A stretch of 64,000 nt of DNA from the NCBI RefSeq assembly GCF_900113185.1, contig NZ_FOZD01000001.1, positions 1,116,001-1,180,000 of the forward strand. The letters run 5' to 3'. The position numbers and the translations under genes were made by a program. Below the pieces are notes generated by a model, which was not told where the DNA came from, made no database searches, and worked only from the letters and a program-made list of their open reading frames with translations. The stretch comes from Agromyces sp. CF514 (GTDB lineage Bacteria > Actinomycetota > Actinomycetes > Actinomycetales > Microbacteriaceae). Of the stretch, positions 1 through 64,000 are shown piece after piece. The first letter of the stretch is position 1, and each line of letters starts with the position of its first letter.

Positions 1-92
1 ACGGCGAGAGCGGTGAGGGAGCGGTTCGCCATGCGGCGCGCGGGGCTCGGGCGGCCGGCTCGTGCTGCGGTCGACGGGTGGAGTTCGTACAT
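1..92 (-). CDS. Start of a secreted protein, cut by the left edge
   Basis: Only the first 30 or so codons are in the window. Read leftwards from ATG at 92 the peptide begins MYELHPSTAARAGRPSPARR, then MANRSLTALAV, which looks like a long positively charged n-region followed by the start of a hydrophobic signal-peptide core. A purine-rich ribosome site (AACGAGGAC) lies just upstream of 92; the internal ATG at 32 has no such site, so I prefer 92. The gene is in the same direction as, and just downstream of, the secreted phosphatase at 159-2584, so the two may be co-transcribed. Function cannot be told from this fragment. Confidence 0.55.
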   Translation of the reverse strand, partial: MYELHPSTAARAGRPSPARRMANRSLTALA

Positions 93-158
93 GGGGTCCT
101 CGTTGGATCTGGAGTGCGGGAGGCCGGGGCGGGGTCGCCCGCCCCGGCCGGGGAACGA

Positions 159-2584
159 CTAGCTCAGCGCCGTGAGGGTGAGCTTCGCGGTGTAGGTGCC
201 CTCGGCGATGTTCGACGGGACCTTCAGGAACAGGTCCGCGCCGAGCTTGGCCGCGCCGAACGCGTGACCGGCGACCGCCGAACCGAGCGTCGAGGCGACC
301 GAGAGGCCTTCGCCCGCATCGAAGCCCGAGCCGACCGCGGCGCCGGCGGTCGCGCCGCCGCCGGCATCGGTCACCTTCGGCGTCCAGCCGAGGTACTTGC
401 CCGAGAAGGTCTCGCCGCCTGCGGCGAAGTCGCCGGCCTGGGCAGAGATCGACCAGACGGGCGCACCCCGTCGGGTGTCGGAGACGCGGATCGGGTTGAT
501 CGCACCGCTCGCCTCGAAGGCGTCGGCCTGCTGGACCGCCGTGCCGAGGTCGACGAGGCCGTTCGTGCCGTCGATGTTCCAGGCGAACTCGCCCGCCGCG
601 GCCTGGGGCACCGTGACCTGCACCTGCTGCGCGACGCCGGAGTCGTCGGCCTCGCGCGTCAGGGTGACCTGGTCGACGATGCTGTTGACCGGCTTCGCGC
701 TGCCGCTCGCCTGCGAGCGCAGGGTCTTCACGGTGATCGCGGCGTCGCTGATCTCGACGGCCGAGTAGTTGCGCACGTTCTCCTGGTTCGAGACCGAGAG
801 CCACGGGAAGCCCGAGGCCTGCAGGCCGTAGTACTTCGAGCCCGAGGCGGAGTTCGCGGTCACGTAGAGCACGCCGCCCGGGCCGGCGACGACCTGGTCG
901 GCACCCGCGGCCTCGTCGGCGTTCGCCTTCTCGCCGTTGCGGAGCAGGTAGCTGCGTGCGTAGCTGTGGTCGTGGCCCTGCAGCACGAGGTCGATGCCGA
1001 GGTCCGAGATCACGGTCGGGAGGTTCGCGCGGCGGTCGGCCACGTCGCTGTCCGTGGCGTGCGGGCCGGCCGAGTAGATCGAGTGGTGGAACGCCAGCAC
1101 CTTCCACTTCGCCTCGTCGCCGTGCTCGGCCACGATCCGCTGCATCCACGGGATGTGGGTGCTGTAGTCGCGGCTGTTCGAGTTCAGGTTCATGAACAGC
1201 ACGTCCTTGTAGACGAACCAGTAGTCGCCGCCCGAGGCCGTCGAGGTGCCCGCGCCCGCCGTGCGGTCGGTGTTCGGGGTGTTGAAGTGCTGCTCGTAGG
1301 CCTTCGAGCCGACGTCGTGGTTGCCGTTCGTCGCGACGAACGGCACCTCGCGAAGCTGGTCGGGGCCGAGGAACGCCTGGTACTGCGCCTCGTTCGACGC
1401 CGACTCGACCTGGTCGCCCGCCGAGAAGAGCAGTTCGGCGTCGGGGTAGGTCTGCGTGGCCACGTTGACCGTGTCGAGCCAGCCCGCCGCGTCGTTCGCG
1501 ACGTTGCCCGACGAGCCGATCTGCGGGTCGCCGAAGAAGAGCAGGTCGAAGGCGCCCTCGAAGTCCTGCGTGCGGAACGACTCGACGGCCGACCAGGCGC
1601 CCTCGGCGCCGACGCGGTACACGTAGGCGGTGTTCGAGGCGAGCCCCGAGATCGTGGCGAAGCGGTTGAACTCGCCGCTCGTGGTCGGGCCGCCGGTCGC
1701 CGCGACGCTCGTCGCGGAGGCGGGGAAGACGCCGCCCGTGTACGAGGATGCCGGTGCGAACTGCACGACCTGGGCGGTGTCGGCCGAGGAGTACCACGCG
1801 AGGTTGCGCTGGGTCTCGTCGGAGCCGACGCCCAGCACGAGGTCGGAGAGCGACGCGGCGCCCACCTGCTCGGCGACGGGGGCGAGCGACTTCAGGTCGA
1901 GGTAGATGTCGCTCGAGGTCGCGCGATCCTGGTACAGCGCGATGGCGACGGTGTTCGTGCCCGAGTGCAGCACCGCGTCGGGCACCGTGAAGGCGCTCGT
2001 CACGGGGTCGCTCAGGCCGTTGCCCGCGTAGGTGAGGTTCTGCGTCGCCGGGTCGGCGGCGTTCACGCGGTCGTCGGCGAAGCCCGCGACCTTCGTGCCG
2101 TTCACGAAGATCTGCACGGCGTCGTCGTAGACGACCGAGCCGCTGAGGCCCGAGATCGCGCCGAGCTGGTCGTTCGTCAGCTCGAACGTGGTGCGGAAGT
2201 GGTACGTCGGCACGTCGACCTTGGTCGCCGCGGTCGGGTCGAGGTACTGGTTCAGCACCGTCGTCACGGGGAATCCGCTGCCGAGGTTCGGCACCGCGGC
2301 CCCGTTCTTCGCTCCGAAGGCGCCGGTGCCGGACTTCCAGGCGGCGTCGTCGTAGCCGGCGACGGTCCAGGCGAGCCAGTTCGCGTTGCCGGCTGCGGGG
2401 TCGGTGCCGTTGTCGGAGAACTTCCAGGCGGAAGCCGTGGTGAGGAGGGTCGCGGGCAGTTCGGCCGCGGCGGCCGAGAGTGCGCCCACGGCCACCGATC
2501 CCGCGACGAGATCAGGGTGCCGGTCGCGATCGCTCTGCGTGAGGTACGGGACATCCGCCCGCCCGCTTCGCTTGTGATCTTCAT
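159..2584 (-). CDS. Secreted metallophosphoesterase (purple acid phosphatase-like), apparent frameshift in the signal peptide
   Basis: Calcineurin-like phosphoesterase, predicted to be exported and to hydrolyse phosphate esters. The frame open from 2495 to 159 (about 778 codons) has an N-terminal beta-sandwich region (about residues 20-200), a short FN3-like segment, then the metal-binding motifs GDPQ near residue 320, GNHD near 391 and GHDH near 507. The last 150 residues contain a VSDTR...W pattern and end in a beta-rich tail resembling a WxL-type wall-binding domain (tentative). The signal peptide is split: ATG at 2584 gives MKITSEAGGRMSRTSRR followed by AIATGTLI in one frame, and LVAGSVAVGALSAAA continues in another, joined only if one base is restored around 2505-2515. 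Either a real one-base deletion, which would abolish export, or a sequence error. A GTG at 2495 would give a protein lacking most of the signal peptide. Confidence 0.8.
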
Positions 2585-2726
2585 GAAGGGATGCAACACC
2601 TTTCGGATGCGTGTGAGGTGCGCGGAGTGCGCGGGCCCACGGTGGTCCGGCGGCGTGAACCGGACCTGAACATCCGTCCGACGGTCGATGGCCCGGAGCC
2701 GAATCCCCGGCGGATGCCGCGCAGGG

Positions 2727-3965
2727 TCACCCGAGGCCGAGCAGGCGCTCGACGAACCACGCCAGTCCCATGAGCGCGACGGCCGCGGAGACGGCCACGC
2801 CCGCCCACAACCCGGCGCGCGGAGTCCGCGACCGGATCGCTGCCAGGACCGGGAAGACCACGAGGATGATCGCGATCTGCACGGCCTCGATGCCGACGTT
2901 GAAGACCAGGAGCGAACCGAGCAGCGCCCACGACCAGGGTTCGTCGATGCCGAGGGCGCCGGCGAAGCCGAGACCGTGGATCAGCCCGAAGCCGAAGACC
3001 ACGGCCAGCCGGAGCCGGTCGGTGCGGGTGAGGCCGAGACGATCGGCCGGCGCCGTCGGCGCGACGAGGGCCCGGCCGCGCTGTCGCCGCACCTGCCAGA
3101 GGTACACGAGCGCCACGACGGCGATCGACAGCGCGATGATCGGCTCGACGATCGACGCCGGCACGCTCACGACGCCGACCGCCGCGAGCAGGAAGGTCAC
3201 GGAGTGGGCGATGGTGAAGCTCGTCGCGGCGAGCACGACATCGCGCAGGCGCCGGGATCCGACGATGAGCGCGAGCAGGAAGAGGAGGTGGTCGGCCCCC
3301 GAGAGCAGGTGCTCGGCGCCGAGCAGGAAGAACTCGCCGAGGTGCTCGGCCGGTGCCTGCCCAGTCGAGAACTCGGGGTCGCCGGCGTTGAGCGCCGCGC
3401 TGCCCGACGCATCGCCGAACGCGTACTCGAGGATCGTCTCGGTGCCGGTGACGTACCCTTCGTCGTCGGGGAAGAGCGTGCTGCGGACCGCGACGACCGG
3501 TTCGGTTCCGGATGCCCCGGGGCAGGCGAAGCGCAGGGCGAGCTGCGCGTACGGCACGCCGTCGCGCTCGTGTGCGCCCAGGTCGCCCAGAAGGCCGGGC
3601 GTGCAGGCGACCCCGTCGGCGGACACCGTGAAGCGCTCGGTCACGTAGTCGACCACGGTCTCGGTATGGGCGTTCAGGGCCTCCGCCTCGCTGCCCGTCT
3701 CGAAGAGCGACATCCCGTCGTCGAAGAACGCGTCGTCGTGCTCGTTCTCGGCGGCCGAGACGACGAGCAGGTCGTACTCGAGGTCGAGGTCCGCGCGGAA
3801 CCCCGTCGCCGTCGCCGTCGCCTCGACGTACACGGTCGACGAGAAGCCGTGCGCGGAGGCCGGGCCCGCGACGAGGAGCATCCCGAGCGCGGCGAGCAGT
3901 GCGATCGCGGCGGCGAGGCGGCCGACGGGGCGGCGCGCGATCGCATGGTCGGAGGCGTGGTGCAT
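2727..3965 (-). CDS. HupE/UreJ-like membrane protein with extracytoplasmic N-terminal domain
   Basis: 412 residues. A signal peptide (residues 1 to about 46, ending PASAHG) is followed by a roughly 160-residue extracytoplasmic domain rich in acidic residues, then a C-terminal membrane domain with six or so hydrophobic segments. The stretches GAEHLLSGADHLLFLLAL, SFTIAHSVTF and FGLIHGLGFAG, with conserved His and Asp inside membrane segments, are typical of the HupE/UreJ_2 family, members of which are thought to carry nickel or related metals; the substrate here is unknown. The start at 3965 has a clear GAAGGAG ribosome site; frames extending further upstream lack one. Divergent from the lipoprotein gene at 4168, so they probably share the roughly 200-base intergenic control region. 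No hydrogenase or urease gene lies nearby. Confidence 0.8.
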   Translation of the reverse strand: MHHASDHAIARRPVGRLAAAIALLAALGMLLVAGPASAHGFSSTVYVEATATATGFRADLDLEYDLLVVSAAENEHDDAFFDDGMSLFETGSEAEALNAHTETVVDYVTERFTVSADGVACTPGLLGDLGAHERDGVPYAQLALRFACPGASGTEPVVAVRSTLFPDDEGYVTGTETILEYAFGDASGSAALNAGDPEFSTGQAPAEHLGEFFLLGAEHLLSGADHLLFLLALIVGSRRLRDVVLAATSFTIAHSVTFLLAAVGVVSVPASIVEPIIALSIAVVALVYLWQVRRQRGRALVAPTAPADRLGLTRTDRLRLAVVFGFGLIHGLGFAGALGIDEPWSWALLGSLLVFNVGIEAVQIAIILVVFPVLAAIRSRTPRAGLWAGVAVSAAVALMGLAWFVERLLGLG

Positions 3966-4167
3966 CGGGGGAACTCCTTCGGGTCGCCGGGTACCCTGCC
4001 CCAGCCGGGTGAACGTGGAGCGGACGTGAGGCGAACGGACGAGCGTTCCGCCGCCGTTCACCTCCGCTGCACTCCGGCGTCGGATTCGCGTCGTGCGGCG
4101 GCGGCAGCATCGGCGAGTGCTTCCGCCCCGCATCCGCCCTTCGCATCGACCCTCCGGACCGATCGGG

Positions 4168-4845
4168 ATGGTCGGGCTCGCGGCCCTGGGGCTCGGACTC
4201 GCCATGCTCGTCGGCGCGAGCGGGTGCGCGCTCGCCGCATCGGGTGCGGATCGGCCCGCGGTGTCTGGTGCGAGCGCGATCGGCGAGCTCGACGCCGGAT
4301 TCCTCGGCGACGTCAGGCCGTCGCCCGAGGCCACGATCGCGCCCGAGCCCGGTTCGTGGGAGCGGGTCGAGGTACCTCCCGGCTATCGCGCGGTCGTGGT
4401 GTCCGCTGCCGACGATCCGGCGACCGCCACCCTGGTCGCCGCGGTCTCATCGTGGGCCGGCGAGGCCGGCGTCGAACTCGAGGTGCTCCCGGGCGCAGGT
4501 GACGCGGCGGAACTCGGCGAGCGGTTCACGCAGGCGACCGCTCTCGGCGCAGATCTCGTGATCGGCGCGGGGAGCGGGGTCGTCGACGAGTTCGCGTACG
4601 GCACGGCCCAGAGCCTCGAGCAGCAGTATCTCGTCGTCGGGGCGCAGCTCGGCGAGCCCACCGAGAACGTCACCTCGGTCATCTGGCCTGGCGCGACCTT
4701 CCGCGGCACCGGCATCACCGACGACGCGCAGGATGCCGCGGCGGTCACCTCGGACCGGGCGGCCGCGGCGATCGCTGCGGGCGTGGCGGCGGTGCTGCAC
4801 GGGGTGACCGGCGTCGTCATCTCGTTGCCTGAGCCGACGGGGTAG
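4168..4845 (+). CDS. Putative lipoprotein, BMP/periplasmic-binding-like
   Basis: 225 residues from ATG 4168. Residues 1-20 form a lipoprotein signal ending in the lipobox ASGC (Cys20), so the protein should be anchored on the outer face of the membrane. The middle part has alternating beta/alpha segments (VVVSAADDPATATLVAAV, then LGADLVIGAGSGVVDEFA) reminiscent of one lobe of Bmp-type basic-membrane/substrate-binding proteins, but it is shorter than a full binding protein (usually above 300 residues) and has no transporter genes beside it. An in-frame GTG at 4093 would add 25 Arg/Pro-rich residues ahead of the signal and is less likely. Function unknown; perhaps a sensor or binding lipoprotein. 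Confidence 0.65.
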   Translation: MVGLAALGLGLAMLVGASGCALAASGADRPAVSGASAIGELDAGFLGDVRPSPEATIAPEPGSWERVEVPPGYRAVVVSAADDPATATLVAAVSSWAGEAGVELEVLPGAGDAAELGERFTQATALGADLVIGAGSGVVDEFAYGTAQSLEQQYLVVGAQLGEPTENVTSVIWPGATFRGTGITDDAQDAAAVTSDRAAAAIAAGVAAVLHGVTGVVISLPEPTG

Positions 4846-4883
4846 CCGGTGTCGTTCGCGCGGCGCGCCGCGCGGGGCGCGTC

Positions 4884-5552
4884 TCAGAACCTGCTGAGAC
4901 CGCTGCCGAGCACGACCACGCCGATCATGAGCAGGATGGCCGAGCCGACGATGCCGTTGTTGCGCGCCAGCCACTCCTGCGCGACGCGCAGTCTGGGCTC
5001 CATGCGGTCGGGTGCCGCGAGCGTGAGGATGATCGGCACGGCGACGGTCGAGGCCGAGATCACCGCGTAGACGCCGATCGCGATCGCCGACTCCGTCACG
5101 TCGAGGTCCTCGGCGCGGATGGCGAGCCCGGCCGCGATCGCGAGCAGCAGCGCCTTGGGCCGCACGTTCAGCAGCAGGGCGAAGCCGACGGCGGCCCACC
5201 GCCCCAGGCGATCGAGTCCGCGCAGCCACGCGGGCAGTTCGGTTCGCTCGGTTCGGCGCGAGCGCACCCACGACACGATGGCGACGATGATCAGGGCGAG
5301 GCCGATCACGATCTCCCACGCCCCGATCGCGGTGTTGGGTCGGAGACCGAGTCCCGGCGTCGGGATCAACTGGGCGAAGATCGTGAACGCCGACACGACG
5401 ATCAGGAGCCCGGCGATCCAGCCGATGAGGAACGGCAGCGCCGTGCGCTCCCGATTGGCCGAGAGCAGCAGCACGATCGTGGCCATGATCGGAACCGTGC
5501 TGAGCGCCATGGCGATCGCGATCGGGAGCAGATGGCCGATGGCGGCGAGCAT
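4884..5552 (-). CDS. GAP-family membrane protein (Sap/SfLAP type)
   Basis: 222 residues with six predicted membrane helices and a charged cytoplasmic loop in the middle (SWVRSRRTERTELPAWLRG). The pattern, including the proline-containing first helix (ALSTVPIMATIVLLLS) and NVRPKALLLA in the centre, matches the GAP/Sap family of actinobacteria, whose mycobacterial members help export peptidoglycolipids or sulfolipids; the cargo here is unknown. I start at ATG 5552, 13 bases after the stop of the preceding gene, with a GAGG about 11 bases upstream; an in-frame ATG at 5594 would overlap that gene. Same strand as, and probably co-transcribed with, the AI-2E family gene upstream. Confidence 0.7.
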   Translation of the reverse strand: MLAAIGHLLPIAIAMALSTVPIMATIVLLLSANRERTALPFLIGWIAGLLIVVSAFTIFAQLIPTPGLGLRPNTAIGAWEIVIGLALIIVAIVSWVRSRRTERTELPAWLRGLDRLGRWAAVGFALLLNVRPKALLLAIAAGLAIRAEDLDVTESAIAIGVYAVISASTVAVPIILTLAAPDRMEPRLRVAQEWLARNNGIVGSAILLMIGVVVLGSGLSRF

Positions 5553-5565
5553 CGTCGCAGGAACC

Positions 5566-6801
5566 TCAGCCGATGGCGGGTGCGGCCGGGGCATCGGGCC
5601 CGTCGGCGGCGGCGTCGGCGGCGTCGCCGGCCGCGGCAGCGTCGCCGCTCGAGGGGGTGCCCGTGGTGCCGGCCTTGGCAGCGGCCTTCGCCTCGGCCTT
5701 GGCGAGCTTCGACGCGGTGTTGTCGCCGAGCAGCGGCTTGATCCACGGCATGCGCGGGTTGGTGTCGACGAGCAGCATGCGCACGAGCAGGGTCAGCGGG
5801 ATCGCGAGGATCGCACCGGTCGGACCGAGCACGATCGCCCAGAAGAGCACCGAGAAGAAGGTGATGCTCTGGCTGAGGGCGACCGCATTGCCGACCACCC
5901 GGGGCTGCACGATCGACTGCACCCCCGCGTTCACGATGCCGTAGAGCACGATGACGGCGATGACCGTCGGCCACCCGCCCGTGAGGGCGCCGAAGATGAT
6001 CGGCGGGATGATCGCGATGAAGTAGCCGACGTTGGGGATGAAGCTGCAGATGAACGACAGCAGTCCCCAGATGAATGCGCCCGGAACGCCGAGCAGCACG
6101 AGCACGAACCAGTTGATGAGGCCTTGCGCGACGCCGAGGGCGGTGGTGACGACCATGTACCGGCGCACGTTCCGCGCGTAGTCGCGGAGGGAGTGCACGA
6201 GCAGGGCCCGGTGCGGCTCGATCTGGCGGAGCACGCCCGGCAGCAGCGCGGCATCCATCGCCATGAGGAGCACCATCGTGAAGATGATGACGAAGGTCGT
6301 GGTGGCCCCGGCGAGACCGCCGATCAGGCCCCAGATCACGCTCACGATCGAGCCCGCGTCGAAGCTGCCGATGGCTGCGGAGATCTGGTCGGATCCGATG
6401 CCGATCTTCGCGAGCGCCTCGCCCAGGCTCGCGACGGCGGCCTGGATCTGGGGCGCGAACTGCGGCAGGAGGCTGGCGAACTGACTGAAGGCGACGGCCA
6501 CCGCGTACCCGAAGACCACGATGAGCGCGAGCACCGTCACGATGGCGATGCCGGTGGCGATGCCGGTGGGCACGCGGCGACGTTCGAGCGCGGTGCGCAC
6601 GGGGTTCGCGCAGATCGTCAGCACGAGTGCGAGGAAGACCGGGGCGACGATCGACGAGACCGCGGCGAGGCCGAAGACGGCGAGCACGCCGCCGCCGAGT
6701 CCCGCGAGGAGGAGCGCGTTGCGGTTCACCGTCGAGGGCACCGCATCGGCCGTGGGCGCCGCCTCGGGCGCCGGCTTCGGGTTCTTCCGATTCCACCACA
6801 T
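5566..6801 (-). CDS. AI-2E family transporter
   Basis: 411-residue integral membrane protein of the AI-2 exporter/PerM superfamily. Two N-terminal membrane helices (about 29-75), a third near 90-115, an extracytoplasmic segment, then a block of five helices (about 170-370). The family signature region with conserved Pro and Gly (FICSFIPNVGYFIAIIPPI, then VQPRVVGNAVALSQSITFFSVLFW) is clear. The C-terminal 45 residues are a charged, Ala-rich cytoplasmic tail. Family members export autoinducer-2 or act in Na+/H+ or unknown transport; the sequence does not say which. Transcription looks leaderless: TACTCT lies 7 bases before the ATG. Confidence 0.85.
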   Translation of the reverse strand: MWWNRKNPKPAPEAAPTADAVPSTVNRNALLLAGLGGGVLAVFGLAAVSSIVAPVFLALVLTICANPVRTALERRRVPTGIATGIAIVTVLALIVVFGYAVAVAFSQFASLLPQFAPQIQAAVASLGEALAKIGIGSDQISAAIGSFDAGSIVSVIWGLIGGLAGATTTFVIIFTMVLLMAMDAALLPGVLRQIEPHRALLVHSLRDYARNVRRYMVVTTALGVAQGLINWFVLVLLGVPGAFIWGLLSFICSFIPNVGYFIAIIPPIIFGALTGGWPTVIAVIVLYGIVNAGVQSIVQPRVVGNAVALSQSITFFSVLFWAIVLGPTGAILAIPLTLLVRMLLVDTNPRMPWIKPLLGDNTASKLAKAEAKAAAKAGTTGTPSSGDAAAAGDAADAAADGPDAPAAPAIG

Positions 6802-6808
6802 CGAGGTC

Positions 6809-6814
6809 AGAGTA
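6809..6814 (-). promoter_or_regulatory. -10 element of a leaderless promoter
   Basis: On the minus strand TACTCT is followed by seven bases (GACCTCG) and then the ATG of the AI-2E family gene at 6801. No ribosome site fits in that space, so the transcript probably begins at or next to the start codon. Confidence 0.5.
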
Positions 6815-6882
6815 GCGCTCGGGGAGCCGCCACGGGTGCGTTTCGCGAGGGATCTTCGAGATCTCGTCCGCTCGGGAATGCG

Positions 6883-6920
6883 CGAGCGGGCGAGGCGTCG
6901 TCGACGGCCTCGCCCGCTCG
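6883..6920. terminator. Hairpin between co-directional minus-strand genes
   Basis: A 14-base inverted repeat (CGAGCGGGCGAGGC paired with GCCTCGCCCGCTCG) with a 10-base loop sits 24 bases past the stop of the reductase gene at 6944. There is no T-run on the reductase side; on the plus side GGGGTGTTTCG follows. A probable terminator for the reductase transcript. Confidence 0.5.
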
Positions 6921-6943
6921 GGGTGTTTCGCTTCGGGTGCGGC

Positions 6944-7513
6944 CTACGCGGCGAGGGGGAATCCGCCCGTCCAGGAGATCTTCTCCTGCACGGCGAGCGT
7001 CAGCTGCAGGAAGCCGAGCGACTCGAGCTCGCGGGCGCGCTTGAGCGCACCGGCGTCGACGGCCTTCACGCCGCCCGCGCTGACGACCGAGGCGAGCAGG
7101 GCCTTGGCGTCGGCGTCGTCGCCCGCGATCAGCACGGTGGTGGGGGTGCCGCCGACGGTCTTCGAGGCGAGCGTGCTCGCGAAGTTGGTGTTGAAGGCCT
7201 TGAGCACGCGCGACTGGGGGAGTGCGGCGGCGAGGTCGGAGGCGGCCGAGCCGTCGGCGGGCACGACGAGGCTGTCGAAGGTGCTGAAGTCGAGCGGGTT
7301 CGTGATGTCGACGACGACCTTGCCGGCGAGCTGGTCGGCACGCTCGGCGACGATCTGCGCGAGCGCGGGGTGCGGCACGGCCAGCACGACGATGTCGCCC
7401 GAGATGGTGTCGGCGTCGCGTGCGACGTACTCGACGGTGGTGCCGCCGTCGGCGATGAGGCCGCCGATGGCCGTGCCCATGTTGCCGTTTCCGATGATGC
7501 TGACCGTGGTCAT
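6944..7513 (-). CDS. NADPH-dependent F420 reductase-like NAD(P)-binding protein (COG2085 type)
   Basis: 189 residues. The N-terminus MTTVSIIGNGNMGTAIGGL is a Rossmann GxGxxG nucleotide site (residues 8-13), followed by DIVVLAVPHPAL and VVVDITNPLDF, the layout of the COG2085 family that includes F420H2:NADP+ oxidoreductase and various dinucleotide-binding proteins. The later KAFNTNFASTL segment is also typical of this family. Members reduce F420 or act on unknown substrates; I cannot tell which. A strong AGGAGA ribosome site precedes ATG 7513. It is divergent from the MarR gene at 7616 with two palindromes in between, so it is probably the MarR target, perhaps in a redox or antibiotic stress response. 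Confidence 0.8.
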   Translation of the reverse strand: MTTVSIIGNGNMGTAIGGLIADGGTTVEYVARDADTISGDIVVLAVPHPALAQIVAERADQLAGKVVVDITNPLDFSTFDSLVVPADGSAASDLAAALPQSRVLKAFNTNFASTLASKTVGGTPTTVLIAGDDADAKALLASVVSAGGVKAVDAGALKRARELESLGFLQLTLAVQEKISWTGGFPLAA

Positions 7514-7548
7514 GTGCTTCTCCTCTGGTGCCGTTGCCGGCCGTTTAC

Positions 7549-7609
7549 TTGTTGGAACAACTAAACGGTAGCACGAGAAAGGTTGCATGTACAACCAATG
7601 CGCTAGAAT
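7549..7609. promoter_or_regulatory. Intergenic operators and leaderless promoter of the MarR gene
   Basis: Two inverted repeats lie between the reductase and MarR genes: TTGTT-GG-AACAA (7549-7560) and GGTTG-CATGTA-CAACC (7581-7596). TAGAAT (7604-7609) stands six bases before the MarR ATG and would give a leaderless transcript, with the second palindrome covering its -35 region. Their positions suit binding by the MarR protein to control both directions. Confidence 0.6.
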
Positions 7610-7615
7610 CGACGC

Positions 7616-8164
7616 ATGACCTCGATCCAGCCCTTCTCGCCGGCCGAAGCCACGGCCTGGGCGAGGCTCGTCGCCGTGAGCGAACTGCTGCCGACCATGC
7701 TCGACGCGCAGCTGCAGCGCGACGTCGAGCTCACGCACTTCGAGTACCTCGTGCTGTCGGTGCTCGCGGCCTCGCCCGAGCAGACCAGCCGCATGACCCG
7801 GCTCGCATCGCAGACCAACGCCACCCTTCCCCGGCTCTCGCACGTCGCCCGGCGCCTCGACGAGAAGGGCCTGCTCGAACGCTTCCCGTGCCCGCAGGAC
7901 AAGCGGGCCACCAACGCGCGCATCACCTCCGAAGGCCTCGCCGTGCTCGATCGCGCGGCACCCGGCCACGTCGCGACCGTGCGATCGAACGTGCTCGACG
8001 CGCTCGAACCCGCCGAACTCGACCAGCTCGCCGCCATCAGTTCCCGCATCCTCGCCCGGCTCGACCCCGAGGGGCGCATGTCCGCCACGCAGTGCAACGT
8101 CGGGTCGACCGAGTCCGACGGGTCCGACACGGCTCCGGATGCCACGGCGGCCGTTCCCGCCTAG
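7616..8164 (+). CDS. MarR-family transcriptional regulator
   Basis: 182 residues with a central winged helix-turn-helix: RMTRLASQTNATLPRLSHVARRLDEKGLLERFPCPQDKRATNARITSEG spans the recognition helix and wing (about residues 60-108, quoted here as the region; the DKR...ITSEG wing is characteristic). N- and C-terminal helices would form the dimer interface. It starts at an ATG with no ribosome site but a well placed -10 hexamer. Likely represses itself and the divergent reductase gene through the palindromes at 7549-7596. The inducing ligand is unknown. Confidence 0.85.
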   Translation: MTSIQPFSPAEATAWARLVAVSELLPTMLDAQLQRDVELTHFEYLVLSVLAASPEQTSRMTRLASQTNATLPRLSHVARRLDEKGLLERFPCPQDKRATNARITSEGLAVLDRAAPGHVATVRSNVLDALEPAELDQLAAISSRILARLDPEGRMSATQCNVGSTESDGSDTAPDATAAVPA

Positions 8165-8170
8165 GCCGGC

Positions 8171-8224
8171 CACCGGCATCCGCTCGCCCACCTGCATCCG
8201 CTCGCCCACCGGCATCCGCTCGCC
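8171..8224. repeat. Three tandem 18-bp units
   Basis: Three copies of CACCGGCATCCGCTCGCC (second copy with one change) directly follow the MarR stop codon at 8164. They lie between genes and contain the CATCCG word that is frequent all over this window. Confidence 0.85.
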
Positions 8225-8275
8225 GGTCGGTGCGCGCTCGTCGCCCCGCGGTCGCCGCCATGACAGGATCGGCGC

Positions 8276-9508
8276 ATGGCGACCGTGCTCTTCGTTCCGG
8301 TGACGTTCAACCTCGCCGAGACCACCCGCATGATCGAGGTCGCGCGTGCGCTCGCACCCGAGCACCGTGCGGTGTTCATGGCCTACGAGCACGAGTACGT
8401 GCACCTCATCGAGGCGGCCGGGTTCGAGTACCGCGCGTGCGAGCCGGCCTGGAGCGCGGCTGAACGACAGCAGGCCATCGACTTCGACCAGGGTCGGGCG
8501 ATGCGCAGCCCGTTCACGCGCGAACTGGTCGCGGCGCGCGTCGAGGTCGAACGGCGCATGATCCGGGCGACGGATGCCTCGGCCGTCGTGATCGGCTCGA
8601 ACATCACGTCGCTCATCTCGGCCCGTGCCGAGGGCGTGCCGCTCTTCTACCCGGTGCCGTTCGCGCTCACCGGGCCGCAGGTCGCGCAGACCCGGCGGAT
8701 GCACCTCATCGCGGGCTCGGGCCGGGTCGCTCGGCTGGCCGACCTCGTCGCGACGCGCGCGTTCCGGTGGCTCTACACGCGGGCGCCGGTCGCGCCGCGG
8801 GCGTTCTCGAGCGTCGCGAAGGCGAACGGCGTGCCGCCCCTGCGCACGGTCGCTTCGATGCTCGAGGCCGACGTGAACCTGCTCACCGTGATGCCGTGGG
8901 AGCTCGACGGCTACGGACTGCCCGACGACTACCGGAGGGTGGGCCCGATCTTCGCCCGGCTCGACGGCGAGCTGCCGGCGATCGTGGCCGAGCTCGCGGC
9001 CGCGCCGGAGCCGCTCGTGTACCTCGGACTCGGCTCCTCGGCGGACCGTGCGCTCGCGCTCGCCGCGGCCGAGCAGCTCGGGCGCCTGCCGGTCAACGTC
9101 GTCGCGCCGATCGGGCACTACCTCGAGCCGGGCGACGTCGTGCCGCCGAACGTGCACGTGACCGACCTGCTGCCCGCGCACCTGCTCGGCGGACTCGTCG
9201 ACGCGGCCGTGCTGCACGGCGGACAGGGCACCGTGCAGACCGCGTGCGCGACCGGCATCCCGTTCGTCGGCCTCGGCCTCCAGCCCGAGCAGACGTGGAA
9301 CGTCGAGGTCTGCGTCGCGCAGGGCAACGCGCTGCGCGTGCCGCCGAAGCACGTCGGGCGGCCCGAGTTCCTCGACGCCGTTCGGCGCGTGCTCGCCGAC
9401 CCCGCGATGCGTGCGGCGGCCGTGCGCGTGCAGCGCGCGTTCGCCGACGAAGACGGCGCCGCGGCGTCCGCCCGCATCATCGAGGCGGCGACGTCCCGCA
9501 CGGACTGA
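8276..9508 (+). CDS. GT1/MGT-like glycosyltransferase
   Basis: 410 residues with the two-lobed GT-B layout of UDP-glycosyltransferases and macrolide/flavonoid glycosyltransferases. The N-lobe begins MATVLFVPVTFNLAETTRMI; the C-lobe contains EPLVYLGLGSSAD (about residues 243-255) and the nucleotide-sugar signature region with DLLPAHLLGG, AAVLHGGQGTV (His near 318) and PFVGLGLQPEQTWN. It should transfer a sugar from an NDP-sugar to a small acceptor, in the cytoplasm. The acceptor is not indicated: no polyketide or lipid genes adjoin it. CAGGAT six bases before the ATG suggests a leaderless start. The gene stands alone, followed by a LacI-type regulator 24 bases on. Confidence 0.8.
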   Translation: MATVLFVPVTFNLAETTRMIEVARALAPEHRAVFMAYEHEYVHLIEAAGFEYRACEPAWSAAERQQAIDFDQGRAMRSPFTRELVAARVEVERRMIRATDASAVVIGSNITSLISARAEGVPLFYPVPFALTGPQVAQTRRMHLIAGSGRVARLADLVATRAFRWLYTRAPVAPRAFSSVAKANGVPPLRTVASMLEADVNLLTVMPWELDGYGLPDDYRRVGPIFARLDGELPAIVAELAAAPEPLVYLGLGSSADRALALAAAEQLGRLPVNVVAPIGHYLEPGDVVPPNVHVTDLLPAHLLGGLVDAAVLHGGQGTVQTACATGIPFVGLGLQPEQTWNVEVCVAQGNALRVPPKHVGRPEFLDAVRRVLADPAMRAAAVRVQRAFADEDGAAASARIIEAATSRTD

Positions 9509-9519
9509 CCGACCGTGAG

Positions 9520-9525
9520 TACATT
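9520..9525 (+). promoter_or_regulatory. -10 element deciding a GTG start at 9533
   Basis: TACATT is followed by seven bases and then GTG 9533. This places the LacI-type gene start at 9533, not at the GTG at 9515, which lies upstream of the -10 element and could not be on this transcript. Confidence 0.5.
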
Positions 9526-9532
9526 TGGGCGG

Positions 9533-10585
9533 GTGGACGACAGACGACCCGTGCGGCGGGACTCGCAGCGGCGCGTCACGATCAAGGACATCGCCGAGCG
9601 CGCGGGCGTGTCGATCGGCGCGGTGTCGTTCGCGCTCAACGGACGCGACGGAGTGTCGGAGGCCACGCGCGAACGCGTGCGCCAGGTGGCCGACGAGCTC
9701 GGCTGGGCGCCGTCGACCGCCGCCCGGTCGCTCGCCGTCTCGAGCACCGAGACGATCGGACTCGTGCTCGCGCGCGACCCCGACACGCTCGGAGTCGAGA
9801 CGTTCTACATGCGGTTCATCGCGGGCATGGAGTCCGAACTCGCCAAGCGGGGCTATGCGCTCCTGCTGCAGTTGGTGCCGACGCCCGAGGCCGGGCTCGC
9901 CGCCATCGCGAAGTGGCGTGCGACGCGGCGGGTCGACGGCCTGCTGCTCGTCGACCTCGAGCCCGACGATCCGCGGGTCTCCCTGCTCGCAGACGGCGAC
10001 GCCCTGCCGACCGTGGTCGTCGGCGACGCCGAGGTCGCGGCGGGACTCACGAGCGTCTCGACCGATGACGACCTGGCCATGCGCCGCGCCGTGCGGTTCC
10101 TCGCGGGTCTGGGACACGCGCGCATCGCCCGGGTGGCGGGCCTCGGACGGTTCGCGCACACGGCGGTGCGCGAGATCGCGTTCCTCGACGAGACCGAACG
10201 GCTCGGGGTCGCCGCATCCGTGGCCCGCACCGACTACCTGCCCGAATCGGGCCGGGTCGCGACCCGGGCGCTGCTCGAATCGCCGGATCGCCCGACGGCG
10301 ATCATCTACGACAACGACGTGATGGCCGTGACCGGGCTCAGCGTCGCCATGGAGCTCGGGATGTCGGTGCCGGGCGACGTGTCGATCGTCGCATGGGACG
10401 ACTCGGTGCTCTGCGAGCACACCTATCCGCAGCTGACCGCCCTGCGCCGTGACGTCGTCGGATTCGGGGCCCACGTCGTGCGCCGCCTGCTCGACCTCAT
10501 CGACGGCGCAGAACGCGGTGCGTACCTCGACGAGACGCCCCACCTCGTGGTGCGCGGCTCGACCGGCCCGGCGCCCACGGCCTAG
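9533..10585 (+). CDS. LacI-family transcriptional regulator
   Basis: 350 residues from the leaderless GTG 9533. The N-terminal HTH runs RRVTIKDIAERAGVSIGAVSFALNG and is followed by a hinge helix (STAARSLA) and a periplasmic-binding-like effector domain. Features typical of sugar-responsive LacI members are TVVVGDAEV, GHARIARVAG, PTAIIYDNDVMAVTG and SIVAWDDS. Usually a dimeric repressor released by a sugar. It is convergent with another LacI-type gene, sharing a CTAG at the stop codons. Its target is not obvious; the mannoside gene cluster downstream and the glycosyltransferase upstream are both candidates. Confidence 0.85.
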   Translation: MDDRRPVRRDSQRRVTIKDIAERAGVSIGAVSFALNGRDGVSEATRERVRQVADELGWAPSTAARSLAVSSTETIGLVLARDPDTLGVETFYMRFIAGMESELAKRGYALLLQLVPTPEAGLAAIAKWRATRRVDGLLLVDLEPDDPRVSLLADGDALPTVVVGDAEVAAGLTSVSTDDDLAMRRAVRFLAGLGHARIARVAGLGRFAHTAVREIAFLDETERLGVAASVARTDYLPESGRVATRALLESPDRPTAIIYDNDVMAVTGLSVAMELGMSVPGDVSIVAWDDSVLCEHTYPQLTALRRDVVGFGAHVVRRLLDLIDGAERGAYLDETPHLVVRGSTGPAPTA

Positions 10586-11586
10586 GCGGGCGGGCGCTCG
10601 CCGCTGCCGCGCGCGATGAGTCGCGTGGGCAGTTCGACCTGGGTCGTGAAGCCGGTGGGGTTCGCCATGCGTTCGACGGCGAGCCGCGCGGCCCGGCGGC
10701 CCATCTCGACGGGATCGTGCCCGACGACGCTGACCCCGAGGATGTCGGCGGTCTCGAAGTCGTCGAAGCCGATGAGGGCCGGAGGTGCGGGCCGGTCGCG
10801 GATCGCCCGCAGCGCGCCGATGCACACGCGGTTGTTGCCCGCGATGATCGCCGTCGGCGGCTCGGGCTGCGCGAGCAGGTCGGCCACGACGGACTCGGGC
10901 GCGGCGGACGCGTCGTCGAGCAGGCGTTCCCATCGCGGATCGGGGGCGATGCCGGCATCCGCCAGCGCTGCCCGATAGCCGGCGACGCGCTCGGTCTGGG
11001 TGTACGCGGAGGCCGGGTTGCAGACGTAGGCGATGCGGCGGTGCCCGTGGGAGACGAGCGCCGTGGTCGCCTCGTGGGCGCCGGAGCGGTTGGCGAGCAC
11101 GACCGAGTCGGCGACGAGGTCGCGCGCGGGGCGGTCGATCGCGATGACGGGCGTGCCGAGCTGGCGCTCGCCCTCGAGATAGGACTGGTCCTCGCCCACG
11201 GGGATCATGAGCAGCGCCGCGACCCGCTGCGAGAGCAGGATGTCGGCCACGCGGGATTCGCCCTCGACGGAGTCGTCGGTGGTCGCGACGATGAGCGTGA
11301 AGCCGTGCGCGGCCAGCTCTCGCTCGATGCCGGCGGCCAGGGTCGAGTAGAACGGGTTCAGCAGTTCGCCCATGATGAAGCCGACCGTCGTCGAACCGCC
11401 CCCGCGGCGCAGGCTCTGGGCGAGCAGGTTGGGCCGGAACCGCAGTCGCTTGGCTGCGGCCATCACGCGCTCGACGGTCTCGGGCGAGACGAGTTCGCGC
11501 TGGGAGTAGACGCGCGACACGGTCTTGGCGCTGACCCCTGCCAAGCGCGCGACGTCTTGGAGCGTCGCCCTGGTCTGTACGGTCAT
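10582..11586 (-). CDS. LacI-family regulator, likely repressor of the mannoside cluster
   Basis: 334 residues. HTH: TRATLQDVARLAGVSAKTVSRVYSQ followed by the hinge region RPNLLAQSLRRGG. The effector domain shows TVGFIMGELLNPFYSTLAAGIE, GTPVIAIDRP, GHRRIAYVCNP and PTAIIAGNNRVCIGALRA, the normal LacI/PurR-type sugar-binding order. ATG 11586 has a GGAGGG ribosome site. It is divergent from the sugar transporter operon beginning at 11852, and the 265-base gap holds a perfect 14-base palindrome of the LacI type before the transporter gene, so it probably represses that operon. The inducer is inferred to be a beta-mannoside or its breakdown product. Confidence 0.85.
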   Translation of the reverse strand: MTVQTRATLQDVARLAGVSAKTVSRVYSQRELVSPETVERVMAAAKRLRFRPNLLAQSLRRGGGSTTVGFIMGELLNPFYSTLAAGIERELAAHGFTLIVATTDDSVEGESRVADILLSQRVAALLMIPVGEDQSYLEGERQLGTPVIAIDRPARDLVADSVVLANRSGAHEATTALVSHGHRRIAYVCNPASAYTQTERVAGYRAALADAGIAPDPRWERLLDDASAAPESVVADLLAQPEPPTAIIAGNNRVCIGALRAIRDRPAPPALIGFDDFETADILGVSVVGHDPVEMGRRAARLAVERMANPTGFTTQVELPTRLIARGSGERPPA

Positions 11587-11610
11587 GGCACCCTCCGGCG
11601 CGGGTCGGGG

Positions 11611-11630
11611 AATGTCCGTCGTAGGACATT
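11611..11630. promoter_or_regulatory. Inverted repeat upstream of the LacI gene
   Basis: AATGTCC and GGACATT (7-base arms, 6-base spacer) lie 25 bases before the LacI start at 11586, with a second imperfect repeat AGACA...TGTCT at about 11636-11651. They could be an autoregulatory site or the site of another regulator. Confidence 0.4.
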
Positions 11631-11749
11631 CAAACAGACATTCGGGTGTCTCAGCGAGACCGTGATGCGAGTAAAGCACTGATCATGACGAGAAACGCAG
11701 CCGGTCCAGTCGATGCGACAGAACAAGACAGCGATGACATCCCGACTTG

Positions 11750-11763
11750 CTAAAGCGCTTTAG
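11750..11763. promoter_or_regulatory. LacI-type operator of the mannoside operon
   Basis: CTAAAGCGCTTTAG is a perfect 14-base palindrome with the central CG step usual for LacI-family operators. It lies 88 bases before the binding-protein start at 11852 and is AT-richer than its surroundings. Confidence 0.75.
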
Positions 11764-11851
11764 AAGACCATACACTCGCTCTCGCCACCCCCGCTGTCGA
11801 GGGCATCCTCAGCAGCGATCCGAGGGTGACCACACACAAGGGAGAGTTCAC

Positions 11852-13168
11852 ATGGCATCACGCAAGGCATACGTCGGCCTCGCAGCCGTGGCCGCAGCGA
11901 CGTTGCTGTTGACGTCGTGCGCCGCTGGCGGTTCCGACGACAGCGGCGACTCCGGCGAGGTCAAGGGCGACATCACGTTCCTCACCAACCGCACCGACCT
12001 CGAGACCGACGGCACCTGGGACGAGTACGTCGCGGAGTTCGAGCAGGCGAACCCCGACGTCAACGTCACGGTCGAGGCGATCACCAACTACGAGGACGAC
12101 GTGAAGACGCGCCTCAGCACCCCGAACGGCTACGGCGACGTGCTGCTCATCCCGAACGGCGTGGCCCCCGATCAGTACGCCGACTTCTTCGAGCCGCTCG
12201 GCGACGCCGCCGACCTCGCGGACACCTACCGGTTCCTCGTGCCGAAGACGGTCGACGGCACCCAGTACGGCCTCGCGCTCGGCGGCAACGCCAACGGCGT
12301 GCTCTACAACACCGAGGTCTTCGCCGACGCCGGCATCACCGACCTGCCCACCACGCCCGACGAGTTCCTCGACGACCTCGCCGCGATCAAGGCGAACGGC
12401 GTCACCCCGCTGTACACGAACTACAAGGACGGCTGGCCGCTCGGCGGGCAGTGGACCAACATCATCGGCGCGGTCACGGCCGACCCCACCGCGCAGACCG
12501 TCATGGCGCACGACCGGGCCCCGTGGACCGAGGGCACCGACATCTACGCGCTCGACTCGCTGCTCTTCGATGCCGTGCACGACGGGCTCACCGAGGCCGA
12601 CCCGCTCACCACGAACTGGGAGCAGTCGAAGGGCGACTTCGCGACCGGCAAGATCGGTGCGATGGTGCTCGGGTCGTGGGCCATCTCGCAGTTCCAGGCC
12701 GCCGCGACGGATGCCGGGGTCGACCCGGGCGTCGTCGGATTCATGCCGTTCCCGACGAACGTCGACGGCCAGCAGTACGCGACCATCGCGGGCGACTACT
12801 TCCTCGGCGTCAACAAGAACTCGTCGAAGAAGGCCGCGGCCGAGGCGTGGATGAACTGGCTCATCGAGGACTCGGGCTTCACCGACACCCAGGGCATGAT
12901 CTCGGCCGTCAGCGCAGCCGACCTGCCCGCGAACCTCAGCGGCCTGCAGGACTCGGGCGTCGAGCTGCTCGAGATCGCGGCGGCTCCCGCCGGCGAGGAA
13001 TCGCTGTTCAGCGACACCGCCGACAAGAGCCAGGTCGACGTCTGGGGCAACATCTACCGCCAGAAGCTCATCGACATCGCCCGCGGACAGGCCGACGGCG
13101 ACCAGAAGTCGTATTTCGCACAGCTCAACGAGCAGTGGGGTGCGGCGGTCGACGAACTGGCCGAGTAG
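11852..13168 (+). CDS. Sugar ABC transporter substrate-binding lipoprotein
   Basis: 438 residues. The signal peptide ends in the lipobox LTSC (Cys23), then a Gly/Asp-rich linker and the type-1 family extracellular solute-binding fold (GDITFLTNRTDLETDG, NPDVNVTVEAITNYEDDVKTRL, YGDVLLIPNG, GTQYGLALGGNANGVLYN). It captures an oligosaccharide outside the cell and passes it to the permease pair that follows. The start at 11852 has an AGGGAGAG ribosome site; frames continuing upstream to 11747 cross the operator and lack one. First gene of an operon running to about 19601 that encodes a beta-mannosidase, so the ligand is probably a beta-mannoside (inference). A strong hairpin follows the gene. Confidence 0.88.
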   Translation: MASRKAYVGLAAVAAATLLLTSCAAGGSDDSGDSGEVKGDITFLTNRTDLETDGTWDEYVAEFEQANPDVNVTVEAITNYEDDVKTRLSTPNGYGDVLLIPNGVAPDQYADFFEPLGDAADLADTYRFLVPKTVDGTQYGLALGGNANGVLYNTEVFADAGITDLPTTPDEFLDDLAAIKANGVTPLYTNYKDGWPLGGQWTNIIGAVTADPTAQTVMAHDRAPWTEGTDIYALDSLLFDAVHDGLTEADPLTTNWEQSKGDFATGKIGAMVLGSWAISQFQAAATDAGVDPGVVGFMPFPTNVDGQQYATIAGDYFLGVNKNSSKKAAAEAWMNWLIEDSGFTDTQGMISAVSAADLPANLSGLQDSGVELLEIAAAPAGEESLFSDTADKSQVDVWGNIYRQKLIDIARGQADGDQKSYFAQLNEQWGAAVDELAE

Positions 13169-13176
13169 TCACGGGA

Positions 13177-13211
13177 GTCCGGCACCTCGCGTCCACGCCG
13201 AGGTGCCGGAC
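13177..13211 (+). terminator. Hairpin between binding-protein and permease genes
   Basis: A perfect 13-base stem (GTCCGGCACCTCG with CGAGGTGCCGGAC) and 9-base loop start 9 bases after the stop codon, with no T-run. Stem-loops here are common in ABC sugar operons, where they protect the binding-protein mRNA or attenuate read-through so that the binding protein is made in excess. Confidence 0.6.
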
Positions 13212-13263
13212 GCCGTGCCGCACGTCGCGCCGTACCAACCAGCATCAGCCGAAGGAGTAGCCC

Positions 13264-14277
13264 ATGTCCGTGTCGACCACAGGACCGGATCCCGTGGGGA
13301 TCTCCGGCCCGCTGCACGGCGTCGTGCCGATGCAGGAACCCGGGACGGATCCGCAGCCGACCCGCGCGGTCCGCGCCGTTCGCGGCCCTCGCCGCGTTGG
13401 CCCGGCCGGCCGCGCGCGGCTCACGCGACTCACCCCGTACCTCTTCGTCGCCACGGCGGTGGGCCTGCTGCTGCTGCTCACGTACCTGCCCGCGGCCAAC
13501 ATGATCTGGTACAGCTTCACCGACTGGAGCGGCCTCGGCCCGATCGAGAACGTGGTCGGGTTCGACAACTACGTCGAGGTCTTCACGAACCCGCGCATCT
13601 TCTCGGTCTTCGGGGTGAGCCTCTACTATTTCGTCGGCGCGTTCGTGCAGATGGCGATCGCCCTCTACTTCGCGACGCTGCTCAGCTTCAGCACGCGGTT
13701 CTCGAACTTCTTCCGCGGGGTCATCTTCTTCCCGTACCTCATCAACGGCGTGGCGATCGGCTTCGTGTTCCTCTACCTGTTCCAGCCCGGCGGCACGCTC
13801 GATACGGTGCTCGGATGGTTCGGGCTCGCCGACCCGCCGCAGTGGCTCGGCGACGCGTCGATCGCGAACTACTCGCTCGCGGGCACCTCGGTGTGGCGGT
13901 ACACGGGCCTCAACTTCGTGCTCTTCCTCGGCGCGATCCAGTCGATTCCGGGCGAGCTGTACGAGGCCGCCGAGCTCGACGGCGCGAACCGGTGGAAGCA
14001 GTTCCGGTACATCATCTTCCCGGGCATCCGGCGCATCATCGGGCTCTCGTTCATCCTCGCGGTCGCCGGCGCGCTGTCGGTGTTCGAGATCCCGTTCATC
14101 ATGACCGGCGGTGCGAACGGCACCGCGACCTTCGTGATCCAGACCCTGCAGACGGCGTTCTCGTACCGGCAGGTCGGCCTCGCCTCGGCGATGGCGGTCG
14201 TGCTGCTCGTGATCGTGCTCATCGTCACCTGGATCCAACGAAAGCTCTTCCCCGACGAGAAGGTGGACCTCACATGA
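13264..14277 (+). CDS. Sugar ABC transporter permease (MalF type)
   Basis: 337 residues. A disordered basic N-terminus of about 55 residues precedes six membrane helices. The cytoplasmic loop EAAELDGANRWKQFRYIIFP (about residues 237-256) is the EAA motif that docks to the ATPase subunit. A GAAGGAG ribosome site precedes ATG 13264. It overlaps the next permease by 4 bases (ATGA). No ATP-binding subunit is encoded in the cluster; in actinobacteria such importers commonly share one MsmK-like ATPase encoded elsewhere. Confidence 0.88.
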   Translation: MSVSTTGPDPVGISGPLHGVVPMQEPGTDPQPTRAVRAVRGPRRVGPAGRARLTRLTPYLFVATAVGLLLLLTYLPAANMIWYSFTDWSGLGPIENVVGFDNYVEVFTNPRIFSVFGVSLYYFVGAFVQMAIALYFATLLSFSTRFSNFFRGVIFFPYLINGVAIGFVFLYLFQPGGTLDTVLGWFGLADPPQWLGDASIANYSLAGTSVWRYTGLNFVLFLGAIQSIPGELYEAAELDGANRWKQFRYIIFPGIRRIIGLSFILAVAGALSVFEIPFIMTGGANGTATFVIQTLQTAFSYRQVGLASAMAVVLLVIVLIVTWIQRKLFPDEKVDLT

Positions 14278-15092
14278 GCCGCGTGCTCTCCGGCGTCGGC
14301 AAGTACGCCTCGCTCATCATCGCCGCGGTCGTGGTGCTCCTGCCCCTCTCGGTCGTGCTGTTCGCCAGCTTCAAGACCACGGCCGAGTACGGGTCGACCG
14401 GACCGCTGACCCCGCCGTCGAACTGGTTCAACCTCGAGAACTTCGGCATCGCCTTCACGAACGGCGACATGATCGAGGGGTTCGTCAACACGACGATCGT
14501 GCTCGTCATCTCGCTCGCCGGCACGATCGTGATCGGCACGATGGCGGCCTACGCGATCGACCGGTTCCAGTTCCGCGGGCGCAAGCTCATCATGGGCCTC
14601 TTCCTCGTGGCCACGCTCATCCCGAGCGTCACGAGCCAGGTCGCGACGTTCCAGATCATCGCGGGACTCGGCCTGTTCAACACGAAGGCGGCACTCGTGC
14701 TGCTCTTCCTCGGCACCGACATCATCGCGATCTACATCTTCCTGCAGTTCATGGCCGGCATCCCGGTCTCGCTCGACGAGGCCGCGATGATCGACGGTGC
14801 CAACCGGTGGACGATCTACTGGCGCGTCATCCTGCCCCTGCTGAAGCCCGCGATCGCGACGGTCGTGATCATCAAGGGCATCGCGATCTACAACGAGTTC
14901 TACCTCCCGTTCCTCTACCTGCCGTCGGAGGGCATGATCTCGACCTCGCTCTTCAACTTCAAGGGCCCGTTCGGTGCACAGTGGGAGGTGATCGCGGCGG
15001 GCACGATCCTCGTGATCGTCCCGACCTTCCTGGCGTTCGTCTTCCTGCAACGCTGGATCTACAAGGGCCTCGTGGCCGGAGCCGTCAAGTGA
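14274..15092 (+). CDS. Sugar ABC transporter permease (MalG type)
   Basis: 272 residues with six predicted membrane helices and the EAA loop DEAAMIDGANRWTIYWRVIL (about residues 168-187). It forms a heterodimer with the preceding permease. ATG 14274 overlaps the upstream stop and the end overlaps the GTG of the beta-mannosidase gene, so import and hydrolysis are translationally coupled. Confidence 0.88.
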   Translation: MSRVLSGVGKYASLIIAAVVVLLPLSVVLFASFKTTAEYGSTGPLTPPSNWFNLENFGIAFTNGDMIEGFVNTTIVLVISLAGTIVIGTMAAYAIDRFQFRGRKLIMGLFLVATLIPSVTSQVATFQIIAGLGLFNTKAALVLLFLGTDIIAIYIFLQFMAGIPVSLDEAAMIDGANRWTIYWRVILPLLKPAIATVVIIKGIAIYNEFYLPFLYLPSEGMISTSLFNFKGPFGAQWEVIAAGTILVIVPTFLAFVFLQRWIYKGLVAGAVK

Positions 15093-17659
15093 ACCCGGAG
15101 ATCATGACCTCGTCAGCACAGCAGCACCTGCCCAGGGTCGAGCGACCCCTGCACACCGGATGGCGCGTGCGCGCGGTGTCGGGCCCCGTGCCCGCTGACA
15201 TCGCCGCAACCTCGATCCCGGCGACCGTGCCGGGGGTCGTGCACCTCGATCTCATGCGGGAGGGGCTCATCCCCGACCCGTACCTCGACGACCACGAGTC
15301 GGCGCTCGCCTGGATCGGCCTCGTCGACTGGACCTACGAGACGACGTTCGATCTGGCGCAGGGCGAGCTCGCCGCGGCATCCGTGCACGAGCTCGTGTTC
15401 GACGGGCTCGACACCGTCGCGACCGTGTCGCTGAACGGCACCGCGATCGCCGAGGTGGCGAACCAGCACCGCACGCACCGCATCGACGTGACCGCGCTCG
15501 TGCGCGCGGGCGGCAACGACCTCGTCGTCGCCTTCCGCAGCCCGGTGAAGCACGCGAACGCCCAGAGCCTCGCGCTCGGCGCCCGCCCCCGCCCGTACCC
15601 GACGCCGTTCGACGCGATCCGCAAGTCGGCGTGCAGCTTCGGCTGGGACTGGGGCATCGCGACCGCGACGAGCGGCATCTGGCGCCCGGTGCGGCTCGAG
15701 TCGTGGTCGACCGCCCGGTTCGGCGAGGTGCTCGTGCGGGCGACGCCCGACGGCGACGGCGGGTACGTCGAGGCCGTCGTGCGCGTGACCCGCGCGGCGG
15801 GCTCCGACGACGAGGGGGCGGATGTCGCCCTCGACGTCGACCTCGAGATCGCGGGCGTGCGCACCGCCGTCGAGATCCCGGCGGGCGAGCGCGAGGCGGT
15901 CGTGCGCGTCGACCTCGAGCAGGCCGAGCGCTGGTGGCCCGTCGGCTACGGCGAGCCCGTGCTGCACGACGTGCGGGTGCGGCTCGGCGTCGACGGATGG
16001 GTGCTCGACGAGACGACGCGGCGCGTGGGGTTCCGCGACCTGCGCTGGAACACCGAGCCCGACGCCGACGGCACGCCGTTCCAGCTCGTGGTCAACGACC
16101 GGCCCGTCTTCGTGAAGGGCGTCAACTGGATCCCGGACGACGCGTTCCCCGTTCGCGTCGACCGCGCCCGCTATCGAGCACGGCTCGAGCAGGCGGCATC
16201 CGCCGGCCTGAACCTGATCCGCGTCTGGGGCGGCGGCATCTACGAGGCCGACGCGTTCTACGAGCTCGCCGACGAGCTCGGCCTGCTCACCTGGCAGGAC
16301 TTCCTCTTCGCCTGCTCGGCCTACTCCGAGGAGGAGCCGCTGCGCTCCGAGGTCGCCGCCGAGGCGCGCGACAACATCGTGCGCCTCGCGCACCACGCGT
16401 CGCTCGCGCTGCTCACGGGCAACAACGAGAACCTCTGGGGCTACGAGGACTGGGGCTGGAAGCTCGCGCTCGACGGCAGGACCTGGGGCGCGTACTACTA
16501 CCACGAGCTGTTCCCGCAGCTCGTGGCCGAGCTCGCTCCGCACGTGCCGTACGCGCCGGGCAGCCCGTTCAGCCCCGGCGGCGGCGAGCACGGCGGCGAG
16601 CCCGGCGTCGAGCACGCCGGCGAGCACCCGAACGCCGAGGCGCACGGCACGATGCACGTCTGGGACCTCTGGAACCAGAAGGACTGGCCGCACTACCGCG
16701 ACCTCGAGCCGCGGTTCGTGGCCGAGTTCGGCTGGCAGGGCCCGCCCGCGTGGTCGACCCTCACGAGGGCGATCAGCGACGACCCGCTGACCCCCGAGTC
16801 GCCCGGCATGATCGTGCACCAGAAGGCGATCGACGGCAACGCGAAGCTCACCGCGGGACTCGTGCGCCACTACCGCGTGCCGAACGACATGGAGACCTGG
16901 CACTGGGCCATGCAGCTCAACCAGGCGAACGCGATCTCGTGCGCCCTCGACCACTACCGCTCGCACTGGCCGAAGACCGCGGGCGCCGTGGTGTGGCAGT
17001 TGAACGACTGCTGGCCGGTCACGTCGTGGGCCGCGATCGACGGCGACGGCCACGCCAAGCCGCTGCTGCACGCGATCCGCAATGCGTTCGCACCGCGCGT
17101 GGTGTCGGTGCAGCCGCGAGCCGCCGAATCGGGTGCGCCGGGCCTGGCCGCGATCGTCGGCAACGACACCGACGACGCCTGGTCGGGCGAGCTCGTGTTC
17201 GAGCGTCGCGGCTTCGACGGGTCGGTGCTCGCGCGCGCCGCGGCATCCGTCGACGTGGCGGCGCGCGATGCGCTCACGGTGCCGGTGCCCGTCGAGGTCG
17301 CCGAGGCGACGGATGCCGCGGGCGAGCTGCTCGTGGTGACGCTCGGCGAGGTGCGCGGGCTCTGGTGGTTCGCCGAGCCGCGCGACAGCGCGCTCGCCGC
17401 CGCCGACGTGGAGGTCGAAACCGCCTCGGCCGGTGCCGGCGTCGTCACGGCGACCGTCACTGCCGGGAGCTCGGTCGTGCGCGACCTCACGTTGCTCGTC
17501 GACAAGCTCGACGTGCGCGCCTCGGTCGACTCGGGACTCGTGACCCTGCTGCCCGGTGAGTCGCACGTGTTCACGGTGTCGGGCGTCGACGCACTCGAAG
17601 CGCGGGCCGTGGCCGATCCCCGCGTGCTCCGCAGCGGCAACCAGTTGGTGACCGCGTGA
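15089..17659 (+). CDS. Beta-mannosidase, glycoside hydrolase family 2
   Basis: 856 residues, the usual length for GH2 beta-mannosidases, with no signal peptide, so it works on imported oligosaccharides. An N-terminal sugar-binding-like domain (HTGWRVRAVSGP, VPGVVHLDLMREGLIPDPY) is followed by the immunoglobulin-like domain and a TIM barrel. The acid/base Glu is in GNNENLWG (Glu447) and the nucleophile Glu in AEFGWQGPPAW (Glu546). FGWDWGIATATSGIW is typical of the mannosidase branch. Residues about 496-510 are a Gly/His/Glu-rich insertion. I choose GTG 15089, which has GGAG seven bases upstream and overlaps the permease stop; the ATG at 15104 is poorly spaced from its GGAG. Confidence 0.92.
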   Translation: MNPEIMTSSAQQHLPRVERPLHTGWRVRAVSGPVPADIAATSIPATVPGVVHLDLMREGLIPDPYLDDHESALAWIGLVDWTYETTFDLAQGELAAASVHELVFDGLDTVATVSLNGTAIAEVANQHRTHRIDVTALVRAGGNDLVVAFRSPVKHANAQSLALGARPRPYPTPFDAIRKSACSFGWDWGIATATSGIWRPVRLESWSTARFGEVLVRATPDGDGGYVEAVVRVTRAAGSDDEGADVALDVDLEIAGVRTAVEIPAGEREAVVRVDLEQAERWWPVGYGEPVLHDVRVRLGVDGWVLDETTRRVGFRDLRWNTEPDADGTPFQLVVNDRPVFVKGVNWIPDDAFPVRVDRARYRARLEQAASAGLNLIRVWGGGIYEADAFYELADELGLLTWQDFLFACSAYSEEEPLRSEVAAEARDNIVRLAHHASLALLTGNNENLWGYEDWGWKLALDGRTWGAYYYHELFPQLVAELAPHVPYAPGSPFSPGGGEHGGEPGVEHAGEHPNAEAHGTMHVWDLWNQKDWPHYRDLEPRFVAEFGWQGPPAWSTLTRAISDDPLTPESPGMIVHQKAIDGNAKLTAGLVRHYRVPNDMETWHWAMQLNQANAISCALDHYRSHWPKTAGAVVWQLNDCWPVTSWAAIDGDGHAKPLLHAIRNAFAPRVVSVQPRAAESGAPGLAAIVGNDTDDAWSGELVFERRGFDGSVLARAAASVDVAARDALTVPVPVEVAEATDAAGELLVVTLGEVRGLWWFAEPRDSALAAADVEVETASAGAGVVTATVTAGSSVVRDLTLLVDKLDVRASVDSGLVTLLPGESHVFTVSGVDALEARAVADPRVLRSGNQLVTA

Positions 17660-18651
17660 GCGGCGACCTGCTGCGCGAACCCGTCTGCGGCATGACCTGG
17701 GGCTGGACCGGTGTGCGCGGCACCTGGTCGACCCCCGCCGCAGAGGAGTCCATGCGGCTCATGGCCGAGCACGCCGTGACCTGGACGGCGCTCGCGTACG
17801 CGGCCGAGCAGGCGACGCCGTTCTCGACCGAGATCCCGTTCGAGTCGGAACCGACCGTGACCGACGACGAGATCGTCGGCGCCATCCGGCAGGCGCACGC
17901 GCTCGGCTTGAAGGTGTGCCTGAAGCCCGTCGTGAACGTGGGCGACGGCACCTGGCGCGCCCACATCGGCTTCTTCGACTGGGACGTGCCCGGAGAACCG
18001 AGCTGGACGCAGTGGTTCGAGTCGTACACGCGATTCATCGTGCACGCGGCCCGCATCGCCGAGGCCGAGGGGTGCGAGATGCTCTGCATCGGCTGCGAGA
18101 TGGTGCGCGCCGACGGGCAGGACGCCCACTGGCGGGCGCTCATCGCCGAGGTGCGGGCCGTCTACTCGGGCCCGATCACCTACAACTGCGACAAGTACCA
18201 GGAGGACCGCGTCACCTGGTGGGATGCGGTCGACGTGATCTCGTCGAGCGGCTACTACCCGATCGACTCGTGGCAGCAGCAGCTCGACCGCATCGAGCCC
18301 GTCATCGCCGCACACGGCAAGCCGTTCTTCTTCATGGAGGCGGGCTGCCCGTCGCGTGAGGGCTCGGCCGACCTGCCGAACGACTGGAACCTCGTCGGGG
18401 ATCCGTCGGGAGCCGAGCAGGCGCGGTACTTCGAGGCCATGTTCGACGCGTGCCGTGCGCGCCCCTGGGTGCGCGGGCTCATGCTCTGGGACTGGCCCGC
18501 GACGCTCTACGCACCGGCCGATGCGGCCGCGAACGACGACTACTGCCCCTACGGCAAACCCGCGGCAGCGGTCATGGTGCGCGAGTACCGCGCGTGGGCG
18601 GCCGAGGCATCGAGCGACGCGTCCGCCACCGCGGCCGGGGTGACGGCGTGA
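17656..18651 (+). CDS. GH113-like glycoside hydrolase (possible beta-mannanase/mannosidase)
   Basis: 331 residues starting with GTG overlapping the beta-mannosidase stop. No signal peptide. It has a TIM-barrel pattern of clan GH-A: Glu148 in CIGCEMVRA would be the acid/base and Glu228 in FFFMEAGCPSREGSA the nucleophile, 80 residues apart as expected. The opening EPVCGMTWGWTGVRGTW and the late LMLWDWPATLY also resemble family GH113, whose characterised members cleave beta-1,4-mannan or mannooligosaccharides. Being cytoplasmic, it probably trims short imported oligosaccharides together with the GH2 enzyme. Family assignment is from motif appearance only. Confidence 0.7.
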   Translation: MSGDLLREPVCGMTWGWTGVRGTWSTPAAEESMRLMAEHAVTWTALAYAAEQATPFSTEIPFESEPTVTDDEIVGAIRQAHALGLKVCLKPVVNVGDGTWRAHIGFFDWDVPGEPSWTQWFESYTRFIVHAARIAEAEGCEMLCIGCEMVRADGQDAHWRALIAEVRAVYSGPITYNCDKYQEDRVTWWDAVDVISSSGYYPIDSWQQQLDRIEPVIAAHGKPFFFMEAGCPSREGSADLPNDWNLVGDPSGAEQARYFEAMFDACRARPWVRGLMLWDWPATLYAPADAAANDDYCPYGKPAAAVMVREYRAWAAEASSDASATAAGVTA

Positions 18652-19601
18652 CCGGCTCCGTGCTCGCGATCGACGCGGGCCAGACCGGCATCAAGACCCG
18701 GGTCGCGGATGCCGCGGGCGGGTCGATCGAGACGGTGCTGCCCGGCATCCGCACGCATGAGCCGCTGCTCGTGCAGCTCGCCGAGGCGACGGCGCGGGTC
18801 GCCGCGACGCAGGCCGACGCATCCGGACGCATCGAGGTGCTCGCGGCCGGCGTCTCAGGGCTGACCCGCGCCGACGCCGACGCCGACGCGCTGCTCGAGG
18901 CCGTGCGACCGTTCGGCGTGCGGCGCGTGCTGCTCGCACACGATTCCGTGTCGTCGTTCGTCGGGGCGCTCGGGGATCAGCGCGGGGCCGTCATCGCCGC
19001 GGGCACCGGCTCGGTCACGCTCGGCGTCGGTCGCGACGCGGTGCGCCGGGTCGACGGCTGGGGCAACATCATGGGCGACGCGGGCAGCGGGTACTGGATC
19101 GGGCGCGAGGCGCTCGACGCGGCGATGCGGTCGTACGACGGCCGCGGTCCCTCGACCGTGCTGAGCGGGCTCGTCGCCGACCGCTGGCCCGACCTCGAGC
19201 AGGCCTACATCGACCTGCAGGCCGACCCGCACCGGGTGAGCGTCGTGGCGTCGTTCGCCGTGCGCGTCGCCGAGCTCGCCTCGGTCGACCACGTCGCCGC
19301 CGACATCTGCCGGCGAGCGGCCGACGAGCTCGCGGGCTCGGTCGTCGCGGCCCTGCGCGAGGTCGGCGAGGCCGGCGGCGACGCGAGGCCGCGGCTCGCC
19401 GCGATCGGCGGCGTGTTCCGCGCGGCGCGCATCCGCAGTCGGTTCGAGCAGCAGGTGAGGCAGGCGGTTCCGGCCGTCGAGATCATCGCGCCGCTGGGGA
19501 GCGGGCTCGACGGGGCGGCGGCACTGGCCCACCTCGACGACGCGCACCCCCTGCGTGCGCACCTGGCCGTCGCGTCGCTGGAGCACTCGACCAGCGCGTG
19601 A
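18648..19601 (+). CDS. BadF/BadG/BcrA-type ATPase, N-acetylglucosamine kinase-like
   Basis: 317 residues, actin-like ATPase fold: phosphate-1 motif VLAIDAGQTGIKTRV, phosphate-2 GAVIAAGTGSVTLGV, the GlcNAc-kinase signature region GWGNIMGDAGSGYWIGREAL, and an adenosine motif near IIAPLGSGLDGAAALA. The family includes N-acetylglucosamine and glucosamine kinases. GTG 18648 overlaps the upstream stop. In this operon it probably phosphorylates a sugar released by the two hydrolases. If the sugar is GlcNAc, the transported substrate could be Man-beta-1,4-GlcNAc from N-glycans; mannose phosphorylation is the alternative. Confidence 0.82.
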   Translation: MTGSVLAIDAGQTGIKTRVADAAGGSIETVLPGIRTHEPLLVQLAEATARVAATQADASGRIEVLAAGVSGLTRADADADALLEAVRPFGVRRVLLAHDSVSSFVGALGDQRGAVIAAGTGSVTLGVGRDAVRRVDGWGNIMGDAGSGYWIGREALDAAMRSYDGRGPSTVLSGLVADRWPDLEQAYIDLQADPHRVSVVASFAVRVAELASVDHVAADICRRAADELAGSVVAALREVGEAGGDARPRLAAIGGVFRAARIRSRFEQQVRQAVPAVEIIAPLGSGLDGAAALAHLDDAHPLRAHLAVASLEHSTSA

Positions 19602-19635
19602 ACCGTCCCGGCCGTGCCCGTGCCGAAGATGCCTC

Positions 19636-19671
19636 TTGACAGTGAATTGTGTTTGTTCCAAACTCAATTCA
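19636..19671 (+). promoter_or_regulatory. Promoter and MarR-type operator of the monooxygenase operon
   Basis: TTGACA (19636-19641) is directly followed by an inverted repeat with arms GTGAATTG (19642-19649) and CAATTCAC (19664-19671), inside which TTTG-TTC-CAAA forms a smaller repeat. The repeat covers the spacer and -10 region, so a bound repressor would block polymerase. The MarR gene of the same operon (21048) is the likely source. Confidence 0.7.
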
Positions 19672-19689
19672 CACGTGCAAGGAGGCAAT

Positions 19690-21051
19690 GTGAAGATCGT
19701 CATCATCGGTGCGGGCATCGGAGGTCTCGCGACCGCCCTGAGTCTCGGACGAGCAGGGTTCGACGACGTGACCGTCGTCGAACGGGCCGCCGAGCTGCGG
19801 CCGCTCGGCGTGGGCATCAACCTGCTGCCGCACGCGGTGCGCGAGCTGACCGAGCTGGGCCTCGGCGACCGCGTCACCGCCATCGGCACCGCACCCGGCC
19901 GGCTCGCCTACTTCAACCGCTTCGGCCAGCCCGTCTGGAGCGAGCCCCGCGGCCTCGAGGCCGGCTACCGGTGGCCGCAGCTCTCGGTGCACCGCGGCGA
20001 GTTCCAACTCCTGCTCGTCGAGGCCGTGCGCGAGCGGTTCGGCGACGAGGCGATCCGCCTCGGGTGGCGCGCGACCGGCGTCGAGCACGGCGTCGAGGTC
20101 GCGGCGGCGGGCGGCGGCATCCGTGCCCAGGAGCGCGTGAGCTTCGCGGATGCCGCGGGCGACGAGCTCGTGCTCGATGCCGACGTCGTCGTGGCCGCCG
20201 ACGGCATCCACTCAGCGATCCGCGCGCAGCACAATCCGGGCGAGGGCGCTCCGCCGTGGAACCGCCTCGTGCTCTGGCGCGGCACGGCCGTGGTGCCCGC
20301 CTACCTCGACGGCCGCACGATGATCATGGCGGGCGACGCCGAGCAGAAGTTCGTCGCCTACCCGCTCGTGCACGAGGGCGCCGCCGACGAAGGCGCCGAG
20401 GGTGCAGCAGACGGCACGATCCGCGTGAACTTCATCGCCGAACGGCGCGCGCCCGAGGGCGTCGACGAGACGGCCGACTGGAACCACGCCGTCGATCCGG
20501 CGCCCATCGTCGAGCTCTTCGCGGACTGGCGGTTCGACTGGCTCGACGTGCCGGGCGTCATCGCCGCGGCCGACGAGATCCTCGAGTACCCGATGGTGGA
20601 CCGCGATCCGCTCGAGCGCTGGACGGTCGGGTGCACCACGCTCCTCGGCGATGCCGCGCACGCGCTCTACCCGAACGGGTCGAACGGCGCGTCGCAGGCC
20701 GTCATCGACGCACGGACGCTCGCATTCCACCTGGCGGGCGCGGTCGGGGCGGCCGCTGGCGCTGGCGGGGCCGACGCCACCGGCCGGGCCGCGATCGAGA
20801 CCGCGCTCGCCGCCTACGAGGCCGATCGCCGCCCGGCGACCACCAGGCTCAACGAGATGACGAGGCGGCTCGGGCCCGAGCGCGTCATGCAGCTCGCCTT
20901 CGAACGCGCGCCGCAGGGCTTCGCCGACGTGCACGACGTGATCCCCGAGGCCGAGCTGCGGCAGATCGCCGACTCCTACAAGGTCGCGGCCGGGTTCCAC
21001 CCCGACTTGCTCAACGAGCGGTCGTCGCTGACGCCCGCGGTGCGCGCATGA
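19690..21051 (+). CDS. FAD-dependent aromatic-ring monooxygenase
   Basis: 453 residues. The N-terminus VKIVIIGAGIGGLATALSLGRAG is the FAD-binding GxGxxG fold; VVVAADGIHSAIR carries the conserved DG motif (about residues 175-187) that contacts FAD and NAD(P)H; TLLGDAAHALYPNGSNGASQAVIDA is the second FAD signature near residue 320. The order matches class A flavin monooxygenases such as salicylate or phenazine hydroxylases. It should hydroxylate an aromatic substrate using NAD(P)H and O2. GGAGG five bases before GTG 19690 fixes the start. First gene of an operon with MarR, a CocE-type hydrolase and a DUF3237 protein. Confidence 0.85.
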   Translation: MKIVIIGAGIGGLATALSLGRAGFDDVTVVERAAELRPLGVGINLLPHAVRELTELGLGDRVTAIGTAPGRLAYFNRFGQPVWSEPRGLEAGYRWPQLSVHRGEFQLLLVEAVRERFGDEAIRLGWRATGVEHGVEVAAAGGGIRAQERVSFADAAGDELVLDADVVVAADGIHSAIRAQHNPGEGAPPWNRLVLWRGTAVVPAYLDGRTMIMAGDAEQKFVAYPLVHEGAADEGAEGAADGTIRVNFIAERRAPEGVDETADWNHAVDPAPIVELFADWRFDWLDVPGVIAAADEILEYPMVDRDPLERWTVGCTTLLGDAAHALYPNGSNGASQAVIDARTLAFHLAGAVGAAAGAGGADATGRAAIETALAAYEADRRPATTRLNEMTRRLGPERVMQLAFERAPQGFADVHDVIPEAELRQIADSYKVAAGFHPDLLNERSSLTPAVRA

Positions 21052-21548
21052 GCCCCGCCGAGGCATCCGACGCGCTCGACGTCGCACGGCTCAGCGGGCT
21101 GATCTCGCCGCTGCGGAGGAGCCTGCTGCGAGCCGCACGGGCAGCAGAGCACCTGCCCGACATCCCCGACGCGCAGATCGAGGTGCTGCGCGCCCTCCCG
21201 GCGGGCACGTCGCGCAGCCCGGTCGAGCTCGCCGACGACCTCAGCCTCAACCGCACGACCGTGAGCAACCTGCTGAAGTCGATGGAGGCCGCCGGCCTCG
21301 TCACAAGGGCGCCGGATGTCGCGGACCGCCGTCGCGTCGAAGTGCGCGCCTCGACGAAGGCCCACCGGCTGCTCGAACGGTTCGACGCGGCCAGCGCCGG
21401 CTTCGTGGGGGAGGCGATCGCCGACCTCGATCCGGCCGACGCCGTCGCGCTCGCATCCGCGCTGCCCGCCCTCGAACGGCTGCGCGACGCCCTGCAGGAT
21501 CGCTCGCGGGCCGCCCGCGGCATCCGCTCGGCCACCGAAGCCGGGTAG
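21048..21548 (+). CDS. MarR-family regulator of the monooxygenase operon
   Basis: 166 residues. The winged HTH is RSPVELADDLSLNRTTVSNLLKSMEAAGLVTRAPDVADRRRVEVRAS region (about residues 53-100) with the DRRR wing characteristic of MarR proteins. ATG overlaps the monooxygenase stop (ATGA). Being the second gene behind the GTGAATTG...CAATTCAC operator, it probably represses its own operon until an aromatic ligand binds. Confidence 0.85.
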   Translation: MSPAEASDALDVARLSGLISPLRRSLLRAARAAEHLPDIPDAQIEVLRALPAGTSRSPVELADDLSLNRTTVSNLLKSMEAAGLVTRAPDVADRRRVEVRASTKAHRLLERFDAASAGFVGEAIADLDPADAVALASALPALERLRDALQDRSRAARGIRSATEAG

Positions 21549-21621
21549 CCGAGCACCGCACGACCGAAACGCCCCCGCACGCCGCCCCGAGCCCGCCCCA
21601 CCCGACCGTCAAGGAAGACGA

Positions 21622-23355
21622 ATGACCCGACGCACCCTCTCCGACCGCATCGGCGCCGCGATGATGCGCCGCACGCTCAAGGGCTTCGAGCCCGGCGACC
21701 GGCACGTCGAGATCTCGCGAGTCGAGACCCCCATGGCCGACGGCACCGTGCTCGTGGGCGACCTGCTCATGCCCGACCGCATCGAGCCCGGCACGCCGAC
21801 GGTCGTGATGCGCACGCCGTACGGTCGCTCCTCGGCGTTCCGGGCACGGCTGCCGCTGCCGCTCGCGAGCCGAGGGTTCCCGGTGCTCCTGCAGAGCGTG
21901 CGCGGCACGTTCGGCTCCGGCGGCGAGTTCGTGCCGCAGCGCAACGAGGCGTCCGACGGGCTCGAGACCCTGCGCTGGGTGCGCAGGCAGCCGTGGTTCA
22001 CCGGCCACCTCGTGTCGGCGGGCGGCAGCTACCTCGGCTTCACGCAGTGGTCGGCGACGGCTGCGGCGCTGCGGGCCGGCGAGCCGGAGACGGCGGCCGA
22101 GTCGATGTCGCTCGCCGTGACGATGCCCGACTTCGGCGCGATCACGTGGGATCACGGCGCGTTCTCGCTCGGCAACTCGTTGACGTGGAGCCGCATGATG
22201 ACGGTCATCGAGAGCGCCAGGATCATCCTGACCATGATCGGGCCCGACACGAAGTTCAAGGCCGCGCTGACGCACACGCCGCTCGGAAGTGCCGACCGCG
22301 CCGCCACCGGCGCGGACATCCCGTGGTGGGACGACTGGCTGCACCACGAGGACCTCCGCGATCCGTACTGGGCCGAGCAGTCGTACCGCGCGGATGTCGC
22401 GAACGTGACCGCGCCCGTCAGCATGACGACCGGCTGGTACGACATCTTCCTGCCGTGGCAGATCGGCACTTATGAAGACCTCGTGGCGCAGGGGAGGCAG
22501 CCGCTGCTCACGATCGGCCCGTGGGGCCACGACTCCGCCGACTCGTCGATCGCCGACATCGAGAACGCGATCGCGATGTGGGACGAGCAGTTCCGCGGCA
22601 TCCCGAACCCGCGCGCGGAGCCCGTGCGGTTCTACCTGCAGGGTGCGGATGTCGCGGGCGGCCCGGGTGCGGGTGGCGCGGGTGCGGGCGAGTGGCACGA
22701 CTCGGCGGCGTGGCCGCCCGTCGGCACCGAGCCCGTCGAGTGGTACCTCGGCGCCGGCGGACGGATCGGGAAGGAGGCGCCGACCGCGCCGGGTGCGCCG
22801 ACCGCGTTCCGCTACGACCCGGCCGGAGACCCGACGCCCTCGACGGGCGGTCCCGTGCTGCGCGGCGACGGCGGCGCGGTCGACGACCGCGAGCACGAGC
22901 AGCGGGCGGATGTCGCGACCTTCACGAGCGAGCCCCTCACCGCGGATCTCGACGTCACGGGCACGCCCGTCGCGAAGATCTGGCTGCGCAGCGACCGCCC
23001 GAGTGTCGACGTGTTCGTGCGCCTCACCGAGGTGCACCCCGACGGACGCTCGATGAGCGTGACCGACGCGATCCGGCGCATCGGTGCGCCGGGCACGCGG
23101 CACACCGATCCGGTGCGCACCGACGACGGGGCGTGGGAGGTCGAGGTGCCGCTCTGGCCGACCGCGCACCGGTTCGCGGCGGGCAACCGGGTGCGCGTGC
23201 AGGTGAGCTCGGGCGCATTCCCGCGCTACGCGCGCAACGGCGGGACCGGCGGCCCGGCCGCGACCGAGACCGAGCTGCTGGCCGCGAACCAGGAGGTCTT
23301 CCATGAACCGGTCCGCCCGTCGTCGATCACGCTGCCGGTCTGGACCCGCGCATGA
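21622..23355 (+). CDS. CocE/NonD-family alpha/beta hydrolase (X-Pro dipeptidyl-peptidase-like)
   Basis: 577 residues. The alpha/beta hydrolase part has the triad Ser136 in SAGGSYLG, Asp274 in GWYDIF and His303 in PWGHDSAD. A helical cap lies in between, and the C-terminal third (from about residue 430) is the jelly-roll domain usual in CocE, with GTPVAKIWLRSDRPSVDVFVRL and FAAGNRVRVQVSSGAFPRYARN. Family members hydrolyse esters (cocaine esterase, glutaryl-7-ACA acylase) or act as X-Pro peptidases. No signal peptide, so cytoplasmic. AAGGAAG precedes ATG 21622. In this operon it may open an ester or lactone made by the monooxygenase (inference). Confidence 0.85.
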   Translation: MTRRTLSDRIGAAMMRRTLKGFEPGDRHVEISRVETPMADGTVLVGDLLMPDRIEPGTPTVVMRTPYGRSSAFRARLPLPLASRGFPVLLQSVRGTFGSGGEFVPQRNEASDGLETLRWVRRQPWFTGHLVSAGGSYLGFTQWSATAAALRAGEPETAAESMSLAVTMPDFGAITWDHGAFSLGNSLTWSRMMTVIESARIILTMIGPDTKFKAALTHTPLGSADRAATGADIPWWDDWLHHEDLRDPYWAEQSYRADVANVTAPVSMTTGWYDIFLPWQIGTYEDLVAQGRQPLLTIGPWGHDSADSSIADIENAIAMWDEQFRGIPNPRAEPVRFYLQGADVAGGPGAGGAGAGEWHDSAAWPPVGTEPVEWYLGAGGRIGKEAPTAPGAPTAFRYDPAGDPTPSTGGPVLRGDGGAVDDREHEQRADVATFTSEPLTADLDVTGTPVAKIWLRSDRPSVDVFVRLTEVHPDGRSMSVTDAIRRIGAPGTRHTDPVRTDDGAWEVEVPLWPTAHRFAAGNRVRVQVSSGAFPRYARNGGTGGPAATETELLAANQEVFHEPVRPSSITLPVWTRA

Positions 23356-23822
23356 GCGCCGTCGAACCGCCCGCGACGCGACTCGTGAAGCTCTTCCGCG
23401 TCGCGGTGCTGGTCGGCGGCATCGAGGATCACGGCGTGACGAGCGCCGGTCATCGCCGGGTGGTGCCGATCACCGGCGGACGCATCAGCGACGGCCTCGA
23501 CGCCGAGATCCTGCCCGGGGGAGCGGACTGGCAGGTCGTGCGCCCCGACGGCACGATCGAGATCGACACGCGCTACTCGGCACGCACGAGCGACGGCGAC
23601 CTGCTGCACCTGCGCACGCACGGCATCCGCTCCGGATCGCCGGAGGCGCTCGCGGCGCTCGGCCGCGGCGAGATCGTGCCGCCCGAGCGGTACACGTTCC
23701 GGCTGCACGTGGAGGTCGAGACATCCGCCCCCGCCTTCGCCGAGCTGCAGCGGCAGCTCATCGTGGGGGCCGCGGCGCGCGGGCCGCACGAGGTCGTGTA
23801 CGACGCCTACCGGCTCGACTGA
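23352..23822 (+). CDS. DUF3237 family protein
   Basis: 156 residues. The features RVAVLVGGIEDHGVTSAGHRRVVPITGGRISDG and GGADWQVVRPDGTIEIDTRYSARTSDG are regions (about residues 15-48 and 57-84) diagnostic of DUF3237 (UPF0311) proteins, small beta-barrel proteins often found beside aromatic or steroid catabolic enzymes; their reaction is not established. ATG overlaps the hydrolase stop, so it belongs to the monooxygenase operon. Its 3' end overlaps the convergent TetR gene by 16 bases. Confidence 0.8.
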   Translation: MSAVEPPATRLVKLFRVAVLVGGIEDHGVTSAGHRRVVPITGGRISDGLDAEILPGGADWQVVRPDGTIEIDTRYSARTSDGDLLHLRTHGIRSGSPEALAALGRGEIVPPERYTFRLHVEVETSAPAFAELQRQLIVGAAARGPHEVVYDAYRLD

Positions 23823-24421
23823 GCACCGTCGCGCTCGGGAGCGGAGATGGGTTCGCCCGGCCCGACGAGCACGCGCCAGACCCAGTCCGCGGCCGTCTCG
23901 ATGCTCGGACGCGGATCGAGCTCGAGCCAGGCCTGGATCACCGCGAGGCACGATCCGGCGATGCCGGCGGCGACGATGTCGATGGGCAGGCCCTCGAAGG
24001 CGGTCGTGCCCGACGAGATGACGCCCGCGCGCGCCTGCGCCTCGAACCGCGATCGGATGCGCGCCGCCACGATGGGGGAGCCGCGCTCGCCGAGCAGGCG
24101 CCGATAGAGGTCGGCGTCGGTCTCGAAATGGCGGAGCGCGGCGATCATCGACGGCGGCAGCTGCGCAGGAACCGAGGTCGGGGTGGGCGCCGAGGCTGCG
24201 GCCTCGATCTCGGCGGCCTCGATCGCGTCGGCGAGCAGCGAGTCGCGGTCGTCGTAGTGCTGGTAGTAGCTCGAACGGTTGACGCCGGCCGCATCGGTGA
24301 TGTCGGCGACCGTCGCGTCGTCGAACCGGCCCGCGCGCGCGAGTTCGAGCGCCGCCTGCTGCAGCGCCCGCCGGGTGCGCTCGACGCGCGCATCCACTCG
24401 GTCGTCGGTCGATTCCGCCAC
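23807..24421 (-). CDS. TetR-family transcriptional regulator
   Basis: 204 residues. N-terminal HTH: ALQQAALELARAGRFDDATVADITDAAGVNRSSYYQHYDDRDSLLADAIEAA region (about residues 19-70) with the typical SYYQHYDDRDSLL end of the recognition helix. The C-terminal helical domain would bind an unknown ligand. The start is GTG 24421 with GAGAAT six bases upstream, pointing to a leaderless transcript. Divergent from the SDR gene at 24540; the overlapping palindromes between them are the obvious operator. Confidence 0.85.
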   Translation of the reverse strand: MAESTDDRVDARVERTRRALQQAALELARAGRFDDATVADITDAAGVNRSSYYQHYDDRDSLLADAIEAAEIEAAASAPTPTSVPAQLPPSMIAALRHFETDADLYRRLLGERGSPIVAARIRSRFEAQARAGVISSGTTAFEGLPIDIVAAGIAGSCLAVIQAWLELDPRPSIETAADWVWRVLVGPGEPISAPERDGAQSSR

Positions 24422-24464
24422 TCACGCATTCTCGCACCGATTGGACGTCGAAACCGTGACTTCG

Positions 24465-24488
24465 CCGACAATTGTCGGATATCCGACA
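24465..24488. promoter_or_regulatory. Overlapping TetR-type palindromes
   Basis: Two perfect palindromes share a half-site: CCGACAATTGTCGG (24465-24478) and TGTCGGATATCCGACA (24473-24488). This gives three CCGACA half-sites in 24 bases midway between the TetR gene and the SDR gene, suited to two TetR dimers on opposite faces or to competing occupancy. Confidence 0.75.
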
Positions 24489-24539
24489 GATGTTGTTTAG
24501 GCTGGAGGCATCCAGTTCGGAGTAGAAAAGGAACCCATC

Positions 24540-25544
24540 ATGGCCCTCACCGCCAACTCCACCATCGCCGAGTGGCTCGCCGACCCCGCGGGCAAGGCTG
24601 CGCTCGAGGGCCTCGTCGGCCAGGGCGGCGGCTCGACCGACCAGCTCGCCCCCATCGCGGGCCTCCCGCTGCAGCAGCTCGTGGTCATGAGCCAGGGCCA
24701 GATGCCCCAGTCGGCCGTCGACGAGCTCGTCAAGGCGGTCAACGGCGGCGTCATCCCCGAGGAGTCGGGTGAGTCGACGGCCTGGGCCGAGAAGATCACC
24801 TCCGGCCGCTTCGCCGGCAAGACCGTCATCGTCACGGGTGCAGCCTCGGGCATCGGCCGTGCCACCGCGAGCCGCATCGCGCGCGAGGGCGGCCGCGTCG
24901 TCGCCGTCGACATCTCGGCCGAGAAGCTCGATGAGTTCGCCGCCTCGATCCCCGGCGCCGAGATCGTGCCCGTCGCCGGCGACATCACCAAGCAGGAGTC
25001 GATCGACGCGATCGTCGCCGCTGCGGGCGAGCAGATCCACGGCCTCGCGAACGTCGCCGGCATCAACGACGACTTCTCGCCGATCCACGAGACCCCCGAC
25101 GCCATCTGGGACAAGGTCATCGCCGTCAACGTCACCGGCACGTTCAAGCTCACGCGCGCCGTCGTGCCGTTCATGCTCGAGGCCGGCAAGGGCTCGATCG
25201 TCAACGTGGCGAGCGAGGCGGGCCTGCGCGGCAACGCGTCGGGCAACGCCTACACGACCTCGAAGCACGCCGTCGTCGGCCTCACCAAGTCGGCCGCGTT
25301 CATGTACGCGCTCCAGGGCGTGCGCGTGAACGCCGTCGCACCGGGCGGCGTCGCCACGGGCATCCCGTTCCCCCCGCACGTGTCCGAGGTCGGCTCGGCC
25401 CGACTGGCTCCGTTCCAGGGTGCGATCCCCACGGTGGCCACCGCCGAGGCGCTCGCCGCGTCGATCACGTTCCTCCTGAGCGATGACGCCGTGAACATCA
25501 ACGGCGCGATCCTCGCCTCCGACGGCGGCTGGTCGGTGCAGTAA
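24540..25544 (+). CDS. Short-chain dehydrogenase/reductase with an extra N-terminal domain
   Basis: 334 residues, about 85 longer at the N-terminus than a classical SDR. Residues 1-85 are helical and carry no motif I recognise. The SDR core follows: VIVTGAASGIGRATA (nucleotide site from Thr99), DISAEK selecting the cofactor, NVAGIND, Ser225 in NVASEAGL, and the catalytic Tyr238 and Lys242 in AYTTSKHA. It ends with the usual GAILASDGGWSVQ. It should oxidise or reduce an alcohol/ketone with NAD(P). AAAAGGAA precedes ATG 24540. Regulated by the divergent TetR protein in all likelihood. A strong terminator follows. Confidence 0.88.
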   Translation: MALTANSTIAEWLADPAGKAALEGLVGQGGGSTDQLAPIAGLPLQQLVVMSQGQMPQSAVDELVKAVNGGVIPEESGESTAWAEKITSGRFAGKTVIVTGAASGIGRATASRIAREGGRVVAVDISAEKLDEFAASIPGAEIVPVAGDITKQESIDAIVAAAGEQIHGLANVAGINDDFSPIHETPDAIWDKVIAVNVTGTFKLTRAVVPFMLEAGKGSIVNVASEAGLRGNASGNAYTTSKHAVVGLTKSAAFMYALQGVRVNAVAPGGVATGIPFPPHVSEVGSARLAPFQGAIPTVATAEALAASITFLLSDDAVNINGAILASDGGWSVQ

Positions 25545-25578
25545 CCCGGACAGTCGCGACGCCTCAACGGCGTGCTCA

Positions 25579-25615
25579 GGGCGGGGCGGATGCTACGGCA
25601 TCCGCCCCGCCCTTT
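25579..25615 (+). terminator. Rho-independent terminator after the SDR gene
   Basis: A 15-base perfect stem (GGGCGGGGCGGATGC with GCATCCGCCCCGCCC) closed by the loop TACG and followed by TTT lies 35 bases after the SDR stop. Confidence 0.85.
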
Positions 25616-25664
25616 CGCGTGCCCACGGCATCCGGAGCCCGCTCTGCCACTTTGATCGGCCTGC

Positions 25665-25721
25665 TTGACAGATGGTCAGACCAATGCCTACACTCCTTGA
25701 AACGGTGATGGTCTGACCATC
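25665..25721 (+). promoter_or_regulatory. Promoter with two FadR/GntR-type operators
   Basis: TTGACA (25665-25670) and TACACT (25689-25694) form a promoter with an 18-base spacer. TGGTC-A-GACCA (25673-25683) sits in the spacer and GATGGTC-T-GACCATC (25707-25721) just past the start site. Both match the TGGTnnnACCA pattern of FadR-subfamily regulators; the FadR-type gene at 27244 is the likely source. Confidence 0.8.
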
Positions 25722-25791
25722 ATTCCGATACAAGTTTCCGCAAGTTCCGCCTGGCATCGCCCTCGTCGGGAGCACTACAAAGGAGTGGTTC

Positions 25792-27156
25792 GTGAATCTC
25801 TTCACGCTCATGCAGCAGCGCACGGCCGAGGCCGGCCCGATCCGAGTCGGCGTCATCGGCGCAGGCAAGTTCGCCTCGATGTTCCTCACGCAGGCCGTCG
25901 GCAGCGCCAACATCCACGTCGTCGGCGTCGCCGACATCAACGTGCCCAAGGCGAAGGACGCCCTCGCCCGCACCGGGTGGCCGGCCGAGCGCTACGCCGC
26001 GGCGTCGCTCGACGAGGCCGTCCGCACCGGCGGCACCGCGGTCATCGACGACTCCACCGCCCTCATCACGCACCCGAGCGTCGAGGTGATCCTCGAGATC
26101 ACCGGCAACCCGCTCGTCGGCACCTACCACGCGGTCACCGCGATCGACCACGGCAAGCACGTGATCATGGTCAACGTCGAGGCCGACTGCATGGTCGGGC
26201 CGATCCTGCAGCGCCGCGCCCAGGCCGCGGGCGTCATCTACGCGATGGCGTACGGCGACCAGCCCGCCCTCATCTGCGAGCTCGTCGACTGGTGCCGCAC
26301 CGTCGGCTTCGACGTCGTGGCTGCGGGCAAGGGCACCAAGTACCTGCCCGAGTACAACTACTCGACGCCCGACACCGTGTGGAACTACTACGGGTTCAGC
26401 GAGGAGCAGCTCGCGAGCGGCGACTACAACCCCAAGATGTTCAACTCGTTCCTCGACGGCACCAAGTCCGCCATCGAGATGGCGGCCGTCGCCAACGGCA
26501 CCGGCCTCATCCCGCAGGACGAGGGCCTGCTCTTCCCGGCCGCCAGCAAGGACGACCTCCCGACCGTGTTCCGCGAGAACCGCCTGCGCGGCGGCAGCCT
26601 CACGCGCCGCGGCACCGTCGAGATCGCGTCGAGCATGTACCGCGACGGGCGCGAGGTGCCCGACAACCTGCGCTGGGGCGTCTACGTCACCTTCGAGGCC
26701 ACCACCGACTACGCCGTGCAGTGCTTCAAGGAGTACGGCGTGCACACCGACGAGACCGGCCGTTACGGCTCGCTCTACCGGCCGTACCACATGATCGGGC
26801 TCGAACTCGGCGTCTCGATCGCCGCAGCCGTGCTGCGCAACGAGGCGACCGGCGCCCCCACCGGGTTCCGCGGCGACGTCGTGACGACGGCCAAGAAGGA
26901 CCTGCGCGCCGGCGACACGCTCGACGGCGAAGGCGGCTACACGGTCTTCGGCAAGCTCGCGCCCGCACACCTCTCGCTCGACCGCAACGCGCTGCCCCTG
27001 GGCCTCGCGCACGGCGCCAAGCTCATCCGCGACGTCGCCAAGGACCAGACGGTCTCGTGGGACGACGTGCAGCTCGACGAGTCGCAGTTCGCGGTGCAGA
27101 TCCGCCGCGAGCTCGAGGCCGAGTTCCGCGCCGAACACGCCGTCGTCGCGGCCTGA
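25792..27156 (+). CDS. SAF-domain NAD(P)-dependent oxidoreductase (COG4091, homoserine dehydrogenase-like)
   Basis: 454 residues. The N-terminal Rossmann fold (IRVGVIGAGKFASMFLTQA, about residues 16-34) resembles Gfo/Idh/MocA and homoserine dehydrogenases; HAVTAIDHGKHVIMVNVEAD follows the cofactor site. The C-terminal 100 residues (TTAKKDLRAGDTLDGEGGYT, then LPLGLAHGAKLIRDVAKDQ) form an SAF domain. This pairing is the COG4091 arrangement, annotated as predicted homoserine dehydrogenase but without a firmly established reaction. It heads a cluster with a FadR regulator, an organic-acid transporter and an acid-sugar kinase, so it probably works on a hydroxy-acid intermediate there. Aligned start has an AAAGGAG ribosome site. 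Confidence 0.82.
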   Translation: MNLFTLMQQRTAEAGPIRVGVIGAGKFASMFLTQAVGSANIHVVGVADINVPKAKDALARTGWPAERYAAASLDEAVRTGGTAVIDDSTALITHPSVEVILEITGNPLVGTYHAVTAIDHGKHVIMVNVEADCMVGPILQRRAQAAGVIYAMAYGDQPALICELVDWCRTVGFDVVAAGKGTKYLPEYNYSTPDTVWNYYGFSEEQLASGDYNPKMFNSFLDGTKSAIEMAAVANGTGLIPQDEGLLFPAASKDDLPTVFRENRLRGGSLTRRGTVEIASSMYRDGREVPDNLRWGVYVTFEATTDYAVQCFKEYGVHTDETGRYGSLYRPYHMIGLELGVSIAAAVLRNEATGAPTGFRGDVVTTAKKDLRAGDTLDGEGGYTVFGKLAPAHLSLDRNALPLGLAHGAKLIRDVAKDQTVSWDDVQLDESQFAVQIRRELEAEFRAEHAVVAA

Positions 27157-27158
27157 TC

Positions 27159-27190
27159 CGGTCTGACCGTCCGACCATGGAAACTACGAT
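27159..27190 (+). promoter_or_regulatory. Third GntR-type operator and promoter before the regulator gene
   Basis: CGGTC-T-GACCG (27159-27169) repeats the core of the two operators at 25673-25721. It overlaps a -35-like CTGACC, with TACGAT (27185-27190) as -10, so the regulator probably controls itself as well. Confidence 0.65.
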
Positions 27191-27243
27191 GGGGTCACCG
27201 GACTTCACCGCTCGTGGCCTCCGGCAATCGGAGGGGATGACGC

Positions 27244-27984
27244 ATGGCAGCGAACGACGCATGGGAGCCCGTGCAGCGCATTCGAACGTACGAGCAGGTG
27301 ATGGCCCAGATCGAGGAACGCATCCTCGACGGCCGGCTGAAGGCGGGAGACCACCTTCCGAGCGAACGCGACCTCGCAGTCTCGCTCGGGGTCTCCCGGC
27401 CCTCGCTCCGCGAGTCGCTGCGAGTGCTCGAAGCGCTCGGAGTGGTGGAGATCCGTCGTGGCGGCGGGCCCGACGGGGGAGCTGTGCTCCTCTCGACGCC
27501 CGGCGACGGCATGGTCAACCTGCTCAAGCTGCAGATCGCGCTCGCGCACTTCAACTGGACCGATGTCCTCGAGACCCGCCTCGCGCTCGAGGCCTGGAGC
27601 GTCGAGGAGGCCGCCTACCGATCCCAGGATGACGACCACCGAGAGCTCCGAGCCATCCTCGACCGGATGGACGCCCCCGACATCGACTCCGCCGAGTTCA
27701 ACCGACTCGACGCCGCGTTCCACCTGCGGATCGCGGAGGCCACCGGCAACGCGCTCACCGCCCACTTCATGGGCTCGCTGCGCACCGCGATCCATCGCCA
27801 GATGGTGCAGGTCTACGCCGAACTCGTCGACTGGCGCGAGACGGCCAAGACCGTTCGCGCCGAGCACCGCCAGATCCTCGACGACATCGTCGCCGGAGAC
27901 GGCGCGGCAGCGGCCGAGCACGTGCGACGCCACATCACCGATTTCTACCAGATCACCGCTCACGGCGGGAACGCCCGAACCTAG
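27244..27984 (+). CDS. FadR-subfamily GntR transcriptional regulator
   Basis: 246 residues. The winged HTH (residues about 12-75) includes LKAGDHLPSERDLAVSLGVS and RPSLRESLRVLEALGVVEIR, diagnostic of GntR proteins. The all-helical C-terminal FCD domain has the acid/His pattern ETRLALEAWSVEEAA, FNRLDAAFHLRIAEATGN and AEHRQILDDIVAGD, which normally binds a metal and a small carboxylate ligand. This suits sensing of a sugar acid. Preceded by GGAGGGG. The TGGTCnGACCA sites before 25792 and before this gene should be its targets. Confidence 0.88.
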   Translation: MAANDAWEPVQRIRTYEQVMAQIEERILDGRLKAGDHLPSERDLAVSLGVSRPSLRESLRVLEALGVVEIRRGGGPDGGAVLLSTPGDGMVNLLKLQIALAHFNWTDVLETRLALEAWSVEEAAYRSQDDDHRELRAILDRMDAPDIDSAEFNRLDAAFHLRIAEATGNALTAHFMGSLRTAIHRQMVQVYAELVDWRETAKTVRAEHRQILDDIVAGDGAAAAEHVRRHITDFYQITAHGGNART

Positions 27985-27992
27985 TCACCCCG

Positions 27993-28021
27993 GTTCGGCT
28001 CCCGCCGGCTCGAGGCCGAAC
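27993..28021. other. Inverted repeat between regulator and transporter genes
   Basis: GTTCGGC (27993-27999) and GCCGAAC (28015-28021) form a 7-base stem with a 15-base loop just after the regulator stop. No T-run; a weak attenuator or processing hairpin is possible. Confidence 0.35.
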
Positions 28022-28053
28022 GGCTTCAGTATCAAGGGAGATATGAACCGACC

Positions 28054-29385
28054 ATGACGACCATGACCATCGAACCAGCGCAGCGGGCCAAGGACGGCTC
28101 GCCCGACAAGCTCAAGACCGCGATCGGCAGCGCCGTCGGCACGACGATCGAGAACTACGACTTCCTGGCGTACGGCACCGCTGCGGCGCTGTACTTCAAC
28201 ACCGTGTTCTTCCACGCCGAGGACCCCGTCGTCGGCATCCTGCTCGGCTTCGCCACGTTCGGCATCGGGTTCGCGATGCGCCCCCTCGGCGGCGTGATCG
28301 GCGGATACCTCGGCGACCGCATCGGCCGCAAGCCCGTGCTCGTCGGCGCGCTCCTGCTCATGGGCATCTCGACGGTGCTCATCGGCATCCTGCCCACCTA
28401 CGAGCAGGTCGGACTCCTCGCGCCGATCCTCCTCGTGCTCATCCGCGTCATCCAGGGCATCGCGTTCGGTGCCGAGTGGGGCGGCGCGATCCTCATGACC
28501 TTCGAGCACGCGCCCTGGAAGAAGCGGGGCAAGTACACCGCGATCCCGCAGGCGGGCGTGCCCCTGGGCCTGCTCCTCGCGAACCTCGTGTTCCTGTGGT
28601 CCACGAACCTCGACAACGAACTCGCATGGCGCCTGCCGTTCCTGCTCTCGTCGGTGCTCATCGTCGCGGGCCTCATCATCCGCGCGAAGGTCTCGGAGTC
28701 GCCCGAGTTCGTCGAGACGAAGACCGCCGGCCTCACGGTGAAGAACCCCCTCAAGGAGGTCTTCAAGAACGACTGGCGCACGATCCTGCGCGTCATCGCC
28801 CTGCGCCTCGCCGAGTCGGGCGGCTTCTACGTGATCGTGACCTACATGCTCTCGTACCTCACGTCGGGCGACCAGCCGATCACCGACCGCGCGACCGCGC
28901 TCACCGGACTCGTGACCGCTGCGGCCCTCGGCCTCTTCACGACGATCCTGTTCGGCGCGCTCACCGACCGCGTCGGCCGGAAGCCCGTGTACCTCGTCGG
29001 CACGATCGCGCTCATGGCGTTCGCGTTCCCGATGTTCCTGCTCGTCAACACGGGCGTGCCCTACCTCATCGTGTTCGTCTACATCATCGCGATGTCGATC
29101 ATCCACGACTCCCTCGCCGGCACGCAGGGCGCCTGGTTCTCGGAGCTGTTCAGCACGAACGTGCGCTCCTCGGGCGCCTCGATCGGCTACCAGTTCTCTG
29201 CGGCGATCTCGGGCTTCATCCCGCTCATCGCCACGGCCGTCGCGATCCCGCTCGGCTGGGGCGGCGTCGCGTGGGTCTACCTCGCCTGCGGCCTGCTGGG
29301 CTTCATCGGAACCGTGCTCACCCGCGAGACGTGGGGCAAGAAGGAGCGCGCCGAGGTCGACGCGATCATCGCCCGCTCGTCCTGA
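28054..29385 (+). CDS. MHS-family MFS transporter (organic/sugar acid)
   Basis: 443 residues, 12 membrane helices. The metabolite:H+ symporter family is shown by GTTIENYDFLAYG at the first helix, GFAMRPLGGVIGGYLGDRIGRKP between helices 2 and 3, VIQGIAFGAEWGGAILM, and FGALTDRVGRKPVYLVG after helix 8. Characterised members carry shikimate, citrate, alpha-ketoglutarate or proline/betaine. Between the FadR-type regulator and the acid-sugar kinase it is the natural entry route for the pathway substrate, presumably a hydroxy acid. Confidence 0.88.
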   Translation: MTTMTIEPAQRAKDGSPDKLKTAIGSAVGTTIENYDFLAYGTAAALYFNTVFFHAEDPVVGILLGFATFGIGFAMRPLGGVIGGYLGDRIGRKPVLVGALLLMGISTVLIGILPTYEQVGLLAPILLVLIRVIQGIAFGAEWGGAILMTFEHAPWKKRGKYTAIPQAGVPLGLLLANLVFLWSTNLDNELAWRLPFLLSSVLIVAGLIIRAKVSESPEFVETKTAGLTVKNPLKEVFKNDWRTILRVIALRLAESGGFYVIVTYMLSYLTSGDQPITDRATALTGLVTAAALGLFTTILFGALTDRVGRKPVYLVGTIALMAFAFPMFLLVNTGVPYLIVFVYIIAMSIIHDSLAGTQGAWFSELFSTNVRSSGASIGYQFSAAISGFIPLIATAVAIPLGWGGVAWVYLACGLLGFIGTVLTRETWGKKERAEVDAIIARSS

Positions 29386-29390
29386 ACGAG

Positions 29391-29424
29391 CGGTGGGGCG
29401 GATGCCGCGGCATCCGCCCCACCG
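29391..29424 (+). terminator. Perfect hairpin after the MHS transporter gene
   Basis: A 34-base perfect palindrome (each arm CGGTGGGGCGGATGCCG or its complement, no loop base) begins 5 bases after the stop. It has no T-run, and the kinase gene follows in the same direction, so it may only attenuate transcription or protect the mRNA end. Confidence 0.6.
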
Positions 29425-29499
29425 ACACCCCGCGTCGCGCGGGCGACCGTCGTCGCTCGGCACGCTCGAAGCCATTCCGCTCATCGAAGGAATCACGCC

Positions 29500-30759
29500 A
29501 TGAAGACCATCGTCCTCGACGACGACCCCACGGGCACGCAGTCCGCGACGGGCGTCACGGTGCTGCTCGAGAGCAGCGCCGACCTGCTCGCCGAGGCGCT
29601 CGGCCGGGCCGACAGCGTGTACGTGCAGACCAACAGCCGCGCCCTGCCCGAGGCCGAGGCGGTCGCCCTGACGCGCCGCATCCGGGCCGACGGCGAGGCC
29701 GCTGCCGAGCGGCTCGGCGTCGACGTGCGCTTCGTGCTGCGCGGCGACTCGACGTTGCGCGGCCACGTGTTCGCCGAGACCGAGGTGTTCCTCGACGGCG
29801 ACGCGATCATGCTGTTCGTGCCGGCGTTCCCCGACGGCGGCCGCACGACGCGTGACGGCGTGCACCACGTGCGCGTGGCGGGCGTCGACGTGCCCGCGCA
29901 CGAGAGCGAGTACGCCGACGACCCCGTGTTCGGATTCACGACGGGGGTCATGCTCGACTACCTCGCCGAGAAGTCGCCGCGCGCCGCGCGCACGGTCGGC
30001 CTCGACGAGGTTCGCGCCGGCGGGCTCGCCGACGTGCTCGCCGCGGCGACGCCCGGCACGGTCATCGCTCCCGACGCGGCCACGGCCGAGGACATCTCGG
30101 CGATCGCCCGCGCCGTCGAAGCGGCCACCGCTGCCGGCGCGGACATCGTCGTGCGCAGTGCCGCGCCGCTCGCGGCCGAGCTCGCCGGCGTTGCGAGCCG
30201 GGGCCTGCTCGAGACCCCGCTCGTCGCCGAGCCCGGCCCCGTGCTGCTCGTGTGCGGTTCGCACACGGCCGGCGCGACCGCGCAGCTCGAGCCCGTCGTC
30301 GCCGCCTGGGGCGCGGCATCCGTCATCGACACCGCCGCGGCGTTGGCCGATGCCGTCGCAGCCGGGCACGCGGCCGCGGCCGCGGCGCACGCCCGCCTCG
30401 ATGCCGGGCCGCTCGCGATCGTCACGACCGAGCGCGAGCGCTCCGCGACGCACAACACCCTCGACCACGGCGAACGCGTCATGCGCGCCCTCACGACCGC
30501 GGTGCGCGACCTGCTGCCCGAGGTCTCGGTGGTCGTGTCGAAGGGCGGCATCACCTCGGCCGAGGTCGCGCGCACCGGCATCGGCGCGACCTCGGCCGTC
30601 GTGCTCGGCCAGGTCGTGCCGGGCGTGTCGGTGTGGAGTCTCCGGGCCCACGACGGCCGCGAGATCCTCTACGTCGTCGTGCCCGGCAACGTCGGCGACC
30701 CCGACACGCTCACGACGGTGCTCGACGCGCTCTCGCTGCGCGCGCCTGTGAGCGCCTGA
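29500..30759 (+). CDS. Four-carbon acid sugar kinase-like protein (DUF1537/OtnK family)
   Basis: 419 residues, full length for the family. N-terminal domain: VLDDDPTGTQSATGVTVLL with the conserved DDxTG motif (Asp7-Gly12), YVQTNSRALP, and VLRGDSTLRGHV, which binds the sugar acid. C-terminal nucleotide-binding domain: VLLVCGSHTAGATAQLEPV, VSKGGITSAEVARTGIG and the end YVVVPGNVGDPDTL. Family members phosphorylate threonate, erythronate, 2-oxo-tetronate or related C4 acids with ATP. The downstream enzymes of the known routes (PdxA2, or OtnC with OtnI) are absent here. A GAAGGAA ribosome site precedes the ATG. Confidence 0.88.
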   Translation: MKTIVLDDDPTGTQSATGVTVLLESSADLLAEALGRADSVYVQTNSRALPEAEAVALTRRIRADGEAAAERLGVDVRFVLRGDSTLRGHVFAETEVFLDGDAIMLFVPAFPDGGRTTRDGVHHVRVAGVDVPAHESEYADDPVFGFTTGVMLDYLAEKSPRAARTVGLDEVRAGGLADVLAAATPGTVIAPDAATAEDISAIARAVEAATAAGADIVVRSAAPLAAELAGVASRGLLETPLVAEPGPVLLVCGSHTAGATAQLEPVVAAWGAASVIDTAAALADAVAAGHAAAAAAHARLDAGPLAIVTTERERSATHNTLDHGERVMRALTTAVRDLLPEVSVVVSKGGITSAEVARTGIGATSAVVLGQVVPGVSVWSLRAHDGREILYVVVPGNVGDPDTLTTVLDALSLRAPVSA

Positions 30760-30835
30760 CGCGTGTTCCTCGCTGCGGGGCGGCCCCGGCGCCCTGCACC
30801 TTCGCGCGCGACACGCCGCACCCACCCCACCGAGG

Positions 30836-30883
30836 GGTCGCGATGTGCTGGTTCCCGGCATCCGGATCCAGCACATCGTGACC
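30836..30883. other. Long inverted repeat between kinase and MarR genes
   Basis: GGTCGCGATGTGCTGG (30836-30851) pairs with CCAGCACATCGTGACC (30868-30883), 16 positions with one G-T pair and a 16-base loop. No T-run. Could terminate the kinase transcript or be an operator or repeat element. Confidence 0.6.
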
Positions 30884-30984
30884 GCTCGGCGTCAGCACGC
30901 CAGTGCGTCGTGAGCGCCCGGGCCGGGCGCAGGGGCGGGCCAGGGCAGGAGTGCGAGGCCCCGCGGTTCGCTACTGTCGAGAGC

Positions 30985-31491
30985 GTGAACCCCAGACCGA
31001 GCGAGCGAGACGACGAGGTCGACCTGCTGATCGACGCGTGGTCACGCCGGCTGCCCGACGCCGACCTGTCGCCGCTCGACGTCATGTCGCGCCTGCGTCG
31101 TGCGGCGAACCGGCTGTCGAAGCTGCGCGCCGCCGCGTTCAGCGACGCCGGCCTCGCGTCATGGGAGTTCGACGTGCTCGCCGCGCTGCGTCGGCAGGAC
31201 GACCCGCACGAGCTGAGCCCGGCGCACCTGATCTCTGCGACCATGATCGGCAGCGCGGCCATGACGAACCGGCTCGACAACCTCGCCGCCCGCGGGCTCG
31301 TCGAGCGCCGCCCGAACCCCCGCGACGGGCGCAGCGTGCTCGTGCGCCTCACCGACGAGGGAACGGCCCGCGTCGACGAGGCCATGCGCGGACTCGTCGC
31401 CCGTGAGGCCGTCGAGCTCGAGGCCCTCACGCGCGACGAGCAGGCGACGCTCTCGAGGCTGCTGCGACGATTGAGCGACGAGCCGCACTGA
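30985..31491 (+). CDS. MarR-family transcriptional regulator
   Basis: 168 residues from GTG 30985. TACTGT seven bases before the GTG indicates leaderless transcription and fixes the start. The winged HTH includes SPAHLISATMIGSAAMTNRL and RGLVERRPNPRDGRSVLVRL with the characteristic DGR wing. Helices at both ends would dimerise. The target is unclear: it stands alone between the kinase gene and a recombinase-like gene, and the nearest palindrome is at 30836-30883. Confidence 0.85.
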   Translation: MNPRPSERDDEVDLLIDAWSRRLPDADLSPLDVMSRLRRAANRLSKLRAAAFSDAGLASWEFDVLAALRRQDDPHELSPAHLISATMIGSAAMTNRLDNLAARGLVERRPNPRDGRSVLVRLTDEGTARVDEAMRGLVAREAVELEALTRDEQATLSRLLRRLSDEPH

Positions 31492-31544
31492 TCGAGGGCG
31501 ACTCGACTTCCCACGAGGCATCCGGAACGGCGACAATGGTCGGG

Positions 31545-32039
31545 ATGCATGAGGAACGGGCGATGACTGACCAGACGGATGCCGCGACGAACGGCGCGAC
31601 CGTGGCCGCGGGTGCCGGCCGCACGGCCGGACACGCGCACGCGCACGAGGCCGAGGGTTGCCCCGAGTGCTTCCTCGAACTGCAGCCCGACGGCGAATGG
31701 TGGAAGGCCAGGCCCGAGGGCTCGCGGCTGGTCGGCCTCGTCGTCTCCCGCCCCGACATGCCGTCGGTCACCGAGCAGCGCGACGACCTCGCGGCCTTCG
31801 GCGTCGCGATCTTCGACTTCCGTCACCCGGCGCCCGAGAGCGTCGAGAACTGGGAGCAGCGCCTCGAGCGGTTCTTCGGCACGCTGAAGTCCGGCGACGT
31901 GCTCGTGGTCGCCAACCAGCACGCGCTCGGCCGCACGGCCGATGAGGAGGTGCGCACGATCGCGGCGCTGCGCCGCCGCGGCATCGTCGTCAAGGTGCTC
32001 AGCCACGGCGCGCGCCATCTCGCGGACGCCGAGTCCTGA
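31545..32039 (+). CDS. Serine-recombinase-like catalytic domain protein
   Basis: 164 residues from ATG 31545, where GACAAT lies seven bases upstream (leaderless); ATG 31563 with GAGGAA upstream is the alternative. After a His/Ala-rich N-terminus and CPEC, the segment LVGLVVSRPDMPSVTEQRDDL aligns in pattern with the resolvase opening (VSt..Q...L), keeping the Ser (Ser68). LVVANQHALGRTADEEVRTI and ALRRRGIVVKVLS match the later resolvase region, but the usual LDRLGRS is changed to QHALGRT, losing one conserved Arg. There is no C-terminal HTH or zinc-ribbon DNA-binding part. Probably a domesticated, inactive or partner-dependent relative. Confidence 0.55.
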   Translation: MHEERAMTDQTDAATNGATVAAGAGRTAGHAHAHEAEGCPECFLELQPDGEWWKARPEGSRLVGLVVSRPDMPSVTEQRDDLAAFGVAIFDFRHPAPESVENWEQRLERFFGTLKSGDVLVVANQHALGRTADEEVRTIAALRRRGIVVKVLSHGARHLADAES

Positions 32040-32111
32040 TCCTCCTGGTCGGCGGAGGGACACCGCCCGCCCGCCGAGCGCGGTCGGCGGAGCGCGCGTC
32101 GGCCGCGTGCG

Positions 32112-33341
32112 CTACCCCGCTGCGTTCTCCTTCGGGGTGCGCCGCGCGAGGAAGATCGTGAACACGAGCGCCACGAGCGCGGCGATGCACAGCAGCAGCA
32201 GCCCGAGCACGTAGTTGCCCGTCGCGCCGTACGTCGCACCCATGACGAGCGGCGGGAAGTACCCTCCGAGGCCGCCGGCGGCACCGACGATGCCCGTCAC
32301 CGTGCCGACGCGCTCGGCCGGCGACTTCTGTGCGACCCAGGTGAACACGGCGCCGGTGCCGAGGCCCAGGAAGCCGGCCATGAGCACGAACGACGCACCC
32401 GCCGGAATCTCGGGCGGCGGCACGAAGGTCTCGACGACGGCCATGACCGCCGTGCCGGCGAGTGAGATCATCAGCACCTTCGCGGGTCCGATCCGGTCGC
32501 TCAGCACGCCGCCGAGCGGCCGTGCGATCACCGCCGCGATCGCGAAGCCGGCGGTGCGCGCACCGGCGTCGGCCAGGTCGTACGTGTAGACCTCGTGCAG
32601 GTAGGTCGGCAGGTAGGTCGAGAACGCGACGAAGCCGCCGAACGTGATGGCGTACAGGAACGCCATCTGCCAAGTGACCGCGAGCTTCGACGCCGCCGCG
32701 AGCTTGGGCAGCACCTTGTCGGTGTTCGGCTTCCAGGTCGGGGCGTCCCGCATGAACAGCCATACGACCGCGGCGACCACGACCAGCGCGATCGCCATGA
32801 TCCAGTGCGTCGCGTCGTACCCGAACCACTGCACGAACCGGGGCGTGAAGAACGCCGAGAGCGCGGTGCCGCCCATGCCCGCGCCGAAGAGTCCGGTCGC
32901 GAAGCCGCGTCGGGTCGGGTCGTACCAGGCGTTCACGAACGGGATGCCGACTGCGAACGTCGTTCCGGCGATGCCGAGCAGGAACCCGAACACGATGAGC
33001 AACGCGTACGAGCCGGCATCCCCGGCCCACATCACGAGCAGCACGGGGATCGCGGAGAACGCGGTCAGCACCGTGAACATGAGCCGGCCGCCGAAACGGT
33101 CGGTCAGGGCGCCGGTGACGATCCGACCCAGCGAACCCACGATGACCGGCGTGGCGACGAGCAACGACTGCTGCGTGGAGTCCAGCCCGAGCTCCTGCGC
33201 GTAGCTCACGCCGAGCGGGGCGATCATGTTCCAGGCCCAGAACGTGATCGTGAACGCGAGCAGGGCGAGGCCGAGGTTGCGGCCTCGCCCCTCGAGGGCG
33301 GGCGGCGCTGCCGCGGGTGCCGATGCGGCCGAGCTGGTCAT
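32112..33341 (-). CDS. narK: Nitrate/nitrite MFS transporter
   Basis: 409 residues, 12 membrane helices. WAWNMIAPLGVSYAQELGL after the first helix, GRIVTGALTDRFGGR, and the nitrate-signature glycines in FGFLLGIAGTTFAVGIPFVNAWY and GIVGAAGGLGGYFPPLVMG are typical of NarK/NasA proteins. It imports nitrate or exchanges nitrate for nitrite. Last gene of the nar operon, overlapping narI by 4 bases, with an AAGGGGAA ribosome site before ATG 33341. Confidence 0.9.
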   Translation of the reverse strand: MTSSAASAPAAAPPALEGRGRNLGLALLAFTITFWAWNMIAPLGVSYAQELGLDSTQQSLLVATPVIVGSLGRIVTGALTDRFGGRLMFTVLTAFSAIPVLLVMWAGDAGSYALLIVFGFLLGIAGTTFAVGIPFVNAWYDPTRRGFATGLFGAGMGGTALSAFFTPRFVQWFGYDATHWIMAIALVVVAAVVWLFMRDAPTWKPNTDKVLPKLAAASKLAVTWQMAFLYAITFGGFVAFSTYLPTYLHEVYTYDLADAGARTAGFAIAAVIARPLGGVLSDRIGPAKVLMISLAGTAVMAVVETFVPPPEIPAGASFVLMAGFLGLGTGAVFTWVAQKSPAERVGTVTGIVGAAGGLGGYFPPLVMGATYGATGNYVLGLLLLCIAALVALVFTIFLARRTPKENAAG

Positions 33342-34117
33342 CGTGTTCCCCTTCTGGTGCGGTCCTTGGCTCGATCGCGTTCGCGGTCGGGCGTTCCGAT
33401 CGGTGCCCAGCCCCGGCGGATGCCTGCGCTCGGGCTCGGCCTGGCGTCTCGCGACCGGTAGACGATGTACGGCCGGAACAGGTAGTGCACCGGGGCCGTG
33501 AACGCGTGCACGAGCCGGGTGAACGGCCAGATCATGAAGAGCAGCATGCCGATGAGCGTGTGCAGCTGGAACGCGAACGAGGCCTCCGACATCGCCTGGA
33601 CGTCGGGCTGCAGGATGAACAGCGAGCGGAACCACGGTGACACCGTGTCGCGATAGGTGACGTCCTCGTGCGGGCCGAACACGCTGATCACGGTCGTCGC
33701 GAGCCCGGCGACGATCGCCGCGACGAGCACGACGTACATGGTCTTGTCGTTCTTCGTCGTCGCCATGAAGACCGGTCCGGTCGTGCGACGACGCCAGATC
33801 AGGATGCCCACGCCCACGAGCGTCGCGATGCCGGCGATCGTGCCGAGGCCGAGGGCCATGACGTGGTACATGTCCTCGCTGACTCCGACGGCCTCGGTCC
33901 ACGCCTTGGGGATCAGCAGGCCGACGACGTGGCCGATGATGACCACCAGTAGTCCGAAGTGGAACAGCGGCGACCCGATGCGCAGCAGCCGCGACTCGTA
34001 GAGCTGCGAGGACCGGGTGGTCCACCCGAACTGGTCGTAGCGGTAGCGCCAGATCGTGCCGCCCACGAGCACGGCCACCATCACGTAGGGCAGGATGCCC
34101 CACAGCACGACGTCCAT
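33338..34117 (-). CDS. narI: Respiratory nitrate reductase gamma subunit (cytochrome b)
   Basis: 259 residues with five membrane helices. It carries two b haems that take electrons from quinol and pass them to NarH. Candidate haem His ligands are in SPLFHFGLLVVIIGHVVG (helix 2) and in QLHTLIGMLLFMIWPFTRLVHAF (region at about residues 187-209, helix 5). The C-terminus carries an Arg-rich tail of about 40 residues. Translationally coupled to narJ and narK by 1- to 4-base overlaps. Confidence 0.92.
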   Translation of the reverse strand: MDVVLWGILPYVMVAVLVGGTIWRYRYDQFGWTTRSSQLYESRLLRIGSPLFHFGLLVVIIGHVVGLLIPKAWTEAVGVSEDMYHVMALGLGTIAGIATLVGVGILIWRRRTTGPVFMATTKNDKTMYVVLVAAIVAGLATTVISVFGPHEDVTYRDTVSPWFRSLFILQPDVQAMSEASFAFQLHTLIGMLLFMIWPFTRLVHAFTAPVHYLFRPYIVYRSRDARPSPSAGIRRGWAPIGTPDRERDRAKDRTRRGTR

Positions 34118-34755
34118 CAGCGGCCTCCCGTCGGCTGCAGGGGAATGAGGCGCGGATCGTACGGGTCGAGCCCGACGGACTCCGAGGGTGGACCGGCCGC
34201 GGCCATCGCCATGGCCTGCTGCCGGTCCTCGGGCGATCGCCCGGGGAGGGTCGCGCACACGGCGGAGACGACGCCCGCGTACGGCGAGCGGCGTTCGGCG
34301 AGGGCGAGGCGGATGAGCTCGAGGCTCGCCCGATAGGCCTGCAGCAGCTCGGCGCCGTCGTCGGGCCGGTGCCTGGCGAACTCGAGCACGAGGGGCAGGT
34401 GGTCGGGCAGCTCTCCGGTCTCGCCGAGCACCACGCCCGCGTCGCGGTAGCGCTGCTTGAACTCGGTGAGCACGACGCCGCGACGGCGGGTGTCGCCATC
34501 GGTCCAGTACGACAGGTAGAGCGCGTGGCGCTTCGACATGTCGAAGAGTTCGACGTAGCCGCGCTGGACCTCGGCGGCCGGAGTCGCCGCCCACCAGTCG
34601 AGCAGCGGCGCGAATGCCGCCGCAGCGGCACGGTCGGTCTCCGCGAGCGCGTCGCCGATGACGTCCGCGAGGCCGAGGACCTGCTCGTCGGGATAGCTGA
34701 GGCAGATCGAGGCGGCCTGGTAGACCACTCGTCGCCGGGCGTCGCTGCGACTCAT
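34117..34755 (-). CDS. narJ: Nitrate reductase molybdenum cofactor assembly chaperone
   Basis: 212 residues, all-helical. RRVVYQAASICLSYPD at the start and YVELFDMSKRHALYLSYWTDGDTRRRG (region about residues 66-92) with DHLPLVLEFA are hallmark NarJ sequences. It holds the NarG-NarH pair during insertion of the Mo cofactor and is not part of the final enzyme. Its position between narH and narI and the coupled starts fit the standard narGHJI order. Confidence 0.92.
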   Translation of the reverse strand: MSRSDARRRVVYQAASICLSYPDEQVLGLADVIGDALAETDRAAAAAFAPLLDWWAATPAAEVQRGYVELFDMSKRHALYLSYWTDGDTRRRGVVLTEFKQRYRDAGVVLGETGELPDHLPLVLEFARHRPDDGAELLQAYRASLELIRLALAERRSPYAGVVSAVCATLPGRSPEDRQQAMAMAAAGPPSESVGLDPYDPRLIPLQPTGGR

Positions 34756-36458
34756 GACCGGCCGCCGGCGGCATCCGGATCGCCCGGTGGTTCCTCGCGT
34801 TTCGAAGGCGGCGGGAACAGGCCGGACGGCGCCCCGTTGCCGTCCCAGTTGAGCAGGTTCACCCGGCCCCGCATCGACTGCGAGTCAGCGGCCCGATCCG
34901 AGGTCTGCCGCTCGCGGAGGGCCTGGAACGTCTCGACCGCGACCGGCACCGGCCGTCCGCTCGCCTCGCCGAACGGACCGGAGTCGCCGTTCTCGTACGG
35001 CCCGCCGTCGAAGTCGAGCGAGCAGCCGAGTTCCTCGAGTTCGTGCGCCCGCTCGTAGTGCGCCGTCGGGATCACGTAGCGCTCGTCGTACTTCGCGATC
35101 GCGAGCAGGCGGTACATCTCGTACATCGTGCCGCCGTCCATGCCGACGGCCGCCGGGATCGACTCGTCGCGCGGACGGTCGAGCGTGATGTCGCGCAGGT
35201 AGGCGCGCATCGCGGCGAGTTTCTTCAGCACACTCGTGATGAGGTCGGTGTCGCCGGCGGTGAAGAGTTCCGCGAGGTACTCGACGGGGATGCGCAGCGC
35301 CTCGATCGCGCCGAACAGCGTGCCGGCGGACTCCGCATCGTGGCCCTGCTCGCTCAGCAGGTCGACGATGGGCGAGAGCGGCGGGATGTACCAGACCATC
35401 GGCATGGTGCGGTACTCCGGATGCAGCGGCAGCGCCACCCGGTACTTCTTCGCGAGGGCGTAGACCGGCGATCGCCGGGCGGCCTCCATCCAGTCGTCGG
35501 CGATGCCCTGCTCGTGGGCCGCGGCGATGACCGCGGGGTCGTCCGGGTCGAGCATCAGGTCGAGCTGCGCCTCGTACAGGTCCTGCGGGTCGGGCGTCGC
35601 GGCCGCCTCGGTGACCTTGTCGGCGTCGTAGAGGAAGAGCCCCAGGTAGCGCAGGCGCCCGACGCAGGTCTCGGAGCACACCGTGGGGATGCCGACCTCG
35701 AGCCGCGGGTAGCACATGGTGCATTTCTCGGCCTTGCCGGTCTTGTGGTTGAAGTAGATCTTCTTGTACGGGCAGCCCGTGATGCACTGTCGCCAGCCGC
35801 GGCAGCGGTCCTGGTCGACCAGCACGATGCCGTCCTCCTCGCGCTTGTAGATCGCGCCGGAGGGACAGGACGCCATGCACGAGGGGTTCAGGCAGTGCTC
35901 GCAGATGCGCGGCAGGTAGAACATGAACGTCTGCTCGAACGAGAACTTGATCTTGTCCTCGGACTCGCGGCGCACCTTCTCGACCACCGGGTCGAGGTGG
36001 CCCATCTCGCTCGTGCCGCCCAGGTCGTCGTCCCAGTTGGCCGACCAGGTGATCTTCGTGTCCTCGCCCGTGATGAGCGACTTGGGCCGAGCGACCGGGA
36101 AGTCGTCGCCGAGGGGCGCGTCGATGAGCGTCTGGTAGTCGTAGGTCCACGGCTCGTAGTAGTCCTCGAGCTTGGGCTGCACGGGCGAGGAGAAGATCGT
36201 GAGCAGGCGCTTGAGCCGGCTTCCGGTGCGGAGCTTCAGGCGACCGCGGCCGTTGAGCTCCCACCCGCCCTTCCACTGCTCCTGGTCCTCGTACCGGCGC
36301 GGATACCCCTGTCCGGGCCTCGTCTCGACGTTGTTGAACCACACGTACTCGGTGCCGGCGCGGTTGGTCCACGCCTGCTTGCACGTGACCGAGCAGGTGT
36401 GGCATCCGATGCACTTGTCGAGGTTCATCACCATGCCCATCTGGGCCATCACCCGCAT
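34752..36458 (-). CDS. narH: Respiratory nitrate reductase beta subunit (iron-sulfur)
   Basis: 568 residues. Four iron-sulfur cluster motifs are readable: CIGCHTCSVTCKQAW (from Cys16), CEHCLNPSCMASCPSGAI, CRGWRQCITGCPYKK and CTMCYPRLEVGIPTVCSETC. In the third, Trp replaces a Cys (CRGW), as in other NarH proteins, giving a [3Fe-4S] cluster. It passes electrons from NarI to NarG on the cytoplasmic side. GGTGAG lies before ATG 36458. The last 60 residues are a less conserved, polar tail. Confidence 0.95.
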   Translation of the reverse strand: MRVMAQMGMVMNLDKCIGCHTCSVTCKQAWTNRAGTEYVWFNNVETRPGQGYPRRYEDQEQWKGGWELNGRGRLKLRTGSRLKRLLTIFSSPVQPKLEDYYEPWTYDYQTLIDAPLGDDFPVARPKSLITGEDTKITWSANWDDDLGGTSEMGHLDPVVEKVRRESEDKIKFSFEQTFMFYLPRICEHCLNPSCMASCPSGAIYKREEDGIVLVDQDRCRGWRQCITGCPYKKIYFNHKTGKAEKCTMCYPRLEVGIPTVCSETCVGRLRYLGLFLYDADKVTEAAATPDPQDLYEAQLDLMLDPDDPAVIAAAHEQGIADDWMEAARRSPVYALAKKYRVALPLHPEYRTMPMVWYIPPLSPIVDLLSEQGHDAESAGTLFGAIEALRIPVEYLAELFTAGDTDLITSVLKKLAAMRAYLRDITLDRPRDESIPAAVGMDGGTMYEMYRLLAIAKYDERYVIPTAHYERAHELEELGCSLDFDGGPYENGDSGPFGEASGRPVPVAVETFQALRERQTSDRAADSQSMRGRVNLLNWDGNGAPSGLFPPPSKREEPPGDPDAAGGRS

Positions 36459-36519
36459 CAGCGGCTCACCCCCCGGCGCTTCGCACCCGAGGCCGTGCTG
36501 CGCTCGCGAACTGCATCCA

Positions 36520-39500
36520 TCAGTACGTCACCTCCTGCGACCGGCGGCGGATCGTCGCCGTCATGTCGCGCTGGTTGCCGGTCGGTCCGAGGTAGTTGAA
36601 CGTGTACGACAGCTGCGCGTACCCGCCGATGAGGTGCGTCGGTTTCACGAGCAGCCTCGTGACGGAGTTGTGGATGCCGCCGCGCCGCCCGGTCGCCTCC
36701 GACTTCGGCACGTCGATCGTGCGCTCCTGCGCGTGGTGCACGTAGACCACGCCGTCGGGCATGCGGTGCGAGACGATCGCCCTCGCCACGAGCACGCCGT
36801 TCGAGTTCACGCACTCGACCCAGTCGTTGTCGGATGCCCCGATGGCCGCGGCATCCGCCGGACTCATCCACACCGTGGGGCCGCCGCGCGAGAGCGAGAG
36901 CATGAACAGGTTGTCCTGGTACTCGGAGTGGATCGACCATTTCGAGTGCGGGGTGAGGTAGCGCACGACCACCTGCTGCTCGCCGTTCGGCCCGAGCTTG
37001 GGCTCGCCGAACAACCGGTGCATGTCGAGGGGCGGCCGGTAGATCGGCATGGCCTCGCCCAGGTCGCGCATCCAGTCGTGGTCGAGGTAGAAGTGCATGC
37101 GGCCGGTGAGCGTGTGGAACGGCTTCAGGCGCTCGATGTTCACCGTGAACGGGGCGTACCTGCGGCCGCCGGTCTCGGAACCCGACCACTCGGGGCTCGT
37201 GATGACCGGCTGCGGCGAGGCCTGCGTCATCGCGAACGTGATGCGCTTCTCCTCCGAGCCCTCGGCGAGGTCGGCGAGCGGCTTGCCCACCCGTTTCTCG
37301 AGGGTCCTGAATCCCTGCACGGCGAGTTCGCCGTTCGTCGTGCCCGAGAATGAGAGGATCGCCTCGGCCATCTTGATGTCGGTGTCGATCGCGGGCCTGC
37401 CGTCGGCCGCGCCGCCGAGCATGACCCCGTTCATTCCGGCGAGCCGTTCGACCTCGTGCTTCAGGTCGTAGGTGACGTTCTTCGTGGTGAAGCCGAGCCT
37501 GTCGGCCAGCGGGCCGACGGTCGCGAGCTGGTCGGCGATCGCCGTGTAGTCGCGTTCGACCACCGCGAAGTTCGGCATGGTCCTGCCGGGGGCCGCCGGT
37601 ACGTCGCCCCTCGCCCAGTCGCGGACGACTCCGCCGGGCTGCGAGGTCTCGCCGGGGGTGTCGTGCTGCATGGGCACCGACACGAGGTCCTTGCGCGTGC
37701 CGAGGTGCGTCGCGGCCTGCCGTGAGAACTCGCGGGCGATCGCGTGGAACAGGTCGAAGTCGCTCTTCGCCTCCCACGGCGGGTCGATCGCCGGCGTGAA
37801 CGCGTGCACGAACGGGTGCATGTCCGTCGACGAGAGGTCGTGCTTCTCGTACCACGTGGCTGCCGGGAACACCACGTCGGAGAGCAGCGTCGTCGAGGTC
37901 ATGCGGAAGTCGGCCGAGACGAGCAGGTCGAGCTTGCCCTCGGGGATCTCGTCGTGCCACTTCACGTCGTTCGGGCGCACCGAGGCCTCGTCGGTGGCCA
38001 TCACGTTGCTGTGGGTGCCGAGCAGGTGCTTGAGGAAGTACTCGTTGCCCTTGGCGGACGAGCCCATGAGGTTCGAGCGCCAGAGCGTCAGCAGTCGCGG
38101 CCAGTTCTCGGGGGCGTCGACGTCGGCGATGGCCGGCTGGAGCGAGCCGTCGCCGAGCCTGGCCGCCACGTACGAGGCCGCGTCGGCCGCCTCGCCCGCC
38201 GCCACCGCGGCCGTGGCGGCATCGGCCACCTCGAGCGGGTTGCGGTCGAACTGCGGGTAGAACGGCATCCAGCCGAGCCGCGCCGACTGCGCGATCGCGT
38301 CGGCCGTGTGCATGCCGTCGAAGTTGCCCTCGGCCAGCGGCGAGGCGAGCGCGTCGGCCGAGTAGCCGTCGAAGCGCCATTGGTCGGTGTGCATGTACCA
38401 GTACGCCGTGCCGATCATGGTGCGCGGTGGTCGCACCCAGTCGAGCGCGTTCGCGAGCGAGAGCCAGCCGGTGATCGGGCGGCACTTCTCCTGCCCCACG
38501 TAGTGCGCCCAGCCGCCGCCGTTGCGACCCATCGACCCGGTGAGGATCAGCAACGACAGGATCGCCCGGTAGGTCGCGTCGCCGTGGAACCACTGGCAGA
38601 TCCCGGCGCCCATGATGATCATCGAGCGCCCGCCCGAGTCGATCGCGTTCTGCGCGAACTCGCGCGCCACGCGGATGCAGGCCTCGGCGGGCACGCCCGT
38701 GAGGTCCTCCTGCCAGGCGGGCGTGTAAGGGGACTCGACGTCGTCGTAGCCGGCGGGCCATTCGCCGGGCAGACCGGGCCGGCCCACGCCGTACTGCGCG
38801 AGCAGCAGGTCGAACACGGTCGTGACGAGTCGGCCGTTCACGCGGGTCGTCGGCACGCCGCGGCGCACCACGGCGCCCGACCCGTCTGCGGCATCGAACC
38901 TGGGCAGCAGCACCTCGACGTCCTCGGTGTCGAGCTTCGCGTCGCGCAGCGACAACGCGGGCACCGTGTCGCCGAGGTCGAGGTTCCACCTGCCCTCGCC
39001 GGACTCCGCGTAGCGGAACCCCATCGAGCCGTTCGGCACGACGGGCTCACCGGTCGCGGCCTCGATCAGCACCGTCTTCCACGACTCCTCGGGGGCGGAT
39101 GCCTCGCCGGGCAGGTCTGCGGACATGAGGAACTTGCCCGGCACGAGGCCGCCGTCGGCATGCTCGACGAGGGTCACCAGGTGCGGCAGGTCGGTGTACT
39201 GCCGCGAGAAGTCGACGAAGAACGGCTCGCGGCGATCGACGTAGTGCTCCTTGAGCAGCACGTGCCCCATGGCCATCGCGAGGGCGGCGTCGGTGCCCGC
39301 CTGGCACGGCAGCCATTCGTCGGCGAACTTGGTGTTGTCGGCGTAGTCGGGGCTGACCGTGACCACCTTGGTTCCGCGATAGCGCACCTCGGCCATCCAG
39401 TGCGCGTCGGGCGTGCGGGTGACCGGCACGTTCGATCCCCACATCATGAGGTAGGTGGCATCCCACCAGTCGCCGGACTCCGGCACGTCGGTCTGGTCGC

Positions 39501-40224
39501 CGAACACCTGCGGGCTCGCGACCGGCAGGTCGGCGTACCAGTCGTAGAAGCTCGTCATGACCCCGCCGATGAGCTGGGTGAACCGCGTGCCGATGCAGTG
39601 CGACACCATCGACATCGCCGGGATCGGCGAGAAACCGGCGACCCGGTCTGGACCGTACTCCTTGATCGTGTGCACGTAGCCGGCCGCCACGAGCTCGACC
39701 GCCTCGGCCCAGGTGGCTCGCACGAGTCCGCCCTTGCCGCGGGCCTGCTGGTAGCGGCGACGCGTCTCGCGGTTCTTCGACACCTCGGCGAACGCGAGCA
39801 CCGGGTCGCCGGTGCGGGCCTTCGCCTCGCGGTAGGCGTCGAGCAGCACGCCGCGCACGTACGGGTAGCGCACCCGGGTGGGGGAGTAGGTGTACCACGA
39901 GAACGCGGCCCCACGGGGGCATCCGCGGGGCTCGTACTCGGGGCGATCGGGGCCGACGCTCGGGTAGTCGGTCTGCTGGGCCTCCCACGTGATGATGCCG
40001 TCCTTGACGTACACCTTCCACGAACAGGAGCCCGTGCAGTTCACGCCGTGCGTGGACCTCACGACCTTGTCGTGGCTCCACCGGTCACGGTAGAAGGCGT
40101 CGCCCTGCCGACCCCCCTCGAGGAACGCCGCCCGGTGATCCGGCGTCTCGTCCCACCTCGTGAAGAACCTTCCGACGCGCAGCAGCGCGTCGGAAGCTGG
40201 ACCGTCTACCCCCGTGATGGCCAT
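36520..40224 (-). CDS. narG: Respiratory nitrate reductase alpha subunit (molybdenum)
   Basis: 1234 residues, normal length. Catalytic subunit reducing nitrate to nitrite at a Mo-bisMGD centre. The N-terminal [4Fe-4S] site His59, Cys63, Cys67 is in HGVNCTGSCSW, with the fourth ligand in RGCPRGA. WWDATYLMMWGSNVPVTRTPDAHW holds the expected Asp ligand region and the cofactor-binding WGSN. AATWYEKHDLSSTDMHPF and the end SYTFNYLGPTGNQRDM are also typical. TATCGT six bases before the ATG suggests a leaderless start. First gene of narGHJIK, with an iron-box-like sequence upstream. Confidence 0.96.
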   Translation of the reverse strand: MAITGVDGPASDALLRVGRFFTRWDETPDHRAAFLEGGRQGDAFYRDRWSHDKVVRSTHGVNCTGSCSWKVYVKDGIITWEAQQTDYPSVGPDRPEYEPRGCPRGAAFSWYTYSPTRVRYPYVRGVLLDAYREAKARTGDPVLAFAEVSKNRETRRRYQQARGKGGLVRATWAEAVELVAAGYVHTIKEYGPDRVAGFSPIPAMSMVSHCIGTRFTQLIGGVMTSFYDWYADLPVASPQVFGDQTDVPESGDWWDATYLMMWGSNVPVTRTPDAHWMAEVRYRGTKVVTVSPDYADNTKFADEWLPCQAGTDAALAMAMGHVLLKEHYVDRREPFFVDFSRQYTDLPHLVTLVEHADGGLVPGKFLMSADLPGEASAPEESWKTVLIEAATGEPVVPNGSMGFRYAESGEGRWNLDLGDTVPALSLRDAKLDTEDVEVLLPRFDAADGSGAVVRRGVPTTRVNGRLVTTVFDLLLAQYGVGRPGLPGEWPAGYDDVESPYTPAWQEDLTGVPAEACIRVAREFAQNAIDSGGRSMIIMGAGICQWFHGDATYRAILSLLILTGSMGRNGGGWAHYVGQEKCRPITGWLSLANALDWVRPPRTMIGTAYWYMHTDQWRFDGYSADALASPLAEGNFDGMHTADAIAQSARLGWMPFYPQFDRNPLEVADAATAAVAAGEAADAASYVAARLGDGSLQPAIADVDAPENWPRLLTLWRSNLMGSSAKGNEYFLKHLLGTHSNVMATDEASVRPNDVKWHDEIPEGKLDLLVSADFRMTSTTLLSDVVFPAATWYEKHDLSSTDMHPFVHAFTPAIDPPWEAKSDFDLFHAIAREFSRQAATHLGTRKDLVSVPMQHDTPGETSQPGGVVRDWARGDVPAAPGRTMPNFAVVERDYTAIADQLATVGPLADRLGFTTKNVTYDLKHEVERLAGMNGVMLGGAADGRPAIDTDIKMAEAILSFSGTTNGELAVQGFRTLEKRVGKPLADLAEGSEEKRITFAMTQASPQPVITSPEWSGSETGGRRYAPFTVNIERLKPFHTLTGRMHFYLDHDWMRDLGEAMPIYRPPLDMHRLFGEPKLGPNGEQQVVVRYLTPHSKWSIHSEYQDNLFMLSLSRGGPTVWMSPADAAAIGASDNDWVECVNSNGVLVARAIVSHRMPDGVVYVHHAQERTIDVPKSEATGRRGGIHNSVTRLLVKPTHLIGGYAQLSYTFNYLGPTGNQRDMTATIRRRSQEVTY

Positions 40225-40230
40225 ATCGAG

Positions 40231-40266
40231 ACGATACCGAGGGCGGCTCAGGTTAGGGAAGGCTCA
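40231..40266 (-). promoter_or_regulatory. Leaderless -10 and possible iron-box before narG
   Basis: On the minus strand TATCGT (40236-40231) is six bases from the narG ATG. Immediately upstream, 40248-40266 reads TCAGGTTAGGGAAGGCTCA, which agrees at about 13 of 19 positions with the DtxR/IdeR iron-box consensus. The iron-box reading is weak. Confidence 0.3.
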
Positions 40267-40325
40267 CCGGCGGCGGTTCGCCGAACCGGGTCGTCCCTCG
40301 CGGGACCATCGACCCGCGAAATCCT

Positions 40326-40345
40326 GACGCACGGAATACTGCGTC
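40326..40345. other. Short inverted repeat in the narG/aminopeptidase gap
   Basis: GACGCA and TGCGTC with an 8-base spacer lie in the 260-base divergent gap between narG and the aminopeptidase gene. Candidate operator of unknown protein; otherwise the gap shows nothing clear. Confidence 0.3.
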
Positions 40346-40484
40346 GGGACGACGCCCTCACGCGTGTTTCGCATGCGTCGGGCAGCTTCGACGCAACACA
40401 TCTGCTATGCAGGCGAAATACGGCGCCGATACGGTGAAGGCATCGGAAGGCCCGAACCGCGGCCTCCGCGACGAAGGAGAGCTG

Positions 40485-42968
40485 ATGACGTCCCGACCCC
40501 TTCCCGACCCCAGACGACGGCGGTTCGTCGCGCTGGCCGTGCCCGGCCTGCTCGCGGCGGCGCTGCTCACCGCGGCACCGGCCGCTGCGGCATCCGCAGA
40601 CGAGCCGATCGACGGCGCGCGCACCTCGAACGACCCGATGTTCCCGAACGTCGGCAACGGCGGGTACGACGCGCTCGACTACGACGTCGCCATCGCCTGG
40701 ACGCCGAACGCGGCGCAGTCGGGTTCGACGATCGCCGGCACGATCGCGGCGACGAGCACCATGACCGCGACCGCACCGCAGCCGCTCAAGAGCTTCTCCC
40801 TCGACTTCGAGGGGCTGGACGTCGACTCGGTCACCGTCGACGGCGTCGACGCCGCCTGGACGCGCGACGTCGACCCCGCCGCCATCAAGTACAAGCTCGT
40901 CGTCACGCCCGCGACGCCCGTGAGCGGCGAGTTCGAGGTGGCGGTGGCGTACCATGGCACCCCCAGCTCGCACACCGACCTCGACGGCTCCTCAGAGGGA
41001 TGGAACCGCACGTCCGACGGTGCCACGCTGCTCGGTCAGCCGATCGGCATGATGACGGGATACCCCCACAACAACACGCCCGCCGACAAGGCGACGTACA
41101 CGTTCACCCTCGACATCCCGACGATCCTGAACAACGTGGCCGGAACGGCGCCCGCCGAGGCCGCAGCGGTGAGCAACGGCGAGCTCGTGTCGAAGACCGC
41201 GTCGACCGACGGCGCGCGCACCACCTGGGTCTGGGAGCAGACGAAGCCCATGGCGTCGGAGCTCGCGGTGATCTCGATCGGCCGCTACGACGTGATCCGG
41301 TCGGACTTCGTGCTCAGCGACGGCAGCACCATCCCGTCGTGGTCGTTCATGGACTTCGCGCTCTCGGCGGCCAACAAGAACACCATCCGCACGCGCGAGG
41401 CGCAGCTCGGCACGATCATCCGGAACCTCGAGACGCTCTACGGGCCCTACCCGGGCAGGAGCACCGGCGTGATCGTGGACACCGTGCCGAGCGGCATCAA
41501 CTACGCGCTCGAGACGCAGGACCGTTCGTTCTTCCCGTCCGCGGGATCGGTCGGCGGGAACACGCTCATCCACGAGCTCGTGCACCAGTGGTACGGCGAC
41601 AACGTGTCACCCATCACCTGGACGGACATCTGGATCAACGAGGGCATGGCCACCTGGGGTCCCGCGTACTACAACTCCAGCGAGGGCTTCGGAACCGGGG
41701 CGACGCCGACCGAGCTCACTTACTTCAACTCGTGGAACAACTCGGCGGCGAGTAGCCCGAACTGGTCGGTCGCACCCGGCGCGCAGACCGACTCGAGCGA
41801 GCTGTACGAGTACCAGACCTACACGCGCGGCGCCCAGTTCTGGGCCGCGCTGCGGGTGGCCATCGGCGACCAGCCGTTCTTCGCACTGATCGAGGAGTGG
41901 CAGACGCGCCACGGCGGCACCAGCAGGTCGGGTGCCGATCTCAAGGCGCTCGCCGAGGAGCTCTCGGGCCGCGACCTCACCGCCTTCTACGCGGACTGGA
42001 TCCTGGAGGGCGACAAGCCGGCCTGGCCCGAGAAGCTCACGGCCTCGCTCGCGAGCGTGCCCGCATCCGGCGTGGTGCGCGCCGGAGACGTGGTGGCCTA
42101 CACGCTGGGCGCCACCAACACGGGCCGCGTCCCGCTGGCGTCCTCGGTCGTGGCGGTCGACGTCGCGGGCGTGCTCGCCCAGGCGGCCATCGATCCGGCC
42201 TCGCTGCCGGCCGGCGCGACGCTTGAAGGCTCGACGCTCACCTGGGAGGTGCCGGCGACACCGGTCGGCGCCCCGGCCGCGTCGATCTCGTTCGCTGCGA
42301 CCGTCAAGGCGGCTGCACCGGGCGGCCAGCTCACGGCGACCGCGACGGTCGCGACGCTCGGCGGCACCTGCGCGGACTGCACCTCGACGCTCTCGGTGGC
42401 ACGCGACGCCGAGCGGCCGACGGCGACCCTCGTCGCCCCGGTCTCCGCCGGCCCGTTCCCGTCGCTCTCGGTGCGGGTCGACGCGACCGACAACGCGGGC
42501 CTGCAGCGGATCGTCGCCAACATCTACCGGGACGGTGCGCTCGTGAAGAGCACGCAGACGGCGGTGCCGGGCGGCGCGAAGAGCGGCACCCACACCGCGA
42601 CGGTGCAACTGCCCGACGGCAGCTACACGGTCAAGTACAACTCGCAGGACCTGATCGGGAACATCTCCACGACCTCGACCTTCGCGTTCACCATCGACGC
42701 GACCAAGCCGACGGTCACCGTGAAGGACGGCGCCTCGTTCACGGTGGCGACCGGCGCGTCGTACGACGTCGTGAGCTACAAGCTCTTCGATGCGGGCAAG
42801 GTCGATCGGGTCGTGATCAACGGCAAGGTCAAGGACTTGTCCGACAACCAGTGGTCCGACGTGAACTACCTGAAGCCCGGCGTCTTCGGCGCGGTGCGCG
42901 GTGAGAACACGATGCTGGTCTACGACGTCGCCGGCAACGTGCAGACCGTGGTGTTCACGCTGAACTAG
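40485..42968 (+). CDS. Secreted M1-family metallopeptidase with C-terminal Ig-like domains
   Basis: 827 residues. A twin-Arg-rich signal peptide (PDPRRRRFVALAVPGLLAAAL, ending AAAASA) precedes the catalytic part. The zinc site is HELVH (His363, Glu364, His367) with the third ligand Glu386 in NEGMATW exactly 18 residues later, as in M1 aminopeptidases; the exopeptidase GxMEN motif appears degenerate (GINYALETQD instead). From about residue 535 two or three beta-sandwich domains follow (DVVAYTLGATNTGRVPLASS; SVRVDATDNAGLQRIVANIYRDG), probably for cell-wall or substrate attachment. It should degrade extracellular peptides. GAAGGAGA precedes ATG 40485. Confidence 0.88.
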   Translation: MTSRPLPDPRRRRFVALAVPGLLAAALLTAAPAAAASADEPIDGARTSNDPMFPNVGNGGYDALDYDVAIAWTPNAAQSGSTIAGTIAATSTMTATAPQPLKSFSLDFEGLDVDSVTVDGVDAAWTRDVDPAAIKYKLVVTPATPVSGEFEVAVAYHGTPSSHTDLDGSSEGWNRTSDGATLLGQPIGMMTGYPHNNTPADKATYTFTLDIPTILNNVAGTAPAEAAAVSNGELVSKTASTDGARTTWVWEQTKPMASELAVISIGRYDVIRSDFVLSDGSTIPSWSFMDFALSAANKNTIRTREAQLGTIIRNLETLYGPYPGRSTGVIVDTVPSGINYALETQDRSFFPSAGSVGGNTLIHELVHQWYGDNVSPITWTDIWINEGMATWGPAYYNSSEGFGTGATPTELTYFNSWNNSAASSPNWSVAPGAQTDSSELYEYQTYTRGAQFWAALRVAIGDQPFFALIEEWQTRHGGTSRSGADLKALAEELSGRDLTAFYADWILEGDKPAWPEKLTASLASVPASGVVRAGDVVAYTLGATNTGRVPLASSVVAVDVAGVLAQAAIDPASLPAGATLEGSTLTWEVPATPVGAPAASISFAATVKAAAPGGQLTATATVATLGGTCADCTSTLSVARDAERPTATLVAPVSAGPFPSLSVRVDATDNAGLQRIVANIYRDGALVKSTQTAVPGGAKSGTHTATVQLPDGSYTVKYNSQDLIGNISTTSTFAFTIDATKPTVTVKDGASFTVATGASYDVVSYKLFDAGKVDRVVINGKVKDLSDNQWSDVNYLKPGVFGAVRGENTMLVYDVAGNVQTVVFTLN

Positions 42969-42989
42969 CGACCCCACGCAGTCGGCGGT

Positions 42990-43018
42990 GAGGTCCCTCC
43001 TGATGGAGGGGCCTCATT
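42990..43018 (+). terminator. Terminator after the metallopeptidase gene
   Basis: GAGGTCCCTCC pairs with GGAGGGGCCTC (one G-T pair) around a TGAT loop, followed by ATT, 21 bases after the stop codon. Confidence 0.75.
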
Positions 43019-43040
43019 GCGTTCGGTGCGAACATCGGTC

Positions 43041-43100
43041 GGCCATCGGCCATCGGCCATCGGCCATCGGCCATCGGCCATCGGCCATCGGCCATCGGCC
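43041..43100. repeat. Heptamer tandem repeat (GGCCATC)
   Basis: Eight complete GGCCATC units and a partial ninth (GGCC), with no mismatch, lie between two convergent genes, 15 bases before the stop of the CHY zinc-finger gene. Such pure short repeats vary in copy number by slippage; being intergenic it should not change a protein. Confidence 0.95.
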
Positions 43101-43115
43101 CCGGCCGCCGGCCGC

Positions 43116-43559
43116 TCAGTCCACGACTTCGAAGTACAGGTGCGTGTGCAGGGCACACCCGGGATTGAACGGCGCGGTGCAACGTGGGCACCCGACGGCG
43201 CCGAGGTACTCGTCGATCGTGAGCTCCGAGCTGCAGACCCCGCAGAGCACGGCTTGCTCGTCGCGTCGATGCACGGGCCACTGGGATGCCGCGTGCCCGG
43301 CCGCCTGCTCGTGGCAGAGGTGGCACGGGTAGTAGTCGCCGCAGCAGAAGAACTTCATCGCGACGACGTCGAGCTCGGTGCGGTAGTGCACGCAGCGGGT
43401 CTGCTCGTCGACGATGGGTCCGAGCACGCGCGGGCGCGAAGCCGGGTGCGAAGGCGCGGCCGCGGCCGCGAGCGCAGGCGCGGACGACGCGAACGGGCGG
43501 CCGTCGACGCCGGAGTCTCCGTCGAGACATCCGTCGCCCACGACCGCCCGTTCGACCAT
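43116..43559 (-). CDS. CHY zinc-finger protein
   Basis: 147 residues. The N-terminal 45 residues are Ala/Ser-rich and low in complexity. The rest is a CHY-type zinc finger: CVHYRTELDVVAMKFFCCGDYYPCHLCHEQAAGH, then CGVCSSELTIDEYLG and CPRCTAPFNPGC supply Cys and His ligands for about three zinc ions (region about residues 56-137). Bacterial CHY proteins of this size are uncharacterised. Co-directional with ectB, 16 bases after it. The start at 43559 could be later, as the Ala-rich region is not conserved in the family. Confidence 0.75.
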   Translation of the reverse strand: MVERAVVGDGCLDGDSGVDGRPFASSAPALAAAAAPSHPASRPRVLGPIVDEQTRCVHYRTELDVVAMKFFCCGDYYPCHLCHEQAAGHAASQWPVHRRDEQAVLCGVCSSELTIDEYLGAVGCPRCTAPFNPGCALHTHLYFEVVD

Positions 43560-43575
43560 GCGGATCGCTTCGGTC

Positions 43576-44844
43576 TCAGCCGGCGAGCGCGGCTGCGAGG
43601 CTCTCGCGCACGATCGCGAGGCCCTTGAGCAGTTCGTCTTCGGAGATCGTGAGCGCGGGCAGGAACTTCAGCACCTCGTCGTGGGCGCCCGAGGTCTCGA
43701 TGACGAGTCCGCGCGTGAAGGCCTGCTTCGAGATGCGGGCGGCGAGGCCGCGGTCGGCGTCGCACGCGAGGCCGTACATGAGGCCGCGACCGCGCACGAC
43801 GAAGCCGAGCTCGGGGTGCGCTGCGGCGATCTGCTCGAGCTCGCCGCGCAGCAGCGCCGACTTGGCGGCGACGCCGTCGACCAGCGCGGAGTCTGCCCAG
43901 TAGTTCTCGAGCGCCGCTCGAGCGGAGACGAACGCGAGGTTGTTGCCGCGGAACGTGCCGGTGTGGGCGCCGGGCTTCCAGACGTCGACCTCGGGGCGCA
44001 GCAGCACGAGCGACATGGGCAGGCCCGAGCCCGAGATGGACTTCGAGACCGTCACGATGTCGGGCACGATGCCCGACTCCTCGAACGCGAAGAAGGCGCC
44101 CGTGCGGCCGACGCCCGCCTGGATCTCGTCGAGGATGAGCAGGATGCCGCGGTCGGCCGTGATCGCCCGGAGGCGCTGCAGCCACGCGGCGCTCGCGACG
44201 TTGATGCCGCCCTCGCCCTGCACGGCCTCGACGATGACGGCGGCGGGCAGGTCGACGCCCGAGCCCGGGTCGTCGAGCATCTTCTCGAGCAGGTCGAGGG
44301 TGTCGACATCCGCCCCGAGGTAGCCGTCGTAGGGCAGTCGCGTGACGTTGTCGAGCGTGATGCCCGCGGCGCCGCGGTAGTGGCTGTTGCCGGTCGCCGC
44401 GAGGGCGCCCGTGCTCAGGCCGTGGAACGCGTTCGTGAACGCGACGACGTTGGTGCGGCCGGTGGCCTGTCGGGCGACCTTGAGCGCCGCCTCGACGGCG
44501 TTCGCACCGGTCGGGCCGGTGAACTGGAGCTTGTGGTCGAGCCCGCGCGGCTCGAGCACGAGGCGCTCGAACGCCTCGATGAAGGCCTTCTTGGCCGAGG
44601 TGGCCATGTCGAGGCCGTGGATGATGCCGTCGCGCTCGAGGTACTCGATGAGCGCACGCGTGAAGAGGGGGTTGTTGTGCCCGTAGTTGAGCACGCCGGC
44701 GCCGGCGAAGAAGTCGAGGTACTCGCGGCCGTCTTCGCCCACCAGGGTCGAGCCCACGGCCCGGTCGAACACCACCGGGAACGCGCGCACGTAGCCGCGC
44801 ACCTCGGACTCGCGGCGGTTGAAGACTTCGAGTTCGTCGCTCAT
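43576..44844 (-). CDS. ectB: Diaminobutyrate--2-oxoglutarate aminotransferase
   Basis: 422 residues, class-III PLP aminotransferase. It makes L-2,4-diaminobutyrate from aspartate semialdehyde with glutamate as amino donor, the first step of ectoine synthesis. FFAGAGVLNYGHNNP, GLDMATSAKKAFI, QFTGPTGANAVEAALKVARQ and HTGTFRGNNLAFVSA are typical EctB segments; the PLP lysine is Lys268 in TVSKSISG, following LILDEIQAGVGRTG. Neither ectA nor ectC lies next to it, which is unusual. The amine could feed ectoine synthesis encoded elsewhere, or another pathway. Confidence 0.85.
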   Translation of the reverse strand: MSDELEVFNRRESEVRGYVRAFPVVFDRAVGSTLVGEDGREYLDFFAGAGVLNYGHNNPLFTRALIEYLERDGIIHGLDMATSAKKAFIEAFERLVLEPRGLDHKLQFTGPTGANAVEAALKVARQATGRTNVVAFTNAFHGLSTGALAATGNSHYRGAAGITLDNVTRLPYDGYLGADVDTLDLLEKMLDDPGSGVDLPAAVIVEAVQGEGGINVASAAWLQRLRAITADRGILLILDEIQAGVGRTGAFFAFEESGIVPDIVTVSKSISGSGLPMSLVLLRPEVDVWKPGAHTGTFRGNNLAFVSARAALENYWADSALVDGVAAKSALLRGELEQIAAAHPELGFVVRGRGLMYGLACDADRGLAARISKQAFTRGLVIETSGAHDEVLKFLPALTISEDELLKGLAIVRESLAAALAG

Positions 44845-44947
44845 GGCAGGGGGGACCTCTTTCAGATCGGCGTCGGCGGTGGTACGAGCCTAAGCCTCTT
44901 GGCTGGGCGTCTTCACCGCACCGTCGACACCCCTCAGGGCATGGGCG

Positions 44948-45430
44948 CTACGAGGCATCGGATGCGGCGGCATCGGTCGACGGCACCGAAGCCCCCGCCT
45001 CGACGAGGCACGCCTCGAGCGCGACCCACGAGAGCATCGCGCACTTGACGCGCATGACGTACTTCGAGACGCCGTGGAAGGCGATGGCGTCGCCGAGCAG
45101 CTCCTCGTCGGGTTCGCCGGCGCCCCGCGAGCGCAGCATCGCGCGGAATCCGTCGATGAGCTCGCGCACGTGGGCGGTGTCGGCGCCGACCACCAGCTCG
45201 GTGAGCGCCGAGGCCGAGGCCATCGAGATGCTGCATCCGTCGCCCTCCCAGCCGAGGGCCTCGACGGTGGTACCCGAGGGGTCGAGGCGGATGCCGAGCG
45301 TGATCTCGTCGCCGCAGGTCGGGTTCAGCTCGTGGTGCGAGGCCTGCGGGTCGGCGAGCGCCCCGTCGCCGACGCGGCGCCTCGAGTGGTCGAGGATCAG
45401 CTCCTGGTAGAGCCCGGACAGGTCGCTCAT
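44948..45430 (-). CDS. sufU: Iron-sulfur cluster assembly / sulfur-relay protein
   Basis: 160 residues. SufU-type zinc-containing sulfur acceptor of SufS. The metal ligands are visible: Cys39 with Asp41 in NPTCGDE, Cys66 in EGDGCSIS and Cys130 in RVKCAML. The 18-or-so residue insertion between the second and third Cys (residues about 92-112) marks SufU rather than IscU. ATG 45430 overlaps the sufS stop by 4 bases. The C-terminal 15 residues are Ala/Ser-rich and dispensable-looking. Confidence 0.92.
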   Translation of the reverse strand: MSDLSGLYQELILDHSRRRVGDGALADPQASHHELNPTCGDEITLGIRLDPSGTTVEALGWEGDGCSISMASASALTELVVGADTAHVRELIDGFRAMLRSRGAGEPDEELLGDAIAFHGVSKYVMRVKCAMLSWVALEACLVEAGASVPSTDAAASDAS

Positions 45431-46722
45431 GCGTTCACCCCGAAGAACGCGCGCACCTCGGCGAGGGCGGCCGTGAAGCGGCGCACCTCTTCGGCGGTCG
45501 TGTAGACGTAGGCGCTCGCCCGGGTCGTGGCACGCAGGCCGAGCCGGCGGTGCAGCGGCTGCGCGCAGTGGTGGCCGACGCGCACGGCGATGCCGCGCGA
45601 GTCGAGGAACTGGCCGACGTCGTGCGCGTGCACGCCGGGCACGTCGACGCTCGCGAGGGCGCCGCGCTCGACGCCGGGGCCGCTGCCCACGAGCCGGATG
45701 CCGTCGAGGCGCGAGACCTCGTCGACGAGCAGGGCGGCGAGCTCGACCTCGTGCTCGTGCACGCGGCGCATGTCGAGCCGCTCGAGGTAGCGCACGGCCT
45801 CGGCGAGTGCGACGGCCTGCGACACGGGCTGCGTGCCCGCCTCGAAGCGCTGCGGCGACGGCAGGAACTCGGCGGTCTGCATGGTCACGGTCGTGATCGT
45901 CGAACCGCCCGTGCGCGCAGGCGGCAGGGCGTCGAGCAGGTGCTCGCGGCCGTAGAGCACGCCGATGCCGTTCGGTCCGAGCATCTTGTGCGCCGAGAAT
46001 GCGGCGAAGTCCACGCCGAGCGCCGCGAAGTCGGTCGGACGGTGGGGCACCGACTGGCAGGCGTCGAGCAGCACGAGCGCGCCGTGACGGTGCGCGAGCT
46101 CGACGACGTCGGCCACGGGGGCGATGTGGCCGGTCACGTTGGAGACGTGCGCGAAGGCCACGAGCTTCGTCTTCGGGCCGATGACGGATGCCGCGTCGTC
46201 GGCGTTCCACGTTCCGTCGTCGTGCACGGGAATCCACCGCAGCGTCGCACCCGTCTTCGCGGCGAGCCGCTGCCACGGGATGAGGTCGGCGTGGTGCTCG
46301 GCCTCGGTCACGACGATCTCGTCGCCCGCGGTGAGCCGGAACAGGTCGGCCTCTGCGCCGCCGAGGCCGGCCGCGGCATCCGCCATGCCGAGCGCGACGA
46401 TGTTGATCGCGTCGGTCGCGTTCTCGGCCCAGACGATCTCGCGCTCGCCGGCGCCCACGAACCGGGCGACCGTCGCGCGGGCGTCTTCGAAGGCCATCGT
46501 CGAGGTGCCGACGAGCGTCGAAGCGCCCCGGTGCACGGCCGCGTTGGCGTGCTCGAGGAACGCGCGTTCGGCGTCGAGCACGGCCACGGGCCGCTGGGCG
46601 GTCGCGCCCGAGTCGAGGTACGCGAGCGGGAAGCCGTTGAGCTCCTGCGCGAGGTACGGGAAGTCGCCGCGGATGCTCGCCACGTCGAGCGGCTCGGACG
46701 CCGTCAGGGGGTTGAAGGTCAC
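45427..46722 (-). CDS. sufS: Cysteine desulfurase, SufS type
   Basis: 431 residues, PLP enzyme removing sulfur from cysteine for Fe-S cluster assembly. The PLP lysine is Lys246 in AFSAHKMLGP, and the catalytic persulfide-forming Cys386 is in RVGHHCAQPL, both at normal group-II positions. LAYLDSGATAQRP and EAEHHADLIPWQ are also typical. GTG 46722 has AGGAGA seven bases upstream. It is coupled to sufU; the SufBCD scaffold genes are not in the window, so here the pair stands apart from a full suf operon. Confidence 0.93.
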   Translation of the reverse strand: MTFNPLTASEPLDVASIRGDFPYLAQELNGFPLAYLDSGATAQRPVAVLDAERAFLEHANAAVHRGASTLVGTSTMAFEDARATVARFVGAGEREIVWAENATDAINIVALGMADAAAGLGGAEADLFRLTAGDEIVVTEAEHHADLIPWQRLAAKTGATLRWIPVHDDGTWNADDAASVIGPKTKLVAFAHVSNVTGHIAPVADVVELAHRHGALVLLDACQSVPHRPTDFAALGVDFAAFSAHKMLGPNGIGVLYGREHLLDALPPARTGGSTITTVTMQTAEFLPSPQRFEAGTQPVSQAVALAEAVRYLERLDMRRVHEHEVELAALLVDEVSRLDGIRLVGSGPGVERGALASVDVPGVHAHDVGQFLDSRGIAVRVGHHCAQPLHRRLGLRATTRASAYVYTTAEEVRRFTAALAEVRAFFGVNA

Positions 46723-46896
46723 GTGTGTTCTCCTGCGCCCGGCGCGCGCGGGGTTCGCGGACGGCGGCGCACTTCCAGTCTGACGCACTTCGGCTGGGAG
46801 GCGGCCGCCTCGGACCAGATCGTCCAGGACTCCCGGGGTCGATCGCACGGCGGCATCCGGTCAGGAATCGAGAAGCGGGGTGCACCGGCCGGTTCG

Positions 46897-46902
46897 TAGC
46901 GT
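46897..46902 (+). promoter_or_regulatory. -10 element of a leaderless promoter
   Basis: TAGCGT is followed by seven bases and then ATG 46910; no ribosome site is present. It decides the start of the VOC gene at 46910. Confidence 0.45.
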
Positions 46903-46909
46903 GAACACC

Positions 46910-47557
46910 ATGAACACCATCGACCACATCATCATCGAGGCGACCGACGTCACGGCCGCCGAAGCCTTCTACGCCACCGCCTTCGGGCTCGGCGACCGCG
47001 TTCGCGTGCGTCGATCGGACGCCGCGAGCAGCGGGTTCCGCGGATTCACCGTCTCGCTCGTCGTCTCGCAGCCGGCGAACGTCTCAGCCCTCTTCGACGC
47101 CGCGCTCGCCGCAGGCGCGACCGCGGTCAAGCCCGTGACGAAGTCGATCTGGGGCGTCGGCGGCAGCCTGCGGGCACCCGACGGCACCACCTGGAAGATC
47201 GCCACCACGTCGAAGAAGGACACCGCACCCGCATCGCGCGACGTCGAGGCGATCGTCGTGCTGCTCGGCTGCACCGATGTCGGCGCGGCCAAGCGCTTCT
47301 ACACCGAGCAGGGCCTCGCCGTGGGCAAGAGCTTCGGCGCCTACGCCGAGTTCAAGATGGACGACAGCCCCGTGCGTCTCGGCCTCTACGCCCGCAAGGC
47401 GCTCGCGAAGGACGCGGGCGTGCCGATCGAGGGCAGCGGCTCGCACCGCCTCGTGCTCGTCGGCGACGGCGGCGTCTCCGTCACCGACCCCGACGGGTTC
47501 GCCTGGGAGTCGGCCGCGGTCGCCACGCCCGCCGCGCGCACCTCGCCGGTCGAGTAG
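46910..47557 (+). CDS. Two-domain VOC/glyoxalase-fold protein
   Basis: 215 residues made of two vicinal-oxygen-chelate repeats (about 1-105 and 110-205): IDHIIIEATDVTAAEAFYATAFGLG and VVLLGCTDVGAAKRFYTEQGLAV begin the two halves, and each half ends with a G-TPDG/DPDGFAWE type turn. Such proteins bind a metal or small ligand and include dioxygenases, glyoxalases and drug-binding proteins; a specific reaction is not visible. The last three codons (PVE) and stop lie in one arm of the inverted repeat 47544-47624. Confidence 0.75.
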   Translation: MNTIDHIIIEATDVTAAEAFYATAFGLGDRVRVRRSDAASSGFRGFTVSLVVSQPANVSALFDAALAAGATAVKPVTKSIWGVGGSLRAPDGTTWKIATTSKKDTAPASRDVEAIVVLLGCTDVGAAKRFYTEQGLAVGKSFGAYAEFKMDDSPVRLGLYARKALAKDAGVPIEGSGSHRLVLVGDGGVSVTDPDGFAWESAAVATPAARTSPVE

Positions 47558-47624
47558 GCGCCTCCGGCGCCGTATCGAGAGCCGCCCACCGCCGGTCTCG
47601 ATACGCTGCGCTACTCGACCGGCG
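47544..47624. repeat. Nested inverted repeat between convergent genes
   Basis: Outer arms CGCCGGTCGAGTAG (47544-47557) and CTACTCGACCGGCG (47611-47624) are perfect over 14 bases; inner arms CGTATCGAGA (47571-47580) and TCTCGATACG (47596-47605) over 10. The outer arms carry the final GTC GAG TAG codons of both flanking genes. The sequence has the look of a mobile palindromic (REP-like) element that doubles as a bidirectional terminator. Confidence 0.9.
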
Positions 47625-48357
47625 GCAACTGGGCCAGACGCGCTTCGACCGCCGGTCGGAACGCGTCGGCCCAGATGCGGTACCCGCGGTCGTTGGGATG
47701 GAACAGATCGCCCGCGAACTGCGTCGAGACGCCCCACATGCCCTGGCGGTTCGTGCGGGCGAACAGCGGCACCACCGCGAGCCCGCGCGCTGCGGCGGCC
47801 GCTCGCAGCCTGCGGTTCGCCGCACGCACCTTCGCCTGCGCGGGCGGGAAGTAGAAGCTCGGCAGGTCGGCCACGATCGCATGGTCGGGCAGCGCCCCGA
47901 AGAGCTCGCGGATCTCCCGCTCGAATCGTTCGACGTCGAAGTCCGCGATGTCGTTCGCGCCGATGCACACCGTCAGCACGTCGGGCTCGAGGCGTGCGAG
48001 CACCGGCAGCTCGTCGTCGATCGCGATGCGCAGCGTCGCCCCCGAGATGCCGAGGTTGACGGTGCGCACCGGTCGAGCGGATGCCGCGGCGATCGCCCGT
48101 GCGATGAATCCCACGTAGCTGTGGCCGGGCCTGCTCGCGCCGATGCCCTGCGCGGCCGAGTCGCCGATGGCGACGTAGAGCAGCTCACCCGGCCCGGCGC
48201 GCTGCTCGCGCCAGTACGCGGAGTTGACCGGGATCGATTCGGCCAACGCGGTGCGCCAGTGGTGCTGACGTCGTGCGAGCCAGCGCCACCACAGCGCGAC
48301 GCCGGTCGCGGAGGCGAGCAGCGCGGTCGCGACGAGTGCAGAGCGGCGGTGGGGCAT
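47611..48357 (-). CDS. SGNH/GDSL-type hydrolase with N-terminal membrane anchor
   Basis: 248 residues. A hydrophobic segment (ALVATALLASATGVALWW, about residues 7-24) should anchor or export it. Block I YVAIGDSAAQGIGAS holds the catalytic Ser, the oxyanion Gly is in NLGISGATL, block III is CIGANDIADF with the Asn, and block V is LFHPNDRGY with the His. It probably acts as an esterase or deacetylase at the cell surface. ATG 48357 has no clear ribosome site and follows the upstream stop by 11 bases, so it may be translationally coupled. Ends in PVE encoded by the inverted repeat. Confidence 0.85.
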   Translation of the reverse strand: MPHRRSALVATALLASATGVALWWRWLARRQHHWRTALAESIPVNSAYWREQRAGPGELLYVAIGDSAAQGIGASRPGHSYVGFIARAIAAASARPVRTVNLGISGATLRIAIDDELPVLARLEPDVLTVCIGANDIADFDVERFEREIRELFGALPDHAIVADLPSFYFPPAQAKVRAANRRLRAAAAARGLAVVPLFARTNRQGMWGVSTQFAGDLFHPNDRGYRIWADAFRPAVEARLAQLPPVE

Positions 48358-48368
48358 TCGGCGGCGTA

Positions 48369-49340
48369 CTACTCGGCCGACGGCAGCTCGTCGAGCGCGT
48401 CGGGGCGTGCCCAGCGCAGCACCCGGCGCGCGCGCAGCGTGTTCCACGGGCTCGGCTCGCCGGGTGCGGCGTCGAGCGCGAGGAACACGGCGCCGTTCCA
48501 CGGGTCGCCGGCCGCCCACGTTCCGCCGTCACGGCGGTGCTCGAGCAGCAGGTCGACGGCAGGACCGACGCGAGGGTCGGGCTCGGTGCCGTCGATGAGA
48601 CTCGCTTCGCGGAAGTGGTCGAGCGACCTCAGCACGTCGTAGACCCAGTACGGCGGGAAGATGAAGTTCTCGTAGCGCTCGCGCACGATGCCGCCCGTGG
48701 ACCTGCGGCGGTAGAGGTTGCGCTCGAGCAGGTACTCCTCGCCGCGATGGCGGGCGTCGACCACGGCGGCGTCTGTCGCATCGCCGACGGCCGCCTCGTA
48801 GGCGAGCAGACCCTCGAGCACGCAGAGCGTCGAGTCGAACGACGAGCGCACGGACTCCTCGATCGGCTCGCAGTTCCACCCGCCGTCGTCGAGCTGGCCG
48901 TCGAGCAGCAGCCCGATCATGCGATCGGCGCCGTCGCCGAGCACGCCGAAGTACGCCGAAGCCGCCAGCACGCCGCCGTTGACGCAGGCCTCCACCTCGC
49001 CGTCGAAGAACGGGCGACCGCCGTCGTGCTCGCTGAAACGAACCCCCTCCACCACGCGATCGATCGCGGTGCGCGTGGTATCGGCCGCCGGATCGACGCC
49101 CAGGCGGCGCAGGGACTGCAGGGTCCACATGACGCTGCGCCGGTCGCCGTCGATGCCGTAGGCCTCGCCGCCCCAGTAGCCGTCGGCGGTCTGCAACGAG
49201 AGCAGTCGCGCGCCGGAGCCCTCGGTCGCGACGCGCGAGCGTTCGGCGGCGACCACGTCGTCGGGCTCGTCGAGCAGGTCGCGCATGACCTGCCAGCGAA
49301 CCGCGGGGTCGGACTCGAGCAGCCAGTCGGTGACGTCCAT
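48369..49340 (-). CDS. Squalene-cyclase/prenyltransferase-like alpha-toroid protein
   Basis: 323 residues with repeated helix-hairpin-helix segments of the alpha-alpha barrel found in terpene cyclases and prenyltransferase beta-subunits: LLSLQTADGYWGGEAYG, LLLDGQLDDGGWNCEP and LLLEHRRDGGTWAAGDPWNG each resemble QW-like motifs. It lacks the DxDD acid of squalene-hopene cyclase and is half the length, so a classic cyclase reaction is unlikely; function unknown. GGAG before ATG 49340, or a CACGAT -10 six bases away, could serve initiation. Co-directional with the SGNH hydrolase gene, 11 bases apart. Confidence 0.7.
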   Translation of the reverse strand: MDVTDWLLESDPAVRWQVMRDLLDEPDDVVAAERSRVATEGSGARLLSLQTADGYWGGEAYGIDGDRRSVMWTLQSLRRLGVDPAADTTRTAIDRVVEGVRFSEHDGGRPFFDGEVEACVNGGVLAASAYFGVLGDGADRMIGLLLDGQLDDGGWNCEPIEESVRSSFDSTLCVLEGLLAYEAAVGDATDAAVVDARHRGEEYLLERNLYRRRSTGGIVRERYENFIFPPYWVYDVLRSLDHFREASLIDGTEPDPRVGPAVDLLLEHRRDGGTWAAGDPWNGAVFLALDAAPGEPSPWNTLRARRVLRWARPDALDELPSAE

Positions 49341-49400
49341 CGCTCCATCGTGGCGTGCCCCACCGACGAAGCCAAGGGGTTGCGACGGCAGACTGGACCC

Positions 49401-49919
49401 ATGCTCCCTTCGCTCGACCTCCCGGCCACGCTCGACACGCGAACCGGAACGGTGCTGCTGCGTCGCGCCGACCCGGCTGACCTCGACGCGCTCATGGCGC
49501 TGCTCTCGGACGACCCGATCAGCGCCTCGCGCGGCGACGTCGCGTCGTCGGACGACGAACCCGCCTACCGGGCCGCGCTCGAGGAGATCCTCCGCGATGC
49601 GGGCAACGACCTGCTCGTCGTCGAGGGTCATGCGGGGGAGCTCGCCGCGACGATGCAACTCACCAGGATTCCGGGCATGGCGCGGCGCGGCAGCACGCGC
49701 CTGCTCGTCGAGGCCGTTCGCGTGCGCAGCGACCTGCGCTCCGCCGGCATTGGCGGCGCGATGATGCGCTGGGTGACGGAGGTCGCGGCGCCGGCCCTCG
49801 GCTCGAGTCTCGTGCAGCTGACCTCGGATGCCGCGCGCGTCGACGCCCACCGCTTCTACGAGCGGCTCGGCTTCGTGGGCTCGCACATCGGATTCAAGTA
49901 CCGAGTCCGAGGCGCATGA
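49401..49919 (+). CDS. GNAT-family N-acetyltransferase
   Basis: 172 residues. TVLLRRADPADLDALMALLSDDP begins the fold; the acetyl-CoA motif is VRVRSDLRSAGIGGAMMRWV (R/Q-x-x-G-x-G/A, about residues 107-126), and the end has DAHRFYERLGFVGSHIGFK. The acceptor is unknown. Overlaps the convergent acetyltransferase gene at its 3' end by 26 bases. Confidence 0.85.
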   Translation: MLPSLDLPATLDTRTGTVLLRRADPADLDALMALLSDDPISASRGDVASSDDEPAYRAALEEILRDAGNDLLVVEGHAGELAATMQLTRIPGMARRGSTRLLVEAVRVRSDLRSAGIGGAMMRWVTEVAAPALGSSLVQLTSDAARVDAHRFYERLGFVGSHIGFKYRVRGA

Positions 49920-50469
49920 GCACCCGCGGGAACCCGTTGATCACCGACTCGGTGTCGGCCGCCTTCGCGAAGCCCGCACGCTCGAAGAGCTTGCGCGTGC
50001 CGACGTAGGCCATCGTGAGGTCGACCTTCTCGCCCCGGTTGTCGACCGGGTAGCCCTCGATCGCGGGGGCGCCGCGCTCGCGCGCGAATTCGACGGCCCC
50101 CGCGAGCAATGCATGGGAGATGCCCTCGCCACGATGCCCGGGACGCACGCGGATGCACCACACCGACCACACATCGAGGTCGTCGACGTGCGGGATCTTG
50201 CGGTTGCGCGAGAAGCTCGTGTCGGCCCGCGGATGCACGCCCGCCCAGCCCACGACCTCGCCGCCGTCGTAGGCGAGCACGCCGGGCGGAGGGTCTTCGG
50301 CGCAGAGCTCGCGCACGCGTTCGCCGCGGGCCGGACCCTTCAGCGCCAGGTTCTCTTTCGAGCCGATGCGGTAGCTCAGGCAGAAGCACACGTTCGCATC
50401 GGGTCGCTTGGGCCCCACCATGGTCGCGACATCTTCGAACACGGTTGCCGGTCGCACCTCGATCGCCAT
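49894..50469 (-). CDS. GNAT-family N-acetyltransferase
   Basis: 191 residues. The acetyl-CoA signature is WCIRVRPGHRGEGISHALLAGAVEFARERGA (region near residues 103-133) followed by KLFERAGFAKA. VCFCLSYRIGSKENLALKG (Cys-rich, residues 27-45) is shared with a subset of actinobacterial GNAT proteins. The start ATG 50469 has CATCGT six bases upstream (leaderless). Substrate unknown. Tail-to-tail with another GNAT gene. Confidence 0.85.
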   Translation of the reverse strand: MAIEVRPATVFEDVATMVGPKRPDANVCFCLSYRIGSKENLALKGPARGERVRELCAEDPPPGVLAYDGGEVVGWAGVHPRADTSFSRNRKIPHVDDLDVWSVWCIRVRPGHRGEGISHALLAGAVEFARERGAPAIEGYPVDNRGEKVDLTMAYVGTRKLFERAGFAKAADTESVINGFPRVLMRLGLGT

Positions 50470-50549
50470 GCGGCCACGATGCCAGCGCCCACCGACATCC
50501 GACGTCCGGGGTCCGGGGCCGCGAGCGGTCACGGCCCGGATGGTGCGGA

Positions 50550-50966
50550 TCAGGCGTCGTCGCCCGGCTGCACCCGACGCAGTCGCACGACGGGGATCGT
50601 GCGGTCGACGCGCGCCTGGTGATCGGCGAAGAACGGCGCGGACTGGAGGATCCAGTCCCACGCGAAGTCGTGCTCGGCATCGGCGAGCACCTGAGCGATC
50701 GCGTCGTACTCCTCGCCGTCGACCTCGACGTGCTCGTGCGGGTCGGCGAGGAGGTTGCGGTACCACTCCGGATGCTCTGGCGCGGCGTTCGCCGAGGCGA
50801 CGACGTGGTCGGCGTCGGGCAACGGCAGCCGCATCATGGGCGTCGTGTGCGGCTCGCCGCTGCGGCGGCCCGTGGTGGTGAGCAGCAGCAGGCGTTCGCG
50901 ATGCATGCCGGGCGGCGTCCTGCCCGCCCGGAACGCCGTCACGACGCCGTCGTCGATCTCGGTCAT
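50550..50966 (-). CDS. Deazaflavin (F420)-dependent nitroreductase-like protein
   Basis: 138 residues, full length for the DUF385/deazaflavin-dependent nitroreductase family. LLLLTTTGRRSGEPHTTPMMRLPLPDAD and VVASANAAPEHPEWYRNLLADPHEHVEV are regions (about residues 26-85) characteristic of split-barrel F420H2-dependent reductases such as Ddn relatives. It probably reduces a quinone or other acceptor with F420H2. The ATG shares its first base with the last base of the upstream DUF4287 gene stop (TGATG), so the two are coupled. Confidence 0.85.
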   Translation of the reverse strand: MTEIDDGVVTAFRAGRTPPGMHRERLLLLTTTGRRSGEPHTTPMMRLPLPDADHVVASANAAPEHPEWYRNLLADPHEHVEVDGEEYDAIAQVLADAEHDFAWDWILQSAPFFADHQARVDRTIPVVRLRRVQPGDDA

Positions 50967-51256
50967 CAGGGGTTCGGGTTCGTCGCGGCCCCGTCGAGCC
51001 AGAGCATGTTGCTCGGGTCGCTGTGGGCCGTGCCCGTGCCGACGTGCTTGTCGCTGATCTGCGGGCCCTTGGTGATCACGTGCACGAGGGCCATCGCGTG
51101 GCCCTGGCCGAGGCCGTAGTCGGCCTTCAGCCAGGCGACGATGGGCGCCGACTTCGTGGTCTCGTCGAAGCCCTGCTCGTGGGCGAGCTCGATGAAGGCG
51201 CGCGGGGTGATGCCGGTCTTGGCCTCGATGTTGTCGAGGTAGGCCTGAAACGTCAT
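50966..51256 (-). CDS. DUF4287 domain protein
   Basis: 96 residues. MTFQAYLDNIEAKTGITPRAF and VAWLKADYGLGQGHAMALVHVI make up the small helical DUF4287 domain, seen in several actinobacterial proteins and without known activity. The C-terminal 25 residues are polar. GAAGGGAA precedes the ATG. It lies in a minus-strand operon with the F420-type protein and a cupin, facing an ArsR-type regulator. Confidence 0.8.
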   Translation of the reverse strand: MTFQAYLDNIEAKTGITPRAFIELAHEQGFDETTKSAPIVAWLKADYGLGQGHAMALVHVITKGPQISDKHVGTGTAHSDPSNMLWLDGAATNPNP

Positions 51257-51292
51257 GGTGTTCCCTTCGGTGTCGGTGGGTCGGGCGCCGGC

Positions 51293-51691
51293 TCAGTCGG
51301 CCCACGTCTGGATGATGACGGGCGAGGCGTGGATGCACAAGACCTTGAGCCGCTCGGGCCGCGTGTTGGCGAACTGGTGCCAGACCCCGCTCGGCACCGT
51401 GGCGGTGTCGCCGGCTCGGGCGGTCAGCTGCCGGTCGCCGATCGTGATCGACGCCTCGCCCTCGAGCACGACCCAGGTCTCGGGGTACGGATGCCAGTGC
51501 AGGTCGGTGCCCTGACCGGTCTCGTAGTCGACGAAGAAGTACGAGATGCCCGATCCGTGCTCGATGCCCACGAACCGTCGCGTCCGGCCGGTGCCGATGA
51601 GCAGTTCGGAGGCGTGCACGATCCCGGGGGCGGAGGCCGCGGACTCGGACGGCGCGAGGAGGATCTCGGCCGGGGTGGATGAGGTGGTCAT
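51293..51691 (-). CDS. Single-domain cupin protein
   Basis: 132 residues. Cupin motif 1 is GTDLHWHPYPETWVVLEGEA (His65, His67, Glu71-type ligands plus the ETWVVLEG strand) and motif 2 is PSGVWHQFANT with the last His. It binds a metal in a small beta-barrel; cupins of this size are isomerases, dioxygenases or sensors. GAGGAA lies before ATG 51691. First gene of the three-gene operon, with its start 73 bases from the divergent ArsR-type gene. Confidence 0.82.
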   Translation of the reverse strand: MTTSSTPAEILLAPSESAASAPGIVHASELLIGTGRTRRFVGIEHGSGISYFFVDYETGQGTDLHWHPYPETWVVLEGEASITIGDRQLTARAGDTATVPSGVWHQFANTRPERLKVLCIHASPVIIQTWAD

Positions 51692-51752
51692 GGGTTCCTC
51701 GATTCGGTGGACTGGGATGAGAACAGGGTCCGCCCGCGGCATCCGTCGGCGT

Positions 51753-51775
51753 TAGCATTTCGATGTGGATCGAAA
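51753..51775 (+). promoter_or_regulatory. Operator over the start codon of the ArsR-type gene
   Basis: TAGCAT (51753-51758) is a -10 six bases before GTG 51765. TTTCGAT (51758-51764) and ATCGAAA (51769-51775), separated by the four bases containing the start codon, form a perfect 7-base inverted repeat. A repressor bound here would cover -10, start site and start codon. Confidence 0.65.
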
Positions 51776-52802
51776 CTTGACGGACCGCATCGCGTCGGGG
51801 CGGGACGCGGTGGACCGCAACCTCGTGGAGTTCCGCCTCGCGCCCGATGACATCTCGGCCATCAGGTTCGGGGTCTCGCCAGGGCACGAGCTCTGCAACG
51901 CGATGCGCGTGCTCCAGCGGCCCGAGGGGCATCCGCTGCAGTGGGGGTGGTTGCGCAGCGTCAGGTCGGGGATGCCGCGCGAGCCGTTCGACCTGCTGCG
52001 CACCGTCATCGGGGCGGAGGGGTACTTCCCCGACTTCTTCACGTCGACGCCGACGTGGGACATGCAGCCCGCCGACGAGTTCGCCCGCCTGCGCGAGGTG
52101 CCGCCCGAGCTCATGCGCGCAGACCTGGCGAAGATGCTCCTGCGATCGACAGGCGAGCGGCACCGCGCCATCCGGCACATGCACGACGATCCGCTGCGCG
52201 CGCGGGCGATGCTCGCCGACGCGTTCGAGGCGATGTGGACGGCGGTGCTCGCCCCCGTGTGGCCGCAGCTCGAGCGCATCCTGCGCGCCGACATCGCGGT
52301 TCGGTCCCGACGCATCGCGACCGACGGGCTCGGCGGCATGGTCGGCGCGCTGCACCGGTCGGTCGACTGGAGCGACGATGCCGTGCGTGTCGAGCTGCGC
52401 ATGCACCGAGAGGTGCTCGACTGTCGGGGGAGCGGGCTCGTGCTCGTGCCGACGGTCATGAGCTGGACCCGCGGATGCTCCGTGCTCACCGAACCCCCGG
52501 CGCAGCCCACGCTCTTCTACCCGGCGCAGGGCGTGACCGAGACGTGGGCGCGCAACACCGAGACGGCCGCCGACGCGCTCGGTGCGCTGCTCGGACCGGC
52601 GCGGGCGGGGATCCTGCTCGGCGCGCACGTCGAGCGCACGACCTCGCAGGTGGCCGCGGACTCGGGCCTCGCGGTCTCGACCGCGTCGCACCACCTCGCC
52701 GTGCTCCGGGGCAGCGGGCTCGTCGCGAGCCGGCGCGACGGCGCGCGCGTGCTGCACCTGCGGACGCCGTTGGGCGAGGCGGTCGTCGGGGCGACGCTGT
52801 AG
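51765..52802 (+). CDS. ArsR-like regulator with long N-terminal region (DUF5937 type)
   Basis: 345 residues. The N-terminal 240 residues (RLAPDDISAIRFGVSPGHELC, later LVLVPTVMSWTRGC) match the DUF5937 arrangement; the C-terminal 70 residues are an ArsR winged HTH (LLGAHVERTTSQVAADSGLAVSTASHHLAVLRGSGLVASRRDGARVLHL region, residues about 286-335). It probably senses a ligand with the N-terminal part. Start is a leaderless GTG inside its own palindrome, implying tight autorepression. Divergent from the cupin operon, the likely target. Confidence 0.8.
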   Translation: MDRNLTDRIASGRDAVDRNLVEFRLAPDDISAIRFGVSPGHELCNAMRVLQRPEGHPLQWGWLRSVRSGMPREPFDLLRTVIGAEGYFPDFFTSTPTWDMQPADEFARLREVPPELMRADLAKMLLRSTGERHRAIRHMHDDPLRARAMLADAFEAMWTAVLAPVWPQLERILRADIAVRSRRIATDGLGGMVGALHRSVDWSDDAVRVELRMHREVLDCRGSGLVLVPTVMSWTRGCSVLTEPPAQPTLFYPAQGVTETWARNTETAADALGALLGPARAGILLGAHVERTTSQVAADSGLAVSTASHHLAVLRGSGLVASRRDGARVLHLRTPLGEAVVGATL

Positions 52803-52819
52803 GGGCGGCCGGCGCGGCC

Positions 52820-52890
52820 GGCGACCGGCGGCCAGCGACCGGCGACGGCGACCGGTGACCGGCGACGGCGACCGGCCACCGGTGACGGCG
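52820..52890. repeat. Degenerate 20-bp direct repeats
   Basis: GGCGACGGCGACCGGTGACC (52841-52860) is followed by the near-identical GGCGACGGCGACCGGCCACC (52861-52880), with looser copies on both sides. Intergenic. Confidence 0.75.
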
Positions 52891-52930
52891 CTGGTCCGGT
52901 GCTCCCGCGTTCGAGGGCAGCGCGGCGGGC

Positions 52931-53016
52931 GTGCGCAACTCAGGAGATCTGCGCGACACGCCGCCCCGATCGGGTGCATCGGCGGCGTGTCGCCCTGTCG
53001 CTCCGGAGTTGCGCAC
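52931..53016. repeat. Long imperfect inverted repeat
   Basis: The left arm (52931-52965) begins GTGCGCAACTC and ends CGACACGCCGCC; the right arm (52981-53016) is its reverse complement at 11 + 4 + 12 positions, with one mismatch and a bulged centre (7 versus 8 bases). The loop is 15 bases. It lies between two same-strand regulator genes, just upstream of the second promoter. A REP-like element or large terminator. Confidence 0.85.
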
Positions 53017-53023
53017 CGGGCGG

Positions 53024-53071
53024 TTGACGCCCGGGGGTCGTCGGCGTATATTCACCCGCATGGGTGAATAT
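53024..53071 (+). promoter_or_regulatory. Strong promoter with operator over the start codon
   Basis: TTGACG (53024-53029) and TATATT (53047-53052) are spaced by exactly 17 bases and ATG 53060 follows after 7, so the mRNA is leaderless. ATATTCACCC (53048-53057) and GGGTGAATAT (53062-53071) are perfect 10-base arms around GCAT, which includes the start codon. Binding of the encoded ArsR protein would block transcription. Confidence 0.85.
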
Positions 53072-53590
53072 CAACTGGATGCGGTGCTGGGCGCCGTCGC
53101 CGACCCCACGAGGCGCGCGATCCTCGACCGCCTGCTCGATGGCGAGGCACGGGTCACCGACCTCGCGCGCGAGTTCCCGATCTCGCTGAACTCCACGAGC
53201 AAGCACATCAAGGTGCTCGAGCGCGCCGAGCTCGTGCACCGCGAGGTGCGGGGCCGCGAGCACGTGCTGTCGCTGCGGGCCGAGTCGCTCGGCAACGCCG
53301 TCGCCTGGATGCAGCGCTACCAGGCGTTCTGGGAGGACCGGCTCGCCGCCCTCGAGGCGTTCGTCATGTCCGACGAGTCGGATGTCGCGGGCGAGCCGGA
53401 TGTCGCGGGCGAGACGGATGTCGCGGGCGAGCCGGCTGAGCCGGAGGCCGCAGACGGTTCGGGTGCCGTCGACGGCGGGCCGGATGCCGCCACCGGCCCG
53501 ACCGCCATCGCAAGCGTCGCGACCGGCGACGGGTCGACCGGCGACGTGCCCGACGGCGACGAGCCGCACGAGCGAGGCGGTGCCCGATGA
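53060..53590 (+). CDS. ArsR-family transcriptional regulator with repeat-containing tail
   Basis: 176 residues. Residues 1-100 are a typical ArsR winged HTH (LGAVADPTRRAILDRLLDGEA, FPISLNSTSKHIKVLERAELV, REVRGREHVLSLRAESL) of the kind that precedes SRPBCC genes; no metal-binding Cys motif is visible. The tail holds three exact hexapeptide repeats (xDVAGE) encoded by 18-base repeats (53378-53431) and a long acidic, Gly-rich stretch, probably disordered. First gene of an operon with SRPBCC and SDR genes (ATGA overlaps). Confidence 0.88.
   Translation: MGEYQLDAVLGAVADPTRRAILDRLLDGEARVTDLAREFPISLNSTSKHIKVLERAELVHREVRGREHVLSLRAESLGNAVAWMQRYQAFWEDRLAALEAFVMSDESDVAGEPDVAGETDVAGEPAEPEAADGSGAVDGGPDAATGPTAIASVATGDGSTGDVPDGDEPHERGGAR
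53378..53431 (+). repeat. Three in-frame 18-bp repeats in the ArsR gene
   Basis: Three units of NCGGATGTCGCGGGCGAG differing only at the first base encode SDVAGE, PDVAGE and TDVAGE. Copy number can change by multiples of six residues without shifting the frame. Confidence 0.95.
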
Positions 53591-54018
53591 GCGCCGTCGT
53601 GACGGTGAGTCGGCGGATCGCGGCATCCGCGGACCGGCTCTTCGACGCGTGGCTCGACCCCGCGGCGCTCTCCGTGTGGATGCGACGCGACGGCAGCGAG
53701 CCTTCGACGGCGGTGATCGACCCGCGCGTCGGCGGGACGTTCGCGATCACGATGAACGACCCGCAGGGCGCATTCCTGCACGGCGGCACCTACATGGTGA
53801 TCGACCGGCCTCGCCGGCTCGAGTTCACGTGGAGGTCGGATGCGACGCACGGCACCGACTCGGTCGTGCGCGTGAGCTTCGAACCCGACGGCGACGGGAC
53901 CCTCGTCGAGGTGCGGCACGAGCGACTGCCCGACGCGCTCGCCGTGCGGTTGCACGCCGAGGGATGGACCGAGATCATGTCCGGGTTCGCCCGGCGCTAC
54001 GCAGAGGAGGCGGCGTGA
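53587..54018 (+). CDS. SRPBCC/AHSA1-domain protein
   Basis: 143 residues. The START-like fold is shown by VTVSRRIAASADRLFDAWLDPAAL, the central GGTFAITMNDPQGAFLHGGTYMVID and RLEFTWRSD, ending HAEGWTEIMSGFARRYA. Such proteins (AHSA1/CalC group) bind hydrophobic ligands or sequester antibiotics, and are often encoded next to an ArsR gene as here. The ATG overlaps the ArsR stop by 4 bases. Confidence 0.88.
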   Translation: MSAVVTVSRRIAASADRLFDAWLDPAALSVWMRRDGSEPSTAVIDPRVGGTFAITMNDPQGAFLHGGTYMVIDRPRRLEFTWRSDATHGTDSVVRVSFEPDGDGTLVEVRHERLPDALAVRLHAEGWTEIMSGFARRYAEEAA

Positions 54019-54809
54019 TGCTGCTCGAAGGGAAGGTCGCCGTGATCCACGGCGGCGGGGGATCGATCGGATCGACGACGGCACGCGTGTTCGCCCGCGA
54101 GGGCGTGCGCCTGCATCTCGCGGGGCGCAGCCTGCCACGGCTCGAGGCCGCGGCATCCGCGATCCGTGCGACCGGTGCGAGCGTCGAGATCGCGGTCGTC
54201 GACGCCATGGACCAGGCGGCGGTGGACGAACACGTCGACGCCGTCGTCGCACGCGAGGGGCGCCTCGACATCGCCCTCAACGCGGTCGGCTTCGACCACG
54301 TGCAGGGGCTCGCGATCGCCGACACGACGCTCGCCGACTACCTGCACCCCATCACGGGCTACCTGCAGACGAACTTCGTCACGGCGAAGGCCGCGTCGCG
54401 CGCGATGATCGCCCAGGGGGGCGGCGTGATCCTCACGATCTCGACGCCGGGCGCACGCCTCACTGGCCGGGGGCTGATCGGCAACGCCGCGCAGAGCGCC
54501 GGGCTCGAGGGCTTCTCGCGGGCGCTCGCCGGCGAGCTCGGCCCGGCCGGCGTGCGCGTGGTGTGCGTGCGCCCGCACGCGTTCCGCGACGCCTCCGAGT
54601 CGTACACGCTCGACATGTTCGGGCGCATCGCGGATGCCGGTGGCACGAGCCTCGACGACTGGTGGAACGGCCTGGCGTCGACGACGCTGCTCGGGCGGCT
54701 GCCCGAACTCGACGAGGTGGCCGAGTACCTCGCGTTCGCGGCATCCGATCGTGCGGCGTCGATGACGGGAGTCGTCTCGAACCTGACGGCGGGCGCGCTC
54801 GTCGACTGA
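54018..54809 (+). CDS. SDR-fold protein lacking the catalytic Tyr and Lys
   Basis: 263 residues. The Rossmann fold is intact: VIHGGGGSIGSTTARVFARE at the nucleotide site, LNAVG in place of NNAG, and the normal GLEGFSRALAGELGPAGVRV helix. But where the active site YxxxK is expected the sequence is NAAQS (Asn156, Ser160), so both catalytic residues are missing; Ser142 in TISTPGA remains. It may be a binding or regulatory relative, or use another mechanism. ATG 54018 shares a base with the upstream stop; GGAGG lies before it. Third gene of the ArsR operon, followed by a terminator. Confidence 0.82.
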   Translation: MLLEGKVAVIHGGGGSIGSTTARVFAREGVRLHLAGRSLPRLEAAASAIRATGASVEIAVVDAMDQAAVDEHVDAVVAREGRLDIALNAVGFDHVQGLAIADTTLADYLHPITGYLQTNFVTAKAASRAMIAQGGGVILTISTPGARLTGRGLIGNAAQSAGLEGFSRALAGELGPAGVRVVCVRPHAFRDASESYTLDMFGRIADAGGTSLDDWWNGLASTTLLGRLPELDEVAEYLAFAASDRAASMTGVVSNLTAGALVD

Positions 54810-54823
54810 CGACCACGTGCAGG

Positions 54824-54856
54824 AGCGGCCCGGATGCGATGTGCATCCGGGCCGCT
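54824..54856 (+). terminator. Terminator of the ArsR-SRPBCC-SDR operon
   Basis: AGCGGCCCGGATGC pairs perfectly with GCATCCGGGCCGCT (14 bases) around GATGT, followed by TCGTGTTC, 15 bases after the SDR stop. Confidence 0.8.
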
Positions 54857-54972
54857 TCGTGTTCTCGGCGCCGCACAGCTGATCTCAGTTCGTCGCGAGC
54901 TCATGACTCTCGAGTGTTGCGCATGCTGCAACGTCGTTGACGTCCCCCGTTCGAGGGGTTTACGGTGCAATT

Positions 54973-54996
54973 CATATGATGTCATTCGACATACGA
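54973..54996 (+). promoter_or_regulatory. AT-rich control region before the beta-helix gene
   Basis: CATATGATGTC, then ATTC, then GACATACG: half-sites TGTC and GACA in an AT-rich island 20-40 bases before the start. A similar TATGATGT occurs in the promoter region at 57999-58010, suggesting shared control, perhaps by the GntR protein at 57183. Confidence 0.4.
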
Positions 54997-55011
54997 AACC
55001 GGGAGAAATCA

Positions 55012-57054
55012 ATGAAGATGCTCACTCAACGGTCGCTCGCCGCGTTGGCGGTTGCGGCACTCGCCATCAGCGGGGCGGTGGTCGGCGCGCATTCCGCCTC
55101 GGCGACCCCGACGGCCGGGCGCGGCGACGGGGCGACGGACGCCCTGACCATCGTGGTGGCGCCGCACGGCAAGAAGGGCGCGCCCGCCGGCGACATCGTC
55201 GTCACCTCCATCGACGCGGCCAAGTCGGTCGCGAAGAACAAGGGCAAGAAGCGGGACGTCCGCGTCGTACTCGACGGCGGCACGTACGAACTCGACGAGC
55301 CCCTCCGGTTCGGTCCGAAGGACGGCGGGTCGAACGGGCACACGGTGACCTGGACGAGCGCCGACGGCGAGCGTGCCGTGCTCTCGGGCGGCCACCGCGT
55401 GACCGGCTGGCGTCTCCAGGATGCCGAGCAGAACATCTGGGTGGCCGAGGTCGCACCGGGCACCGAGTCGCGTCAGCTCTACGTCGACGGCCAGCCCGCC
55501 GAGAAGACCAAGCTGCTGCTCGCCGCCGACAAGAAGGACCGTGCACAGCTCACGTGGACTGAATCGGGTCTCACGGTCGACCAGGGTCGATACGGCGACC
55601 TCAGCGGCCTCCGCAACCAGGCCGACCTCGAGATCGTCAGCCTCGGCTCGTTCACCGACCGCATCTCGCCCGTCGAATCCATCATCGGCAACGAGATCCG
55701 GATGGTGCAGCCGGCTTGGCAGAACAATAACTTCGGCTACGACACGCTGAAGTCGCCCTACAACCGTGGCGCCCTCTACCTCGTGAACGCGTACGAGTTC
55801 TTCGCGAACGCGGACGAGTGGTACCTCGATTCACCCGCCGGAAAGGTCTACTACAAGGCGCCCGACGGAGCGACGATGGACGGCGTCGACGTGCGCCTGC
55901 CCGAGCTCGAGACGCTCGTCGAGGTCGGCGGCACCTACGACGACCCGATCGAGGGGCTCTCGTTCGAGAACCTCGAGTTCGCGCACACGACCTGGCTGCG
56001 GCCGAGCTCGGAGCAAGGATACGCCGACCAGCAGTCCGGCGCCCACGCCGTCGGCGACTACTCGCCGCCCGCCGACTACCTCACGACCTGCCAGGACGGG
56101 TGCCCGGAGTTCGAGCAGACCCGCGATGAGTGGTGGCAGGTGCCCGGTGCGGTCCAGGTCTCGGCGGCGAGCGACATCTCCTTCGACGGCAACCGGTTCG
56201 ACCAGCTCGGCTCGGTCGGCCTCGGCATCGGCATGGACCCGAACGCGCACGAGACGGGCGTCGGGTACGGCGCGAACGACATCCGGGTGCTCGGCAACGA
56301 GTTCACCGACCTCGGAGGGTCGGGCATCGTCGTCGGCGGCGTGCAGCCCGACGCGCACCACCCGAGCGACGATCGCATGACCGTTCGCGACATCACGATC
56401 GTCGACAACACCATCAGCCGGGTCGGGCAGAGCTACCGCGACAGCGCCGGCATCCTCTCGACCTACGTGACCCGTGCGGAGATCTCGCACAACACCCTCA
56501 CCGAACTGCCCTACGACGGCATCGACATCGGCTGGGGCTGGGGCATCAACGACCCGGGCGGCAACGCGTACTACGAGAAGGCAGGTCGGTACGAGATCCA
56601 GCCGCGGTACGAGACGCCGACGACGTTCCGCGACAACCACGTGGCGTACAACCTCATCCACGACACCAAGAACGAGATGCACGACGGCGGCAGCATCTAC
56701 ACGCTGTCGGCGAGCCCGGGCACGCTCATCGAACGCAACTACATCTTCGACAGCCGCGAGACCTTCGGCATGCTGATCGACCAGGGCTCGCGGTACATCG
56801 AAGTGCGCGAGAACGTGATCCTCGACTCGAGCCGGTACATCTACGTGAACGCCGACACGAAGGGGCCGGAGATCTTCAACACCCTCGACCTGCAGTTCAC
56901 GGGCAACTGGTGGACCGGCGGCAACGAGCGGTACGTGCGGTTCCCCGAATACCGCACGTACTGGACCGACGAGGTCGAGCTCAACGGCATCGCCCAGGAG
57001 GACTGGCCCGAGGAGGCCAAGACGGTCATGGCCGAGGCCGGAGCTCGCCGCTGA
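55012..57054 (+). CDS. Secreted right-handed beta-helix protein (polysaccharide-active, GH141-like)
   Basis: 680 residues. Signal peptide to about residue 32 (ending ASATP). VRVVLDGGTYELDEPLRFGPKD and AVLSGGHRVTGW (about residues 84-130) are the opening of the GH141/pectate-lyase-like fold; from residue 320 on, short repeats (GLSFENLEFAHTTW, DISFDGNRFDQLG, DIRVLGNEFTDLGGSGIVVGG, ITIVDNTISRVG, EISHNTLTELPYDGI) form the coils. Asp/Glu-rich turns include IGWGWGINDPGG and NEMHDGGSIY. It probably cleaves a plant polysaccharide outside the cell and feeds the ABC importer encoded at 58073. GGAGA lies before ATG 55012. Confidence 0.8.
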   Translation: MKMLTQRSLAALAVAALAISGAVVGAHSASATPTAGRGDGATDALTIVVAPHGKKGAPAGDIVVTSIDAAKSVAKNKGKKRDVRVVLDGGTYELDEPLRFGPKDGGSNGHTVTWTSADGERAVLSGGHRVTGWRLQDAEQNIWVAEVAPGTESRQLYVDGQPAEKTKLLLAADKKDRAQLTWTESGLTVDQGRYGDLSGLRNQADLEIVSLGSFTDRISPVESIIGNEIRMVQPAWQNNNFGYDTLKSPYNRGALYLVNAYEFFANADEWYLDSPAGKVYYKAPDGATMDGVDVRLPELETLVEVGGTYDDPIEGLSFENLEFAHTTWLRPSSEQGYADQQSGAHAVGDYSPPADYLTTCQDGCPEFEQTRDEWWQVPGAVQVSAASDISFDGNRFDQLGSVGLGIGMDPNAHETGVGYGANDIRVLGNEFTDLGGSGIVVGGVQPDAHHPSDDRMTVRDITIVDNTISRVGQSYRDSAGILSTYVTRAEISHNTLTELPYDGIDIGWGWGINDPGGNAYYEKAGRYEIQPRYETPTTFRDNHVAYNLIHDTKNEMHDGGSIYTLSASPGTLIERNYIFDSRETFGMLIDQGSRYIEVRENVILDSSRYIYVNADTKGPEIFNTLDLQFTGNWWTGGNERYVRFPEYRTYWTDEVELNGIAQEDWPEEAKTVMAEAGARR

Positions 57055-57069
57055 TCCGACGCTGACGCG

Positions 57070-57100
57070 GAACGGCCCGGATGCGACATCCGGGCCGTTC
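57070..57100 (+). terminator. Terminator after the beta-helix gene
   Basis: GAACGGCCCGGATG pairs perfectly with CATCCGGGCCGTTC (14 bases) around a CGA loop, 16 bases after the stop. Confidence 0.85.
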
Positions 57101-57182
57101 TCGTCGTATGCGGTGGGTCGGCGGGCGGTCGGCCCCGCGTCGCCGCGGCCGGCGCCCGCGCGCGGGCGTCAGCGCGCGGGCG

Positions 57183-57935
57183 TCAGCGCTTGGGGCTCGG
57201 CGGGCGCCGCCGCTCCCATGCGTCGAGGATGTGCGCGCGCATGGCCGCCTCGGCCTCGTCGGGGTCGCCGGCCTCGATCGCCGCGAAGACGCGCTCGTGC
57301 TCGCGCAGCGTCACGTCGAGCTCGCTGTGCAGGTGGAAGCGGGCGCTCTCGCGGGCCTCGGCGAAGAGCGTGCGCACGATGCTGTCGGCGAGCCGGTTCG
57401 AGGTGATCTCGCCGACGCGCTGGTGGAAGTCGACATCGGCCTGGCTGAAGCGCGGTTCGTCGCCGACGGTCTCGCGCATGAGCACGAGGGCCTCGCGCAG
57501 GCGCTCCAGCTCGGCGGGAGTGCGCCGTGCGGCGGCGTCGCGCGCGATGACGGCCTCGAGTGCGGCGCGTACGGCGCTCAGCTCGTCGAGCACGCCGAGC
57601 GTGGCGTCGTTGGCGACGAGTGCGGCGAGCACGGTCGCGTCGACCATGTTCCAGGAGGCCGGTGGCAGCACGCGGGTGCCTCGGCCCTGGGCCACGGTTA
57701 CGAGGCCCTTCTCCTCGAGGCGCTTGGCGGACTCGCGGATGACGGTGCGGCTGACGCCGAACTGCTCGCAGAGCACGGCCTCGGGCGGCAGCGAGCTGCC
57801 GGGCTCGAGGTCGCCTCGCACGATCGCGTCGACGAGGGCGCTCACGACCGTCACCCCGAGGCGCGGCGCGCGCGTGCGCGAGGCGATCGTGGGGTACTCG
57901 GCGAGCTGCCCCGGCGCAGCGTACGTATCGGACAT
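57183..57935 (-). CDS. FadR-subfamily GntR regulator
   Basis: 250 residues. The winged HTH is LEPGSSLPPEAVLCEQFGVS followed by RTVIRESAKRLEEKGLVTVA (about residues 43-82); the C-terminal FCD domain has VRAALEAVIARDAA, FHQRVGEITSNRL and REHERVFAAIEAGD, with likely metal-ligand His/Asp. TATGCT seven bases before the ATG points to a leaderless transcript. Divergent from the second ABC operon; the shared gap holds a GntR-type site. Its ligand is probably the sugar acid handled by that operon. Confidence 0.88.
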   Translation of the reverse strand: MSDTYAAPGQLAEYPTIASRTRAPRLGVTVVSALVDAIVRGDLEPGSSLPPEAVLCEQFGVSRTVIRESAKRLEEKGLVTVAQGRGTRVLPPASWNMVDATVLAALVANDATLGVLDELSAVRAALEAVIARDAAARRTPAELERLREALVLMRETVGDEPRFSQADVDFHQRVGEITSNRLADSIVRTLFAEARESARFHLHSELDVTLREHERVFAAIEAGDPDEAEAAMRAHILDAWERRRPPSPKR

Positions 57936-57942
57936 GGGTCAC

Positions 57943-58010
57943 AGCATACCGACGAATATTGGTAATACCTATGACGTCTCTTGTGGACTTGATAAGACGT
58001 ATGATGTAAT
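57943..58010. promoter_or_regulatory. Divergent control region with GntR-type site
   Basis: Leftward: TATGCT (57948-57943) is the -10 of the GntR gene. TTGGTAATACCTA (57959-57971) fits the TGGTnnnACCA operator pattern of FadR-type regulators. Rightward: TTGTGG (57981-57986) and TGTAAT (58005-58010), 18 bases apart, could drive the ABC operon; TATGATGT overlaps the latter. Confidence 0.5.
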
Positions 58011-58072
58011 CACTTCTGCCCCGCCCCCTGGGGTGCATGTCGTCAGAGACGCCGACCAGAACAGGATGCGAA

Positions 58073-59443
58073 ATGTCACAGCACTCGTCCTCCCACCGCC
58101 GGGCCGCACGGCTCGTCGCGGTGGCCGCCGCAGCCACCGCGGGGCTCCTCGCGCTCAGCGGTTGCTCGTCAGACGCCTCGGGCGGCGGTGACACCTCGCT
58201 CGGCTTCACCCAGGCCGAGCAGGTCGCCGACAGCCCGATCACCGTGTGGGTCGACGCCTCGCGCGAGCCCGCCGTCACCGCCTTCCAGGATGCGAATCCC
58301 GACATCGAGGTCAACCTCGAGACCTACGACGGCAACGCCGGAGGCAGCGGATCGTTCCAGAGCAAGATCTCGCTCATGGACCAGGCCGGCGAGGGCTGGC
58401 CCGATGTCGTGTTCTCGACCCAGCAGAACGACGCGATCTGGGCGTCGAAGCAGACCACCGGCGGCGAGCAGGGCTTCGCCGCGCCGCTCAACAAGGGCTT
58501 CATCGACCAGGACTTCCTCGACGGCTTCGCGGCGGGGTCGCTCGACTACACGACCATCGACGGCACCGTCTACGGTCTGCGCAACGACCTCGCGCAGACC
58601 GTCTTCTACTACGACCAGACGCTGCTCGACCAGTTCGGCTACGACGTGCCCACCACGTGGGAGGAGTACGGCGAACTCGGCGACAAGCTCGCCGCCGAGC
58701 ACCCGGGGTACATCCTCGGCAGCATGGGCGACAGCTTCATGACCTACGTCTACTACGGCGGCTCCGAGTCGCCCGTGTTCCAGTCGCCCGAGGCGAACGT
58801 CTTCCACTCCGACACGGCCGACGCGAACTCCGAGGGCATCTCGAAGATCCTCGACGGCATGCTCGCCAACGGCACGCTCGTGCAGGACAGCTTCTTCAGC
58901 GCCGACTTCGCCTCGAAGTACGCGGGCAAGCTCGTGGGCGTGCCCGGACCGGTCTGGTACACGGGTGCGATCTTCCAGGGTGCGCTCGCCGTGCCCGCCG
59001 GGCAGATCGGCGTCAGCGCCCCGCTCAAGTGGGACGGCGGCGACGTCGCGGCCGGCAACGTGGGCGGCGGCGTCTGGTACGCCTCGAGCCACTCGAAGAA
59101 CCTCGATGCGGTCAAGACGTTCCTCGAGTTCGTCACGAGCGCCGACGAGTTCCAGGTCGACGCCTCGTCGGGCTACCCGGCGTACACGTCGGCCGCCGAG
59201 AAGTGGCTCGACAAGCAGGCCGAGGCCGGCTACTTCGTGAACGACGACTTCAAGACCGTGATGTCGGATGCCGCGGGCCAGGTCTGGTCGGGCTGGAACG
59301 TCACCTCGTGGAGCCCCGAGACCGCCTGGGCGAAGATCGTGATCCCCGGCATCGCCGACGGGAAGACCATCGAGTCGCTGCTGCCCGCATGGCAGCAGGA
59401 GCTCGAGAACGAGGCCACCGTCAACGGATACTCGGTCGAGTAA
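58073..59443 (+). CDS. Sugar ABC transporter substrate-binding lipoprotein
   Basis: 456 residues. Lipobox LSGC with Cys31 after a basic n-region. Type-1 solute-binding features: ITVWVDASREPAVTAFQDANPDIEV, GWPDVVFSTQQNDAIWASKQ, YGLRNDLAQTVFYYDQTLLDQFG and PTTWEEYGELGDKLA. It differs clearly from the binding protein at 11852 and so should bind a different sugar. AGGA six bases before ATG 58073 fixes the start; the in-frame ATG at 58037 would put an extra segment ahead of the signal. One base separates it from the permease start. Confidence 0.88.
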   Translation: MSQHSSSHRRAARLVAVAAAATAGLLALSGCSSDASGGGDTSLGFTQAEQVADSPITVWVDASREPAVTAFQDANPDIEVNLETYDGNAGGSGSFQSKISLMDQAGEGWPDVVFSTQQNDAIWASKQTTGGEQGFAAPLNKGFIDQDFLDGFAAGSLDYTTIDGTVYGLRNDLAQTVFYYDQTLLDQFGYDVPTTWEEYGELGDKLAAEHPGYILGSMGDSFMTYVYYGGSESPVFQSPEANVFHSDTADANSEGISKILDGMLANGTLVQDSFFSADFASKYAGKLVGVPGPVWYTGAIFQGALAVPAGQIGVSAPLKWDGGDVAAGNVGGGVWYASSHSKNLDAVKTFLEFVTSADEFQVDASSGYPAYTSAAEKWLDKQAEAGYFVNDDFKTVMSDAAGQVWSGWNVTSWSPETAWAKIVIPGIADGKTIESLLPAWQQELENEATVNGYSVE

Positions 59444-59444
59444 C

Positions 59445-60389
59445 GTGACCGTCACCGCACCTCCGGTTCCGGTCGACGCCGTCCCCTCGGGGCGGCGCCG
59501 GCCGGAGGGCCGGCGCGCGTCTCGCGTGAATGCGGGGCAGTCGCGCTACGGCTACGTCTTCGTCAGCGGGTACACCCTGCTGCTGCTGGCCTTCGGCCTG
59601 CTGCCCACGCTCTACGCCCTGTACCTCTCGTTCACGCGCAACGGCGTCTTCGTCGGCTTCGACAACTTCGTGCGCGTCTTCGGCGACTACCGGTTCCTGC
59701 CGGCGGTCATGCACGTCGCGCTGTACGTGCTCTTCTGGCTCGTGAGCCTCATCGTGCTCGTCGTCGTGCTCGCGATCATCGTGCACGGCATCCGGGTGCG
59801 CTGGCTCGGCAACACCGCCCGGTTCCTCTTCTACATCCCGGGCGCCATCGCCGGCGCCTCGAGCGTGCTGCTCTGGCTCTTCGTGCTCGACCCGTCGGTC
59901 AGCCCGGTCTCCGCCCTGCTGCACGCGATGGGCTACGAGTCGCTCATCAACGTGGTCGCCGTCGGCAACCTGCCCGTGGTCTTCACCGTCATCGCCTTCT
60001 GGGCCGGAGCGGGCTCGTGGATCGTCATCATGTTCGGCGCGCTCAACAACGTGCCGGTCGAGGTCATGGAGGCCGCCCGCATCGACGGAGCCGGCCCCGT
60101 GCAGACGGCGTGGTACATCCAGCTGCCGATGCTCACCAAGTGGATCAGCTACATGGGCGTCATGTCGCTTGCGGCGGGCACCCAGCTCTTCGTCGAGCCG
60201 AAGATCCTCGCGCAGGCGACGAAGAACATCGTGCCCGAGGACTACTCCCTCAACCAGCTCGCCTACCTCTACGCCTTCCGGCAGAACGACTTCTCGGGAT
60301 CGGCCGCCATCTCGGTGATGCTGCTCGTGGTCGCGCTGGGGCTCTCGGCGATCTTCATCTTCCGAGGAAAGCTGTTCGAACGTGACTGA
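59445..60389 (+). CDS. Sugar ABC transporter permease (MalF type)
   Basis: 314 residues with six membrane helices after a Pro/Arg-rich N-terminus. The ATPase-docking EAA loop is MEAARIDGAGPVQTAWYIQLP (about residues 206-226). GTG start directly after the binding-protein stop. Forms a pair with the next gene; no ATPase gene is in the operon. Confidence 0.88.
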   Translation: MTVTAPPVPVDAVPSGRRRPEGRRASRVNAGQSRYGYVFVSGYTLLLLAFGLLPTLYALYLSFTRNGVFVGFDNFVRVFGDYRFLPAVMHVALYVLFWLVSLIVLVVVLAIIVHGIRVRWLGNTARFLFYIPGAIAGASSVLLWLFVLDPSVSPVSALLHAMGYESLINVVAVGNLPVVFTVIAFWAGAGSWIVIMFGALNNVPVEVMEAARIDGAGPVQTAWYIQLPMLTKWISYMGVMSLAAGTQLFVEPKILAQATKNIVPEDYSLNQLAYLYAFRQNDFSGSAAISVMLLVVALGLSAIFIFRGKLFERD

Positions 60390-61317
60390 CCTGACCACCC
60401 GCACCATCGTGACCAACGGCGCCCCGCAGCGCCGGGAGCGCCACGCGCTCACCCCGGGGCAGTGGATCGGCCGCGCCGTCGTCGTGCTCGTGCTGCTCGT
60501 GTTCGCGGCCTTCTTCATCCTGCCGATCATCTGGCTGGTGCTCGCACCGACGAAGACGAACTCGCAGCTGCTGCAGGAGGGCCCGTTCAGCTTCGGGTCC
60601 CTCGACCAGCTCGCGGCCAACTGGAACGAGCTGTTCGCGTTCGGCAGCGGCGTCTTCACGACCTGGATGGGCAACTCGGCGTTCTACTCGTTCACCGCGC
60701 TCGTGATCACCCTGATCGTGAGCATCCCGGCCGGGTACGCGCTCGCGCTCATCGAGTTCAAGGGTCGTCGCCTGCTGCTGGTCACCACGCTCATCGTGAT
60801 GCTCATCCCGAACACCGCCCTCGTGCTGCCGATCTTCCTCGAGCTGAGCGCCGCGAAGCTCATCGGCAGCCCGCTCGCGGTGATCCTGCCGTTCTCGTTC
60901 TTCCCGTTCGGCGTGTACCTGACCTACATCTACTTCTCGACCGCCGTCTCGCGCGACCTGCTGAACGCGGCCCGCATCGACGGCGCGGGCGAGGTGCGGG
61001 TGTTCGCACAGGTCGCCATGCCGCTCGCGACGCCCGTGATCGCCCTCGTCGGCTTCTTCAGCTTCGTGGCGAACTGGAACAACTACTTCCTGCCGTTCCT
61101 CGTGGTCGGCGGAACGAAGATCCCCGTGCAGGTGGGCCTCGCGAACCTGCTCGCGAACGTGCCGGCCTTCAATCCGACCACGGCCTCGAGCATCGTGATC
61201 CAGCTGCCGACGCTCGCCCTCGCGACGCTCATCTCGGTGGCGCCGATCCTGCTCATCTTCCTGTTCGCGCAGCGTTTCCTCGTCGAGGGAATGACGGCCG
61301 GCGGAACCAAGGAATGA
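60382..61317 (+). CDS. Sugar ABC transporter permease (MalG type)
   Basis: 311 residues, six membrane helices. EAA loop: LNAARIDGAGEVRVFAQVAMP (about residues 194-214). The GTG start overlaps the preceding gene by 8 bases. Followed 13 bases on by the enolase-superfamily gene, so import and catabolism are co-transcribed. Confidence 0.88.
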   Translation: MTDLTTRTIVTNGAPQRRERHALTPGQWIGRAVVVLVLLVFAAFFILPIIWLVLAPTKTNSQLLQEGPFSFGSLDQLAANWNELFAFGSGVFTTWMGNSAFYSFTALVITLIVSIPAGYALALIEFKGRRLLLVTTLIVMLIPNTALVLPIFLELSAAKLIGSPLAVILPFSFFPFGVYLTYIYFSTAVSRDLLNAARIDGAGEVRVFAQVAMPLATPVIALVGFFSFVANWNNYFLPFLVVGGTKIPVQVGLANLLANVPAFNPTTASSIVIQLPTLALATLISVAPILLIFLFAQRFLVEGMTAGGTKE

Positions 61318-61330
61318 CGAAGAGGACCCC

Positions 61331-62482
61331 ATGAAGATCACCGGATACCGCACCGTCACCGCACAGCACCACTGGCGCCGCTCGATCGGCGACGTGAACG
61401 GGCACATCACCGAGGCCGTCACCGAGGTGCCCATCGTCATCCTCGAGACCGACGCAGGGCTCGAGGGCGTGGGCATCGGCTCGCACGCCGATCTCCAGCG
61501 GCTGTTCCCCGCGCTCGACGGCGAAGACCCGAGGAGCACCTCCGCGCTCTTCGACCGCATGCTCGCCCAGGTGTTCAAGAGCGGGCACGCCGGTGCGACG
61601 TACGGCGGCCTCGCGACGCTCGACGCCGCGCTCTGGGACCTCAAGGCGAAGGCCGCGGGCGAACCGCTCTGGCGTCTGCTCGGCGGGCGCGACCGGTTCG
61701 TGCCCGGGTACGCGTCGGGGCTCGACATCGCGCTCGACGACGACGAGCTCACGACGTTCTACGCCGAGTTCGCCGAGCGGGGCTTCGTCGCGGGCAAGCT
61801 CAAGGGCGGGCTCGACCTCGACGCCGACCTGCGCCGCCTCGGCATCCTCTCCGATGCGCTGCGCGTGAACACCAGCAGGCCGGGCCTCATGCTCGACGCG
61901 AACGAGTCGTGGCAGCTCAAGCAGGCCGTGCGCTACGTGTCGGCCATCGAGGAGCAGGTCGACCTGCTCTGGGTCGAGGAACCGCTGCGCCGATGGGATG
62001 CCACCGGGCACGCCCGGCTCAGCAGCGGCATCAAGGCGGCCGTCGCCACGGGCGAGAACCTCACGGGCGTCGACCAGTTCCGGCCCCTGTTCGACGCGGG
62101 CGCGCCCGACATCGTGCAGGCCGGCGCGATCTGGGGCGTCTCGCACCTGCACCGTCTCTCGTTCGCGGCCGCGGCCCGCGACCTTCCGGTCAGCCCGGTC
62201 GGCTACAACGCCAACCCCGCGGTCGCGCACGTCATGACGGCGGTGCCGAACCATCTCACGACCGAGGTGCAGGCGCTCGACTTCGCCGACGGCGTGCTCG
62301 TCGACCACGAGTTCGCCGACGGCGGCATCGTGCTGAGCGACGCGCCCGGCGCAGGCATCTCGATCGACGAGGCCCTGATCGACGCCCGGCGCGACGGCGG
62401 AGGCTGGGCCGACCCGGCCGGCCCCCACATGCGTCCGACGCGCGCGGGCCTGCGAGTCGTGCTCGATGGCGTCGAGCGCTGA
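61331..62482 (+). CDS. Enolase-superfamily sugar-acid dehydratase (mandelate racemase/MLE type)
   Basis: 383 residues. The N-terminal capping domain is followed by the barrel. Metal ligands Asp189 (LMLDANESW), Glu216 (LWVEEPL) and Glu242 (ATGENL) are spaced as usual, and Lys156 and Lys158 (GKLKGG) give the KxK base motif. GAIWGVSHLHRLSF supplies a possible His base on the opposite face. Members abstract a proton alpha to a carboxylate, usually dehydrating or racemising sugar acids. With an ABC importer and a Gfo/Idh/MocA oxidoreductase it points to oxidation of a sugar to an acid, then dehydration. The acid cannot be named. Confidence 0.88.
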   Translation: MKITGYRTVTAQHHWRRSIGDVNGHITEAVTEVPIVILETDAGLEGVGIGSHADLQRLFPALDGEDPRSTSALFDRMLAQVFKSGHAGATYGGLATLDAALWDLKAKAAGEPLWRLLGGRDRFVPGYASGLDIALDDDELTTFYAEFAERGFVAGKLKGGLDLDADLRRLGILSDALRVNTSRPGLMLDANESWQLKQAVRYVSAIEEQVDLLWVEEPLRRWDATGHARLSSGIKAAVATGENLTGVDQFRPLFDAGAPDIVQAGAIWGVSHLHRLSFAAAARDLPVSPVGYNANPAVAHVMTAVPNHLTTEVQALDFADGVLVDHEFADGGIVLSDAPGAGISIDEALIDARRDGGGWADPAGPHMRPTRAGLRVVLDGVER

Positions 62483-62505
62483 CCCTCGAGCGCAGAAGGA
62501 AGACC

Positions 62506-63468
62506 ATGGAACTCCGACCCGGACTGCATCGCATCCAGGCCCCGCTCGGCGACCGCTTCGTCGCCCTGTACCTGCTCGTCGGCGACGACGCGGCGCTGCT
62601 CGTCGACACGGGCGTGCGCGAGAGCATCACCGACACGCTGCTGCCCTACCTCGATGCCGCAGGCATCCCTCGCGAGCGGATTCGCTGGGCGGTGAACACG
62701 CACTGCGACTACGACCACACGGGCGGCAACGGTGCGCTCAAGGCGGCGATCCCGAGCGTGCAGCTCGTCGCGCACGGGCTCGACGCCGACCTCGTCGAAG
62801 ACGTGCAGCGCCTCATCGACGAGCGGTACGGCGAGTTCCGCGAGACCGACGGATTCGACGACCCGCCGGAGACCACCGCCTACCTGCGGAGCGTCTCCGA
62901 CCTGGTGCCGATCGACCTGCGGGTCGAGGGCGGCGAGGAGTTCGACCTCGGCGGCCGCACCGTGCGCGTGCTGCACGTGCCAGGGCACAGCCCGGGACAT
63001 GTCGCCGTCCACGACGAGGCGAACCGCGCCCTGCTCATCGGCGACGCGACGCTCGGCGAGAGCGTGCTGTTCGCCGACGGCAGCCCGGCGTTCCCGCCGA
63101 CGTACCGCGACACCGACCCCTACGTCGAGAGCCTGCGCGCGTTCCGCGCGCTCGACGCCGACCTGCTGCTCACCGCGCACTACCCCGTGTACGAGGGCGA
63201 GGGCGTCGCCCGGTTCCTCGTCGAGAGCGAGGCCTACACCGAGCGCATCGACGAGCTCATGTCCGAGTTGCTGGCGGCCCGCACCGAGCCGGCCACCACG
63301 CTCGAACTCGTGCGCGAGGCTGGCTCCGCCCTCGGGCCGTGGGGCGCCGACGCGCTCGACTACTCGGTCTTCCCCGTCACGGGCAACCTCGAGCGGCTCG
63401 AACGACGCGGGCTCGTGACATCCGCCGTCGAAGCCGACGGACGCCGCACCTGGCGGTGGGCCCGATGA
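62506..63468 (+). CDS. Metallo-beta-lactamase-fold hydrolase
   Basis: 320 residues. The metal motif is NTHCDYDHTGGN (His66, Asp68, Asp70, His71), with Asp in place of the second His of HxHxDH, a known variant in the superfamily. Further ligands: His in PGHSPGHVAVHD, Asp in LIGDATLGES and His in LLTAHYPVY. The C-terminal 80 residues (ELMSELLAARTEPATTLELV; LERLERRGLVTSAVEADGRR) resemble a winged-helix tail as in LACTB2-like proteins. It probably hydrolyses a lactone or thioester of the pathway. AAGGAAG precedes ATG 62506. Confidence 0.85.
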   Translation: MELRPGLHRIQAPLGDRFVALYLLVGDDAALLVDTGVRESITDTLLPYLDAAGIPRERIRWAVNTHCDYDHTGGNGALKAAIPSVQLVAHGLDADLVEDVQRLIDERYGEFRETDGFDDPPETTAYLRSVSDLVPIDLRVEGGEEFDLGGRTVRVLHVPGHSPGHVAVHDEANRALLIGDATLGESVLFADGSPAFPPTYRDTDPYVESLRAFRALDADLLLTAHYPVYEGEGVARFLVESEAYTERIDELMSELLAARTEPATTLELVREAGSALGPWGADALDYSVFPVTGNLERLERRGLVTSAVEADGRRTWRWAR

Positions 63469-64000
63469 CCGCGAGGGTGCGGCTCGGTGCCGTCGGCGCC
63501 GGCTGGTGGGCGACGAGCAACCACTTCCCGATCTTCGCGGCCCGCGACGACGTCGAGCTCGTCGGCGTCTGCGGCATCGGCCCCGAGCTCGAGACCGTGC
63601 GCGAGCAGTTCGGCTTCGGCATGGCCACGACCGACTACGACGAGCTGCTCGCGCAGGACCTCGACGCGATGGTCGTCGCGACGCCGCACGACCTGCACCA
63701 CCCGCAGGCCGTCGCGGCGATCGAACGCGGCCTGCACGTGCTCGTCGAGAAGCCCGTCACGCTCGATGCCGCGCAGGGGTGGGACCTGGCCGCGAAGGTC
63801 CACGAGCACGGCGTGCACTTCCTCGCGCCCTACGGCTGGAACTACAAGCCGTTCACGGTCGCCGCCAAGCGCCTCGTCGAGGCCGGGCACCTCGGCGAGA
63901 TCCAGCACGTGCTCTGCCACATGGCCTCGCCCACCCGCGGCCTCTTCGCGGGCGACACGAACCACATCCGCGCGCTCTGGGACTCCGAGACCAGCGGTCC
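63465..64000 (+). CDS. Gfo/Idh/MocA-family oxidoreductase, cut by the right edge
   Basis: The first 178 or so residues. RLGAVGAGWWATSNHFPIFAARDDVELVGVC is the Rossmann start; VVATPHDLHHPQAVAAIERGLHVLVEKPVTLD (about residues 70-101) has the conserved EKP motif whose Lys contacts substrate and cofactor. Family members oxidise sugars and polyols with NAD(P). ATG overlaps the upstream stop by 4 bases, so it continues the ABC-enolase operon. Confidence 0.9.
   Translation, partial: MTARVRLGAVGAGWWATSNHFPIFAARDDVELVGVCGIGPELETVREQFGFGMATTDYDELLAQDLDAMVVATPHDLHHPQAVAAIERGLHVLVEKPVTLDAAQGWDLAAKVHEHGVHFLAPYGWNYKPFTVAAKRLVEAGHLGEIQHVLCHMASPTRGLFAGDTNHIRALWDSETSG

Follow-up and report, generated by a model that had tools for sequence, protein, structure and literature searches.

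Several catabolic routes for short sugar acids rely on a kinase of the DUF1537 family. In the tetronate pathway, LtnD or DenD, OtnI, OtnK and OtnC act in turn (Zhang 2016, as cited in PMC12540250 and PMC10580937), and the substrate of OtnK is an unphosphorylated oxo-acid, according to PMC12540250. That paper also gives a three-step route consisting of LtnD, 2-OtnK and 2-OtnC (F_bP_aldolase domain; Guo 2024, as cited there), and OiaK works with RuBisCO-like proteins in a DUF1537 route for apiose (PMC11747546, PMC6302742). These last two routes have to be added to the preliminary description of the present locus, which let DUF1537 pathways continue with PdxA2 or with OtnC and OtnI. It also held that COG4091 proteins have no settled reaction. 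For one clade this is incorrect, as it comprises the reductoisomerase DXR-II (structures 3upl/3upy); for the DLO2-like clade that the protein of our locus resembles it stands; DLO1 and DLO2 representatives failed complementation and the DLO clades were left without a reaction (PMC3847144). Among the papers listed by our literature searches, none links threonate, erythronate or DUF1537 with a protein of the DRL/COG4091 family, although an earlier mention in Zhang 2016, Carter 2018 or Guo 2024 is possible.

Within the window, the whole 64-kb stretch of DNA analyzed here, the ORF list places four genes in one direction on the + strand. They encode a COG4091 (DRL), DXR-II-like NAD(P)-dependent oxidoreductase with a C-terminal SAF domain (25792..27156, GTG start), a FadR-type regulator (27244..27984), an MHS-type MFS transporter that is probably an acid importer (28054..29385) and a DUF1537 kinase (29500..30759). 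Domain searches with the four proteins found DRL_cat, GFO_IDH_MocA and SAF; GntR and FCD; MFS_1/Sugar_tr; and SBD_N and NBD_C, respectively. The best model for the transporter is TIGR00883 (MHS), at 357 bits and under the curated cut-off of 443.45, and general MFS models are passed. Gene calls, domains and coordinates all agree with the arrangement first described, and the proposal of an acid-sugar catabolic cluster is strengthened: the gene set is probably a repressor-controlled operon with which this soil actinobacterium breaks down a sugar acid. A GC-rich hairpin lacking a T run (29392..29423), possibly a partial terminator or attenuator, separates the transporter gene from the kinase gene, as a hairpin also does in several relatives. 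The SDR gene upstream (24540-25544) was considered as an operon member and rejected; among the loci compared, A. allii alone has its orthologue ahead of DRL (loci L014 and L042, which are one genome).

The only promoter-like match within 25540-31000, TTGACA and TACACT separated by 18 nt (25665..25694, + strand; a consensus match only), contains operator 1, TGGTCAGACCA (25673..25683), within its spacer, and operator 2, TGGTCTGACCA (25709..25719), follows 36 bp further on. Both are perfect copies of TGGTNNNACCA (TGGTCnGACCA) and the only two in the 64 kb, where 0.23 are expected and 2 of 100 shuffles reach two. The regulator gene is preceded by a pair of overlapping, degenerate sites (27159-27177, two mismatches each) and the transporter gene by a single one (28044-28054, two mismatches); sites of this quality number 30 in the window against 30.5 in shuffles, that is, they show no excess. 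None of 24 kinase genes, the window's included, has an operator in the preceding 130 nt. The preliminary description had the genes linked by repeated operators; the two perfect copies at DRL are real, but neither the transporter gene nor the kinase gene has a further one in front of it. Presence of genes in related loci was scored by tblastn because ORF calling was wrong in several high-GC loci. Counting the genomes of L012 and L014 once, as L020 and L042, an operator upstream of DRL is kept in 26 of 30 loci with a FadR orthologue (>55% identity) and in 0 of 56 without one, and several relatives likewise have two operators, at a spacing of 32-37 bp. The regulator carries PF00392 (GntR) and PF07729 (FCD), as fits the FadR/FCD family, and given its co-occurrence with the operator it is probably the repressor of this operon. 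OtnC or otnI homologues under the same operator elsewhere in the genome would, according to the preliminary description, speak against a new route; the three other exact copies adjoin neither. A FadR plus LldD-like locus accounts for two of them, and the third falls within a glycosyltransferase-like ORF (both named by eye); the motif is therefore a general FadR/LldR-type operator.

The window DRL has the complete DRL/COG4091 architecture, with an N-terminal Rossmann domain, DRL_cat (PF21135, 191.1 bits, cut-off 27) and a C-terminal SAF domain (PF08666, 28.0 bits, cut-off 21). Its model matches Brucella DXR-II over the whole fold (3upl/3upy, TM 0.89/0.92), and the two sequences, aligned over 407 residues, are about 32% identical. 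The substrate and fosmidomycin site of DXR-II includes Lys191, Lys193 and Thr229, the last being invariant in the DXR-II family (PMC3847144), whereas DLO2 proteins have Pro, Ser or Ala there. When aligned to DXR-II, the window DRL keeps K191 and K228, and K193 and T229 are replaced by T182 and S226. A true MEP-forming DXR-II was rejected on the basis of these two differences; the Ser at position 229 and a Leu at position 250 are as in DLO2, and by these residues the protein is a candidate member of this uncharacterized branch. Nearly all DRL relatives aligned keep D48, the residue with which the second Rossmann strand ends. An Asp at this place favors NAD, the catabolic cofactor, and the enzyme is thus probably NAD-dependent rather than NADPH-dependent.

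A second, distant and independent DRL subfamily (48-97 bits) bears on function. Its members lie 1.1-2.9 kb from a DUF1537 gene in 14 of 14 genomes of the order sample. We read 11 loci, comprising ten of these cases and L017 (G214, G228, G282 and G326 were left out), and all 11 contain homologues of both OtnK and OtnC, with 36-43% identity to YgbK and 36-45% to YgbL, respectively. Ten of the 11 kinases score above the 350 bits required by the OtnK equivalog model; the seven OtnC homologues scanned reach 188-233 bits, under the cut-off of 250, which counts against the model. LtnD and OtnI were detected in none of the 11 loci at E 1e-5 by tblastn, in a search that, of the known dehydrogenases LtnD and DenD (the latter of SDR type), used LtnD. 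The same association is found in the window's own lineage: at L055, a DRL 60% identical to that of the window stands beside an OtnK and an OtnC that both pass their curated cut-offs (516.6 bits against 350 and 290.3 bits against 250, respectively), and LtnD and OtnI again gave no match. Since DRL accompanies OtnK and OtnC where LtnD and OtnI are not detectable, it most likely makes the oxo-acid substrate of the kinase, thereby taking the place of the usual dehydrogenase and perhaps that of the isomerase as well.

These loci bear on the order of the two steps. The kinase might instead act first, on the acid itself, with DRL then oxidizing the phosphate ester, and helping to decarboxylate it, in place of PdxA2. 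DXR-II relatives do act on phosphate esters, the genome has no PdxA, and the retained lysines and the conservative T229 to S exchange would suit such a substrate. However, K193 is lost, and the second subfamily, paired with DUF1537, has D at 229, A at 228 and G, S or T at 193 and adjoins OtnK, whose substrate is the unphosphorylated oxo-acid. Moreover, the DRL of L025, 82% identical to the window's, has a KdgT permease and an aldolase of the HpcH/HpaI type as neighbors, and its genome lacks DUF1537 genes altogether (a genome-wide search that covered the relatives other than L032). We consider a kinase-first order unlikely. DRL before the kinase is favored because OtnK takes an unphosphorylated oxo-acid, because the DXR-II ligands K193 and T229 are changed in the window DRL and in the second subfamily, and because the L025 enzyme occurs without such a kinase. 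The preliminary description had the SAF-domain enzyme act on the substrate or the product of the kinase; the comparison narrows this choice, in favor of DRL working ahead of the kinase.

Pairing within the window's own subfamily is more restricted. Among the related loci (the list of relatives being the best 80 of 577), the kinase orthologue is present in 24 of 30 with a FadR orthologue and in 0 of 56 without; four FadR loci have DRL and the transporter without the kinase orthologue, and two have neither. The genus sample contains nine DRL genes, in 8 of 60 genomes, and each of them lies no more than 5 kb from a DUF1537 gene. Of 48 high-scoring DRLs in the order sample, by contrast, a single one has a DUF1537 gene within 10 kb among the DUF1537 matches listed (positions were tabulated for the relevant genomes and the remainder compared by eye, on different contigs), a count that speaks against the model; one further case, G315, has it at 10.8 kb. 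Together with the 0 of 56, this indicates that pairing in the window subfamily is mainly a trait of Microbacteriaceae and a few neighbors. Might the two enzymes instead act on different compounds and share no more than their regulation? In most genomes the DRLs of this subfamily have other partners (KdgT with an HpaI-type aldolase, TRAP with a beta-hydroxyacid dehydrogenase, or a PfkB kinase), and the hairpin divides transporter from kinase, but DUF1537 pairing recurs in 14 of 14 cases of the second subfamily and the L055 DRL adjoins OtnK and OtnC; we give this reading a slim chance. That the two enzymes act in series, as first proposed, is supported by their pairing in two DRL lineages. At L087, a DLO2-type DRL is followed by OtnI/Hyi-like and LtnD/GarR-like genes, an order not predicted if DRL strictly replaced both of those enzymes.

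The window kinase has both DUF1537 domains (PF07005, 150.4 bits; PF17042, 78.3 bits), with a profile match to 4xfm/4xfr and a fold match to 5dmh, and belongs to a subfamily outside the named ones. It scores 44.1 bits with the OtnK model (3-oxo-tetronate kinase, NF043035, cut-off 350) and 79.0 bits with the DtnK model (D-threonate kinase, NF047819, cut-off 450), and gave no match at E 0.001 to the OiaK model (3-oxo-isoapionate kinase, NF042436, cut-off 700). Its identity to the second-subfamily OtnKs is about 26-35% over part of the length, and in view of these values the substrate of those kinases need not carry over. It groups with three other DUF1537 kinases, that of L101, which adjoins a gene resembling class II FBP aldolases, and the GarR-linked ones of L098 and L100. 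These last two, its nearest relatives in Firmicutes, stand with a dehydrogenase, a permease and a GntR regulator and with no OtnC-type gene annotated alongside, so that the absence of a linked lyase is not peculiar to the window.

In agreement with the preliminary description, PdxA2, OtnC and OtnI were not found in the genome: whole-genome searches with a positive control detected neither PdxA nor a RuBisCO-like gene, and E. coli OtnI had no match in a search run without one. Of three Aldolase_II genes, two pass the cut-off for L-ribulose-5-phosphate 4-epimerase (374.3 and 373.8 bits against 251) and look like AraD, and the third is a rhamnulose-type fusion by eye. Three F_bP_aldolase genes, which were considered as candidates for the last enzyme, are all unlinked, two of them in amino-sugar-like or glucoside-like clusters (by eye). 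The PdxA2 route was rejected for the window for want of PdxA, and the apionate route for want of an OiaK match and RuBisCO-like genes. A related idea is that DRL is an oxidoisomerase working as DXR-II in reverse, which would oxidize a branched sugar acid and shift a carbon group to give a 3-oxo acid for the kinase, like ApnO and OiaK on apionate. The characterized sister clade is a reductoisomerase (PMC3847144), and apiose catabolism joins a D-apionate oxidoisomerase to 3-oxoisoapionate kinase (PMC11747546); against this stand the lack of an OiaK match and of a RuBisCO-like gene and the changes at key DXR-II residues, and for the window we find it improbable.

Our preferred model is a repressible operon in which DRL oxidation precedes DUF1537 phosphorylation of a short sugar acid, with a probability of roughly 0.6. 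The MHS transporter would import the acid, and DRL would oxidize it to an oxo-acid in the role of LtnD in known tetronate pathways, perhaps assuming that of OtnI as well in related loci. The kinase would phosphorylate this oxo-acid, and the product would then be decarboxylated or cleaved, either spontaneously or in an unlinked step, and so reach central metabolism. Until a metabolite of the acid releases it, the FadR-type protein would block the promoter through the two operators. Of this model, the arrangement of the genes, their domains, the operators, the conservation and the presence of OtnK/OtnC next to DRL in related loci are observed, whereas reaction direction, step order, class of substrate, cofactor and repression are inferred. 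More tentatively, and at somewhat less than even odds, DRL/DLO proteins may be a third type of enzyme that opens DUF1537 acid-sugar pathways, in which one NAD-dependent protein turns a tetronate or branched relative straight into the 3-oxo acid, either oxidizing C3 directly or coupling oxidation to a rearrangement, and makes LtnD/DenD and OtnI unnecessary; the window operon would be a kinase-divergent offshoot with a new acid and an unlinked last step. The pairing of DRL with DUF1537 beside known pathway genes suggests a role for an uncharacterized dehydrogenase, and the occurrence of OtnK and OtnC in two separate DRL lineages provides a concrete and cheaply testable hypothesis for the DLO reaction, namely tetronates with NAD+. 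If correct, it would show how an isoprenoid-type reductoisomerase fold came to serve in the catabolism of sugar acids, or the reverse, and annotators could assign the dehydrogenase and isomerase steps that many actinobacterial tetronate clusters seem to lack.

Compared with known systems, the operon shares a DUF1537 kinase with the D-threonate route of DtnK and PdxA2, but its kinase is far below the DtnK cut-off and no PdxA accompanies it in the genome. It resembles the LtnD, 2-OtnK and 2-OtnC route in that its kinase groups with those of L101 (FBP-aldolase-linked and possibly a 2-OtnK), L098 and L100, and differs in having DRL as the dehydrogenase and no linked aldolase. With Brucella DXR-II the window DRL has the whole fold and the SAF domain in common, whereas two ligand residues, the probable use of NAD and not NADPH, and the catabolic neighbors set it apart. 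Relative to the tetronate pathway (E. coli ygbJKLMN), DRL stands in place of LtnD and OtnI, the window is without OtnC or OtnI and its kinase falls outside the OtnK model; like that pathway, it clusters a permease, a dehydrogenase, a DUF1537 kinase and a dedicated regulator, and its relatives at L055 and in all 11 second-subfamily loci join DRL to OtnK and OtnC homologues.

Gene calls and domain searches bore out the four same-direction genes, with their domains, of the preliminary description (25792-30759, + strand): a COG4091/DXR-II-like oxidoreductase with a SAF domain (DRL, 25792-27156), a FadR-type regulator (27244-27984), an MHS-type transporter (28054-29385) and a DUF1537 kinase (29500-30759). 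The genome holding the window is 4.3 Mb, and its nearest named relative, among the best 80 of 577 relatives, is Agromyces allii (98% for the DRL). Two exact copies of the 11-bp palindrome TGGTNNNACCA, the only ones in the window, are located at the sole promoter-like match 5′ of the DRL, one of them within its spacer. Operators had been thought to link all of the genes; this holds for the DRL, but the remaining genes have no good sites, those preceding the regulator and the transporter having two mismatches each and being no commoner than chance. Similarly, none of 24 kinase genes had an operator just before it. The same operator pair was found elsewhere in this genome (G000:C1:492771-492804; 8772-8805 of comparison locus L114) with a second FadR-type gene, adjoining an LldD-like L-lactate dehydrogenase ORF, and the two regulators may show cross-talk. 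A GC-rich hairpin separates the transporter and kinase genes; it is one of two nearly identical 32-nt hairpins, at 25580-25611 (3′ of an SDR gene) and 29392-29423 (3′ of the transporter gene), and hairpins recur at the matching position 5′ of the kinase in many relatives. A 963-codon open frame on the - strand (27985-30876), antisense to the transporter and kinase, was dismissed as an artefact of high GC.

Conservation was assessed across 86 loci, L012 and L014 having been dropped as repeats. An orthologous FadR-type gene was present in 30, and TGGTNNNACCA occurred within 250 nt before the DRL in 26 of these versus 0 of the 56 loci lacking the gene. The 30 loci held a kinase orthologue in 24 cases, a transporter orthologue in 26 and neither in 2. 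The operon is thus conserved as a unit; the SDR upstream of the DRL is not a member. Within the genus sample, 8 of 60 genomes encoded a DRL, and all nine DRL genes had a DUF1537 gene within 5 kb.

The closest solved relatives of the window DRL are the Brucella DXR-II structures 3upy and 3upl, which its AlphaFold model (mean pLDDT 94.1) matched at TM 0.89/0.92. Across 45 relatives, the residue closing the second Rossmann strand, Asp48, hardly varies. An Asp at this position favours NAD, which suggests NAD as the cofactor. Compared with DXR-II, the window DRL keeps K191, with K193 replaced by T and T229 by S. In PMC3847144 the family comprises DXR-II plus the uncharacterised clades DLO1 and DLO2; that paper lists Ser at 229 among DLO2 residues and reports that four DLO representatives did not complement a DXR-defective mutant. 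The earlier view that COG4091 has no settled reaction is therefore right for the DLO2-like branch of the window DRL and wrong for the family, since DXR-II is characterised. Plasmid DRLs of Ligilactobacillus salivarius (L098, NZ_CP101686.1, 14556-15806) and Priestia aryabhattai (L099, NZ_CP128554.1, 8950-10290) keep K191, K193 and T229; their neighbours are genes for a glucitol PTS, transketolase and fructose-6-phosphate aldolase, or else for an FGGY kinase with sugar-binding regulators. Here DXR-II may serve in catabolism, with methylerythritol as one conceivable substrate.

The window kinase has both DUF1537 domains and the fold; it scored far under the OtnK and DtnK cut-offs and had no match to the OiaK model. 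In a 27-row tree, which carries a long-branch warning and takes neighbouring genes from annotations, it grouped with kinases adjoining GarR-like genes on two Firmicutes plasmids and with a Rhodococcus-plasmid kinase next to a class II FBP-aldolase-like gene. This group may act on 2-oxo acids, because a three-step Arthrobacter route, as described in PMC12540250, pairs LtnD and 2-OtnK with an F_bP_aldolase-type 2-OtnC. Among known downstream enzymes, neither PdxA nor a RuBisCO-like protein is encoded anywhere in the genome, and searches for OtnC and OtnI gave no convincing candidate. That the missing lyase is unique to this locus was unsupported. Genes 3′ of the kinase in two relatives offer hints to substrate and product: a TIM-barrel isomerase, an SDR and dihydroxyacetone kinase in L041 (14277-17780), and a GMC oxidoreductase, an aldehyde dehydrogenase-like gene and a split transketolase in L035 (14094-19174).

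Three observations favour an order in which the DRL would act first, on the free acid, and probably makes the substrate of the kinase. The OtnK substrate is an unphosphorylated oxo-acid (PMC12540250). In contrast to DXR-II, a second, low-scoring DRL subfamily has Asp at the Thr229 position and has lost Lys228, predicting a poor phosphate site. Furthermore, the genome encoding a Cryobacterium DRL 82% identical to that of the window (L025) has no DUF1537 gene at all; this DRL has as neighbours genes for a KdgT permease, an HpcH/HpaI-type aldolase, NIPSNAP and a further FadR-type protein. The original proposal of an as yet undescribed route in which the two enzymes act one after the other still stands, sharpened to a likely DRL-before-kinase order. 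DRLs that neighbour an HpcH/HpaI-type aldolase gene as well as a FadR-type one (L025, L047, L049, L052 and L070; NIPSNAP in most, KdgT in L025 and L049) may represent another, kinase-free route.

In an order sample of 297 genomes, 48 DRL genes were high-scoring and 14 low-scoring. A DUF1537 gene was 1.1-2.9 kb away in all 14 low-scoring cases, versus within 10 kb in only one high-scoring case, that of the window. Of the second-subfamily loci, we read ten of these 14 as well as L017, found within the genus. All 11 encoded relatives of the E. coli proteins OtnK (36-43%) and OtnC (36-45%); LtnD and OtnI were missing from every one at E 1e-5, so the DRL would occupy the place of LtnD and OtnI. Ten of the 11 kinases passed the curated cut-off for OtnK, and the exception, L127, came close at 335; the seven OtnC proteins scanned matched the OtnC model best, yet all under its cut-off. 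In two second-subfamily loci (L120 and L121), DRL-OtnK-OtnC adjoins a gene that by eye resembles alpha-arabinofuranosidase, along with ABC sugar-transporter-like genes. The arrangement extends to the window's own subfamily: in a planctomycete metagenome bin (L055), OtnK (516.6 bits) and OtnC (290.3 bits), both above cut-off, directly precede a DRL 60% identical to that of the window, followed by a TRAP transporter and what looks, by eye, like a DeoR-type regulator. A strict reading, in which the DRL replaces both enzymes, is countered by L087, where OtnI-like and LtnD-like genes follow the DRL, and by rhizobial relatives in which the DRL accompanies an ABM protein, an NAD(P)-dependent oxidoreductase and a PfkB kinase. 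In L102 and L104 (rhizobial plasmids), L079 and L096, a small ABM protein and a beta-hydroxyacid dehydrogenase-like gene follow the DRL; PfkB precedes it in the first two, and several have TRAP transporter genes. We give a probability of roughly 40% to DXR-II-like enzymes being a third type of entry into DUF1537 pathways. DeoR regulators recur in the second-subfamily loci, at least six of which (L119, L122, L123, L124, L126 and L128) have a gluconate/citrate-type permease beside the DRL or within the locus, as does the E. coli ygb cluster.
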